DNA from: Pempheris klunzingeri
Taxonomy: Eukaryota; Chordata; Actinopteri; Acropomatiformes; Pempheridae
Reading direction: 5' to 3'
NCBI RefSeq assembly: GCF_042242105.1
Contig: NC_092013.1
Location: 14,191,618 to 14,255,617 of the forward strand
Length of the DNA: 64,000 nt
The translations under genes were made by a program, and so were the position numbers. Positions 1 to 64,000 of the stretch are shown here, piece by piece (position 1 is the stretch's first letter; each line of letters begins with the position of its first letter). The notes under the pieces are model-generated. The model saw only the letters and a list, made by a program, of their open reading frames with translations, had not been told where the DNA came from and did no database searches.

Positions 1-235
1 GAAATTTGGTGCGGACATTCATGTCCCCCTCAGGATAAATTAGCTTTTCATGTAGCACCAAATACCTCCAATACTAAGGACTTTCCCAACAGCCTCAGCT
101 GCACTTTGTGCTTAGTTTATAATTAGCAAATATTAGCAAGCTAACGAGCTGAAGTAAAATGTTGAACATTGTAAATGTGACACCTGCTCATAATAAGCAT
201 GTTAACATAGTCGTTGTGAGCATTTTGAATGGCTG
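1..235 (+). repeat. Dispersed teleost repeat fragment
   Basis: The stretch has the texture of a common fish interspersed repeat: phrases about dropping 'attcatg-cccctcaggat', then 'cagcctcagctg', then several TTAGCA/GCTAAC words ending near 'catgttaaca...gtgagcatttt'. A second piece that looks like the continuation of the same family lies at 10590-10805 on the same strand. No open frame is seen. The family name is not known to me; the assignment rests on remembered fish sequences. Confidence 0.45.
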
Positions 236-314
236 ACATTAAATGAGAACTCCACCACTTCTATAACATTGTTGAGAGGGTTTCTCTCTTAGTCCATTGA
301 TTGGCAGGTTGGGA

Positions 315-2297
315 GTAGGGCTGCAACTAACCATTATTTTAATTGCTAATTAATCTGTCTAGTATTTCCAAATTAATCAATCAGTTGTTTGGTCTATAAA
401 ATGTCAGCAAATGGTGAAAATGACAATCAGTGTTTCCTAAAGCCCAAGATGAAGTCAAACCCAAAGATATTCAGGAAGAAACCAAAAATTATTATTCAAT
501 ATATACATTCAATATATATATATTATACACATTCAAGAAGCCAGAATCAGAGATTTTTTACTTCTTAAAAAATTACTCAAACTGATTGATCGATTACTCA
601 AAATAGTTGACTATTCATATTCACAACATATGTTCTTCTGGTCTTGTTCTTATTCTTCCGCCGCATTTTTGTCATCGCTACTACTCCCAAACCGCTCAAG
701 GTAGAAACTTCATTCCAACTGGAAAACATGCAGCTCAATCGGGAATCGATCGGAATCACTTTTCACATCTCTGACATTTACAGTTTCCATAATATTCAAT
801 ATTAACTCAATTTTTCAAATTTTCCCCATAGGAATTTCCCCATAGGAATGAATGGAGGAAAGTTTCACAAGGTGAAATTTCTTCACCCGACTTCTAGCCC
901 TCACAGCTCCTTCATGCTTTTAGCTAGAAACTCCATTCAAGTTGTAAAACGTTCATCATCTCTCCCTCTTTCAGCACATACCTCTACCTCCTTTGTGCCA
1001 TTCACCACTTCATCACAGTCGTCTTTTAAAAAAAAAAAGTTTCTCCCTCCTTTTTCTCATTTTACATGAGTGTGTATGTGGCCGCGCTAGAGCGGTGACG
1101 TCATCGCTAGAGCGTGGAGGAGCGGAAAAATCACATGAAGCTTTTGTCTTTAACTCGCTGCTTTGGCCGAACCGTTTCACCCACAGTCACAGTTTATGAC
1201 TCAAAATGTAGCTTAAGTCTTTGGACACGCAGTCACGTGGCTCACAACACACAGAAACGCACGCAGCGCGTCCCACGAGCCTCGGAGGGACAGGAGCGCC
1301 AACCGAACGGCTCATTGACTGCCATGTTAAAATGACAGAGGAGGGAGGGAGAGAGAAACACTTCTCTTACCTGCTAGCAAGCGCTCATTTCACCAGATAG
1401 AGACCTTCGCTTACATCTACGTGTTCAGGAGACTCTCTTATGTCCACTGGTCTGCACTTTATGGCTGTGACATGGACTGTTTTTAGTAAAACCTGCATTT
1501 TCAGAGCTGTGTGAATCTCTGTAAGAGGAGCTCAGCTGACTGTCGAAGCTCCGACAAGGGGCGTTCAGGGACAGTCGGATTTTCCAGCTTTCTCGGTAAA
1601 AGTGTCTCCTCACTGTGTGCTCAGTTTTTAAACAGATAAACACAAACTGTGTGTGTTTTAGACTGTTAATTAAGTAATTACTGACGTGATAACTGATATG
1701 GAAATCACACATTCAGAACATAGAGCTGTGTAGATACTAGATATAAAGTAAAACCTGCATTTTCAGAGGTGTGTCATCTCAATGAAAACAGTACCATCAG
1801 TAAGGGAGCACGAGCTGAGCAGCAGCATATTACTGACGTTTGAGCCACCAGGTGGCAGCAGAGCTGCGTGAAAGGAGCAGCACAACATTAGAGCAGCATC
1901 TCAGCGTGACAGTGGCGGAGCAGCATGGTGGCGGCAGCAGACAGCATTCACACTGCAATTTCTTCAGAAATTGCACTTTCTAGTTAACTGCAGCTCTTGT
2001 TGAGAAGGAATTTATTGCAGTTATATAATCAAGTAAAAAACCAAATACTAGCCTCAGTTTCAACAATGTGAATTGTTTGTGAGTGGCCCATCATCCATGT
2101 AAGTTCAGTCCACTGGGGGTATTTTTGGCTGCTGGGTTGACTAATTACACAATTTTCAGATACCAATGTGTGTTCTGATAACAGTTGATGGCCGTTTGTC
2201 AATGTTGATGTTTTAAAGTTTTTGATGATTTAGTGTTGAATAGAAGTTAATTAATTAAGTCAGTTGATAATGAAAAAAATCATTAGTTGCAGCTCTA
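315..2297. mobile_element. DNA transposon with 15-bp inverted ends, interrupted by another repeat
   Basis: The left end reads TAGGGCTGCAACTAA at 315 and the right end, read on the minus strand from 2297, reads TAGAGCTGCAACTAA, so 14 of 15 terminal bases are inverted repeats. The arm from 315 to about 620 is a familiar fish non-autonomous element (ATTAATC-rich, 'tctataaaatgtcagcaaatggtgaaaa'), and the other arm is the last 100 or so bases. Between them lies an unrelated repeat (about 640-1983). No clear target-site duplication is visible. It may be hAT-like, but that class is inferred only. Three other damaged copies of the family occur at 18608, 25765 and 47235. Confidence 0.6.
640..1983. repeat. 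Second repeat nested within the TIR element
   Basis: This block separates the two arms of the surrounding element and differs from them in composition, with CpG-rich patches and short ORFs only. It ends with the self-complementary phrase 'caatttcttcagaaattgcactttctagtt' split across 1954-1983. It holds an internal direct repeat, 'agtaaaacctgcattttcagag', starting near 1485 and again near 1747. It also carries a perfect CRE-like TGACGTCA at 1096-1103. I recognise the end motif as frequent in fish genomes but cannot give a family. Boundaries are approximate. Confidence 0.45.
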
Positions 2298-2581
2298 GAA
2301 TAGATGCATATGGGTAGATGAAAAGGCTTCGTGATAGGATATATCAGTGTTGGCTGCTCATTGCAAAGCACAGTCCGTACTGTCCTCTCACTGCTGACCT
2401 AAACATACCTTCCCCTATCCCATCGTCATGTCTGCTTATGTTTCTGCCGTTAAGAGATTGTAAAGTTGTAAATGTGCCTTGACTTCCTCATGTAGACAAA
2501 TACAGGAATACGGGCACATCAAGTTTTTCCCTGAGGTCTCTGAACAGCTTTTAATTGCCGTGTTTGTTTCTCTTTCACCAG

Positions 2582-4133
2582 CTTATAGCCGTGGCAGTGG
2601 ATCAAAGCCAGGATGCTGTGGATTTAACAGCAGAGAATGCGTTATGGTAATTGTAGCATAGCACATGAAAACAAGTCATGAATGTCATCATTGATTTCAT
2701 TTTATCCTGCTCATGGACTTTCGGTTAATGTTTTATGAATTGAGGTGTGCTGAGTAATGCATAAAGTCTAATAAAGACTTATTGTGTGCAGGTTGGGGCT
2801 TCAGGACAGGTTACAGGTTTATCATCTAGATGTTATGAAAGGTAAGTGAAAACAGTGCAGTTGTTAAACAACACACCTGAAAACACTGTGGATAATAAAA
2901 AAAAAAAAAAAAAAAAGAAATTAATTTGTGTTTTGTCAGATGCAGAAAAGTTGCTGAGCCTCTGCAGCCCAGTTTCGACTTTGGTCAGTAACCCTCCGTA
3001 CCTGTTCTCAGACGACATGTTGTTACTGGAACCTGAAGTTATCAGGTGACTGATACACATTCAGCCTCTCTCAATTTACTTTTTATTCAGCCTCCCCGTA
3101 GTTAGCATTTATAAGCAGTATAAACACTTAATAATTGATTACAGTATAGACAGTTAATAGGTATGATATTGCACAGTTAATAAATTCTTCATAGCACACT
3201 GTAAGGATTTGTTCATTTGTATAATATTATATCATTATCTAATTATAACAACTATGTTTTATACCGTGCTATCAATCATTCATTAGATGTATGTACACCA
3301 GTTATGGATACTTCATAGCATGTGTAATTGTTGACAAATCCACTAATAAGCATTAATAAACCGCAGTCTTGTTTAGTATACTGTCATGTTGGATAATATA
3401 TTGAAGTACCAAAATGTCAGTTAATCAATTTTCAAATATTTCAATTACAGGCAACGGCAACAAGCAGAAAATACATTTAGCTCTAGTCAAAGCTGTTGCT
3501 ATCTTATTAGTTAGCTTTAGCTAAATGGATCTCTTGCTTTAACGTTATCTGTGTGTAGCTGACCATTTGGTTTTTAGCTGAGATTTTATAATAACTGCAA
3601 ATTTTACATAACACAATTTTCTGACATAAATACATTTTCAAGTCAGATTCTGTTCACTCAAAAAATTTTCACTTTCTGTAATTACTACGTTTTGGCTTTG
3701 TAGATAGTTCAGTGTGTTATAATGTGGGTAATAAACCATTTAATTAACTGCGTATATACTGTTTATAAATGCAGGGGCTTAAAATAAGGTCATATAAATA
3801 ATTGTATGATTCTTGACAAAAAATTAAATTTAATGTAATAATTTGAATAATTTACTTTCAGAGTAGCTGAAAGATCAAACCCTTGATAATGTAACAAATC
3901 TATAAAATGAGTGGGCATCAGAGCTTTAGGTGTCCTTTATAAAAAATATTTTTTTGTAAATATGTGACATCAAATGTATGTAGGTGATATAATATGGATA
4001 CTGTTTGGCCAGGTTTGAAGACCACGCTGCTTTAGATGGAGGTAAAGATGGCCTAAAAGTGATCAAACAGATTTTGACTCTGGCTCCGCAGATTCTATCA
4101 AATAAAGGGTAAGGAACTCCTCTGCTCGACATA

Positions 4134-4172
<39 letters not shown>

Positions 4173-4814
4173 GGGTTTAATTCTCAGCAGCGGCAGCGGC
4201 TTGTCACAGCATGTTCTGAAAAACACATGTATCATGTTGCCTCATTAATGAGTTAAGCTTTTTAAAAGACTTCCAGTGAATACAGTTCCAGACATGTGCC
4301 ACTGCTCTCACCTCAAAGTTACTTCCGATAATCCTGTCCTGTTGAGAATTAAATTTTAATGTATTTAATAGAGTTCTTTTTCCGGTGAATAACAGTCGTG
4401 TTTACTTGGAGGTGGATCCCAGACACCCTCCGCTCATTCGACGATGGGTAGAGGCAAATGTGGAAGAGCTGCATTATGTCGAGACACGGCACGACATCAC
4501 CGGCAGGTCTGTCCGGAGAACCTCTCGGCCATCATGTCTGTCACCCGGGTGTCATTAAATCATTCTGGCATCATTTAACCTCCTGTGATTTCATGCTAAA
4601 GTTGTATTCATGTTGTGAATGAATGTGATGTATCCATCACTGTTTAAGTAAAAGGCCACATGGACAAAATCTTAACTTAATTACAAAATTAAGCTTACAT
4701 TGCAAGTCCAAATTACAAGTCCATTACACTAATTTGTTTTTGTTTCCTAGGCCGCGATTCTGCATCCTTCAGAAAGGGAAGTCAAACAAGGACCACAAGC
4801 TGGATCTGGATTGA
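2582..4814 (+). CDS. hemk1: Mitochondrial release factor glutamine methyltransferase HEMK1 (3' half)
   Basis: HEMK1 methylates the glutamine of the GGQ motif of mitochondrial translation release factors. Six exons give one frame of 163 residues: 2582-2646, 2792-2841, 2940-3045, 4013-4108, 4396-4506 and 4751-4814. All junctions are GT-AG and in phase. The translation has the family landmarks in order: AVDQSQDAVDLTAENAL (end of the SAM-binding fold), LQDRLQVYHLDVM, the catalytic NPPY loop (VSNPPYLFSDDM), EDHAALDGGKDGL, and YLEVDPRHPPLIRRW. The N-terminal half and the SAM-binding GCGSG loop are not found downstream of position 1, so the gene begins left of the window or those exons were missed. 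A poly(A) signal follows 196 bases after the stop. Its neighbour cish is also adjacent in human (CISH-HEMK1), which supports the call. Confidence 0.9.
4136..4171. repeat. (CA)n microsatellite
   Basis: About 36 bases of uninterrupted CA dinucleotide lie just after a hemk1 splice donor (exon ends 4108), inside the intron. Confidence 0.95.
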
Positions 4815-5009
4815 GAAACTGAGATCCTATTACGCTGGCTTTAGCCCAGGTCGCCACAGCCTCAGCTCCCCTACCCCCACTGAGCCGCCAAGCACACGCT
4901 CACACTGATTTGATCACTCAAAATTCACAATTTACAGAGGCTCAAATGATTTTTCACGTCACTGTTGCACTTTTAATCTGGTAACAGTTGTGATCACAAC
5001 CTGCGCCAC

Positions 5010-5015
5010 AATAAA
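5010..5015 (+). terminator. Poly(A) signal of hemk1
   Basis: AATAAA follows the hemk1 stop codon by about 195 bases, which would give a short 3' UTR. Confidence 0.6.
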
Positions 5016-6023
5016 AATGTGTGCTAGATGGCACAAAAGCAAGGCTCAAAGCTGAAGGTAATTACCGAGGCTTTTCTTAGAACCCTGCCTCTCAGAATCT
5101 CACCCTCCTCCCAGGAAGCATTCAGTAGTTCTGTGAATCCGCTGATGAACGGTCCTCCCCTTCGCTTGTCCGCTCGCTGACTCAGATGCAGGCTGTAAGC
5201 ATTGTTGAGCAAAAACACACACAATGTGGCCTTTACTTCCTCACACAATCTGCTTGTGTCGCACACTTAAAAGCTCAAAGGCCACACAGTCTTTGTGTTT
5301 CAAAGGTGATTGAGGGCGAAAATATTTCGAAACGAGTGTCACAACAGCAGTGATCATGTGGTGGTTAATAATAACGATGATGACGATGACGACGACAGTA
5401 TTTCTCTTTTTGCTTACTTTCGGCTCAGCACCTGCCCTCTTTGGTTTGGATGTGCGTGCATAGTCCTATCAGTATTTCTGTTTTTACCCTGTGAGTAACA
5501 CCGGCATTTTAAGCAACACGAGAGAAAAGGATGTAAAGGACAGAAAGTTAGACTCCAAGTGGTTATTTTAATAGAAAAATGTACACATGTAAAAGGTAGA
5601 AAAAATGTCTTACTGAGAAAAATAAAATGTCTTAAAAGATGTCTAATGGAATCAGTGTACTTCTTGGGAACAGAATGTACATCCAGAACTGATGAGGGCA
5701 AAATGGATATGGACAGTTTCCACATTCATTATAAAATGTTTGTAGATTACAGTACTGAGGGTAGCTCACAAGTTGTCTTTTCTCCAGGGTACTTCATCAC
5801 CTAGTCCTTGACAAACTAAGTCTGAAACCAGGCACGTCAGTATAAACTGAATTTGTACATATTTCGTCAGCAAAAACGTGACCTTGTGTCCAGTATTTTC
5901 GTGACTGGCCTCCAACTGCTGGAGCAGCAATGTCATTAACAGGCACAAAGTACCTGTTTGACAGTTTGTTTCTTTTCAGCCAGCTGAGTTTCAGCCAATA
6001 GAGTAATGGACTTGAGGGACCCC
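5016..6023 (-). other. Convergent spacer and cish 3' UTR
   Basis: This stretch lies between the 3' ends of hemk1 (+) and cish (-). It has no supportable ORF on either strand. An ATTAAA on the minus strand (complement of 5567-5572) is the best poly(A) candidate for cish, giving a 3' UTR of about 450 bases. A short GAT/GAC-rich simple repeat sits near 5368-5398. Confidence 0.4.
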
Positions 6024-7500
6024 TCATACCTTGAAGGGATAGTCCTGTATGTAACGCAGCAGAGGCCTCGGGAGTGGTAGCTGGTCAGGGCAGTCAGAGT
6101 GTCTGTTAATGACGAGACGTGTGAGGTGCTGTAAGGACGGGAGACCCTGGGGCTTGTACACGGCCCGCTTCAGTTTTAACACCACAGACGACTCCTGTAT
6201 TGTCTGCTGAGAGGGTTTCGTGAGAGCGTCCTCCTCCACCTTCCCCTCCTCTGCTTTTGTCTTTGGTCCCATGTAGTGCTGCACCAGGCTGGGCACGTTG
6301 GGGAAGGACGACAGGCTGGGCCGGGCCGGGGAGCTGGAGTCGAGCAAGAACTGGGCGCCGCTGTACTGGATCCGTATACTGGTGGGGCCGCGTGCGGTCC
6401 TGACCGAGAGGGTCAGCATGTACAGAGGGTGGCTGCTGTCCCGTACCAAGAAGGCTCCTTCAGATGCCTCTTGAAGTGCAGCGTGGGCTTGAGCCGCAGT
6501 TACAGCTCCCCAGTACCATCCTACACACACAGATTCCTGAATATTAGTCACTCTGAACACTGAGTACTTTTCAGTGTCCTTCATGTTGAGCTTCAGTTTG
6601 ATCCTGATTTTAAGAGTTAACAGCCCACAGTTATGTAATTTAATGACACCTTTTACAACAGAAAATGAAATGTGCCAAACAGAGCCTGGAACAGTTCGAG
6701 AATGTGAAACACTTTTCATACTGTACCTGAATTTTCTAGATAGCAGAAGTTGCTGGCGATTGCCCGCAGGTCTTTTGTGGGGTCCCATAGCGGAGGGGTG
6801 CTTTGAAGGCAAGGGGTTGGAGGTACCGTTCCTGCCCGCATGCCCCGTGGGGCTTCAGTGGACGGAGCAACGGGCAGAGAGGCTCTAGGACTGGAAACAA
6901 GGTGGAAAATATGGTTTTACTTTTCCATGTTAACACAGGAATCCACATCATGTAATATTTACGGCTCCTTTTTTTAAAAAAATTGCTGGATAAGAACAAA
7001 AAGGACAAGGAAGAAGTAGAATAAAAGAATGACTAACTTTCCCGTTTGAACTTGAGAACAACAAAATGTAAATGTTTTGTCCAGTTAATTATATTAAAAT
7101 CACATTTTTGCTTAATTCTCATTTTGTGGTGAATTTTGTGTGATGTGTTTTGTTGTTTGTCTCACTTTAAAATAACATGTGATTCTCAGTCAAGTTTTCC
7201 TGGCTAAATAAAAGCCAAAGAAAAAAAGCACTGTATAATTACTACTTTTAGTAAGTAAATAGTTTCTGATGAGGACCATTTCTAGTGTTTTCGATTAGTC
7301 TAACCACATACATTTGTGTATATCTCTGAGTGTAACAGGCCTTTGCATTTGGCATTGAGAATAAGTCAATGTATTATTTACAAACCTTACATATAACATA
7401 TAACATTTACAAGTAGAATGAAATGTCCTCAACACGGTCAACAAAGGAGAACACGGAGAAACAAAGAAAAGTGAACTCACCCTGGTACACAAAGAATCAT
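6024..7500 (-). CDS. cish: Cytokine-inducible SH2-containing protein (CISH)
   Basis: CISH is an inducible feedback inhibitor of JAK-STAT5 signalling. Its SH2 domain docks on phosphorylated cytokine receptors and its SOCS box recruits an elongin/cullin-5 ubiquitin ligase. Three coding exons (7481-7500, 6727-6890, 6024-6520) join in phase to 226 residues. The first exon encodes only MILCVPG, very like mammalian MVLCVQG, which fixes the start. The SH2 domain runs from about residue 62 (GWYWGAVTAAQ) to 145, with FLVRD placing the phosphotyrosine-binding Arg at 88. The SOCS box occupies the last 39 residues (LPSLQHLTRLVINRHSD to DYPFKV). The human protein is slightly longer, mainly between SH2 and SOCS box. 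The minus strand promoter lies near 7.9 kb. Confidence 0.95.
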
Positions 7501-7877
7501 GCTATTTCTTGAATCCGCTGAGTGGCTTAAATCCAGTCAGGTTTTGCTCTTCATAAAATCAAGAACGAGCTTTGTTTAAAGAAGAAACACCTCCACGACC
7601 CTTACCATCGGTTTTAATAGGGAAGGAGAGAAAAACCCTAATAAACGCGTTATAAAAGAGGCGAAGAGCTCCGCGTACCCAAATAGGGTCTGGTCCTGTA
7701 GTTTATATAAGAACACAGGATGTAAAACATAGAGTAAAAAAAAAAAAGAAGCATTAAACATTTAATCCAAAACGTAAAACACTCAGTTAGCAGCGGTCTG
7801 GAGTGTGTTGTCACCAGAACGGGACCCAAATGTGTGAAGGACGGAGTGTAAAAGGCTTGGCTTTTACAATTTACCGT

Positions 7878-7930
7878 TTCCTAGAAGTCTATTCTGAGAA
7901 CTCTGCACAGCACCGGCGGCTCTGACGTCA
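7878..7930 (-). promoter_or_regulatory. cish promoter: tandem STAT sites and CRE
   Basis: Two perfect TTCN3GAA (GAS) motifs, TTCCTAGAA at 7878-7886 and TTCTGAGAA at 7892-7900, are spaced 14 bp start to start. A perfect palindromic CRE, TGACGTCA, follows at 7923-7930. All lie about 380-430 bases upstream of the cish start codon in GC-rich DNA. It is established that mammalian CIS is a direct STAT5 target through clustered GAS elements in its proximal promoter; function here is inferred from motif and position. Confidence 0.7.
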
Positions 7931-8048
7931 CATCGGCCGCACCAACCGCCGTCGCTCGTTTCGCTTTGTGATGACAGACGGCTCGAACGGTCGGAGCGGG
8001 TTCTTTTTGTCGTTAGAGCGTTCTGTTTGAAACGGTCACTTCCCCGGG

Positions 8049-8318
8049 ATGGCCGCGCCGAGTCCCGGTCTCCTCTTCCTCCTCTCGGCCGCCCGCCTTG
8101 TGGCTCATCTCACCCTCCGGGTCGCCCGGCAGCTCCTGTCTTCGCTGAACCGGCGCTCGCTCCCAGGAATCGCTCGGCAGCTTCTCCCTATCCGCTTTCC
8201 AGGAATAATCGCGGGGCTGACTCCGCCCCGCCGGGCGGCCCTGACACAGCCTTCATTCTGGGAATTCACCGCCTCAACATTAAAGATAATAGGAATGCGC
8301 ACAGGCTGTTTCCAGTAA
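8049..8318 (+). other. GC-rich ORF divergent from cish, coding status unclear
   Basis: An 89-codon ORF begins at an ATG in a good context (gggATGGCC) within the CpG-rich cish promoter region and runs away from cish. It starts MAAPSPGLLFLLSAARLV and continues Arg/Leu-rich, resembling a mitochondrial presequence in composition. I recognise no family. No convincing splice donor or downstream exon is seen, and GC-rich DNA readily makes such ORFs. It could be the first exon of a divergent transcript, a microprotein, or chance. Confidence 0.15.
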
Positions 8319-11300
8319 TATAGATTTCCCTCAATCCTGGTGGAAAAACACGGCGAGAGGTTTTCTCAGAGACTCGGCGAAGTAATTACGCTCCATAAAA
8401 ACAAGTTGTTATTGTGACAATAAACTAAAAAATGGGCTAACTCTACTGTCAGGCTACAAGTAATGGCCTTGTGCTCTAGGTTTGTTCCAATTTCTTAATA
8501 TTGGATTATGGTAGATTTGTTAAAGCATGTGTTTCCAATAGTTTTGTCAATGGTTAAGATAGTGAATTTAAAATTATATTTCTCCTCATTTATCTCCCCT
8601 GACATTTATTTCCAGTCTATCCAGGAAATCCCAGCTTCCACACCGGCTCAATAAGTTTGACTTTATGTGACTAGAATCAGGCCAAATGAGGGTATAATAC
8701 TGATGCTGGATTATCACCATATTATTATAAATCTGAGGAACATCTTGTTCTGGGCAAAATCCTAAATATTTATTCCAGCAATTGTCTGAGCCATCGCACC
8801 CACACACAGACACAGACAGTAGACTGGAAACAAAGCTACACATGAAACTATGCTGTATCATAATCACAGCCATATCCACGAGAGCCTGCTGATCCCGAAT
8901 AGCTGAATCTCAATTTTTCCAAGAAATCCTGAAGCTTTTTTTCGAAGAAGTCTTGTGGACTTTATCTATCCCTGCTGGATGTGGTTGAACAAATACAGTT
9001 TTTTAACTCAGGGAGAAAAAAAATAACCCCACAATTATTGTTTCTTTTTTCATCATTTTTGTGACAATGTACTTTATCATTTATTCTGTAACCACATTAT
9101 CTTTTCTGCTAAACCTGACCAGACTGGCACAACACACAGTCTATTTACAACAATCACATGTAGCACATTAAAACAGGACCAGACAGACTTGGGAGAATAC
9201 ATAGCCTTTCCTATTTAAAGAAAGCTCAGTGCTCATAAAGCATTTTTTTAATGTTCGTGTTTGTACTCCCGATTCAGTGGTTTCCAAATGAAGGTTGTCT
9301 TGTCGTTTATTTCAATCCTGCTGCGTTTGATATATAAAGGCAGCTTTGCCAAGTTCAGCAGAGACTCCAGGGACATTAAAGATTATCCATCTGGATGATT
9401 TAATGTGATAAGTGGACAACATTGTTCGAGGTAGGCAGGGAATTACCAAGAATTTGAGGATGAAAAGGCACATAGTGTATGAACCTCTCTAGCTCTGTGT
9501 TCCCACTGAGGTGCATTATTTTAATAAGTGAGTATAATTTTATGGTTTTTGAATGACTACTTTTAAGACGGTCTTTGCCCTCAATGATAAGAAGGCCAAA
9601 AAAGATGATATGTGGAGAAAGGAAATCCAAGCCATGGTTAGTTCTGTTGCATCTGTGGAGACTAAGGCTGTAACTAATGGTTATTTTGTTGAAAAAGCCT
9701 CATGTCCTTGGTCTTCAGGTATGGCAACAATTGTACATGTTGCACTTGGGCAGTGTAACAAATATTATTTTGTAGGTCTTCTTCCAATGTGGCCACTTAT
9801 AACAACTGGAAATCTCTTTTAGCTCAAAACACCACAAGTTGTAAAGCAGATAAAATAGAAAATATGGAATCCATTTTCTAACATGTTATTAGTGTAACTT
9901 GTTTGGAAAATCTAGTTTATTATTAACCATCAATGGCATCTTATATGAGTATAGCCGAGCCACTGTTTGGTGAATGCTTGCCTGTGTGCTTTGTGATATT
10001 TTATTGTATTATATTTGTAACGCTTTGTTGTATATGTTTATTTGTAACAGAAAATTATGAGTCAACCCAACTGTAACACTGGACACTGGAACATGACTGT
10101 TGATGAAATATTAAAACAATTTCTAATTCACTTTTTGTTTTCTAAGATCTTCCTGAGGATGTCTGACCACCTCAATGCACAAATATATTTTTATTATTTC
10201 CAGCAGTAACTCCCTCATTTATGCCTTAAATTGCAGGACAATAGTGACAGTCAGCACCCACACGCTACAAAAGACTTTTTCTTGTGTGAACACACCACAT
10301 AACCAGGGTTTACTAAGAACTGGGGAATGGACTGATGTTTGGGACACAATGAATATCCATTGTCCTGGTGTTTGCAGAATATTCTTAGCTTTGATTGCCT
10401 GGAATCAGAAACATAAATCCTAACCCTGTTGGTTATTGCCTTTTTGCAGATAAATATGGTCATGCGGAGGGACTAAAAATCTTGGATTTCAGTGATTAAC
10501 CACCAAAGCACATTTGTATATATTTTACTGTTAAAATGAGACAATAATGTTTAGCCATACTAGCAGCATGGCTCTAGTTGACAGCAATTGCAGATGGTCC
10601 GCTGCTTTAGATCAGACTTAAATATTTTAACCATTGGATCGATTGCCATGAAAGTTAACACAGACGTTTATAGCCCCTTGAGGATGAATCACATTGACTT
10701 TAATTTTGAGCATGTTAGCATGCTGACATTAGTATTTACAGTAGCACAAAGCACCACTGTGCAGCCTCACAGAGCTGCTAGCATGGCTGTAGTCTTGTGT
10801 CGTTGGTGACTGAGCAATACTATTCATGGACAGACCGTTAAAACCATAAAACAGACCATAAATGCAACTAATCAGCTTAAGTTTTCTTAGTCAAGCCTTA
10901 TGACCAATTAGTTAACAAACAGACTCAGAGAGTGTAGCCTTTCTACTCTCTGTGCAAAACATTACTGCTAGTCCTGCTCTTCTCAGGCTGTGTACTATGT
11001 ACTTTGCATAAAACATAGACATTAATTGTAAACACCATATAACAAAAATCAATCAAAAATAAATAAAAAAGAGTCCTCTGCAGCCGTATGTTGTTCACTA
11101 AAACTTGCACTGGCAGCAACCACAGTTCAATATAATTCTTTGGTGTAATATGGTTCAGCTCTTTCATCCACTGTATTCTAACCAGGTAGTGTGTATTATG
11201 AGATTTCAGTGAAGCTTAACAGTCCCAAAGCAAGCCTCACTGACAGCAGGGAGGAGTAAGGAACATGCTGAATGACCCTCTTTTCAGCAAAAAATTACTT

Positions 11301-11880
11301 TTCTGGGCTTTGGAAACGTTTTGCAAAGGTTAAACCTCCATGGCTTAAAAATAAAGCCTACAACACCAAACGCAATAAATTACTGTATTACTGTCTTTTA
11401 GTAGAATTGAGATAAAGTAATTGTTGCCATATGGCAGCACCATGCAATAGAGAGTTAGCAGCTGGTGGTTAGCAGAGCTAACAACTATTGGGGCTAATGG
11501 AGCTTACAGATAACAATATAATTAGAGGTTATAGCTGACAGATCTTAACACACAGCAGGACTGAGAGTTTCTGCTCAGAGGAAGCGTTAAAACAGAGAAC
11601 TGCAGTTTAATGTGATAACACAACAAGTTTACAGTAAATACATGTGCTGAAGTGCTTCAGCTTAGGACAGTTTGGAGTAAAAGTACTTTGAGTTTGGAGT
11701 TACAAACTCACTTTAGTGAGTGAATCAGTGTTTGCTTTATACCAAACCTCTGCCACTGATTTAACCAGTAACCACATTTACCCCAGTTCTGTGCTGAAGT
11801 GCACTGCTCAGGTATCCGTGCTTTGATTATAAAGTGTCTGTAGCTAAGTGACTTTTTTCTTTCACACTGGTAGCCTTTCC
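8319..11880. other. Gene-poor intergenic DNA
   Basis: No ORF with a recognisable domain and no RNA gene is seen between the cish promoter and the hAT relic at 11.9 kb. The DNA is AT-rich. Apart from one dispersed repeat fragment at 10590-10805, I see only short simple tracts. Confidence 0.5.
10590..10805 (+). repeat. Dispersed teleost repeat, 'GTTAGCATGCTGACATTAG' type
   Basis: The core 'gagcatgttagcatgctgac' followed by 'caaagcaccactgtgcagcc' and 'tcacagagctgctagcatgg' is a repeat sentence I recognise from many fish genomes. The fragment at 1-235 looks like the upstream part of the same family. A trace of the same word recurs at about 14782 ('agcatgttagcatgctgaca') inside the twf2 region. 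Confidence 0.55.
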
Positions 11881-11889
11881 GACCAAATC

Positions 11890-12400
11890 AGATCAATCAA
11901 TTTTATACTTCCTGAATGGAAGAAGTGCTACTCTTTCATTAAATACGATGAAGAAGCAGAACTCGTGTTTTGCATAACATGCTGAAGCTGTCCAACTCAG
12001 GCCATGGGGAGCAGCCTGTTCCACGTGGGAACTGGAGAGACAGTAAGAGTGAGGAGTATCAAAGAGCAAGCAGCATAACTACACACAAATCAGCTTAAGA
12101 AGCCTTACAAGCAAGAGCTTAGAAAGAGGAGCACTAGTGTCAGCTTTTGATTGAATGGTTGTGGCAATACAAGAAAAGATGGTTAAACTCTTCAGCATAA
12201 CCTACTTCATTGCTACCTTCACAATGTTCCCCAAGCTGGAGGCCCTTCATCACACAAACAACCTGGACCTCAGCACAACAAATAGCAATGACCAGGCATG
12301 TGGCAAGTTCATCACAGCCATTAGTTTGTGCTTCGTTGAGGAGCTTCAGGAAAAGGTTCTTTTCTATTGTGTCTGACTCTTAAGTCAACCGATCAGTGAC
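11890..12400 (+). mobile_element. Decayed hAT-family transposase relic
   Basis: Translation in changing frames recovers pieces typical of hAT transposases of the ZNF862/KIAA1586 type. At about 11914 EWKKCYSFIKYDEEAELVFC resembles the TTF-type zinc finger start. At about 12050, VRSIKEQAA resembles its second half. The 73-codon ORF at 12155-12376 reads KLFSITYFIATFTMF, then DQACGKFITAIS, like the segment following the zinc finger. An in-frame TGA follows the first piece and frames shift between pieces, so it is a dead copy. The catalytic domain is not seen. Confidence 0.5.
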
Positions 12401-12810
12401 AGACCAGAAGGTTACCTACTGCGTCGACCTCTAGAATAGGGTTGAGTACCAAAAGTGTTATGGCAGCGGCCAAATTGAGTTATTTTTAAAAGCTGATTTG
12501 TGATTATTATTATTTGTGAAGGTTTTGACTTGTGGAGTCTGGTGTGGAAGATTTGCATCCTTTATCAAAAATTTTCAATACATATTTCAATAAATTTGGT
12601 GCCAAATGCAGGAAACACATTGATTAGCCGCTGCTCTGCTCTGTGAACAACTTTAGATAGTAGCCTCTGAACTGTCTTACCACTTATTTTCCAGACTTAA
12701 GCAGCAAAGCACATTCCACACACTTCCAAACTCAACCAAACAAAATTATAGATTTTATGTGGGTTACGTTATGTTTCACAATATCTACACAGACTGAGAT
12801 AATCTCTGCA

Positions 12811-13290
12811 TTAAAGGTCCCATATTCTGCTCATACGTGTATTTGGACGTCCGACTAGAACAGGTTTACATGGTTTAATGTCTAAAAAACACATTATTTT
12901 TCTCACAGCAGACATGTCTGAATGCACAGTTTTAGAGGAGCTGAACAGTCTGCGTAATTCGCTCTTGTCTTTTACATCTTTGTGTTACTGGGAGCTGGCG
13001 TAAGTGAGGAAAAAACAATAGCGGATTCAGGAGATTTTCAGTGAGCGGGGACTGACGGCCTGCTGAGGGGCTGGAGGAGGTCACATGCTCAACAAATCCC
13101 CTTATGACATCATAAGGGTAATCACATCTAAACAGAGCATTTTCACACACATTTACTGAAAGGTGGAGCAGGAGTAACAGAGAAAGGACGGTCTTTTGTC
13201 ATAGCTTGGCGGTCTGTAGGCACACCGGGGACACACGCTAATGTTGAAAAGACATTAAAAAGTGGATTTTGCATAATATGGGACCTTTAA
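12811..13290. mobile_element. piggyBac-like MITE with TTAA ends
   Basis: The element is flanked by TTAA on both sides. Including it, the ends are a near-perfect 20-bp inverted repeat: left TTAAAGGTCCCATATT and right AATATGGGACCTTTAA, with one mismatch farther in. The 480-bp interior has no transposase. TTAA target duplication is the hallmark of piggyBac elements, so this is a non-autonomous piggyBac-like MITE. I also recognise the 'aaggtcccatatt' end as common in fish. Confidence 0.7.
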
Positions 13291-14214
13291 AAGAGCCGCT
13301 AGCTGTCCTGTGATCTTGTAACTAAGAGATTTATTTGGTGATGCTGTGATTGCACATTTGTACTGTGCACTCAGAATACACCGCCCAGAGCTTCCTCTGA
13401 ATTTATGCCCATGCAGTTAAATCAACACAGTTGTCAAAGTGACTGACGTGATGAAAGGGTGCTGTTGACTGAAGTGGCTGCCAGAATGTGCAGCTGTTGG
13501 TCTAATTTAAAACCTCTTTAATATGAGATTTTATTATCCCATATCCATCCTAACCATATAGAATATTTACAGACATGTGACAGAAAACATTTCTGATAAA
13601 CATGGCACACAGGATAAAAATACACACATCTGATACACATCTAATAATAATAAAAGGCCTAATACCACAGTATAAACAAGGTTTTATTCAGAACGTTCTT
13701 CATATTGTTTATTTCTTACAAACATTGTTGATACAAAAGTTGTATTTGAGGCTTGACATGAGGACTGAAACATCTGAATATGCATAAACAATTCAGTGAA
13801 AGTCTGTTATACTGTTAACTGTTAAATTTTTTTATAAACATGGAAGAACCAGACAGATTAGCTTCACAATAATCAGGGTCTGATGGGGTTTCAGTCCAAT
13901 TCTTATAATGGAGGAAATCATCAATAAACAATAAACATGAATGATTTTTTTTTGTCATAATTATGTTTTCTTAGATATGTTGTGCATCTGATTTGTTTGT
14001 GGGACTTGATTTGTCTGTGTAAGAGACAGATTAAAGTCAATTTATCAGCATATTTTCATCAAACACATTTTTGTTTTACAGCACAAGAGTTTTAGTACAC
14101 AAACAGCAGAGGAAATCCATTAGTGTGCCTACTCCTGTGGGCCTGACGTGGTGTGTGAGTGGGTCTGGTGAAACTGGAAGGGGCTGTAGGACTAAAGGAG
14201 AAATGTTTCCGCCT

Positions 14215-17200
14215 CTAGCTGTCCTGTCTGGTCTCTCCTGTCCCCTTAATGAGGCGCTTGTGTCCCCTTTTCCCTGCTGGACCGCGGGGCTTAGCAAAGG
14301 CCTGTTTGTGGGCATGCTGCTTGGGATGGACCTCATCGTACAGAAAGTCCTCTGTCAGTTCATCTCCGTCATCAATTTCCAACTACAAACAGAAGCAAGA
14401 AATGAAAATAAGCATGCAGGTGGACAAAAAAGAATTTAGGTTATATGCCCTGAAACCTATTAGACACAGCTGAACACAAATACCTTTGACATTTATTAGT
14501 CAGTTTAGGGCTGCGCAAATTTGCAACGGTGTTTCTCCAGAGCCACAACTAGAATCTTAGAAACCTTGAATTTTTTTAGATTTTTCATACTTTATTTCAT
14601 ATTTAGTTCAGTTATATTCCCTGTAAATTCCAACATGAAGGTCTGAATGTTGTGTCAAAGCATTTCCAAACTGCTAAGAATACAATTCTGGTGGAGACTG
14701 ATTTATTGTATGTCTAAAATGTAAGTATATTGAGTCTAATAGCACAGGAACCAAACTCTAAAATACCCACGACTGAAAAAGCATGTTAGCATGCTGACAT
14801 ATTCATCCATCTATCCATCTGTTACCTTTTTAGCAATTTCCAGATGATAATCTTTCTCCACCTCCTCCAGTAGCCGACTCTTGCAGCTGGAGTACAACAT
14901 CCGCTCCTTAATGCTACAGCTGTATCCAGGCATGGAGTATATGAACACTGCAGAAAGGGAGAGAAGAAGAAAATATACAAGTACATTTTCATTAGTCTTA
15001 TGTTGATGGAGATCAGTCATTCAAAACTTGGGGACAAACCCCACCCGCTGCTGACGTCTACAAGAAGATCAAAGGGGTGAAAAGGGAAAGAAAATATTTC
15101 TGTTATGTAATTCTAGACACTTTGCATTTTTTCTTGTCAAGTATGGAATACTTTCAACCCCTTCAGGCCAATACAAACTCTTCAAATGAAACAATGAGAG
15201 ACAGAAAGTCCATATTTGGTTGAACTCCTGTCCACAACAGCGCCCTTTTTCTGTGATGACAAAATTGATGCTTAATTTCTAGCCAAACGAACCACTGACG
15301 TAGATGATAGGGGATGAACTGTTGCTTGCTCATCACCTTGTAGCGATGTGAAAAGAGAAGGATTACCAGTGTTCATCAGTGACTTACCGACAGATTCCAG
15401 GTAGTCTCCTTCATGGGAGTGTTTGTAAAGGAAGAAGTGGTATCTGGGAGTGTCTTTTGGAACTCTCCGGGGTAAATCTCGAGTGTCTGTCGGGTTAGCG
15501 TGAACCAGCTCGATTGTCTCCTTCTCTACATCCAACCTCTAAAACACAATAATAACGCGCAGTATGCACAATGCAGAGCTCTCATAAATGCAATATATCA
15601 GAGGTCAAACACTCCTGTCACCAAACAGCTCCTGGTGATGGGTTTTAAATCTGGAAACTGGAACAATGCAGTAAGATTTCTCTTACATGAACCCCTCAGG
15701 CTCACCAGTTGTATGTAGTTGATACGTTTTTGGGCAAGTTGCTGCAGGGCTCTTCTGGCCGTCTCCTGCAGTGGGAAAGCGAGGCCCTGAAGTGTCTGGT
15801 GCTTGCTCTCCACACTGATCTCTGTCTTCACCTGCAGGGGGCACCATGCAAATACAAACCTTTTCAAGCCTCTGCAGAACCAATCAGAAAGTGTTGAACA
15901 GGATAACATAGCTTTACATTTTCTATACTGTAGCATAACTATATTTACAAAAATGACCTCTTATTACAACCAAGAGACAGAGGTTCTCTCTGTGTCTTTC
16001 TCTACCCACATCAAACCTAAACATTAAGTATACAAATATGGTAAATAATGTAACAACATACCTGTTTAACTCGGCCCTGAAAAAGCAAACACAACAAAAA
16101 GTTGTAATTCAAATAGAGGAAGTTGCATTAAAGGCACGAGCAGAGAGCTGCCCATAGGTGTGAATGGTAGTCTGTCTCTATGTGTCAGGCCTGTGATTGA
16201 CCGGCAACCAGTCCAGTCTCACCCAATGTCAGCTGAGACCAGCTCCAACCCCCCCATCCCTGCTGCCCGGTGACCCTCAAAGGTTAAGTGGTATATATAA
16301 TGGATGGATGGGTGGGTGGGTGGACACATGCACACCTTGGCACATGCAGTGATGACAACACTCCCGAGGGCATGCTGACCTCTCACCTCGGTGATTTTGA
16401 TCCTCTGGAGCTCCTGCTCAGCTAGTGTGAGCGGGGCAGGACCTGAGCAGGATGACACATGATGCTGGTATCCCAGCAAACAGATGTCCTCCTAGTGTTG
16501 CAAGCAAAACAAGAGGCCCCTTAACAGGAAGAACAGGACAAATGCCTCTAAAACACATCATGACGCCAAAAAAAAGAGAAAAAAACAACAGATGTGCAAC
16601 AATAAATAATTAATTTAAATGTTTCTTACCTCAGCTGTGCCAAATATCTCATACTTCACATGACCACCACCAAACTCTTTCTTCACTGTGGCACGAGTGG
16701 CAGCGTACAACATCTTCTGTTTTATCTGCAACCAGGTATGGGGGAAATATTTAGGTACAGTATGATGCTGTTTTCAGGATTGTGCATGAGTCTGTGAGTA
16801 CTTAAAAGCCTGTATGATACAAACTGGCCGTGTGGGGTTTGAAACATGTGGACATTCACCAGGCAGGAAGCATCTTGCGACAGATGCAACTAAGTTGCAT
16901 AATGAGAAACGTAGGATCCAGCATTTTTGGCGCAAGACTCATGGATCGACTAAAACAGCCTTTTTTCTTGTTAAATGATGATGAGTGTGGCCTTTATAAC
17001 AGTTTGACCATTAACTTTGGCCTATGGAGGTAGATGGAGGTTAGAGATATACAGTATATAATAATAATAATATTTTTTTGGGGACATTTCTGTGAGAAGT
17101 GACTTTGTGACTATTATGATTACTATGTACTTGGCTTGTTCTTGTTTTTCACAAACAGATTTTTTGACATATTCTACATTCTTCTTATTTTTTAACATGC

Positions 17201-20200
17201 ACATATATAGCAACTATATTCTTCTTCTTATTATTATTGAACTCAGCTTCTTTTGTTCTTTTCAGTAGGCCTTATACAAGTTTCTCATAATTTTCTATTG
17301 GTTGGACATTTATATTTCCTCTTTGACACTGTGCTTTTCTGTGGTTTTGTATCTACCAGATTTAGCCATGTATAAACAATTATTCTATTGGATGATACAT
17401 ATCTATGTAGTTTACCTTTTGATTATTTGTAAACATACTATTACTGCTTACAACTGGAAGAGCTCAGTATGGTTTTGTGTACAGTCAGAGCACCTGTTGA
17501 CCTTAATTTGTCTGGATCCTGGGGTTTGCTGCTGGTACTTGTTGATTTTTCTCCTGGCTACGTTTACATACATATAGTAGCACTGCTGCTTGCCTGTATG
17601 ATTTTCCTGATGAATGTCTGATGACCAATACATTATTAATAAAGTGAGTTGAAGTAGTGGACAGTTTGAAGGATTTCCCCCCCCCCCCAAAAAATCGTTG
17701 GACTAGTTACTAAAATTCAAAGCTGCTGTTTTGATTTTGATTATTCTTTAGTTTTTAATCTGACTCTTGCAAGTCAGAATGAGGAGAAATGTGGTTTGGC
17801 ATACTGGAGACTGATCAGGAGACCATGATATGAAGATCCACTCGTAGCCCTGTGCATTCTGGGAGTCGAGGCGGTATAGGATGTAGCAGGGCTCCTGGTC
17901 GTCGAGGAGAGGAAGCAGGAAGTGATCATAATCCTGGTCCCAGCTCTTTTCCGGCTCTCTGTAGGCCCCCAGCACCAGCTGCTCTGAAACTCAGACCACT
18001 ACTCATCACATACCTTCACCCTCTATATGTAGCATGCCCTTTGCAGAGCACACATGCAGCAGGAGTTACTCAGGTCTACAGGTTAGTTACATATTAGATT
18101 GCTTAAACATGCTACAGTGAAATTGTGCCTTATGCCTAATGTGCGTATTCACATTAATTTATGAAGTTAAAATATATTTTGATCTCTAATTAATTGCACA
18201 AACACTTTAGCATGAAAGAAAAAGCAAACAAATACAAACCAGTACAGTAGAAAACATGACATATGTGATGTTAAAAAGGAACATCACATACAATTTTACT
18301 CTACCCATATTCCCAGCACTATCACGTTTTTTATCTATTACCTGAACTTGTTTTTAACTTTTACTTTACTTACTTTACTTTGTAGAGCACAAATATTCAA
18401 CATATTTCCACTCCTTCAACTGAAGGACAATTATGTTTTTCATTTGTCCTGAGCCTTTGTTTTTTGAACATGAATATTCCAAATCACTTTGGACAATATT
18501 AAGTATAAACAGAAAGAAACACAAATACAAACTCCCAACCTGCTCCTCATTGTAAAATAGAAGAAAACATTGTTAGAAGCCCTCACATCTTTATATTTTG
18601 GTCAATCGGGGCTGCAACTACCAATTATTGTCATGATTGATTAAACTGCTGATTATTTTATTACCTAATAGATTAATTGGTTAGTGTATAAAATGTCAGA
18701 ACATAGTGAGGAAAAACATGCTCTTTTCCAAAGTGACACCTTCAAATACACTGCCCAAGTTTACAGAATTTAACTTACACTATTATAAAACAGAGAAAAG
18801 CAGCGAATCTTGCTGTTTGACAAGTGTTTTTGGTTAATAATGAAAATATTTGCCGGCTGACTAACTGACTCATCATGTGTAAACTCACTTGGCTCACTTG
18901 GAAACCTCAACTGAGAGTCCATGAGCTCTCACTGTTTGCTCTCTGTGTTTGCTCCATGTTCTTTGGTAAAACGAGGCAAAGACCAATCTCGGGGATTAAA
19001 AACATTACCAGACTGTGACTCTGACTGACTCTCAGTGGAGCTAACAAAACCCTGACAGCTTGGCTTAATGAAACACACAAAACATACACAGACACCTAAA
19101 GTCTGATGTCCTTGTGGGGTGCTGGGGGATTTCCTGACTGTCTCTTGGGGCAAGTTTCTATTCTGAGGCACAACACATTCCAGCTCTGCACAGACACATA
19201 CTTTCCATCAGCCATTCTCTCTCGGTCCCTGTCTTTATAGGCCCACGTTAGCATTAGTAAATCATATGTAAATGGATCACTTTCAGTGCTGTCAGTTGTC
19301 CCTCTAGTTTAAAACAAAGCAATAAAATCACGACACGCGTGCTATGAGGGGACTGTTGACTGATAGGAAACCAAGTGACATATCAAGCCAGCGGTGATGA
19401 AACCGGCCAGAGTGATCTTGTTTCTCTTTTGACATTGAAACGAACATGACTGTCACTGGGGCAGCAGCAAGCAACCATGTCAAGTCACATGTGGCTCAAA
19501 ATAGCCAAGTGACGCCCGGGAAGATCACAGTGCTTGACTAAGGAAGTAAAACAGACCTGACACCCTCTCCCTGTGAGAATGTCTGTCTCTGCAGCACTGA
19601 GCTCGTATCTATTGACATCAATGCTTCAGATATTTCACATGATAGACACAGTCCACAAAGATAGCCCCAAAAAGTCCCAGAATGCATCCATCATGAATCA
19701 GATTACAGCGAGCCGTTGGTCAGTTACCAAAACAAGATATAAACACCTCATGATCTGCTGCCTACAAACCTGTTGCCTCACTGACCGTTTTTCTGCTCAG
19801 CTGACACACTGAATGTCTCCTCTCACACAGCTGACGCAATCCTCTTTTCCTAGAAGTTAGACAGTCTGTCCCAGTGGTCTGCCACCTTTTGTTTTGTTGA
19901 TGACCCCTTAACATGAAGCCATGTCTACTTGTGATGCCTCGGCACGAGAAACAACCTAAATGATTCTTCAGTGAAGCCCCTGTTTGTGCCTGAATGTTGA
20001 GCCAAACATCTGTTTTTTGCAAAAAAAAAAAAAAACAATGGGTACTCAGTTATCTTTGAAAGAATCCAGTCATTTAGCAACACTCACTAAAGACTCTTCT
20101 AACTAGAACAAAACAAATACTGTATGCCACACAATAATAAAGATTTCATATTATTTTCTAATTCAAACAAAGACGGTAGCCAAAAATAACGTGTGTTCTT

Positions 20201-21204
20201 GATGTAAAACAAAATTTAAAAAGTTGTACAATCAGTGGCACTTGTCTATACTGTTGTTACATTGTAATATTTTATTTCATCTTTTTTTGGTACAATTTCA
20301 AGCTCCCTGTGTCTGTCGCAGTGCAGTAAACAGAATATATTACATTCATTAGGAGAGTTTTTCAAAGATTACCAATATTTCTTTTTCAAAAACAGATGCT
20401 GAGCTCTGTGACTCAAATGTAATGGTGATACAAGAGAGGCACAACATGGAGGATAAACTGAAGTGATTCTCCACAGTTTCAGGTGAAGAAGTTTCAGAGG
20501 TTTGAAGAATTAAATCGAAAATGGGACTGAAGTATTTCACAAGAAAACGATTTGAGTCAAGCACGTCTCATGAAAAAACATGACTGGTTTGAAAATGTTT
20601 TGAACTCCTTGAAGCTACAACAGCTATGTTTTAGATACATTATGTTAAAACAGTGTGGTTTCCCCTCAAGGACCCCTCAAGTATCTAAAGGAAAACGCTG
20701 ACCAAATGATTAAAGGGAAAGGAAAGGCATTTCATTAACACAAACCTATGCTTATTTTTCTTTCTTTCTATTTTTGCTGTTTTCTTGTGAACACCAGCTA
20801 CTTTCACCTCTTCAGGCCTCTTAAATCCGTCAAATGAAAGAGTCCAGACAGACGTGTTATCAGTGCTCACATGTAGACACTGTTTCATCTTACAACCCAA
20901 AAACATTAGGAACTACTGTCTGCACAGCCTCCAAACAGATAATATAAGATGTTATTGCTCGGATTTACAATATCTAATGCACTTACCAGCCTTATGCTAT
21001 AAATTAAGTGATCAAAGTTTACGCACTAATGACTAATATCAGAGATACTTTATGATTCACATCCCAGTTTTTGACTGCTCCTGCGTGCACCGTCCTGGAT
21101 CACTCACCATCTTGGATGCGCACCTTGATGAGGCGCACTGCTCCACCTCTTGCCCTGGCCAGGAACTCCCTCAGCTCTGTCGTCACCACTAGTGCGAGAA
21201 ACAT
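14215..21204 (-). CDS. twf2: Twinfilin-2, actin monomer-binding protein
   Basis: Twinfilin binds ADP-actin monomers and capping protein and helps depolymerise filament ends. Eight main exons (21108-21204, 17805-17983, 16630-16725, 16387-16491, 15706-15831, 15388-15538, 14826-14947, 14215-14382) join in phase to 347 residues; human TWF2 has 349. Two ADF-homology domains are visible: the first with [20 protein letters not shown] and KEFGGGH, the second from [20 protein letters not shown] to [18 protein letters not shown] and [15 protein letters not shown]. The C-terminal tail has [15 protein letters not shown] and [14 protein letters not shown]. The paralogue choice (TWF2, not TWF1) rests on [12 protein letters not shown] and HLEIAKK. 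The N-terminus [14 protein letters not shown] differs from mammalian MAHQTGIHATEEL; a separate upstream first exon is possible. Intron 1 is about 3.1 kb. Confidence 0.93.
16062..16076 (-). other. Candidate 15-nt microexon of twf2 (GRVKQ)
   Basis: On the minus strand, a pyrimidine-rich tract with TGCTTTTTCAG is followed by exactly 15 bases coding GRVKQ and then the donor GTATGT. It lies between the twf2 exons at 16387-16491 and 15706-15831, both of which are phase 0 at this junction, so inclusion adds five residues between KITE and VKTEIS without changing frame. The TGC just upstream of the acceptor resembles the UGC signal of SRRM4-dependent neural microexons. Inclusion is inferred, not observed. 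Confidence 0.5.
16150..16320 (+). repeat. Retroposon 3'-end fragment with GGATGG tail
   Basis: The phrase 'ttgaccggcaaccagtcca', then 'gctgagaccagctccaaccc', then a (GGATGGATGGGTGGG) tail matches the 3' end of an abundant fish LINE/SINE family. A second copy in the same orientation lies at 49345-49530. It is inserted in a twf2 intron. Confidence 0.55.
18608..18885 (+). repeat. Damaged copy of the GGGCTGCAACTA repeat
   Basis: It starts GGGGCTGCAACTA, continues with ATTGATTAAAC and 'gtgtataaaatgtcagaacatagtgag', and parallels the left arm of the element at 315. The right terminal repeat is not seen. It lies in the first intron of twf2. Confidence 0.6.
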
Positions 21205-22686
21205 GGCGGGTGAGCGGTCTCTTCCTCCCGCCAAGTGCTGTAGCAGGGGTGTTGAGAGACAGAGAAGCAGCAGCAGACAGGACAGGAGCTCCACAGCACC
21301 AGGCCCAAATATTCAGTCCAGTCTGGAGACGCTGAAGTTCAACCGAAGGAGGCTGTTGTAAAACTTTCCGTTAATTCAAATGAGGTGACTAAATACTGTT
21401 CTGACGGCTGAAGGAGAGGATCGCAGAGTGTGTCTGGACTCGTTGAGAGTGTGTGACTGTCTGAGGCTGGACATCGCTCATGAAAGTAGGACAGTATCAT
21501 GTGCACACAGTGAGGGAACCTGATCACTTCTCTCCCAAATTTAGCTCCCACTGGCTGACTGTCCAGGCCTGAGCACTGGCCTGTGAAACCCCCACCGCAC
21601 ACCAGCACCCACGGGGGGGAGGGAGGAGACTGTGACCTGCAATCCTAATTAATGACTTCTGAACCAAGAACAATTTATCATCACAGACACATTATTAGTA
21701 GGGTGGTACCTGGAGGCTGTCAGACCAGCACTCTGTACTATTGTTTTACCATCAACACAGAAGTGAAGTGTGCTCACCTTCTCTTTTGAACTTTACCCTG
21801 TACGGTTTGAACAAAAAAACATCAATATTTTACTAAATTAAAAATCTCAATGGTTTCATGAGGAGGAGCCAGATTTGATCAAAAGGAGCATATTGCTTTG
21901 GACAGTTTACCCATTAAGTTTACCCATTAATCTCACACTGCTCAACTAACGCCACATGTGACGATCAACAGGTTGAGTAAGATGTTTTTGCTGTGATAAA
22001 TCCCCGGGTCGTGCTGACAACACTTTTCTCAGATCCGCATATATAATCTTTTTTGACTCTTTAATGACTCCTGTTTTATATTATTGAATAATTTCAATTG
22101 CAAATTAAACCTGAAATTTATGTTACACTAACTAAAACTCCATCTGAAGAAAGATTTAACAACAAACTGACCTATTTATTATTTCAAAGTGCTATAAAAC
22201 GCGATTCAAATAGCAATGATGCAATATAAAGAACATTGTAATCATCGTGGGGTTTCGGCCATTTTAAATTTACTTTCGCAGCTAATATTAAAAGTGAATC
22301 AGGTCCGAAATTAAAAATGGATTTCAGTGGGTTTGGATGGATTCAATCAGTACAAAATAAAATAAATCAGTAGTTGAATCAGGTAAATATTTCTTGCAAC
22401 ATTGGACCTCATTGACTTGTGCAATATGCCTGAATAAACACTGCAACACAATAAGAAAGCTGACAAAACCAGCATTGTACAAAGAAATGGTTTAATGTTA
22501 AATAGAAATATAAAAAAAAGAATAGACGAAATGATCTATTTCTGCAAACTACTTATTTACAATTTGAATTTAATAGGCCACACATCCTGTGAAATTCTCA
22601 CAGAGCTGGCTGTGCTGACCCCTGCTGGTCACTCCGGCTTTGGACTCCAACAGACGCTTCGCCTTCACGTCCTCACTTTGCCGTCA
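21205..22686. other. Spacer between twf2 and wdr82, including wdr82 3' UTR
   Basis: The twf2 5' end and the wdr82 3' end are head-to-tail on the minus strand. GC-richer DNA at about 21200-21640 is the likely twf2 promoter and 5' UTR. A minus-strand AATAAA (complement of 22175-22180) is a possible wdr82 poly(A) signal, giving a 3' UTR of roughly 500 bases. No further gene is seen. Confidence 0.4.
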
Positions 22687-25600
22687 TCAGTCATCGATGG
22701 TGGGGAGCCAAAATGCCTGGAAGGTCAGCAAGCATTCAAAATCTTGAGTCACATTACAAACATTTTAATTTGCTGGTGTTTTTCTGTGTGTGTGTGTGTG
22801 TGTGTGTGTAGTCTGTAAAGGTGAGGTGCCCTAGTTTCTTTCCCTTTTTACTTGAACCAAAAGAAACGTATCAGATTTACTGTCATGCTGTGTTGCTTTC
22901 TATTTTCACCTGCGTCTGCTGACAGGAGAAAATGAATTTAACTCTAAACTCAGTGCCGTGACAAGCTCACAGTCACTCACACGCACGGTTAACAGTTGTA
23001 TCAAGTATGTATGGTTTCACATTGTGGGCATCAAGGGTGTTATGAATGACACAGTAAGAAGTAGATTAAATCCATGAAATGCTCTTTTTAGTTACATCAC
23101 ATTACATAAACATGTTATTGGTGCTAAATTCCTTTTTTAAAAAATGTGTTAAACTACCTAATGCAGCTTCAGAACTCATCATTAAGGATTCATACTTCAG
23201 TAAGCTTTAGTCCACACTCACCATGTTGGAGCAGGCACTTGCAAACGTCATGAACTTGGGGTTGAACTGCAGGCACGTAATCGGCCCTGTGTGCTTCCCG
23301 TCTAATAAAGCCACCTTCATACCGCTCTCTGCATTCCACACGTGGATCTTTCCGTCCTCAGAGCCTGAAATATAACAATGATATATGGACATTTGATGAA
23401 AACATGACGGCCAACTCCTGCATTCTTTAAAGAATGCCTTTATTTGTCAAATTAATGATATTATAGATGATTTTAAGTTGTACAGATTAAGTCAAAATGT
23501 TGGTGTTATTCCTTCCATAACATAATGTGTGAATGTGTTTCCAAAACTGAAGACAACAACAAGAGAGAAATGGTGATCATAACTTACCGATCATAACAAA
23601 CTGAGAATCCGGAGTGAATGACGCCTCCAGTGTTACACCTTTACTGTTGTTGTAGCCCTGTGGGTAAAGGAACAGGAGCGTCCATGAGCAAGTATTTTCT
23701 GCACATTGGGACTGCCAACTGATGCTCGCCAACTTTTAAAAACCAGAATGAGAGCTCAAAAATGCCTTCACTGTTTTAATATGTGGAATTAAGTAATTGA
23801 TTTAATCACCAGTACGAGGGGTTTTCCAAACTTTGGTAATTTTCTCTGACACTGTGCTTACAGTGTGATTTAGATGTAAATTTGTCTCGGTGTTCTTTTC
23901 AGGATATAAATGTTTCCACACATCATGCGTGACGACGAGAGGTCTCTTACCCCAAAGGAATGTAGCACAGCCCCCTTAAAAGCATCTAAGACGCGAAGGG
24001 CTCCACCATTAGTAGAAAGAAGAATGAGTTTTCCGTCATTGCTAAACTTGAGTCCAGTCCACTCGCATGTCCGGTCATACTGAAGCTTGAAGGTTGCAAA
24101 GGGACCCTGTTGACATGAGGGATCGTGAATATAAAGCTATTTCCTTAAAATATTAGACAAATAGGCATCGTGAGTGGTCTCTCTCACACACAAAACAATT
24201 CTTACCTTGTCAAACGACCGCAGATCATAAAGTTTCACCATCTCTGAATTTATTCCAGCAGCAAAAATGAGGCCCTCTGGATCAAAGGAGCACACTGGCT
24301 TCCCCTGCAGGTGCATCAGACCCTAAGATTGACGAAAAGAGACAGTCAGTATCGGTTTTATTCCTTATTCCTGATGCTCACCAAATCACAACAAACAGGA
24401 CCCACCTGGCAGTTTGGGGACCGCAAATCCCACAGCCTGATTGTTTTATCTAACGAGCCAGAAATAAATGTGTCATCCACAGGAGACATGGAGAGAGACG
24501 TCACTCTGGTCACAACAAAACAAGGAAAAATGAGAACAAGAGAACTTTCATCTCAACACTTAACATCAAATCCAGGCACAGACAGACCAGCATAAATGCA
24601 GTTCTCACCTTTTGTTATGTCCGGGAAAGTAGCGGATGTATTTGTTGTCATGAAGAGACAGGTACCGGATAGTATCTTTAAAAATAATAACACAATAACA
24701 ATGTCACACATCAAAAACGTCCAGCAACAGCAAGGACCAAGCTGGCATCCAAAAATGAAGTGTTTATAGGCGGGTCTGATGAGCTGACTCAACCGTGGGC
24801 AAGGCAGTCACTTGTACAGTTAGCTCCTGTATGGGGCAGAATCACAGACCCTCAAACTGTACAAACAACTACCTCAGACCAAAGTGAGTAGTGTGTCCAC
24901 CGTGATCCAGCGGTGGTCCGCAGGGGTATGGCGTCCAGTAAACATCAACCACTGTCATAACACATATAATACTGACGAATACATCATGTCAAGATGTTTG
25001 GATTTATTTTATTAGATTGATTGAGATATAAATGTTGTTTCTGCCTGTACTACAGTGAAGCACTTTAATCCTGTGAACGTACACAATAGTCCTAGCTGAG
25101 TGAAATGCACATTAAATAACTGGCCCTATATTGCCATAATTAGTGACCACATATTTCTCATCATCATGCATATTACACATGCATCGAGGCAAAAATATCA
25201 TTCCTTGATGAATCTAATAGGCTACACCAACATTATCTCCTTGAGCACAAACTGAAACTTGTTCATGCTACGTTACCAAACAAAAACTACCAACAACTAT
25301 TTGTGCATCAACATACCATCAATTTTGTTGGAACTGTAGACCACAGTGTTTGCAGCATGTGTGTACCGGATCAGATCCACTCCATACTTTTTACTGTAGA
25401 GGGTCCTCTTGGGTCTGCCATAAATCACATAATGTAAGGGGAAAGGAAATTAGTGAGTAACCACTTTAATCAATAAAAGATATCAAATTGTGCTGGCAAA
25501 TAACCTAGTCCCTAATCATGACATTTATTTACTTTTAAAGAAAATACCAAGACGTCAAAAGTTAAAGCCTTAGATACTCTTTGATTTAAATCCTTATGTA

Positions 25601-26520
25601 CCAAATACTGAGAGATGTTTTTGGCTACAATGGTCAGCAAATTGGAGACACTGCATTGAGCTCTGACATTTAATTATGAGCATGTATTGTTTTAACCCAT
25701 AAAAGAAATAAATACTGATCACGGAGAGGAAGCAAGTAGCAATTATGCTCATTGTTAGTTACTTTATCTTTTAATAGATCAGCTATTTGTTCCACAAAAT
25801 GTCAGAAAACTGTAAATAAATGCCTGGCACAATTTCAAATAGCTTGTTTTGTCTACCCAATGCTCTACAACACCATGATATTCAATTTGCAAAGATATAA
25901 GACAGAAAAATGCAGATTAGTTCACATTTGAGAGGCTGGAACCACCAAATAAACTAAATTACTATTTGGATTAATCAGTTACCACAATATCAAAATTGTT
26001 GGTGATTCATCGCATGTGAATCAACCTATCAATTCAACACTAATCGCAATCTTGGCCTCTCAATCAAAAATACTGACGATTACATTACTTACTTTCATTA
26101 CTCCACCAGTGTTGGGATTTTAATTGTGCAACTTTGTCGAGTAATTCTAACAGATTAAGACCTACTTCTAACAGTATATCAAGCTACTAACAAACATAAA
26201 TTTGGATGTTGCATGTGTTTTCAGACTGATGCACACAGAAAGGTTTCATCTCATACAGTCGCTGCAGAGTATTATCGCAGTGCAGCAGGCCTCGCTAGCT
26301 AACATAGCAAGGAGCTAACGTCAAAAACAAGAGAGGAAAACGGACAAAACGGCTCTTACTTTCCCTCCTGGCAGTCGTACAAGACCAAGGAATCGTCGTC
26401 GCTGCTGGAAATAATTGTTTCTCCGTTTGAACTGAAGTCGAAGCAATTAATTTTGTCTGAGTTTTCTCGAAACACCTTAGCAACTCTGAAGCTCCGCAGC
26501 ACATTGTCCGTCAGCTTCAT
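22687..26520 (-). CDS. wdr82: WD repeat protein WDR82 (SET1/COMPASS and PNUTS-PP1 subunit)
   Basis: WDR82 is a nuclear WD40 protein that links the SETD1 H3K4 methyltransferases to RNA polymerase II phosphorylated on Ser5, and is also part of a PP1-PNUTS complex in transcription termination. Nine exons (26360-26520, 25317-25414, 24609-24675, 24406-24505, 24206-24322, 23951-24106, 23588-23657, 23222-23364, 22687-22716) join to exactly 313 residues, the human length. Start [11 protein letters not shown] and end FWLPTIDD match the family, as do [51 protein letters not shown] and [18 protein letters not shown]. The last exon codes only nine residues. An intron carries a let-7 hairpin on the same strand. 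Its promoter faces rightwards towards a small candidate exon at 27087. Confidence 0.97.
22785..22809. repeat. (TG)n microsatellite
   Basis: About 25 bases of TG dinucleotide lie in the last intron of wdr82. Confidence 0.9.
24797..24880 (-). ncRNA. let-7j: let-7 family microRNA precursor (let-7j/let-7g type)
   Basis: The minus strand carries TGAGGTAGTTGTTTGTACAG at the start of a 22-nt mature sequence (24855-24876), with the let-7 seed GAGGTAG. The 3' arm CTGTACAAGTGACTGCCTTG (24799-24819) pairs with it, and the loop contains TGAGGGTCTGTGATT and ACAGGAGCTAA, closely following the human let-7g precursor. The mature strand differs from let-7g at one position (T for A at base 10), which as I recall is zebrafish let-7j. 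It lies in the wdr82 intron between exons 25317-25414 and 24609-24675, sense to the gene; human let-7g is also in a WDR82 intron. It is probably processed from the wdr82 transcript. Confidence 0.93.
25765..26045. repeat. Damaged copy of the ATTAATC/ATGTCAGAAAA repeat
   Basis: Phrases such as 'ttccacaaaatgtcagaaaactgt', 'acaccatgatattcaatttgca' and 'gattaatcagttaccacaatatcaaaat' match the body of the TIR element seen at 315-2297. The terminal repeats are eroded. It lies in the first intron of wdr82. Confidence 0.5.
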
Positions 26521-27086
26521 GATGGCCTCTGTGTCTGAGGGGAAGCAGGCCCTCGGTTTACTTTAAATCCACCTACAAGTGTCACTTATGGCAACTCGTA
26601 TAAATACATGGACTGCGATGGTGCGAACAGTTTTGTTTTATAGGCGTATAGTTCAAAAACAACGACGAAAGCCCGCCTGTGGTACTTCTGGTCCACGGGA
26701 GTGAGGGGAAAAGCACCGCCTTCACCACGACGGTGACGCGCAAATTCATCATCAGGCACGCGCACTGACCGGAAACCACATGGGTTATCGCGATAGTTGG
26801 GAAATCAGCCATGGTCCCATGAGCAGACAGCAACAGAAACAACACGGGATAAATAGGCGATAGCGTTACGGTGAATTACAAAGAAAAACACCGCTCACAG
26901 AGGCAAGTTGAGACTAAGTTGATATTTTGCTCTTGACTGCCACCTGCGCCCGTTTGAGCAATTTACAGCTGCATTTGTCCTTCTGAAAAGTGTTTGGTCC
27001 AGCACTTTCTGACACATTTGGCACTTTTGTGTTAGTCAGCCTGTTCTGTCTTCTGTCAGCTTCCAGGTTTTGCTCCACGCAGCGAA

Positions 27087-27149
27087 ATGGACGCAGGAGA
27101 CGTGAAGAAGAAAATAACAGCAGGAGCTTCTACCTCACAGAAAGGGAAG
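27087..27149 (+). other. Candidate first exon divergent from wdr82
   Basis: An ATG in fair context (gcgaaATGG) opens MDAGDVKKKITAGASTSQKG and ends at AAG|GTATGA, a good donor in phase 0. It lies about 570 bases from the wdr82 start codon in opposite orientation, so the two may share a bidirectional promoter. I do not recognise the peptide, and I cannot find a matching downstream exon before glyctk at 29123. It could be an alternative upstream exon of glyctk, another gene, or a non-coding RNA. Confidence 0.25.
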
Positions 27150-29122
27150 GTATGAACCAACTTTATTAAATATCAAGAGCGCGCACGTTTGGTGTAGAAG
27201 ATCGACGGTAACCACGGCAACGGCCATGAAACGTCACAACTGTTCAGGCTCGTGTCAGTAAAAATAGAATCCATCAGTTCGTGGGAACGTTCGATTCATC
27301 TTTAACCTTAACATTCTCTGTATTTTAAATTCAATCAGCAAATGTTAAGATAACGAGTGGTATGTTCAAAAACCTGTGTGCAAACCTGACAGCTGCTACT
27401 TGCTGAGGGGTGTGTGGTCATGTCCAGTCTGGTCTTCCCTGCATAAAAAGGATACGTTTTGTGAGATGAAAGGTTTGTCATGACAATGACATACACTAAA
27501 AGTAGGTGATGGTAATAGCAAACAAATGTTGATGTTATGTTTATTTTAGATTTTATAAATTATGTACTGTAAGGATACTAGGTGTGGATACAATCCTCTA
27601 TCACGGTACTTGTAGTTTTATTTGATTATTTGTATAAGTTTACTGCATGTCGTGATTAATACATTTTCTGGAAAATTAAAATTGAGAAATGTTCAATAGA
27701 TAAAATAAGCATATGAGGCTGTCTGTTTTGGCTCATCTAATACTTGTTTAATATTGGTCCAAAAGTCATATTGAAATGAAACATTGCTATTTAGTAGTCC
27801 TGCTCATTGAATTCTGAATGTCCACAATAGCCTCATACAACCAGAGATATGAAAGGATAAGACACTGATGATTGACCAATTTGCAGAAGTACTATTTCTT
27901 AGGGTATCTCAGGGTTTATAGGTGTCTTCACCAGTCAAAGAAAGCAAGACCTGCAACCAGTGTGCATATGAATTCAGAGTAAACACGCACCAGGTTGTGT
28001 ACCCTTTGAACTATGCACCATCAAAAGCTCCAAAGTCTGCCAGGTACAATGCTCATAAGCCGTGTTCACCGTCATACCAGAACATCATTAACTTCTTGTG
28101 TCACAGAACTCTTGTTTTGATGACCAAGGGACTACACAGAGACAAATGCGCAGTTGGCTGGTCACTTGTTTGATGTGTCCTGTGGTGCACTCAAGTCAAT
28201 CATTACACACATGGTACACAGTTCCAGTCGACCCCTGGTCACATTTTGCTACACTGCCTGACTACTGAGCCGGAGTGCACATAACAGGCTTCTGCAGGAA
28301 TCCACAGGCTTTACATCCCATTTGCAACATTCACAGGTAGGCAGCCTTATGAGTCTTCTAAAGAGGTTTTACAGGGGAATGTGTAACTGGCTTAGGATAA
28401 TCAGAAATCTATAAAAATTTGGTTTAATCTAAGGACAGAAAGTAGCCAATGTTTTCTTCTCAGCCTTTAAAAGTAAGCTGACACACGATACATTTATGTG
28501 AGTAGAATAGGTATACCACACACTCCCAAAGTCTTCAGATTTACCCACAGGTCGGCAGAGCTACCAATCTGTGAAAAGACTGTACAACTTATTAACCTGA
28601 AGTATAATATTACTATTTAAGCATACATCTTATATGCTACAAATGTCACTGGCATTTTAATCTTCAAACTGATTCCTCTTTCAAAGCACCATTATAGTAA
28701 GTAAAGTTGTGCCAGTCCCTCACCTTGACATAAATTTCCTTTTCAACAGTAATGACCTGACACCAACACAATCAATGCCATAATATAATGAATTTTGATA
28801 TATTGAGTCCATGCTGCCAGTTAGAATTGCAGAAATGTCAGTTCTTTGGAGAAGATTAGTGTGCACAATGATGAATAACTGAATATACAGCTAACCTTCT
28901 GATTCTTCAAAATGTATTTGAGAGGTAAAAGTGTCCGTCAAACAACAAAAAAGATTTGTGAATTACTGTAGAGTATCTGACCTTTTCCTCTCTGCATATT
29001 GTCATATTCTGTGTGTGTGGTGTTTTTAAAAGATCGAGGTTTTTGTGGTAACTGGCTTTATAAACTGTGGTTTGAATTCTTAATCCCTCAGACAATTTCT
29101 GCTCAGACCTACTGAACTGTCC
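27150..29122. other. Spacer between wdr82 and glyctk
   Basis: No recognisable protein is coded here. One 83-codon plus-strand ORF (27922-28173) has no family features. No repeat that I can name is present. The 3' part contains the glyctk promoter and 5' UTR. Confidence 0.4.
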
Positions 29123-30968
29123 ATGGCCCGTGTTCTTTCCCTGTTCCGGCCTCAGCCCTTTCTGGCCCTCGCGGGCAGGAGAAAACCTACATTGTGCAAA
29201 ATGTCAATGGACTCACGGGCACGAGAGGTGTTTGCAGCTGCAGTGGGAGCTGTGCAGCCAGACGCCGTGGTCCGGCAGAGTATAGTGCGCAAGGAGGACT
29301 CAGTCACTATCGATGGTCACAAATTCACACTTAAACACAACCTGCACTTGGTGGGCTTTGGAAAAGCTGTGCTGGGTATGGCTGCCGAGGCAGAGAGGAT
29401 TGTGGGGGATCACTTAGTGAAAGGAATAATAAGCGTGCCACATGGGATTCAGCAGACATTACAGCAGCATGGGAAAGTGTAAGCAAAAGTCCTAGGATGT
29501 TAACATGTTTAAGTATTACACTAAAAATAAGATCATGTAGCATAATATATGTTTTTCTCCTCCATCACAGCCATCTGTTATTAAAAGAAAACAGTTGCAT
29601 CAAAGTAATGGAGGGAGCTAAACACAACTTGCCTGATGATGATGCCCAGAAGGCAGCTGAAGAGATCAAGCAGTTAGCCAGTAGCCTGACGGAGAAAGAC
29701 CTGCTACTTGTACTGATTTCAGGTAGACATCCTTATTTTCTTTTTCTTTACAAAATCATACCTTGAAATGTAAATCTTCAATACAAGGTGGCGAAATTTT
29801 GTCTAGGTGGAGGCTCCGCGCTATTACCTGCGCCTATTGCACCAATCTCCTTGCAAGAGAAACTGGAGGTTACCCGCAAACTTGCGGCTGCTGGTGCCAC
29901 TATTCAGGAACTGAACACCGTGCGACGCGCCCTGTCATTCTTGAAGGGCGGAGGGCTTGCACAGTTTGCTCACCCTGCCCAGGTAATATCCTTTTCTTTA
30001 TTCAACATTTTATTATGGGGGAGAACTCATTCCTGCGTTGTACCTCCAATATCACTCCTCTATTCACTACTTCACAGGTGGCTGGGCTGATATTGTCCGA
30101 TGTAATTGGGGACCCTCTAGACTTGATCGCCAGTGGCCCCACAGTGAATAGTGAGGTGTGGCCTGAGGAAGTTTTGTCAATCCTTGAACGTTACAAGCTG
30201 TTGGAGTCTCTACCAGCCTCAGTAAAGGATGTCCTTGGGAGACCACATCCCCGTGGGAGTGAGAATATGGATAAATCCGATACGTCAGGACGTGTTCTCA
30301 ACGTTGTGATCGGCTCCAACAGCGTCGCCCTGAAGAGCGCAGGTCTCCGTGCTCGAGAGCTAGGTTTCCGCCCTGTCGTGCTGGCACCAGGAGTGTGTGG
30401 TGATGTAAGGTCAGTATCCAGACTCTATGGCCTCCTGGCTCGCTTCGCCTGTGCTCGAGAGGAACCTCCTCCAGAGATTGCCGCTGAGGTGCTGAGGCTG
30501 GGGCCTGAAGTAGGTGTGGAGAGCTGGGACCTCTGCCGTACCATGCAGGTCTTGGGTGAGGGGCGTACAGAAGGATGGGGCTCCACGTGTCTGTTAGCTG
30601 GAGGGGAGCCCACTGTGGAGCTGACAGGTAAAGGTAGAGGTGGTCGAAACCAGGAGCTGGCTTTGCGAGTGGGACTGGAGATGAGAGGCATGAAGCTCCC
30701 GCCTAATGGTCCTGTGTTCCTGAGTGGTGGAACTGATGGTCAGGATGGGCCCACTGAGGCGGCAGGGGCCATCACTGATGGGGGGCTGTATGAAGAGGCA
30801 CAGGCACAAGGACTGGACATAGACAACTTCCTTACCAACAATGATTCTTACACTTTTTTCACACAGCTTTCTGCTGGGCAGCGCTTACTTGTGCCTGGTC
30901 TAACCTGCACCAATGTGATGGATGTGCATATGCTTCTTATTCCACCAATTCCCATTAACATACATTGA
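29123..30968 (+). CDS. glyctk: Glycerate kinase (GLYCTK)
   Basis: GLYCTK phosphorylates D-glycerate to 2-phosphoglycerate in serine and fructose catabolism; its loss causes D-glyceric aciduria in humans. Four exons (29123-29478, 29571-29722, 29807-29982, 30078-30968) join to 524 residues, against 523 in human. Residues 1-30 are Arg-rich without acids ([20 protein letters not shown]), as expected of a mitochondrial presequence; a second in-frame Met ([12 protein letters not shown]) could give a cytosolic form. Landmarks in order: [77 protein letters not shown], then the MOFRL-type C-terminal part with [26 protein letters not shown] and [23 protein letters not shown] follows at 30980. The wdr82-glyctk adjacency is shared with human. 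Confidence 0.97.
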
Positions 30969-30979
30969 TTCCGAAGCAC

Positions 30980-30985
30980 AATAAA
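30980..30985 (+). terminator. Poly(A) signal of glyctk
   Basis: AATAAA lies only 12 bases after the stop codon, predicting a very short 3' UTR. Confidence 0.6.
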
Positions 30986-31445
30986 GAAAATTATTAAAGT
31001 CTAGTGAATCTGGATAAATAAAGTATTCTGTCTATCTGACTTGGTATTGTAGTACTTGTTTATTTAACTCTCTCATCATTTTTGGCCTTTATCTGTGAAA
31101 TTCTTTGTAAATCTATATTAAAGAAAGACTAGTATTGTTATATTAAATTATAACAACCACACAGTATAAGATAAGAGTCGACTTAAAAAAAGTCACCAGT
31201 TTTGTTATCAGCATTGAGGTTTCCACAGGGAACAAAAAGCTTATAAATAGTGGACTTGCTGATTATCCTTTTTTAAATCACTGCAGCGCCATCTCTCTAG
31301 CATCTACAAACAACAATGACATCAGTGTTTTCATACACAACAAATTTAATATCAATCAAGCTATTTGCACCAAACTTCCACAGTTGTGTTTTCGTCCAGC
31401 TTTGCTCCTGGTCTCTTAAATACACTAAATATTAAGATACATTTA

Positions 31446-32634
31446 CAGTGCTGTGAAAAAGTATTTGCCCCCTTACAGATTTCTTCTGTTTTTGCTTTTT
31501 TGTCACACTTACATGTTTCAGATCAAATTTTAATATCAGACATAGATGACCTGAGTAAACACAAAAAGCAGTTTTTAAATGATGATTTTATATATTAAGG
31601 GACGAAAGCTATCCAAACCAACCTGGCCCTATGTGAAAAAGTAATTGCCCCCTAAACCTAATAACTGGTTGTGTCACCCTTGGCGGCAACAACTGCAATC
31701 AAGCATTTGCAATAACTGGCGATGAGTCTTTCACATCGCTGTGGGGGAATTTTGGCCCACTCTTCTTTGCAGAATTGTCTTAATTCAGCCACATTGGAGG
31801 GTTTTCGAGGATGAACGGCCTGTTTAAAGTCATGCTACAGCATCTCAATCGGATTTAAGTCCGGACTTTGACTAGGTCACTCCAAAACCTTCATTTTGTT
31901 TCACCTTGGAACTCTCCCATGGAGGCCATTTTTGCCCAGTGTCTTTCTTATTGTTGAATCATGGACACTGACCTTAACTGAGGCAAGTGAGGCCTGCAGT
32001 GCTTTAGATGTTGTTTGGGGTTCTTTTGTGACCTCCTGCATGAGACGTTGATGCACTCTTGGAGTCATTTTGGTAGGCCGGTAGTCCTGGGAAGGTTCAC
32101 CACTGCTCCATGTTTTCTCCGTTCGGGGATAATGGCTCTCACTGTTGTTCTCTGGAGTCCCAAAGCCTTAGAAATGGCTTTGTAACCCTTTCCAGACTGA
32201 TAGATGTCAATAACTTTGTTTCTTGTCTGTTCTTGAATTGCTTTAGATCGGGGCATGATGAGTTGCATTTTGAGATCTTTCAGCCTACTTCATGTTGTCT
32301 ATTTAAGTGATTTCTTGATTCTACAGCTCTGGCAGTAATCAGGCCTGGGTGTGGCAAGTGAAATTGAACTCAGCTTTCAAAAATGTGGTTAATCACAGTT
32401 AATTCATGATTTAACAAGGAGGGGGCAATTACTTTTTCACATAGGGCCAGGTTGGTTTGGATAGCTTTTTTCCCTTAATAAATGAAATCATCATTTAAAA
32501 ACTGCTTTTTGTGTTTACTCAAGTCATCTATGTCTGATATTAAAATTGGTTTGATGATCTGAAACATGTAAGTGTGACAATAAAGCAAAAACAGAAGAAA
32601 TCTGTAAGGGGGCAAATACTTTTTCACACCACTG
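31446..32634 (-). mobile_element. Internally deleted Tc1/mariner transposon
   Basis: The element is bounded by TA dinucleotides and has long inverted ends of about 210 bp (31446-31652 and 32422-32634), beginning CAGTG and containing GTGAAAAAGTATTTGCCCCC. On the minus strand, 32065-32268 encodes a transposase N-terminus (MPRSKAIQEQTRNKVIDIYQ, then YKAISKALGLQRTTVRAII), the paired-type helix-turn-helix. The other end of the coding region survives at about 31670-31840 (HDFKQAVHPRKPSNVAELRQ, then QRCERLIASYC). The central DDE catalytic domain is missing and a TAG interrupts the C-terminal piece, so it is non-autonomous. A second pair of GTGAAAAAGTAATTGCCCCC words sits at the inner edges of the two arms. 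Confidence 0.92.
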
Positions 32635-32829
32635 TAAATAAACTTAAATATATTTAAAATATGCTAATGATTTTATCGTTCAGTTCCTTTGACAAAGACT
32701 ATAACTGAACATTTCTGTAAATACACACTGCAGTACACTGTCATGTACTACAGACTTCACCATTATAACTGAATTATAACTTCTCAGTTATAATAGCTGA
32801 CTATAACATGGGTCATAAAGGGCACATGA

Positions 32830-33690
32830 AAGCTTGACTTTCTCATGTTTTATTATTTCACATTAAATCAGTTTAACCTTTTTGACACATTGGAAAAATG
32901 AAATGAGTTTGTATGTACTGAGCATAAAGATATGAAGCAAAGAGGCACTTTGGTAGCACTGAACAGCCTTTATTTTACCAAATATGGGTAGGTTGGTTTC
33001 AGCTTTGCATATCTGAACGTTGCAGTGTTTTACCCATTCTTTGCAAAACTGCTCAAAAGCACCTTTGAGTGACATGGGTTTGGAATGAATAGAAATGTTC
33101 ACATCCAGCTTAGACTGAGTTGGATTGAGGTGTAAGTATTGATTTGACCACACAGGACATTGACACACTTGTTTTTAAACCATTTTGGCTTCGTTTTCTT
33201 GCAAAGTGCAGCAGGTTTTCCTTTAAGTGTTCATTTTACACTCCATCATCAAAAGCCACTGGGGCCTGCTGTACTGGTGATATGTGGGACAGCCTACATC
33301 TTCTGCAAGTTTCCCCTCTGGTAGCTCTGGTTAAGTTACAACTGGTGAAGCATTCAGGCAAAAAGATGTAAGTGTGGCGTGTCCTTACTGCACCATGGTG
33401 CCGTTCTCATCAATATTCAGTGCCTTCTGGATTGTGTTGTATCCTTTCCTGAATTCTTTTGTTAAACATTTCTTATGGAAGTCTCTTTGTCCGCATTATG
33501 TAGTTCAGATAAATATGGCAAAATCATGTCACACATCGATGATTTTCATTCAAATTGTGCACTTCAGATGAGTCAAACAGGGAGAGTGTGCAATCAATTA
33601 TTTTGTATTTTACATTTGTAACTAATTTTGATTTGTAGGGATCTGGGGGAGGGGTTAAATACTTTAGATAGGCACTCTATCCTGCTCATT
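32830..33690. repeat. Probable unresolved dispersed repeat
   Basis: This stretch reads like one of the long non-coding DNA elements of fish, for instance 'tagcactgaacagcctttattttacca' and the final 'gtagggatctgggggaggggttaaatacttt'. I find no inverted ends or transposase and cannot name a family. It may be plain intergenic DNA. Confidence 0.25.
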
Positions 33691-34265
33691 AAGTGCACAA
33701 AATGCTCAATCCATGTTATGAGAGTATTCCGGACCATGTGTATGAGCTTGGAAAATAGCATTAATAGAAATAACCCTGTGCACCGCTGAATCTAGCTATT
33801 CGTCACTAGGCACACGCACATCATTCACTTACTCCTGTTGATGCAATTCAGGATGACCATTAAAAAAACACATGATCCTGTGTGTCCCACTGTATTTTTT
33901 TCTTTCATACATCATTCAAATCAAGTTAAATTATTTTACTTGTTAATGGTCAAAATAAAATTAAATTTAAAAAAAAATCACATCAGCTATCAGAACTGGG
34001 GTTCTTGAAGAAACACGCAAACCCATAAATATTTTTACATTTGTACAGAAACCTCATGAGTTGTCCATTAAGCCAGCAAGATCAATTTAGGCTTTTATGC
34101 AGAGGGGTTCTGCTTCACGACCAATATTGACAGGCCAAAATAAACATCTCACAGCACTATATAATTAAGTGGATATCAGTGTGACAGTTGGTACGCAGGG
34201 TAAACAATAAGAGATGTTTCTCTGACGCGTCACCTGAAGGTGAATGCATCTTACACTAAAGATGC

Positions 34266-34271
34266 TTTATT
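34266..34271 (-). terminator. Poly(A) signal of the small membrane-protein gene
   Basis: The minus strand reads AATAAA about 90 bases beyond the predicted stop codon. Confidence 0.5.
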
Positions 34272-34360
34272 ATCAGCAACCCAGTGTTGTGGACCCAATG
34301 TCTCTGGGAGATGTAAACTGGCCCGCTGTCTCTTGAATAAAGTCCAACAATGTCGTCCTG

Positions 34361-35140
34361 TTAATCTCGATGAGTCTTCAGGGTCTCTCCTGCTTTGCTT
34401 TGCCTGTAAGAATAACAGAATGTCATTACAATCAAAACAACTCAAGAATCAGTCATGGTAATGCAATCCAAGTATGATAAAATGTCTATAATGCTATCCA
34501 TAACCACACCATCATCAGTGATATATTGACAATAAATGCTACAGCTTCAGTTAAAAGGGCATAATTACACTGTATTCATTCAACTTTACAAGTAAAGGCA
34601 GTCTCCCTTAACAATCAGACGCTCAGTCAACCAGGAGGCAGATATAGTTTTTACTACAGACTGTAGTAAAAACCCTGGACACTCATTCCGCACTGATGGT
34701 GACCCATCCCAGATGAGGCCTCAGCGCACCAGACCGTGCGCGGAGGGTTTTCTACCTGTTTGAAGGTACATGGGTGCTCGGACACCTACCATCCGCTCAG
34801 GTGAGGCGCTGTCTCAGGTGTGCCTCCGTTCTGTCCGGCCCCTGAACATCAACACCAACACACAGACATGAAGCCAACGTGGCTGCCACTGGTTTAGCAA
34901 TGATGCAGAGGAAGTGTGTGAAGGCTCACCTTGTCGATAATACATATCGTTCACCGTGTTCCCGTAGACTTTCCACGCGAAGTGAATTGCGATTAGACTG
35001 AAAATCAACCAGCTGAGTAGTATTTTGAATATGGAGACTCTCATGTCGTTGGCGATCCAGTCGTCAACAAACTCAGAGAGGAAGGACAAGCAGCCGTCAG
35101 CGATGCGGGACAGAAACTCAAAATCCCAGGGTTCCTCCAT
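34361..35140 (-). CDS. Small single-pass membrane protein, unnamed
   Basis: Exon 1 (34930-35140) opens MEEPWDFEFLSRIADGCLSF and continues SEFVDDWIANDMRVSIFKIL. A hydrophobic segment (about residues 43-59, LLSWLIFSLIAIHFAWK) is followed by VYGNTVNDMYYRQ. The donor is GTGAGC. Exon 2 has two possible acceptors 14 bases apart: the nearer (exon 34361-34389) gives a tail ETLKTHRD and 79 residues; the farther gives GKAKQERP. A minus-strand AATAAA at 34266-34271 closes the gene. The sequence looks conserved (no low complexity, acidic helix then a membrane span), with the C-terminus probably on the opposite side from an acidic N-terminal helix. I do not recognise the family and assign no function. Confidence 0.65.
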
Positions 35141-36904
35141 AGCGTCCGTTTATTCAGCTTATATGAGATCAAGTGTGAAGTATTTATCCGGTAGATTCTT
35201 TCAAAAACATCGCATCGGCTAGGTAACGTATGACATCCTGGGCGCCATTTTTACCGTTACGGTGTTTGTTATCAGCGCAGAGAAGTGAAGAATCCGAGCT
35301 GACGTAACTTACGTCGCGCAGCCGCGTTAGCTGTCAGCAACAAACATCAGTGTAACATTTCTTGTTACTAAACTACACTTTCGATTATTGCTTTCAAAAG
35401 TGTTTATGTTTGCGCAATATATCCCATAATGCATTACGTTTTGCAGTACAAAACTAATGCTGCTACATGCCACATTTGTCACCTTAAGCGTTCACTTCAC
35501 AAACCTCGGGGGAAAATGTAAACATTCATGAATAACCTGTCTCCAGCAGCGGGCTCCATCTTCAGCTGTGCTCATGTTACCCCACACATGTTTATTGTAT
35601 GTCAGGAATCACACAATTTGAGTCCAGAGCGAAACTATCGTTAAAAACGCAGCATTTCCACGCTAGCTTTAGCAAGCCTGTGCAGAGTGAAACATCGGTT
35701 TTAAACATGAGTGTTGGGCCGGTCAAACATTTCACAGGTCAAACGGACTCACAGCAAACCTATTTCAGATGAAGAAATTGCAGCTAAAGATCCAACCAGC
35801 TCCGGAATAAGTGGTTAAAAAATAACTGGTGTTTTTTCTCCCTAAAGTTTTGTAGGGAGCAGTATGAGAGCGCAAAGAGGGCACGGATGTAGCTACGTAT
35901 CTTCACTAAAAAGCAAGTAACAATCCCTAGTTTGCAACCTTTATTATGTAAAGCGATACATTTAGTTTATGTTTAATTCCCGACGGTGTTCAATGAATTT
36001 GGCCAAACCATCAAAACATCCCAAAAAATTACTGGAGGTTTGGGTTTCCTAGCTACAATTTACGTTACTGTCTCACGCAGCGCTGCGTAGAGCGTAGCCT
36101 GAGGGGGCGGGACTAGTGGTGGGCACCGAGCAGCCTGATTGGTCAGCTCATCTTGTCATCAGAGATTCCGGATGTCTGCTGTGGTAAGAGGAAAATTTGT
36201 TTTCTGCTTCTCATTCTTGACAGCTTGTTTGCGACCCGGCTGCTGCTGAAAGTTAATGTAGCGATTTAGATATTTAACGCAACGTTTCGACGGTACGAAA
36301 TCGTAAGTTTCATTCTTTGTCTTCGTCTGTCTAGTTATACTTGACCACGATTGCTTTGCATGCTCACTGTTGAGCCAAGGCCATGAAATTGATCTGTATG
36401 TGTCGCTTGCTAGCAGGTAATGTTAGCCTTGAAACTACATCCACCTGGTTGCATCGGAATTCACAGCTAAACATTTATCAGCTCAGAAAAGTAAGACTCC
36501 TCGACGTTGAGCACGTTAGCAGACAAGCTAACACTGGCTTTATAAGTAACTTAAGCTAGTATTAAACAAACGTTAGCTCTGTAGCTCTGGCGGTCAAATA
36601 CTTTCCGTTTATCTGTAGTGTAACATTAGCCTGGCTGCTCGAAGTTGTAATCAGGCTTTGGTTCCAGAGTCTGTTTGGTATCTTGGAGTTGAAATTCTCC
36701 TATGTAACCAGTTATCCTCTGTTATCATGTGACCTGCCCACTGGTCGAGTATAAGTGCTCCTATTCATCAGAGATTGAGATGCACGCTGTCTCAAGGGTT
36801 CAGCCACAACCAGCGGAGTACATTAGTTATTAAGCAGTTTATTCGGAATTGCTTGGTAATAGTATTTAACTTTTTAATCTATCTCCAGTGACTGGGATGG
36901 TATC
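35141..36904. other. Divergent promoter region and mon1a 5' UTR
   Basis: The small membrane-protein gene (-) and mon1a (+) are head to head. GC-rich DNA near 36070-36300 probably holds the mon1a transcription start and a non-coding first exon; a splice acceptor (ctccag) at 36888 precedes the coding exon. No other coding sequence is seen. Confidence 0.4.
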
Positions 36905-39900
36905 ATGGAGAGAGACAATCATCAAGAAGGAGAGGCACAGGGAGTAAAGATTTGTGATCCACCCTCTGAGAGCAATCCAGCTGGTAAATAATTTAATCTC
37001 TCATTAAAGCTAGTCCAAATTTCTGCTCACATGTCTTCGTTTTTATGATGTTGTTAATAATTTAACTTTGTTTTCGTCTTAGCTGACACCTTGGCGACTT
37101 CTCTCTCCCTCTTGGGGAATCACATGTTTCCTGACCCGGTGGAGAGAAATGACAGCAGCACTGCTAATCAAGAGGAGCCTGCAGATTCACTCCAGTTAGA
37201 TGTTACAGCAGAGGAGCAGAGTCTGGATGCAGAGCCCCCATCTAACCAGGTAACAAAGCTAGAGACTGAGGAGACAGAGAGCTCAGAGTGTCAGGACCAC
37301 ATGTCCACCCAGTCGTCTGACAGAGGAAACGAGGATGCTGCCATTGACAGTAATCAGAGCGACTCTGGGGAGTTTGTCGTTACAATGCTGGCCAAGGCCA
37401 AGCTGGAGGAGCAAGGTATAGGTGTGAAGGGAAGGTCATCTCCCTTGTTGGAGGCAGGCACCCAGGAATCTCCTGCATTCATGTCTCACCGTGATGAGGA
37501 TGTGACAGCAGACAGCTGGCGGCAGCACCGGAAGCATGTTTTTGTGTTAAGTGAAGCAGGCAAACCCATCTATTCCCGATATGGCAGTGAAGAGGCCCTT
37601 TCATCTACAATGGGAGTCATGATGGCACTGGTTTCCTTTGTTCAAAGTGGAGATAATATCATCCGCTCAGTCTATTCAGGTGAGAGCATTTTCTTTTTTT
37701 TTTAACTTTTGTAACGTAATTGTCGATGTCATTTTCTATTTACATAAATGAAGGATTCAAGAATAGAGTGGAGAAACTAATTATCACCAATCAACAAAAA
37801 GTGCTGCACCATAGAGAATAATGATAGTAATAATAATACATTTTATTTATAATGCACTTTACATTTGGAGGTACAAATCTCAAAGTGCAACAATTAAAAA
37901 ACACAAGACATTTAAAAAGCAACAGCATTTAAGGACGCAGCCTAAAAAACAACATAAAAGCAGATAAAAGAATAGCGTCTGTAATACTAAACACAAGCAG
38001 AAGTCTGCTAATTTCCAAGTCCACAACTTGTGCGATATTTCCGAGTGCAGAGTTGTCAATCACTGTTAGTAGACATCCACTGTTGCCTCCTGCATTATGC
38101 TCATTACTTACTGATAACTATTTTCTCCCTTCCATCAGAGGAGCACACCGTGGTGTTCTTACAGAAAGGGCCCCTAGTGCTGGTGTGTGTCTCTAGCAGT
38201 CGTCAGTCCGAGCGGCAGCTGCGTGGAGAGCTCCTCTACGTGTACTATCAGATCATCAGCATGCTCACCCAGGCCAGCATATCCCGCATCTTTGAACACA
38301 AGAAAAACTACGACCTGAGGAGACTCCTGGCGGGCTCGGAGAAGATCCTGGACGGTCTTCTCAACCTGGTGGATTCTGACCCCAGCTTCCTGCTAGCAGC
38401 GGTACACTGCCTGCCTTTAGCCTCCTCTCTCAGGGACTCTCTCAGCCAGATCCTACAGAAAGCGATCACCCCAAATCTGGTTTTCTCCATCCTCATTGCC
38501 AACAACCAGCTGCTCACCATTGTCCAAGAAAAGACAGTTATCGAGGACACCAGGCTGGAGCCCGCTGATGTCCACCTCCTGCTCAACCTCATTGGAGCCT
38601 CCTCTGCCTTTCAGGCTGGGGAGATCTGGACTCCCATCTGCCTCCCCCTCTTTAATCCTGACTGTTACTTTTATGCATACATTTCTTACCTGGACCCTCC
38701 AGAATGCACTGTTTGTCTGCTGCTGCTCTCGACAGACAAGGAGGCTTTCTACGCTGTAGCTGAGTGCAAGAGGAAGATAGAGGAGGCCATGGCAGCTCAG
38801 AACTCCCTGAGCCTCATTGCCAAAGTTCAGTCGTACAGTGTGAGCCAAGTGGGCGTCTCAGACCTCAGACACTTCATGTACAAGCCCTTTGACGTACCAG
38901 ACAACTACCGCCAACTCACTCAGTTCACCAGGTGTGTGTGTGTTTGTGTGTCTGTCTGCACTTTGCAACTACAGCAGGGACACATGAGCTTAAACTTTAT
39001 GTTAAAAAAGGGGCTTTTGTATAATATCTCAACATTAGTTGCACTGCATGTAGAAAACTTGGCGAGACATTTGTCTTGCATAAGACCTCTTTTTGTTTTT
39101 AAATATTAGTTTGTGATGTAACATGTTCGTAGTCTAAAGAAAAGAGAGAAATATTTTACATGAAGGCCACAGCAGTATAAATACCTTGTGTAAGAGAAAT
39201 TGTGAAAGCCCATTTATTCTTAAGAAAAATTACAGCTTAGTGAGGTTGGTATTTACAAAGAAAAGTGTTCTGTTTTTATATTGGGTAGTTCAGAATGAAA
39301 GTGTTACTGAAATGGAGCTTCCAGTTACAAAGGCACAGAGAAATAAAGATTCTATGAAACTTAAATCTTCTTCCACTAATCCTGTCAATTCCCTTCGCTG
39401 ATCTCTCACTGAGCTGAACTGAAAGCATTAGGTGTCCTATTACATAAACCAGCAGCCAATAAAAACCTTGAAAATTAATGCGAAATTACAAATAATAATA
39501 ACAAATCGCAAACAGTACACTTAAAATAATATTGATAATTTTATTTACATATCACTGTTCAGAACAGATAAGAGGAAAACATTTCTTTTCTTTAAAAGCT
39601 GTGTCAACTTAGTTTCATAAATATCAAAATCAGTAGTTTTAATGGACAATATAAACTTTATGTTTTAATATATTTCTGTATCTTTTAAAAAAAAAAAAAT
39701 CTTTTACCATTTGTTGCTGTGTGTAGCCCAGAGATGGAGGCACCGTACAGCAGTGAAGAGGAGAAAATGAGACTGCTGGACCTTTATCGTTATATGCACA
39801 GTCGCATCCACAGCACCTCACGACCCCTCAAGCTCATCTACCACGTCGCTGAGAGGGAAACTCTGCTCGCCTGGGTATGTAGCTGTGTTTACCGATACGT

Positions 39901-40575
39901 TCTCACTGCTCCCTCAGTATGCACAACCGCTAAATACTGTCTTTGTGTGAGAGTGTTTTTGCAGAGAGCTAGATGAGAAGATGAGTATCTCTCTCATATC
40001 TGTCTGTTCATTATGAAACAGGAGACGGTTAACTTAGCATAAATACTGGAAACTAGGGTTACTGTTCAAAGGTTGAACCCGGAGAAAAACTTGTGACAAG
40101 TTGTGGTTTTACGGGGAGTTATGGGTTAGGGTTAAGCTGGACTATTTCTTTGCTGTGACTGTGACTATATATACTGTACATAACCTGTTAACTTGGAAGC
40201 CGTAGAGATGCTGGTAGATGGATCAAGACAGGGTAGCTGTTTTCTACTGTTTCCAATCGTTGTGCTAAGCTACGTTCTTATCATGCAGTCAGTGTTCATA
40301 ATTTGATGTCCCCCATCTAAAATGCCATTTTTCCCTCTCTGCTGTAGGTTACGAGTAAGTTTGAGCTGTACACCTGCTTCAGTCCTCTGGTGACAAAGGC
40401 CTGTGCCATCACTGCTATCACTAAGCTTCTAAGGTGGATTAAAAAGGAGGAGGACCGCCTCTTCATCAGATACCCCCCGAAGTATTCAACCACCCCAAAC
40501 CCCAGCAAGAGCTCTCGAGGTGGCAAATCTGACCAGCAAGACCCCACAGATAACGGCTTCTTATCTCTTCTATAG
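36905..40575 (+). CDS. mon1a: Vacuolar fusion protein MON1 homolog A
   Basis: MON1 with CCZ1 is the guanine nucleotide exchange factor that activates RAB7 on maturing endosomes and autophagosomes. Five coding exons (36905-36983, 37083-37679, 38139-38931, 39727-39874, 40348-40575) join to 614 residues. The first 150 or so are acidic and low in conservation. The core begins [21 protein letters not shown], the first longin domain, then [19 protein letters not shown], the second and third longin-like parts, and RLIYHVAE-like [15 protein letters not shown] near the end, finishing [17 protein letters not shown] and GFLSLL. Human MON1A is somewhat shorter. MON1A rather than MON1B is inferred from the 3p21-like neighbourhood and remains less certain than the family. 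A poly(A) signal lies at 41644. Confidence 0.92.
37835..37990 (+). repeat. Short dispersed repeat in a mon1a intron
   Basis: 'tttatttataatgcactttaca' followed by 'caaatctcaaagtgcaaca' and an A-rich tail is a sentence common in fish introns. It lies between mon1a exons 2 and 3. Confidence 0.45.
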
Positions 40576-43500
40576 GACTCTCTTAGCACTACCATAGTTG
40601 CTCTGCCTCATTCAACAATAGTTTGTACACTGATTCCGCGATATTTTTGAACCCTCTTTTGACACTTGTTGGACTTGACAGACATTGACTACTGGAATCA
40701 AACACTACGTTTTACACTATTTAAGAAGGAATGATCTCTTTCAAACTAGTATTATTTCTTTACCTGAACAAGAGAGCATGTCAGTGCATCACTGCTTTCG
40801 ATCTGAAGGAGTCAGGGCAAAACAGCATTAGTATGTTTTAAATTGAACTGTGGTAGACAATAATTGCAATGATATTTATGTGTTTTTATATTGTTTTATT
40901 ACTGCAACAAGAGAGAAATTTTCCTCACGGACAGTGAATGTACCTCACATATGACAGTTCACTCATATGCGATAACTTTCCATCGCTTCATTCTTGTGTA
41001 AGCTGAGGAGGAAAATGAACTTTCTCAGACTAGATTTTTTTTTTTCCACGACTCCAAAACACCCAATGTTACCAAACAGGATATGAAAGAAATGAAAGTA
41101 TGTTGTGTTTGGGCTCAACATAAACTGGAATAACAGCAACTGGAGCTGCCAGAGCAGGGATGGGCCACCAAATGTCATGCAGGGCCATGAACAAACAAAT
41201 TGCCCAGTATGACTTTGGTTGCACTTCCCTATGACAGAACTTTCAAACAGTGTTGTTTCATATCCCACCGAAGTCAAAACGATCAGGTCTCATTCATGAT
41301 ACATTTTGTGTAGGAAACAACAATGAAATCCCAGGCTATTACACCTGATCACTTTCCATGGTCATCAGTGTCACTGTCAGTATTTTCATTGCTAGGAGTC
41401 GAACCTCGTTAGTCTGGAGATCAGCTGTTAAGCTAAGAAGCCACTAAGCTCACACAATGTTTCTCTGCAGATACTTCTAGTACGATGATCCGTTGACATT
41501 TATTGTAGTGACTTCGGACAACTTATCTTTTTGGATAATAATAATTTTGTAAAGATGGTCTATAACTAGTAGCCTCATCCTTGTGTCCTTTTGAGGAATT
41601 TCCTGTCAGTTGAAGTCTTAAGAGTATGTCTATAGTATTATGAAATAAATCCCAGGTTGCACAAATCTACACTTGTCCTAATTAAGTAGAGGTGACGTGA
41701 ATGAGATGCATTGTCTTATCCACCTGAAAGTGGCAAATGATTTTCTGGGTCTGTAATTTAATTTGGGTCTTTAGTGATTATTGGAGTTTCGTGGCAAGAA
41801 CTATGCTTTACTAATAATAGAAAAAACTGGTGTAACCTTGAGTCTTTTAGTCATTGCATGGCAGGTAAGCTGAACATGCACTTACTACAGGGGAGAATTC
41901 AGCTCTATAAACATTGACAATAAAGTTTCCAATGATGAATAATAATTGAATGAATTGAATGTTTACTTGGGTTTCAATAGAGCCATTCTTTCCATTTCTA
42001 GCTGTTATAATTAGTACCATATTACATAGTTCTTTCCATGAAACATCCAAGAACATTATCAGGAATTAAGGAGCCCTTCAAATCAAGCATCACTAACATT
42101 TAATTGAGACCTCACCTGAGCCTCCTCTCCACTTCAGCCTCAGAATAAACCAACTCTAATGTCGTGTTTGGGCAGCGTTACTATTTTACCACCAAGTATG
42201 TCCTTTAAACGGTCAACAAAGTGTTAACACCAGAGGTAAACTGATAACTACGTGCACTGTGGCATGTGACAAATTCATTGTGGAGACCTGGCAGATATTG
42301 TTTTAGTTTAATGGTAAATATGTCAAAGTCACAGTTATTTTTTTCCTTTAACTCACAACATATTCAAGGTCTAACAAGAACTTAAGAGTTCATGCCTGGC
42401 TTTTTATTTACATTTTTACATTACAGCATTATAATGTACAGATAATAACAAGTATAATATAGTACAAGTTAATTGGCTGATGCCCTCACTACAACACCTA
42501 TATACAATATAAAACCTATTATATGATATGGGTACTTGATATTTCCTGACATAGCAACTGAAATATGATTATGCAAACACTTGTTCCAAAAGGCAGCAGT
42601 AGGCTGTAGTTCTTGGCCACTGAAATGGGCCAGTTGTTCAGGTTATTGTTCAGGTCAAGTAAAGTGTGCACATCCAGCCCCAGCTGTTTACAGGTGCAGG
42701 ACAAAAGCAGCATTAAACAAATTTAATGTTGCAGCATTTCAATAACCTGTCTGGTCCGTCAGAGACGATTTGAAATGTTTTTTTGAAGCTTTGCAGAGTG
42801 CCTCTCCTTTTCTTAATTATGTGGAGATGTAAAACCTTAGTGTTTTCTTCTATACTACACTACAGATTCTGTTCTGAAATATTTTTGACGCAAAGAGTTC
42901 AGCCGGTGAAAAGATGACGTTACACATGTAGTTGTTTCAAACAGCATTTATTCTTGTGTGAGAAAATATTGTCTCAGGCAGATTATAGATCCTGCGGTAC
43001 TATTCAAATGACAAGATCAAAAATCTGTGCCACCCAAGACAAAGAAAAAAACTCTTGTAGACTAGTGCGCTCACTGCGGCCTACAGAGCTCAGGTCTTGT
43101 GCCACCTCACTTCTAGATTATATGTTCTGACATGTTGGTGAACACCATCACTATTACAAAGAGCTACTTAGCATCATACATAAATCTTTTCAATATTTTA
43201 CTTTTTAAATAACACTCTCGACTGCCACAGATTATAAATTAAAATCTAAATTTGATTTTTGCATTCCTTAAATTACTTCATGTAAGCCAATATAAACATA
43301 GATTTACATATTTACAGAACTATACACATGCACCTTTACTACACTGAGGTTGTATTCATATATGTATATACTGTACACACACACACACACACACACGCAC
43401 ACACGTTTTTGCCACATATATGGCTCCAGGAGTCACCAATCCTAGTAGGTTTTTTTTTTCTAAACAGACCGATTGTGCTTTTCAAGTCATTTCATTTGCA

Positions 43501-44802
43501 AACTGCAAGTTCTTCAGTGAGTGATCGCAGTAGACTTTGTCATAACCCCAAAATAATCAGCTTCACCTCTATAGTGGCTTCACATCTTACTAACCGATTA
43601 GCTGCACCGGGTACTCCGACATTCTAGTATCATAATACAGTTTCACAATATGGAAAAATAAGTAAAGACCTCTGAAGTGCCACCTAAACACGTCATAACC
43701 GGACTCACAGTTCAAGAATGTTCACACTGGCAGCCCAGTGGCTGAGACCTATCAGCATTTCTATTCATTACTGTGACATCTAGATCGTTATATCTACAAA
43801 GCAATTCTCAGAATTGTTGAATAAAAACCATATTCAAATGTAGAACCAGTTATTCTCCACTTCAGGCTTAGCTTTAAATTTAATGTAAATCCCAGCTTGG
43901 GCAGGTTTGATGTATTTCTTTTTGAATATCAGTGGTAACTAAAAGGCTGGATCCCACAGGATTCACAGGAGAGAGTTTGGTGCATTTCACATTTGGGGAA
44001 AAAATGGTTTATAGAATATTACCAATACCACTTAGAATTGGGAAAAGCATTTATGGGAGGAAAATAATCATCATCCTCGAGTCCAGATATGACGTGAACA
44101 TTAAGTGGGACTTTCACACTTCATTAAACACAGTGACATTTCAATGGCAAATACAATCTAAATATGTTTTGACTCAAGACGATCCCTATGACGATTAAAT
44201 ATTTACACTTTTTATAGGCAGAATGAGTAGCATTTTCCTAAAAAACAAACGATGTATAGACTCATACAAAAAATGTCTCTCTCAATCATCACTTATGAGG
44301 TGTGTGGCGGGGGGGCTGCAGAGACCCTACCCTCTCTGCTGGGATTTTCTTAAGTTTGCTGTGTTGGACATTTAAACCTTTGGGTGGGACTCTAAAAACG
44401 TAGCGACGAGGTGCAAGAGGAAGCTACTGGTGAACAGGAGAGGGCAGGTCATCTTTGAACGGTGTGTTTACAAACCGCAACCAACAAATCCTACTCATTC
44501 TGCCTTTAAGCCAGGACTCACTTTGGCCAAAAATAAAAACTTTACATGGACTCATAGCAACTGTGGTTGTGTAAAATCTTTTTAAAAATTACATGAATAC
44601 ATGAACAAATTCATCTAGGAAAATGTCTTCAAGCACCTTTTCTCTCCATTTTTGAAAATCAGAGCAGTTTTATGCAGGAAATCCTTCAAATACAACGTAA
44701 TCGTTTGTTTTACTTTCCCACCTTTTCAAGAGCATTGATGAAGCTTCTACACATACAACCAAGCAGCCTGTTTAAGATGATAAAATCTTGAAACTAAAAA
44801 AT
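40576..44802. other. Convergent 3' UTRs of mon1a and brpf3
   Basis: AATAAA at 41644-41649 would end mon1a after about 1.07 kb of 3' UTR. Minus-strand AATAAA words at 42947-42952 and 42403-42408 would end brpf3 after about 1.9-2.4 kb. A CA microsatellite lies at 43375-43405. No ORF here has recognisable protein features. Confidence 0.4.
43375..43405. repeat. (CA)n microsatellite
   Basis: About 30 bases of CA dinucleotide with one CG interruption, in the likely brpf3 3' UTR. Confidence 0.9.
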
Positions 44803-47800
44803 TTATATAAAATTGGAGGGAGTGAAGTTCAGATTTCCTCTGACGTGGTTTAAATGTACCATGGCCCGGTCGTATGCGGCGTGTACAGACTTGCGAACGC
44901 TGGGTTTCTTGCCTTCCATTAAGCGCAGTTTGTCTACAGTGTCATCCATCCCCAGCGACAGTAGTTTGTCCCGAGGGAGCCACTGCCTGAAAACCAAGAG
45001 GGACAGTTTTCAAAGTGACTGAGAAAAATCTAATTCAGCATGAGCCTTAGCCTGCCCGTCTGAATCTTACCAAGTTCTTTTGGTGTCAAAGAAGAGCACT
45101 AAGAAGAGCTTTTCCCCCTCTTCCGTCTGCCTCCACTCGCCCAGTTTGAGCACCTCCACAGGAGGCACTGGAATGGGGATGCCATTGTGAAGAAGCCCTT
45201 CCTGGGGCATTTCTGGGTCAACAATCTGCAACAATCAATTATGTCAGCCAGTTGACTACGGATGGACGCAATGAGGCCTTTGTCTAGTCAGCCTTTCAGA
45301 CTTGGCACTATGAGCCACAGAAATACTACTAAACTAGAGATCAAATACATCCTCACCATAGCTGGGTATGATGGATATCCTCTGCATTTGGCCCAAACAA
45401 GGTCCAGAGGTGCGAGCTCGGTCTCACTATCTAAAGACAGAAGCGTAGACTTTCCTGTGAACAGGATATTCCAATATATCCAAATTAATTTGTGTTCATG
45501 ACAGCCCCTGAGCCCAAAGTGAGAATTAATTACTCATGACTTTTATTGCTCATGAAAATCACAAACTTTTGGTTTTTGTGTGCTAAATCTCTCACAAAAC
45601 CTGAGGCACTTCGCTGTATTTTGATTGCCCTCTCATCATACACACCAGACCCACAGATGTCTCCGTTCTCACTGTTGGGAACTTTAGCCAATGCAGGTTT
45701 ACCGCGACTTCGTTTGGGTGGGGAGACACTACAGCTGTAAACAAGAGGAGAGAAAGAAACCAGGTGAGTGCTTTTTTTTTTTTTTTACCTTAAAGTGGTG
45801 AGACTTATAACTACAATTCAATTCCTAAAAAAAAGACAACAGGTCTCAAGCAAAAGCATTTTTGTAATCTTATCCTAAACTTTTCTGTGTTTAAGTTGGA
45901 TTCACCAAGCTCCATTAATCGCACGAACTTGTCGTAAATGGCTCGTTTCAGCCAGATGAACACAAGGTGCATGTTTGTGAGATGTCCTCATTAGCATAAT
46001 CCATAACTCTGGCATTAGAGGACCACTATGTAGTTTAGAATATTTTATAACAATTAGAAAATAGAACAGCTGCCAATGAGCAGCGCTGTACTGTGACAGT
46101 CACAGACATAAAGAGGGAATACTTTAGGCTGCATGATGTTAGGTGCTAACGATCGTCTTTCAAAAGCAAAGTGGACAAGGACTAACACAAGAGGCCATCG
46201 AGGAGATGGAATCTAATCTCCTAATCCCCAAGGATGTTATCACAGACATTCCCCTAATGTCCAAAAATATTACTACCTACAGCATGATATTGGACAATAA
46301 CCTGTATAAAGTCCTTGAGGCAGCTGTTGGAGAAGTTTTGAAGCAACTACTAAAATGTAAGACTTGCTGTTCTGAAATATGCCAATAAAATCCATAAATT
46401 GGCAATATATAATATACTAACGAATGCTGACCATTTGTTCCATAAATTCTCACTCAAAGTTCTCAGTAGAGGCCCATTGCCACAGTGACTCCATACTCAC
46501 TTAAGTTTTTGGTCATCATCCTCATGGTCTGCAAAGGTGTGCTTTCCATTTGTCAGGCCTAGCAAAAACACAAATGAAACAGTGACAAACATGGTCTGTC
46601 TAGAATCTCTCTCTGTAACACGGTGATCCTTTTGGTCCATACCTCCTTCTCTGGGTGGTGGAGGGAGTTTGTCTGCTTCACTTTCTGAGCTGTGGCCTCT
46701 GGACCTCAGGTGGTGTGAGGAAGGAGAGGGAGGTGTAGGGGAGGCGTTTGGAGTAGGAGGTAAGGCGGTGATGTTGGTCACACTGGGTGACTTTGGGCTG
46801 TTAGGAGTGCTGTCCAACCCGTTTGATTTATCATCATTGGTTTTCCCATTTTGTTGTGGTGGAGACTTGTTTTTCGCCATTCGCATGCCATTTTTAGCTT
46901 TCTTAAACAGAACAGATGTGCGACGTCCAACTCCAACCAAAGGCAGGGTCGGGGGCGTTCCCAGCGGAGTAACCTCGTGAACAGCCTCCGGTTGTGACGA
47001 TGGCGTCTCACCAACTTCAGCCTCATCTTCACCTTGGCTTTTGCTTCCACTGCGGGATGACCTCTGACGCTTGTAGGAGCGTCCGGGTGATCTTCGCCCT
47101 CCAGTTACGATACCCAGGACAGGGGGCTCGAGAGGAGCATCTCCTGGTAGCGGCGATGATACTGGGCAGGTAAGTTCGAGCACAGGTGGAGAGTCATCTG
47201 CATCAAAGACACATTTATGTCAGGATCATGAATTCAACTGAAAGGATCAGTCGATTGATCTTAATTTTCAGGTCATTTATTAATTGAAATTCCAACCACT
47301 CATTGGTTGCAGCTTCTTCAGTGTCAGGATTTAATGCTTTTCTTTTATTTGTCATTGTAAACTGAATCTCTTTGGATTTTGAGCTGTTGATAGTACAAAA
47401 CAAGACATCTGAAGACACCACATTCGACAATGTTTTTTCTTTTTTTTTTAATTTGACATGGTACAGACATTATCATTAATTCATTCATAGCAATTAATTG
47501 ATCATGAAAACGGCAGTTGCAGCTCTAATCATAAAAATGCAGTTACTGCTGTTACGTTACGTTAATTACATTAATGCATAAATTGAAGAAAAGTATTCAA
47601 ATAATAAAGTAAAGATACTTTTTACCTGTTGCAGAGTTAGACACTGTTGTCAAGGGTCCATTATCAACATTTGCCTTCTTTTTCTTTTTCTTCTCTTCCT
47701 CTTCGTCCTCTTCCTCTTCCTCCTCCTCTTCCTCCTCTCCCTCTTCTTTTCCTTCGTCCTCCTTGTCATTGCCATTCACAGACTGAGAGTTTTGCTGCTG

Positions 47801-50800
47801 CTGGTTCATCTTCTGTCTTAGAGTGTTGATCTCCCGGCGCAGCAGCCTAATGCGTTTGGTTCGACCACCACTGGTACGCATGGAGGTAACCATGTCCAGT
47901 TTGTCCAGTAAGGCCTTTAGCTGTTCGTCTGTGTTTAAGTGCAGTCTGTTCTCCGGGTCCAAGAGAGAGTCGACTGCAGGGAGTATATGAAGAGAAACAG
48001 GAGAGGAGATGAAGGCAGATGAACAGATGAGGCATAAGGGTTATGTTCAAGAAGAAATAGCTAGTTCACACTCTCTACTCACCGTCCTCCCATGTACAGT
48101 GGTAGAAGCCATGCTTGTTTAGAGCTTCGGGGAGGTGCATCCCGGTGCTGGGGTCCAGGCCAATGCTCTGAGACTGCCTGTGGCTGTGACGGAGAATGGC
48201 TCCACCCACCTCCCGCAGCTGTAAAGCTGCCTTGTGAAACATGGTGTCCTTGGAGTTGTACTTGAGGCAGTTGGAGATCATGAGGTCAAAGTCCTTCTCT
48301 AGGTCTGCGATGGAACAGTAGGCGTGTCCCTCCAGTTTGGTGCGCATGGTGGAGAAATCCATGGGTTGGGAAATAAACTCCAGGTAATCTGGGACCTCAG
48401 TGAATCATGAAAATAAGACTGTTAGCCGAGGCAAAGTAAAGCCAAAGCAAATATGCTGCTGGATGAAAAGTGTGTATTTAAACCTATTGTTTTCTAACTG
48501 CACCAACCTCTGATAGGTTGACCGGCTGCGAGAAGATTTTTGCTGTGTCCTTCTCTTGCAGTTGGTCCAAGGTGGATCGCAGCAGCACCAACGCAGGGGT
48601 CAACTTCAATTCAAGAGCAGCCTGCTGAATTTTCATCTGAAGAATGATGACACAAAGACACAGGGGAGAGTAGAGGAAATTCAAGGTTACTCTTATTGGT
48701 TCAAATGAATAACATGTTGTGAGGAGACAAATGACGATGCTGAAAGGAGCATAAAAGCACGCTAAATAAATAGAGCTCGTCTCGTGACTCACACGTCCCC
48801 TGTAACGCACCTGTTCTCTCTTTAGCCTTTCTCTCTTGCGGATGAGTTCCACCAAAAGTCTGGCTCTTTCCAGGTCTTGCCTCAGCTTTTGCCAGTATCG
48901 TAGCTCCTCTCTTGCAGCACACAGCTTCTCGTCAGGCTCCTTCTGAACATAAAAAGGACACAGCAAAATTAATTAATCTTCTAATTCATAATCCATAAAA
49001 AAGACATAACAGCTTTTTTTTTTTTTTTTTTTGAGATGTGGGGAGATATATTCTGGCGTCTCAAGTATGCTCTCGTATACAATGGCAGGTTCCAGCTCTT
49101 ATTGGAAAGCTTATTTATTGGTCACAAAGTTTACCAGCAAAAAGAAAATCCTAACGATCAAGGCCAGACTTTTGGTTAAATGAGTACAAACTGCTTTTAA
49201 TGTGTAATTAATGTCTGTTCTATGTTTTCAATGTGTTTCAAAGAGTTTAAAGAACAGCAACAATGTATTATTATGCAATATTATTGTGGCTATTAATACA
49301 CATTTGCAATGAAATAATCTTTTATTTTTAATGTAATCAAATTCAAGTTGGGCAGCACTGTGGTGTGAATGTGAACGGTTCTCTTTGTGTATGCGCTGGC
49401 CCTGTGGTTGACTGGCGACCAGTCCAGGGTGTACCCCACCTCTCTCCCAGTGTCGGCTGGGTTTGGCTCCAGCCCCCCCGCGACACTTACGCATAAACGG
49501 TATAGACAAACAATAGATGGATGGAAATTCAAGTTGGCATTAAAAGCTCCATAAGCACATTACTGCCAAAATGCTGTCATAAATATGTCTTTTACAATCC
49601 TAACCACTGTGGATAAATCTAATAATCCACAGTGATTTTTTTAAACCCACATTTTATGGTTTGAACACCTTAACTCAGCTTAACGCATCTCCTGACATTA
49701 TAAACAAGTGGGCAATAAATTCAAACTGATATCCATAACCTTTTCCACGCTATCACGCTCTGGGGTTGTGCGAGATATACAGGAAAGATGACAGAGCTGT
49801 GAAGTGCTGTGTGGAGGCCTGCCATCTTCCTGAATCAGTCACTGCAAAGCGTGATGTCTGGGCTTATGTTTTGATTTGAGTGTGTGAGAATACAAGCATG
49901 GTGTGAAGTGGTTTGATTCCAGTGACTTGGCCGGCTCTCTGCCAATCATACTTAATTGGTTCTGTGAGGGCCCGATGCTCTATTAATGTAAAGCACTGTA
50001 GATGTATTAGGTTTAATCATGTCTGATGCTTCAAGACAAAAATCGATGTGGATACCAGTTTAAAACAAGTCTAAAATATGAGTCACATGTGTGAATGATG
50101 GTAAAACCACCGGTGCTTAGCTTGTAGTCAAGTATTAAAATGCAACAAATGCTAAAAGTGCTGACAGTCAAGTAGTTCGGCCCTTTGTCATTTAAAAACA
50201 CTCCTGTGAAACATCTCATTATCACAAAATCACGATCAAGCAAAGACACCACATAACAATCTACTGACTACTGTGCTACATTTGCGGTGGATTTGTTTAA
50301 TTCTCTAATTTTCATTTTAACCCACACACTGTACATCATCTCTCTCCACACCTGCTCTGTCGTCCTGTGGGTCTGCAGATGGGAATGAAGCCGGCGTATT
50401 AAAGGCATCCCATTTCGTGACTGTCGTTTCAGTAACCAGTAGTTATGAAGCCTCTGCATGAACTGATTCTTCCTCTGGACATCAACTCCTGTGCAGATCT
50501 TGTTCAGCCTGCGAGGATGTAACAATCATACATGACAGCCTGCGTTGTATTGCTGATGGTCGCAATAACACACAAATCATGTAAGGCATCAGTACATTTC
50601 AGAAAAATACTCTTGATGAACTAGAACCGAATTATATTAGAGATAGAAAAAATGTTTCAAATTATAATAATTATAATTAATATTCCTGGAGAAAGACACA
50701 AGAGCAAATTAATAAGGTATGTAAATTCTGACAGTGTGCAAAGATCACACCTGTGAGAGGGAATCTGAGGCACGAGCAGCACAGGCACAGTTGAGCGACG

Positions 50801-52249
50801 CGTCGACCCACCAGACCCCTTTGTATTCTTCTTCTTCTGGCCCTTGGTAGCCTTCTTGCTTGGTGGTGAGGGGGGGCTCTGAGTGTAGGACCTTTGACCC
50901 CGATTACCTCTTCCCCCCACTAGTCTTCCTTCAATCGACTCATCTCCAGACCCGTCCCGGCGTGACCCCACTGGAGAATGATGCTCACAGAAAGCAGTCT
51001 TCTTCACAGAGAAGGTGGTGCCGTTGACTCCCGTCTCCCGGACCGGGTCTATCTTCATGAACAGGCCAGCCTTCTGGGCACAGGTGACGTGAAAAGCCCT
51101 GTAACAGTTGGCCTTGTGGCACTGAATAGATGCTCCCCTGCCTTTCTGCTTACACAGGTAGCATGTGAGCTTCCAGCGAGCGGGAGGGATGTTCTTCACT
51201 CCCTCAACGGGCTCAAGAAACACCGTGTTGGCAAAGCACACCTCCGGGATCCATATGGCACAGACAACATGGGCCCAACGTCCATCAGTTGTCTGTTTGA
51301 AGGCACCTCCTCGGTTGGGACAGAGCACACAGTCTACAGGACGGGAAGGGGACTGCAGGCAGCAGCGGCACAGCCACTGACCCTCAGGTACGTAGGGCAC
51401 ACCGTAACACTCCTGGTGGACGGCCAGATTGCAGATGTCACAGAACAGGATGACATTACTGTTCAGACATTCGTCATCCAGACAGACGCAGCAGAAAGCG
51501 TCCTCGTCGACAGCGCTCTGGGACAGAGCCTGGCTACGGGACTCCAGGATGGATTCCCTTTCCAGGCGGTCGATCAGCAGTTCAAAAGTGTCTGGAGGCA
51601 CAGAAGCATGGCCGTCACACACTCTCTTTTGGTTCACCATCTCCAGCCAGGCCAGGTCCTCCTCGTCCATGTCGTACTCAGCCACACTGTCCTGTTCCTC
51701 TAGTGACTTTTCTATGTAACGATAGTAGGCTGCTGGCAGAGGAGGCGCCTCTGAGGGGCAGACTGAGCTCAGCGTACGAAAGGTGGGTTCAGGCAGAGGG
51801 TTTTGGTGGGACGGATGCTGGAGGGAGTTAGCGGGTCCTGTGTGTTGCTGAGAGCCAGACCGCTGGTTCTGGTGAGATGTATTTTTACCGCTCCTCCTGC
51901 TTTTATTGTTCGAGGGTTTCCTCCACGATCTGGCTTTACTCTGTGTTTGTTCACTGTTCTCCTTGTTGCTGTTGCACTCAACAATGTCCTGGGCCATCAT
52001 CTCATCCTCGGTAATAACCGGCAGAAGATCTGTGATGTTAATCCGATGGAGCCTTCCATCTAGGTCCACTTCCACTATTTTCTGTGCCTGAGCGTATGTC
52101 AGTGTCTCCCTGGATGGTGAGAGCTGCAATCTGTAGGGCGAGGGGGGCCGCGACGATCCCCTGCCCCTTCCTCTACCTCTTCCTCGACCCCTTCCCATGT
52201 TGAGTCTGCCAACAGCTGTGTCACATTCCCGCCTCCCCACCTTCCGCAT
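44803..52249 (-). CDS. brpf3: BRPF3, PHD/bromodomain/PWWP scaffold of MYST acetyltransferases
   Basis: BRPF3 scaffolds HBO1 and MOZ/MORF histone acetyltransferase complexes. Twelve exons (50751-52249, 50352-50508, 48811-48942, 48508-48636, 48083-48395, 47626-47973, 46643-47197, 46501-46558, 45646-45734, 45357-45430, 45071-45225, 44803-44986) join in phase to 1230 residues; human is about 1205. Order: EPc-like N-terminus ([15 protein letters not shown]); first PHD finger about 252-298 ([19 protein letters not shown]), zinc knuckle and second PHD to about 423; bromodomain about 605-705 ([24 protein letters not shown]); an acidic then lysine tract near 790; PWWP about 1095-1180 ([15 protein letters not shown]). 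[14 protein letters not shown] and the end [16 protein letters not shown] favour BRPF3 over BRPF1 or BRD1. [10 protein letters not shown] run at residues 19-31 is absent from human BRPF3, and Met18 is an alternative start. Confidence 0.95.
47235..47527 (-). repeat. Damaged copy of the GCTGCAACTA-ended repeat
   Basis: The right end reads CAGTTGCAGCTCTAA at 47513-47527, matching the right terminal repeat of the element at 315-2297, and the body has 'cagtcgattgatctt' and 'caattaattgatcatg'. It lies in a brpf3 intron. The orientation is that of the right arm, so the strand is uncertain. Confidence 0.5.
49345..49530 (+). repeat. Retroposon 3'-end fragment with GATGGATGG tail
   Basis: 'gggcagcactgtggtg', 'gactggcgaccagtccaggg' and 'gctccagcccccccgcgac' followed by 'aatagatggatgg' are the 3' end of an abundant fish retroposon. 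The same family occurs at 16150-16320. It lies in a brpf3 intron. Confidence 0.6.
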
Positions 52250-55200
52250 GGGAATTTACACCAGCTTCCTGACAGATACAAAGAAAGAAATTAAACATTT
52301 AACAATGGAATGACTTGGGATTGTGTGTCAACACTTTCCTCTTTTTGTAATCATCTATGAAGAGTTACAATAGCTGTTGAGTCTATAAAATCTGAAATCT
52401 GTATCTGACCTTACTGGGAAAAAAATATTTTGATATTAGGTTATTATCATATTAATAGCAGCAGAAGTTGACTCTTGAATTAAGTGCCTATGTTGGTGGT
52501 TTTATTGTGCAAAAATGGACTGGTGAGTAATTGTAGTGATCATTAGTGGTCAAAAGTATGATCTGATTTCCAGCTGATGAACCATTGTAGGACTGCCAAA
52601 GTGTGTTTGTGTGTGTGTCGATGTGTGTACAGTAATTTGGACAAAATCACACCAATGCTGCACATTACTTTAATTTTTACCTCCATGCTGTAAATTTTCT
52701 AGATTAAAAAATGCTACTGGGGCAAGACCTGTGGTTAATATGTTGTAAACACTTAATTATGAAATGATGCCTTTTTATAATGATAATTAACAAACTGGTT
52801 ATCAAATTTTGTTATATTCTGAAATCAGAGCTCAGTGTATAATGAATTTCATGTCAACCAGATAAATCATATTCCCTTATTTCTGCCAATATATAGAGTG
52901 CCGTCTTAATTTGCAGTTTTGGTCAATTTTGTTCTTTCGTTTCTTTTTAATGCTGGACACAACAGTTACTATGTAAACGGGGTCAGCTGTGGTGCTGCTG
53001 TAATAAAAACACAGCACGTTACCTCAAGTACTCCTGCTGCACAAACACAACTACAGTAAGTTGGACTGCTTGCATGCATCTCTTTCCATTGGTCCAATCA
53101 GGAGTCTGTAACGTTGCAACATTTCTCTCACACCAATCAAATGCCAGTATCCTGTATTTTTCCCCCTTGTTGCTGTGCATAGTTAGGTTGAGGAGCGCTA
53201 AATACCAACCCGAGTATCTAACATCTGTCAGCCATTTTAAGCGCACAACAGCAGAGACAACATTTGGACTGCGAGTTGATTAGCAGCCCAATTACACATG
53301 CCAACAGCAACCAGAAAGCAGACGCACTGTATGCACCGTGCCTAAATGCATAAATTAATTGCATGTATACATTAGATCACGACACTGCAAATATGCAGCG
53401 TTTTTGGGCATTGCTTTGTGGTCCAGACCCCTGCAAAAAGACTGTCTGTTGCTGATGTGATAACGTTAACGATACTCTGTCGGACAGGACGTACAGAAGT
53501 GTAACTAAACGGCAGATTTCCCGAGCAGCGCCGAAAAAGCTGAACATACCAGAGTGATTTACCTTGAAAAACCGTCCTCTGCAGTGCGAGAGCCAGACAG
53601 AGTAGCTGCTCCTAGCTAAATGTCAGCTAGTGACAGACCACAGCCAAGGCGGACATGCTAGCCGTTAGCTTAGCTAGCCGGTAATTTCTGGAGCGACAGC
53701 GTCATCTTCAGCACCTCGGTTTACCGCCGAGACTCCGGTCAGACACACAAACACGACCCGGACTCATGGCCACGGGTTTAACCTTTCAAACGAGGCTGGT
53801 TGGCAACTTGGAGGCAGCTAAATCCCGAAGATATCAAATTAATGTTCCTTGGATGAAGCTAAATATTCAGTCAAGATGGCTTGAAAAATACGCCCCTTTG
53901 GAAAAAACCACCTCAGCCAATTGCAGGTCTCCGCTTCGCTTCGCATTCAACGCGCACCACGTTCTGATTGGTCGGGGCGATACAACGAGTTCACCGAACT
54001 CAACCTGGAGCTCATCACAGACACAACAGATGACAAAAACAACGAGACGTATATTGCGCGCCTTATGGTCTCCTCATCATTTTCCTTATACCCCATATTG
54101 TACCTGTCACACACCTGCCAGTTTTAGGGAACATTGTTTTCTAAAACTTTCATGTAATTTCATTAAATCAAATTTATTTAGATTTTAACAATCTTTAATT
54201 CAATTGTAATAGCTACATAATAAAAAGAAAATAATATGTTCATACACACATTTTTAGTTTTACTTGTGTGGTTTGCAGTTCTGATGATGCATTAGCATAC
54301 GATAAAATGATAAGTGATATTTTATTTAATCAATTAACCGTTCAATTATGTCTGTAAATACTATGCAGGTTCACCATTTCCCTGGAACTAGTGGCCTAAT
54401 TTAACAAAACAATCCAAACTCAAAGTCCCCTTACTAATTTTTGGAGAGCTGTCAAGCAAATCACACAGTCTGCTCAGTTGTCATGGAGATGGGTCTGTTA
54501 ACATGTAAACTCTGTAGCTGCTACAATTGTATTTTTTGGGCTTTTTTTTAAAATCCGCAATAGCCGAAGTTCATACACGAACGTTCATTATTTCATGGAA
54601 ACCTCCAAAAAACAAGCAAGTGGACCTTGAGTTTGGATTGTTTTGTCAAACTTCTGTTTCCAAATGTCAAGAACGAACTTTCATGCTTGCTGAGATGCAA
54701 ATATTCAGGCACTGCTAGGATTTAATCCGCAGCACGTGTTGGCCCGTCCTTTTTCTAGAAAATAATACAGCAATAATGACTCAAAATAATATTCAGCCAT
54801 ATGATTTATTGTAGCCAATATTCCTGTAAGTCCAAAGAATCCATTGGAACACTATTTAGACGACAATGTGGGGAAATAAAATTTGTGTAAAAAATGTGGA
54901 ATCATTAACACAGTATTACTTATTAACTACACAAAGCCTTTGTACTTCCATCAGCTGAGTTGACAAAAAATTTCACCATTAGAATATGTGAAGCTAATTT
55001 TCTGACCTTATGGTTTTGTTAATAATAGATTTGACAAACCACCTAAACTAAACTGTGCTCCTCTACTGGCAGGAGTTGGTGAACTTCCTTCAAACTACAG
55101 GATGATCATATGTCGGGATGAGATGCCACTGTTGTACTATTTTACTTCTCATTTTACAGTTGGCCCAAATTAGCTTAAACTGCAGAACATAGACTGATGA

Positions 55201-57447
55201 GCTGATCACTGACTCAGTTCTTAAGATCACTAGTTTCACTACAGGAGCTCACGGTGACTAATTCAGTCTCTATAGAGACTATTCCTGTTGCTTTGACACT
55301 CAAATTGATTTATATCAAGTTTTTCAGCTTTTAATAATTTGTGATTTCATTGTTATATGTTAGTTCTCGCCCTAAAATAACGGTAACCAGGGGAAACCAT
55401 GTAGGCTACTGTTTCAGATGCCAATGTTAAAATACATTTTCATGTGGACATGACTCATCCAGAGTGTCAATCTCACAAAAAGGACTGAAATAAATGTTGA
55501 TTTTGGTGCTACACAGAAGAGACACCTCCCTGCTCTCTGCTAACTTTAAACAGTTTTTATCTGTGCCAACGCCATAACAAAAGACTCTCACTCATTCAAC
55601 ACTTTACTGAACCTCCAAAATCTTTCCAAGGTTATCTTTGAGCTGTTCACTAGCAAAGATAACATCTTTGATTCTCTGCCTGAATATGTTTGCTCAGTAT
55701 GTTTTTTTTCTCTCTGTACCAACATTTTGATTCTTCAGGGCCTCGCAAAATTTTATCCAGTCAGTTAATTCTGGTTGTTGAATTTTTCCTTTTTATAATG
55801 TTGGTGAAGAGCAGAGAGTACTGTAATGCTGCAAAAGCTGATGATACAGCTTGTTAACCTTCTTATACTGAGCACAAGCATCTCCAAAAGAATTTAATGC
55901 ACAAAAAGTATTAATATTTCTGTTAGATGCTTTAATCTATATAAGTTATTTATGTACATAATCCATAGTGATACGCTAGTTTCAACACTTCTACGCACAG
56001 AATGACTTTTTGAAAATAAACTTTTTGCATATCTTTCTATGAAGTGCAATTGCATGGCAGCTGCTTCCAGCTTCAGGAGCTTTAAAAAGTGTTTGATCCT
56101 GTGGGGAAATGGTTGCAGCACGATCTCAAAGCATTTCTTCACATTACAGAAGTCACCACTAGACATACTTGTACACATAGATGTAACTCCTTGTTTGCAG
56201 CAAAACAGAGACGTAAGGGGGAAAAGGAGTTAGGATGGGCCAGACCAGCTGGACATCCTTTGTGACCTGGCTACACTGCATTACCTGTTTAAAAACACAA
56301 TGGTTTTGTGGAACAAATGGCCACATGGCAACAGTTCAAATGACGAGGTAAGGGGGGCCTCTGGTCACTCATAATATTGTTTGCCTTCTTTGTAATTCTG
56401 TTTGTGTAGATGCTTGTCATACTTGGTAAGGCAATCCCCAGCATTTTACCGGCCATTGTTACAGGTTTTTTAACAGTCTTTTTCAGCAGCATTGCCAAAC
56501 CAGATGATGCAGAGGGTTAAAACACTTTCAACAAAAGCACAGTCAAACATTTTGAACATTTTGTTGTGGACATTGAAAGGCAGCAATTTCTTGTTTTTGT
56601 TGTGTCTTCGTGCTTATGAGTTCAGTCCACAGTCCCATTTAAGATTACTGCCGAGCACAATGCCAAAATAATTGTACCGGATCCCCACTGATAAAATGAT
56701 TTGATGATTTCTAAACATACAACCACATTCCTGTGGGGAGCCTGTGCAAGTGGTCATTTTGCCTACACTGACCTGCTGGAACAATCCATCAATTTGCCTG
56801 CTAAACTACTGGTGTTAAAAGAAGAAAGTAGAAGTGAAATAATAATGTTAAAATAAGAGTATGTGGTGAGTTTGAAATAAGTGTGTGCAGTGCGATTTAA
56901 TATATCAATATCATAAAGCCTGTGATACTCAGCTTGACCACAATATAAGTATAATCTCACTGTTTTATATCAAGATGATGTGACCAAGGTGTTTTTTTTT
57001 AGTTTATCCATGTTATTAAAACGTTCCTCACAGTAATTTTTAGTGTAAATAACCACATTGTGTTCCACAGTGGAGGCTATATGTTCGTACTACATGCTGC
57101 TTCTCCCCACCCCTTGACGATTCTTCCACTTTCTCCACCCACAAAAAAACTTTGTTGGCTGTTTTAATGCTTTTGAATTTGAAAACCTTCAGATCACACT
57201 GCATCACAGTCCAGCTCACTGGGGTCTGTCTGAAGGCTGACAAGCCAAACCAGCAGTCACATCTTGGACTCTTGTCAGGTAGTAAGGACATCCATCATAT
57301 GTACTCAGTGTCACTATTTAATGGGTTGATTTGATATGTATAGGTGTGTCAGAAAGTGTTAATATATCATAATATTTATTCAAGTTTGTCCATGTAATTC
57401 ACTGGATGCACAGCCAACCACTTATTGTCTTTTTTATAACTTGTAGG
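52250..57447. other. Intergenic region with brpf3 5' UTR and promoter
   Basis: A splice acceptor precedes the brpf3 coding exon (minus strand CTGTCAG, near 52270). A GC-richer zone at 53440-54010 on the minus side carries a plausible donor (CAAG|GTAAAT near 53563) and probably holds the brpf3 transcription start. From 54 kb onward the DNA is AT-rich and contains a LINE relic (56.3-56.8 kb) but no recognisable gene. Confidence 0.4.
56285..56800 (-). mobile_element. LINE reverse-transcriptase C-terminal relic (L2/Rex1-like)
   Basis: On the minus strand, successive frames give the C-terminal signature of a fish LINE: AFVESVLTLCIIWFGNAAEK, then KKPVTMAGKMLGIALPSMTS, IYTNRITKKANNIMSD and SFELLPCGH, compared with the family words 'ESVLTFCI-WYGN', 'AGKIIGLPLPS', 'RV-RKA--I--D' and 'FELLPSGRR'. 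Frames change between pieces and a TGA lies early in the first, so it is a dead 5'-truncated copy. The exact clade is not certain. Confidence 0.6.
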
Positions 57448-60400
57448 ATGCAAATCAGGAGAATCAGGATGCTGTTTGCCACGTTTGTATTGTCTGCTGG
57501 GGTTTTCCTGGATGTTGGAGTGTGCACTGCAGGTAAAAAACTGTTTTTTATTACAAGTTTGTACTTAATCAGAAATAATACTAACACACCAGGTCAATGT
57601 AACAGATTAAACCAGGCTTGTTAACGAACACAACTTTTTTTTAACCTAAAAACCACGTTGAAAGTGACTGCATTGATGTAGAAGTTGTCCTGATTGACAC
57701 CATTTAAAAGCAGTTTTTTCTCTTTACTCGTTATTCCAAAGTTTGACCCGGTCACTGCATTTGTAATTCAGTGAGCTGGCAGCTTGCTGTTTTTCTTTGG
57801 CAAATTCCTCGTGTTTTCACTGCTGGATTTGGTAGAAATTTCTCAGGCTTGATGAGACATAAATACAAAAACAGTCAGCTCGGATCAATATCAAAGTGTA
57901 TGGCCACATCCTGTCCAACTCTTGTAGAAAATCAAAAGAGGAAGCAAGCCAGTTGACACTCTCACAAAAAAACGGTAATAAATCAACTGTATGGAGCAAA
58001 CAAAGGCCCTGTGATTCAGAGTGGCCAAAAAGTGACAGGGGTTTGAAGAGCTTGTATACGTGTCATCTTTTGAAAAGGAGGATCTGACGGTTGTCAGGAT
58101 CACCCTGTGGTGAAGGATCCCCAAGGCCTTGGCCTGAATTGAGGCTTTTGATACTCTTTGACTTCCCTCCCATCTCACAGTGCCATGGCATTGAGACTCT
58201 TTGAATTAAGACACTGCGCCAAATAGATTGTGGTGTGCAAACTGTTTTCAAGTAGGCGAGGAGAGCGGCCAGATCTCTAGGATACCGGAAACCAGTTGTG
58301 ACTGGAAGGTCAATAAATGCGTCCCGAAATTCACCTCAGACATCTCTATCTGTCAGAGTAAAGTCAAAAGATGGCCAGTGCACAAAGGAGTCTTTGATTC
58401 TGCTAAATTTAGGGTGGACATCAGCTGTGAAAAACTCCAGTCAGTCAAAATAAATCAGTGAATCAGTGGTGAGTTGCTCTCTGACTCTAATGTATCCTTA
58501 TTATTTGTTGCTCCCTCATAATTTTAACTTTTCAAAACAGTGGTTTCCAAAGTGGGTACTGAGGCAGCTTGTATTTCACACATTTGAGAAAAGACAGAAA
58601 AAAAGACATTTGGGACTACTGATTTATTTTCCCTCATATCTTCCTGACCTCCCAGTTTTTATAGACACAATGAACGGTGCTTTTATCTAAAAGCTATCAT
58701 ACTAACATGTTCCTTACTTTACCCCTCCACATCAGTGCCATCAGAGCTGAGAATCACAACAATAAAGGTAGATGATTTTTTTTCTATTAAGCCTGTATTA
58801 AAGGTAAACACACATTTCACTGATTACCTTCTGATGTATTTTCATTTAGCAAGAGCCATATACAATGTCCAAAGGCTCACAACTGGAGGGCTTTTGCATG
58901 GACCTGCTGTCTGAGGTTGCCAAAAAAGTGGGCTTCAAGTACAGAGTGCAGCTGGTGAAAGACACCTCATACGGCAGACAGGATGAGAGCGGGAACTGGA
59001 ATGGGATGATTGGAGAGGTGGTGAGAGGCGTGAGTACATGAAAACTGACATTTAGAGGGGTCGAAGGGCAGCAAACCACCCTGCAGAAGCTGGAATTACC
59101 CAGCTGGCATCTGTGACTCACGATTGATACATTCACAGTAAATGACTATGTGGTGTGAACAATGACAGCAGGATTTTTGATGCAATTAAAACGTCTTAAA
59201 TTCTCCTAAAGTAAGTATTTATGTCCTCCCTGCAGGAGGCAGATCTTGCAATAGCTCCGCTGACTCTCACTGCAGCTCGAGAGAAAGTGGTGGGGATGAC
59301 CAAGCCGTTCATGCAGACAGGAATCAGCATCCTGCTGAGGAAGGACATCTCAGAGGGAACGGGCTTCTTTGATTTCCTGACCCCGTTTTCAGCTGAGACG
59401 TGGGTCGGCATACTCATTGCCTACCTGGGCACTGCTGCTTGCATCTTTATAGCTGCCAGGTTGGTGATGCAAGTACTTTATTTTTTTTTTAAATAAGTGA
59501 TAATTTATGGTTTATTTATTGATAGTTATTGATGTGCTATGAATTCAAATATGACTTTTTACATCTTGTCAGTGGATTCTTTGACATTTCTGCTGGAAGT
59601 GGAATCCCTTTGAGTGTGGTCACATTAATATTTCATATTTCTATGCAAATGCAGACTTAGCCCATGTGAGTGGAGTCAGCCTCAGAGTGAGCAGAACAGA
59701 TTCAGCCTCCTCCACAGTCTGTGGTACACAGCTGGAGCTCTGACTTTACAAGGTTAGCAAAACCTGACACTTTGTATGCCACCAAATAGACAAGACAATC
59801 TCTGGGCTTAATGAATTTGCTGATTTGTCTCTTTTCTCTCCCTCGTGGCTTGTGGCATTTTTCCATTAAATTGCACTCTTTTATGTTGTCAGGTGCCGGT
59901 CCTCACCCCAAAGCACTTTCAGGACGTGTCATCTGCTGCAGCTGGTGGTTGTTTACCATTGTTCTCCTGGCTTGTTATTTCTCCAACCTCAGCTCCTCTA
60001 AGACCTCCGAGTCCACTCACCTGACGGTGAAAGGGTTTGAGGACTTGGCCAATCAGGACACGATTCAGTACGGCTGTTTGGCTGGCTCTTCTACCCTTGC
60101 CTTCTTCAAGGTACAGACATTGGATCACTTTTAGATCCACTATCTCACTGCTGTTTCTCTAATTAGATTTTTCCTTCATCCAGAACTCAAACAATCCACT
60201 GTACCGCAGAATCTACGAACACATGGAGAGAACTACGAGTTTTGTGTCATCAATGGATGAAGGCGTTCGGCGTGCAAAAGAGGAAAACTTTGCTTTTATT
60301 GGAGAGTCTGTTTCTTTGGACTTGGCTGTAGCACGTCATTGTGAACTGGTCAGAGCACATGAGGTCATTGGCATGAGGGGATACAGCATTGCTGCTAACC

Positions 60401-61231
60401 TTGGTGAGGCTACTCATTTCTTTTAACAATGGCATAAAGTATTAAAATGATGCAACTAACACTGAACCTATCATTTTCCTTAAGACTCGCCCATCCTAAA
60501 GAACCTCAGTGTGGCAATCCTGCAACTGAGCGAGGCAGGGGAGCTGGCTTACCTGCGAAGCAAGTGGTGGGCCAGCAGCTGCATAGCAGACAAGGCCAAG
60601 TCTTCAGCTGTGCAGCCGCACAGCCTCAAGGGGATGTTTCTGGTTCTTTCCCTGGGCCTGGGGCTGGGAGCACTGCTGGCTGTCCTGGAGCTCACCTCCA
60701 AGAGCCGCAGAAGTGCAGCTGAGCACAGGGTGTGTGTGTGCAAATGCATCCACAAATCTCATCACTTCTGTCAGGCAAAAAAACACCCATCCATTTCTAA
60801 AGCTTTAACTTTTCAGACTCTAAACTAAACAGCCTTGCTTTTTGTTCCAGTGTTTATTTGTGATAATTTGATAGGAATTTAAATGGTTTCATGAGCCTTA
60901 AGGCTGTAATGTTTGCTGATGATGTGATTTGTTACAGTTTAAAGCAACACTGTCATTCACCAATTGGTTTTCACATCAGCTGAAAAACATCAAATTGTAG
61001 AAGACACAAACAGACTCAGACAGTCATGCTCACTCATTCACATAACTGTGTTTACATTGAATCCATCCACATACTGAAGAACTGATTTGATTCAGCACTG
61101 TTTATATTTATATATCCTTCCCACAGAAATCCTGCTGCACTGTGCTGACTGAAGAACTGAGTCTGCGCTTTAGGGCCAGCGATGCAAACAGAGCCCAGGA
61201 AAATGAAGACAAAGACAAAGAAAAAGCATAG
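57448..61231 (+). CDS. Kainate-binding-protein-like ionotropic glutamate receptor subunit
   Basis: Short glutamate receptors of this type, known from fish, frogs and birds, lack the large N-terminal domain. Eight exons (57448-57532, 58736-58767, 58850-59029, 59236-59459, 59661-59752, 59893-60110, 60184-60403, 60485-60729) plus a last exon 61127-61231 join to 466 residues. A signal peptide occupies about 1-28. S1 carries APLTLTAAREKVVGMTKPF with the ligand-binding Arg; S2 carries GSSTLAFFKNS and FAFIGES with the binding Thr and Glu. Membrane parts: M1 about 150-172, re-entrant M2 (SLWYTAGALTLQG), M3 about 216-240, M4 about 402-422. Odd: the gating motif SYTANLAAF is replaced by CYFSNLSSSK, so channel activity is doubtful. 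Which named fish gene this is, I cannot say. Confidence 0.88.
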
Positions 61232-61902
61232 AAACATCATAGACAAATGTCATTTTAACAAGCCTGAAAACTGTGATTCTTGTTTGTTGGTTATGATAGT
61301 TGGTTTCTAATTCTAATATTTCTAATACATAATTGTAGGTTTTGAGCTTTCTTACTTGTAAAGATATATCAGATAAAAAAGAAAAAATATTAAGTTTGAA
61401 ATAAAACACTAATTTACACATTTACAAAAACACATTTTATTAAAACAGTCGATTGATTTTCAAGTATGAATGCTACAATTTCAATGAAAAAGCAAACATT
61501 ATAGTTTAAACATTATAAAAATAGTTATTAAAATGATCAATGTTTACAATTAAAAACTGCTGTTAACTATTGTCTAACAAATAGTGCTAATGTACTTTTT
61601 TAAGTTAATTGTCACGTTTTATGACTGCATTATGCTGTTTTGTACAGTTGGCAAGGGCTTCACATGATTTCAACATTTAAAAACAACTATTTCATGCATA
61701 AAAACTGTGCTGATGTAAACATTACAGCAGGTCTAAAATAATAAACTGTCTAATTGTATAATTCTGCATGGTGTCTCCCATTAATCTAGAAAGAAAATCA
61801 AAGCTGCTTCATGACTCAGGCCCCCTCATCATCCTCCCACACCTCCTTTTTGTAGTCAAGCTACTCTTCTTCATCTTCTGAAGGGCATTCTTCTCTTTGG
61901 AG
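61232..61902. other. Overlapping convergent 3' ends
   Basis: The receptor gene (+) has AATAAA at about 61399-61404. The PLC eta gene (-) has AATAAAAT as the complement of about 61434-61440. The two signals are within 40 bases and face each other, so the two 3' UTRs may abut or overlap. The intervening DNA is AT-rich with no ORF. Confidence 0.4.
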
Positions 61903-62026
61903 TCACAAATCTAAGCTGTGGTCTACTCTAAAAGAAAAGTTAAAAATCCACAATTTAATACAACCACTTCACTTTTGTATGTGCAGTTGCTTTGTCTTAT
62001 TTTTGCAAAAGTGAATCATGCAACAT

Positions 62027-64000
62027 CTATGACTCACCATTTAGAAAAAGTGGGGATTTACAGCGGATCTCTCGCATCTTCTGGTCAAAAAGAGCCTTCA
62101 TCTCCCTCTGCAGAGTGCCCTCTCGTTGCTCTGCCCCGTCTGGCACACAGGAGGGCACTCCGAACTCCAGGCTGTCAGTGCTGCCATCGCTGCTGTTGGA
62201 TGTGCTGTCAGACAGGCACAGGCCGTTGGGTATGGGCCTCACCTGGGTGCTGTAGCTGCCGTAGTTTTGTGTTTGCTGTGACTGCCAGTGGGCGGCAGGC
62301 TTGCGGTTCACCATCGGTGTCTGAGGGGAAGTGATGTGTTTTCGAGGGCAACTGCGTGAGCGCGCTTTTGTTCGCATTGGTGTGGATGGTCGGGGGACCG
62401 CTGGAGCTTCCAAGGTCCGTCTCACCCTGGCAGGGGACGAAGGAGGGATGAGTGGAGAGGATTTGGCTTCTTGCTGGAACAGAGACTGTGGCATGGGCTG
62501 CAACTGAGGCTGTGGCATGGGCTGCAACTGAGGCTGTGGCATGGGCTGGAACAGAGGCTGTGGCATGGGCTGGAACAGAGGCTGTGGCATGGGCTGGAAC
62601 TGAGGCTGTGGCATGGGCTGGAACTGAGGCTGGGGCTGCAGCTGGGGCTGGGGCTGGGGCCGGGGCCGGGGCTGCAGCTGAGGCTGAGGCTGGGGCTGAG
62701 GCTGAGGGAGCGAATCAGTCTGACTCTGAGTTTCTGGCGATCGCTCAGGTTCAGTGGCAATGTCTTTGTCTGGCTGAGGTTCTTTTGGAAATTCCTCAGA
62801 TTGTCCAGGCGGCTCTGGTTCAAAAGTCTGAAGTGTCTTTTGTTCAGCACAGTTCAACTCTGGCGATTCATCATGTTCATTCTCCAGCTCTTCATAAATA
62901 GGATTTTGGCTGCCAAGAGGAGGACTATCATGACAAGAACCCTGGGAAGAGGTTTCAAGGTCAAAGTTATCCGCTACCACGCAGGGAGCAACCCCCGTGT
63001 GGTGGGAGTCAGTGGACGACATCCGACTGAAGAATCCTCTCCTTGCGTCTGATGATTCATGAATTTTAACTCGGTGAGCTCGCCTCACTGGCTCACTCAT
63101 GGCCCCTTTGTGGAGGGCTGCCTTGGCTGCCGGCCCTTGTACCAGAGGAGACATTTCCCCATTCCTGCTGTCCTGAGAGATGGTATCCAGATCCTTGCGG
63201 AAGTACAGTGCACGTCCATCCTCTGAGGACAGGACAGAGAAATCTAGAGATGGCTGTCTGTGATGACCCTTCATGTGCTTCTGGGCTGCTTTTTGGATGT
63301 GTTTTCGGGCCACTTGAACCGCATTTGTGGGTTTGATCTGTTTTACAAAAGACACCAAAGGTTTTAATGTAGACTTGTGTGAAAATTAAATTAGATTTGC
63401 CAGTTTATTGGGTGTATCTTACCTTTCCTGTTGTATCAATGATAGCAACATGAACAAAAATGGATGACTCCGCCATTCCCTCAAGATAGACATGCCGATA
63501 ACCTATGAATTTTGCATTAAAAATCATGTTAACCTCAATTTCATTCATATTAGATACATTTTTCACCATTTTGCTTTCTTGCTGGGAGACAATTTATATC
63601 TTATTTCTCATTTATCTGATCTGTAAAAAACTGAAGTGAAGACTTGTGGTTTTATAAAGGGTTATGTGGGGGACTATTTGTTGGGCAGGTGCAACTACTA
63701 CAACAAGATTTAACTTAATTATATTACTAGTGATATAACTATTGAGTTTTCGAGGTGCTGGTACTTTTGCTGCCAGGCAAGCTGTTTCACTGTGTTTCCA
63801 GTGTTTATGCTAAGTCAACTGGCTGCTGACTGTAGCCTTATTGATCTGACAGACATGAGAATGGTATCAATCTTCTCACCTAACTTTAAACAAAAAATGA
63901 ATAAGCATGCATCAAATCATGTAATTTAATCATGTTATCCACCTGGCATCATACTGTTGAAAGCAACCGTCCTCTGTCCAATAAAATCTCGTCCAATAGG
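62027..64000 (-). CDS. Phospholipase C eta, C-terminal part (gene continues beyond window)
   Basis: PLC eta enzymes hydrolyse PIP2 and are enriched in neurons. Visible exons: 63943-64000 (partial), 63423-63502 and 62027-63337. The first two encode the end of the C2 domain: PIGRDFIGQRTVAFNSMMPG, then YRHVYLEGMAESSIFVHVAI, as in PLCH1/PLCH2. The third codes a long disordered tail starting IKPTNAVQVARKHIQKAAQK, with Ser/Pro-rich parts, an octapeptide repeat (QPMPQPQL type) and RPSTPMRTKARSRSCPRKH. The frame ends LFLNGES at 62027, but a strong donor (AAATG|GTGAGT) at 62038 could splice to 61922, ending NDHSLDL. The tail differs from human PLCH1 and PLCH2 as I remember them, so the paralogue is not assigned. 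The catalytic X-Y domains lie to the right of the window. Confidence 0.82.
62482..62715 (-). repeat. Coding 24-bp minisatellite and PQ-rich tract in the PLC eta tail
   Basis: About seven copies of a 24-bp unit (plus strand AGGCTGTGGCATGGGCTGSAAC plus two bases) lie head to tail from 62482 to about 62640, each encoding the octapeptide QPMPQPQ followed by L or F. A purer GGCTGG/GGCTGC tract to 62715 codes PQPQ and PRPR. Units differ at one or two positions (CAACTG, GAACAG, GAACTG). The frame stays open throughout. Confidence 0.9.

Follow-up and report, generated by a model that had tools for sequence, protein, structure and literature searches.

The locus lies within a 64-kb window from Pempheris klunzingeri, by which we mean the whole stretch of DNA that was analysed. 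It combines a let-7 precursor hairpin with the protein-coding gene whose second intron contains it. The features are the following.

22687..26520, minus strand: wdr82 coding region, nine coding exons, 313 amino acids; spliced frame from ATG to TGA, 942 nt
24676..25316, minus strand: wdr82 intron 2, 641 nt, host intron of let-7; GT...AG borders between exons 2 and 3
24795..24882, minus strand: let-7 precursor hairpin of the let-7j type; Rfam RF00027 match and fold with z -3.28
24855..24876, minus strand: mature let-7j-5p, 22 nt; identical to printed fish let-7j
24799..24819, minus strand: putative let-7j-3p strand, assigned by likeness to human let-7g-3p

Splicing the minus-strand frames by hand yields a coding region in which all eight introns have GT-AG borders. 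The predicted protein is identical to human WDR82 at 289 of 313 residues, a lead rather than a database test. When the 313-residue protein was searched against solved structures, the best match was S. pombe C824.04 (query residues 6-309, E 2.5e-49), which we take to be Swd2.2, a fission-yeast relative of WDR82. At a threshold of 1e-41 this whole-protein search returned three sequences, none of them a chain named WDR82, and at E 1e-60 it returned no match; exon 1 alone recovered general WD-repeat proteins. We use the name wdr82 because of the likeness to the human sequence, the match to C824.04 and the position of let-7g.

The let-7 hairpin, which the original prediction had placed at 24797..24880, is confirmed there on the minus strand. 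The let-7 family model RF00027 matches positions 24882-24795 over its entire length (model 1-84 of 84) with 65.1 bits (E 2.4e-11, gathering score 53.5). It is the sole gathering-level Rfam match in the 64-kb window, and relaxing the threshold to E values up to 1 between 15000 and 40000 revealed nothing besides let-7. The original prediction had held that ORF-based annotation would miss the gene; it is, however, by no means hidden, since an Rfam search finds let-7 at once. A degenerate let-7 pattern had one match in the window at up to three mismatches (this match has two); shuffled sequences gave a mean of 0.02 matches, with a match in 2 of 100 shuffles. The same mature pattern had 0 matches in viral contigs. 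As predicted, the segment folds into a stable hairpin: on the minus strand, 24882-24795 reaches -33.6 kcal/mol with a z-score of -3.28, and none of 200 shuffles was equally stable. The plus-strand reading of the 84 nt from 24797 to 24880 was rejected (-22.1 kcal/mol, z -1.28, 21 of 200 shuffles equally stable). The plus strand thus folds unremarkably and the minus strand well, so the choice of strand matters when the fold is repeated.

The finer structure also agrees with what had been claimed. The 22-nt mature sequence occupies 24876-24855 in the 5p arm and carries the seed GAGGUAG at positions 2-8. Mature positions 2-22 are paired without a mismatch by the 3' arm (the 3p strand plus two preceding A), five of the 21 pairs being G-U. 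The loop, described beforehand as let-7g-like, contains UGAU and GGAG, at precursor positions 33 and 50 respectively, as in human let-7g. Group II let-7 precursors, which have a 1-nt 3' overhang, are defined by a bulged U or A beside the Drosha site (PMC4742387). In the predicted minimum-energy fold of the window precursor, mature U1 and the preceding C are unpaired.

The mature RNA is familiar from other fishes. Letter for letter it is the let-7j printed for olive flounder (PMC3092494), marine medaka (PMC4211694) and zebrafish (PMC7893006). In tilapia it is printed under the pufferfish label tni-let-7j_1ss11TG (PMC5562739), and in whitefish one base shorter under the name let-7g (PMC4938405). 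The mature RNA has been reported in microRNA libraries or profiling of several fishes. The locus is of a known kind, and most of the facts about it are known already. Channel catfish let-7j-2 has a conserved sequence described in its 3' arm (PMC5372658). A goat let-7 family sequence is printed as GGAGGTAGTTGTTTGTACAGTT, which has U10 but a different first base (PMC8239366); for a mammal this is odd.

To place the hairpin within the family we aligned it with seven precursors: human let-7a-1, c, d, e and g as printed in PMC9792516, whose pre-let-7g we took as human, and Atlantic salmon pre-let-7g-1 and -2 as printed in PMC4938405. Human let-7a-2, a-3, b, f, i and miR-98, and every other fish let-7 precursor, lie outside this set, to which the following ranking refers. 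Salmon pre-let-7g-1 (79/84 aligned positions identical), salmon -2 (77/84) and human let-7g (67/78) resemble the window precursor most, and human let-7a-1, c, d and e reach 47 to 57 of 78-79. Outside the mature strand, agreement is 57/62 and 55/62 for the two salmon copies and 46/56 for human let-7g, whereas human let-7a-1, c, d and e match at 30 to 40 of 56-57 positions. The loop and 3' arm are therefore closest to let-7g, which supports assignment of the hairpin to a type nearest let-7g/j among the precursors compared. UGAU at 33 together with GGAG at 50 is found in the window precursor, in the two salmon precursors and in human let-7g; GGAG is present in all eight aligned precursors and is thus a mark of let-7 generally.

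The hairpin lies in sense orientation in intron 2 of the nine-exon wdr82 frame, 434 nt past exon 2 and 119 nt ahead of exon 3, in line with the predicted sense-strand position within a wdr82 intron. The human side of the comparison holds as well: PMC3675212 lists let-7g under WDR82 intron 2 for both mouse and chicken, and under 'intron 2, 3' for human. From the window together with these published positions and precursors, we consider it nearly certain that the window let-7j is the positional counterpart of amniote let-7g in wdr82 intron 2, a judgement that covers jointly its probable co-transcription with the host. The agreement in host, sense strand, intron and loop type makes inheritance from the bony-vertebrate ancestor much the best interpretation, and the predicted ancestral linkage of wdr82 and let-7 is well supported by these shared positions.

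An alternative is that a different let-7 paralogue entered wdr82 intron 2 independently in fish and that the shared host is coincidental. Fish let-7 genes are indeed numerous (one study counts 111 precursors from fish, PMC5372658), and their let-7 names are out of step with the human ones (PMC7893006). However, such an insertion would have had to reproduce the host, the strand and the intron of mouse and chicken let-7g, and it is also opposed by a loop and 3' arm that resemble human let-7g (46/56) more than any of the four other human precursors compared (30 to 40 of 56-57); we regard it as very improbable. The gene might also be a decayed let-7 copy that has lost microRNA production. CNNC and the basal UG are Microprocessor motifs, and the window precursor has no basal UG at -14, where UA stands instead, which would fit decay. 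Downstream of the hairpin, CNNC occurs at +18, and four more times within the first 30 bases, at +1, +13, +26 and +27; with extra CNNC and a missing basal UG, these motifs say little. Against decay stand the identity of the mature sequence with a fish let-7j reported as expressed, the mismatch-free pairing of mature positions 2-22, the 65.1 bits in Rfam and the open frame of the wdr82 host, and we give this explanation even less credence than an independent insertion. Descent from a common wdr82-hosted let-7 gene thus remains the preferred reading.

The surroundings point the same way. Past wdr82, the first further gene to be recognised resembles a glycerate kinase and lies on the plus strand (29084-30968, DUF4147 and MOFRL domains). 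In human 3p21, GLYCTK adjoins WDR82, and the arrangement counts for the let-7g counterpart reading. Human mir-135a-1 lies near GLYCTK; a miR-135a pattern had 0 matches with up to three mismatches in the whole window. A Pfam domain scan of ten frames, three of which had no Pfam match, also detected domain frames at 6024-6854, 34814-35149, 37061-39109 and 50657-52255, comprising SH2 plus SOCS-box, T-cell leukemia translocation-altered family, MON1/FUZ-type longin and EPL1/PHD frames, the last of which resembles BRPF1. These neighbouring frames suggest a conserved block. Overlapping frames at 31901-32289 on the minus strand look to us like pieces of a Tc1-type transposase.

Among open-licence papers, judged mainly by title and the start of the abstract, we found none that states the fish let-7/wdr82 linkage. 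The main text of a study of fish let-7 evolution (PMC5372658) does not mention wdr82, nor does that of PMC2427041, which assigns host positions to its supplement, and the main text of PMC8789304 mentions neither let-7 nor wdr82. The linkage may well be present in genome browsers and microRNA databases.

The main value of the locus lies in a naming point with practical effect, namely which fish RNA, let-7j or let-7g, corresponds to human let-7g. Zebrafish let-7g (ugagguaguaguuuguauaguu) and let-7j, as printed in PMC7893006, each differ from human let-7g by one base, let-7j at position 10. Because the distances are equal, the mature sequence alone cannot pick the human let-7g counterpart. PMC7893006 matched zebrafish let-7g with human let-7g; beside let-7j it prints a human sequence with three mismatches and no human name, marked 'Not used'. 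Host intron, position and precursor loop point to let-7j, and not to the fish RNA named let-7g, as the probable counterpart of human let-7g.

The position 10 change had been predicted, and A to U there is indeed the only mature difference from human let-7g. In human let-7g, A10 lies opposite a C, in both salmon copies U10 lies opposite a C, and in the window U10 faces a G and forms a wobble pair. As salmon also has U10 and keeps the mismatch, the simplest reading on these few sequences is that U10 arose first, the extra pair of the window being gained later by a change in its own 3' arm. That U10, at the Argonaute cleavage centre, gives let-7j its own extensively paired targets, non-redundant with other let-7 RNAs, seems to us improbable.

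Production of the RNA would be expected to follow the known let-7 pathway (Drosha processing, LIN28 on the loop GGAG, Dicer and Argonaute; PMC4742387). Lying on the same strand, let-7j is most likely transcribed together with wdr82, and Drosha/DGCR8 would excise the hairpin from the primary transcript of wdr82. By binding GGAG in the loop, LIN28 may restrain maturation in early development; Dicer would then free the 22-nt 5p strand, with which Argonaute would repress let-7 seed targets. There is no mechanistic novelty in this: the let-7 gene is real and old, ordinary in function and of a well-known kind.

Compared with known systems, the gene equals the let-7j of flounder, marine medaka and zebrafish in all 22 mature nucleotides. 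The Atlantic salmon precursors share its U10 but are named let-7g and have a C opposite that position, giving a mismatch, where the window has a G and a G-U pair. Human let-7g shares the WDR82 intron and has UGAU and GGAG at the same loop positions, but its mature strand has A10 instead of U10. Fish RNAs that bear the name let-7g can differ in setting: dre-let-7g-2 is listed in a cluster with let-7h, as is let-7g in two pufferfishes (PMC5372658), unlike human let-7g, which stands alone (PMC4742387).
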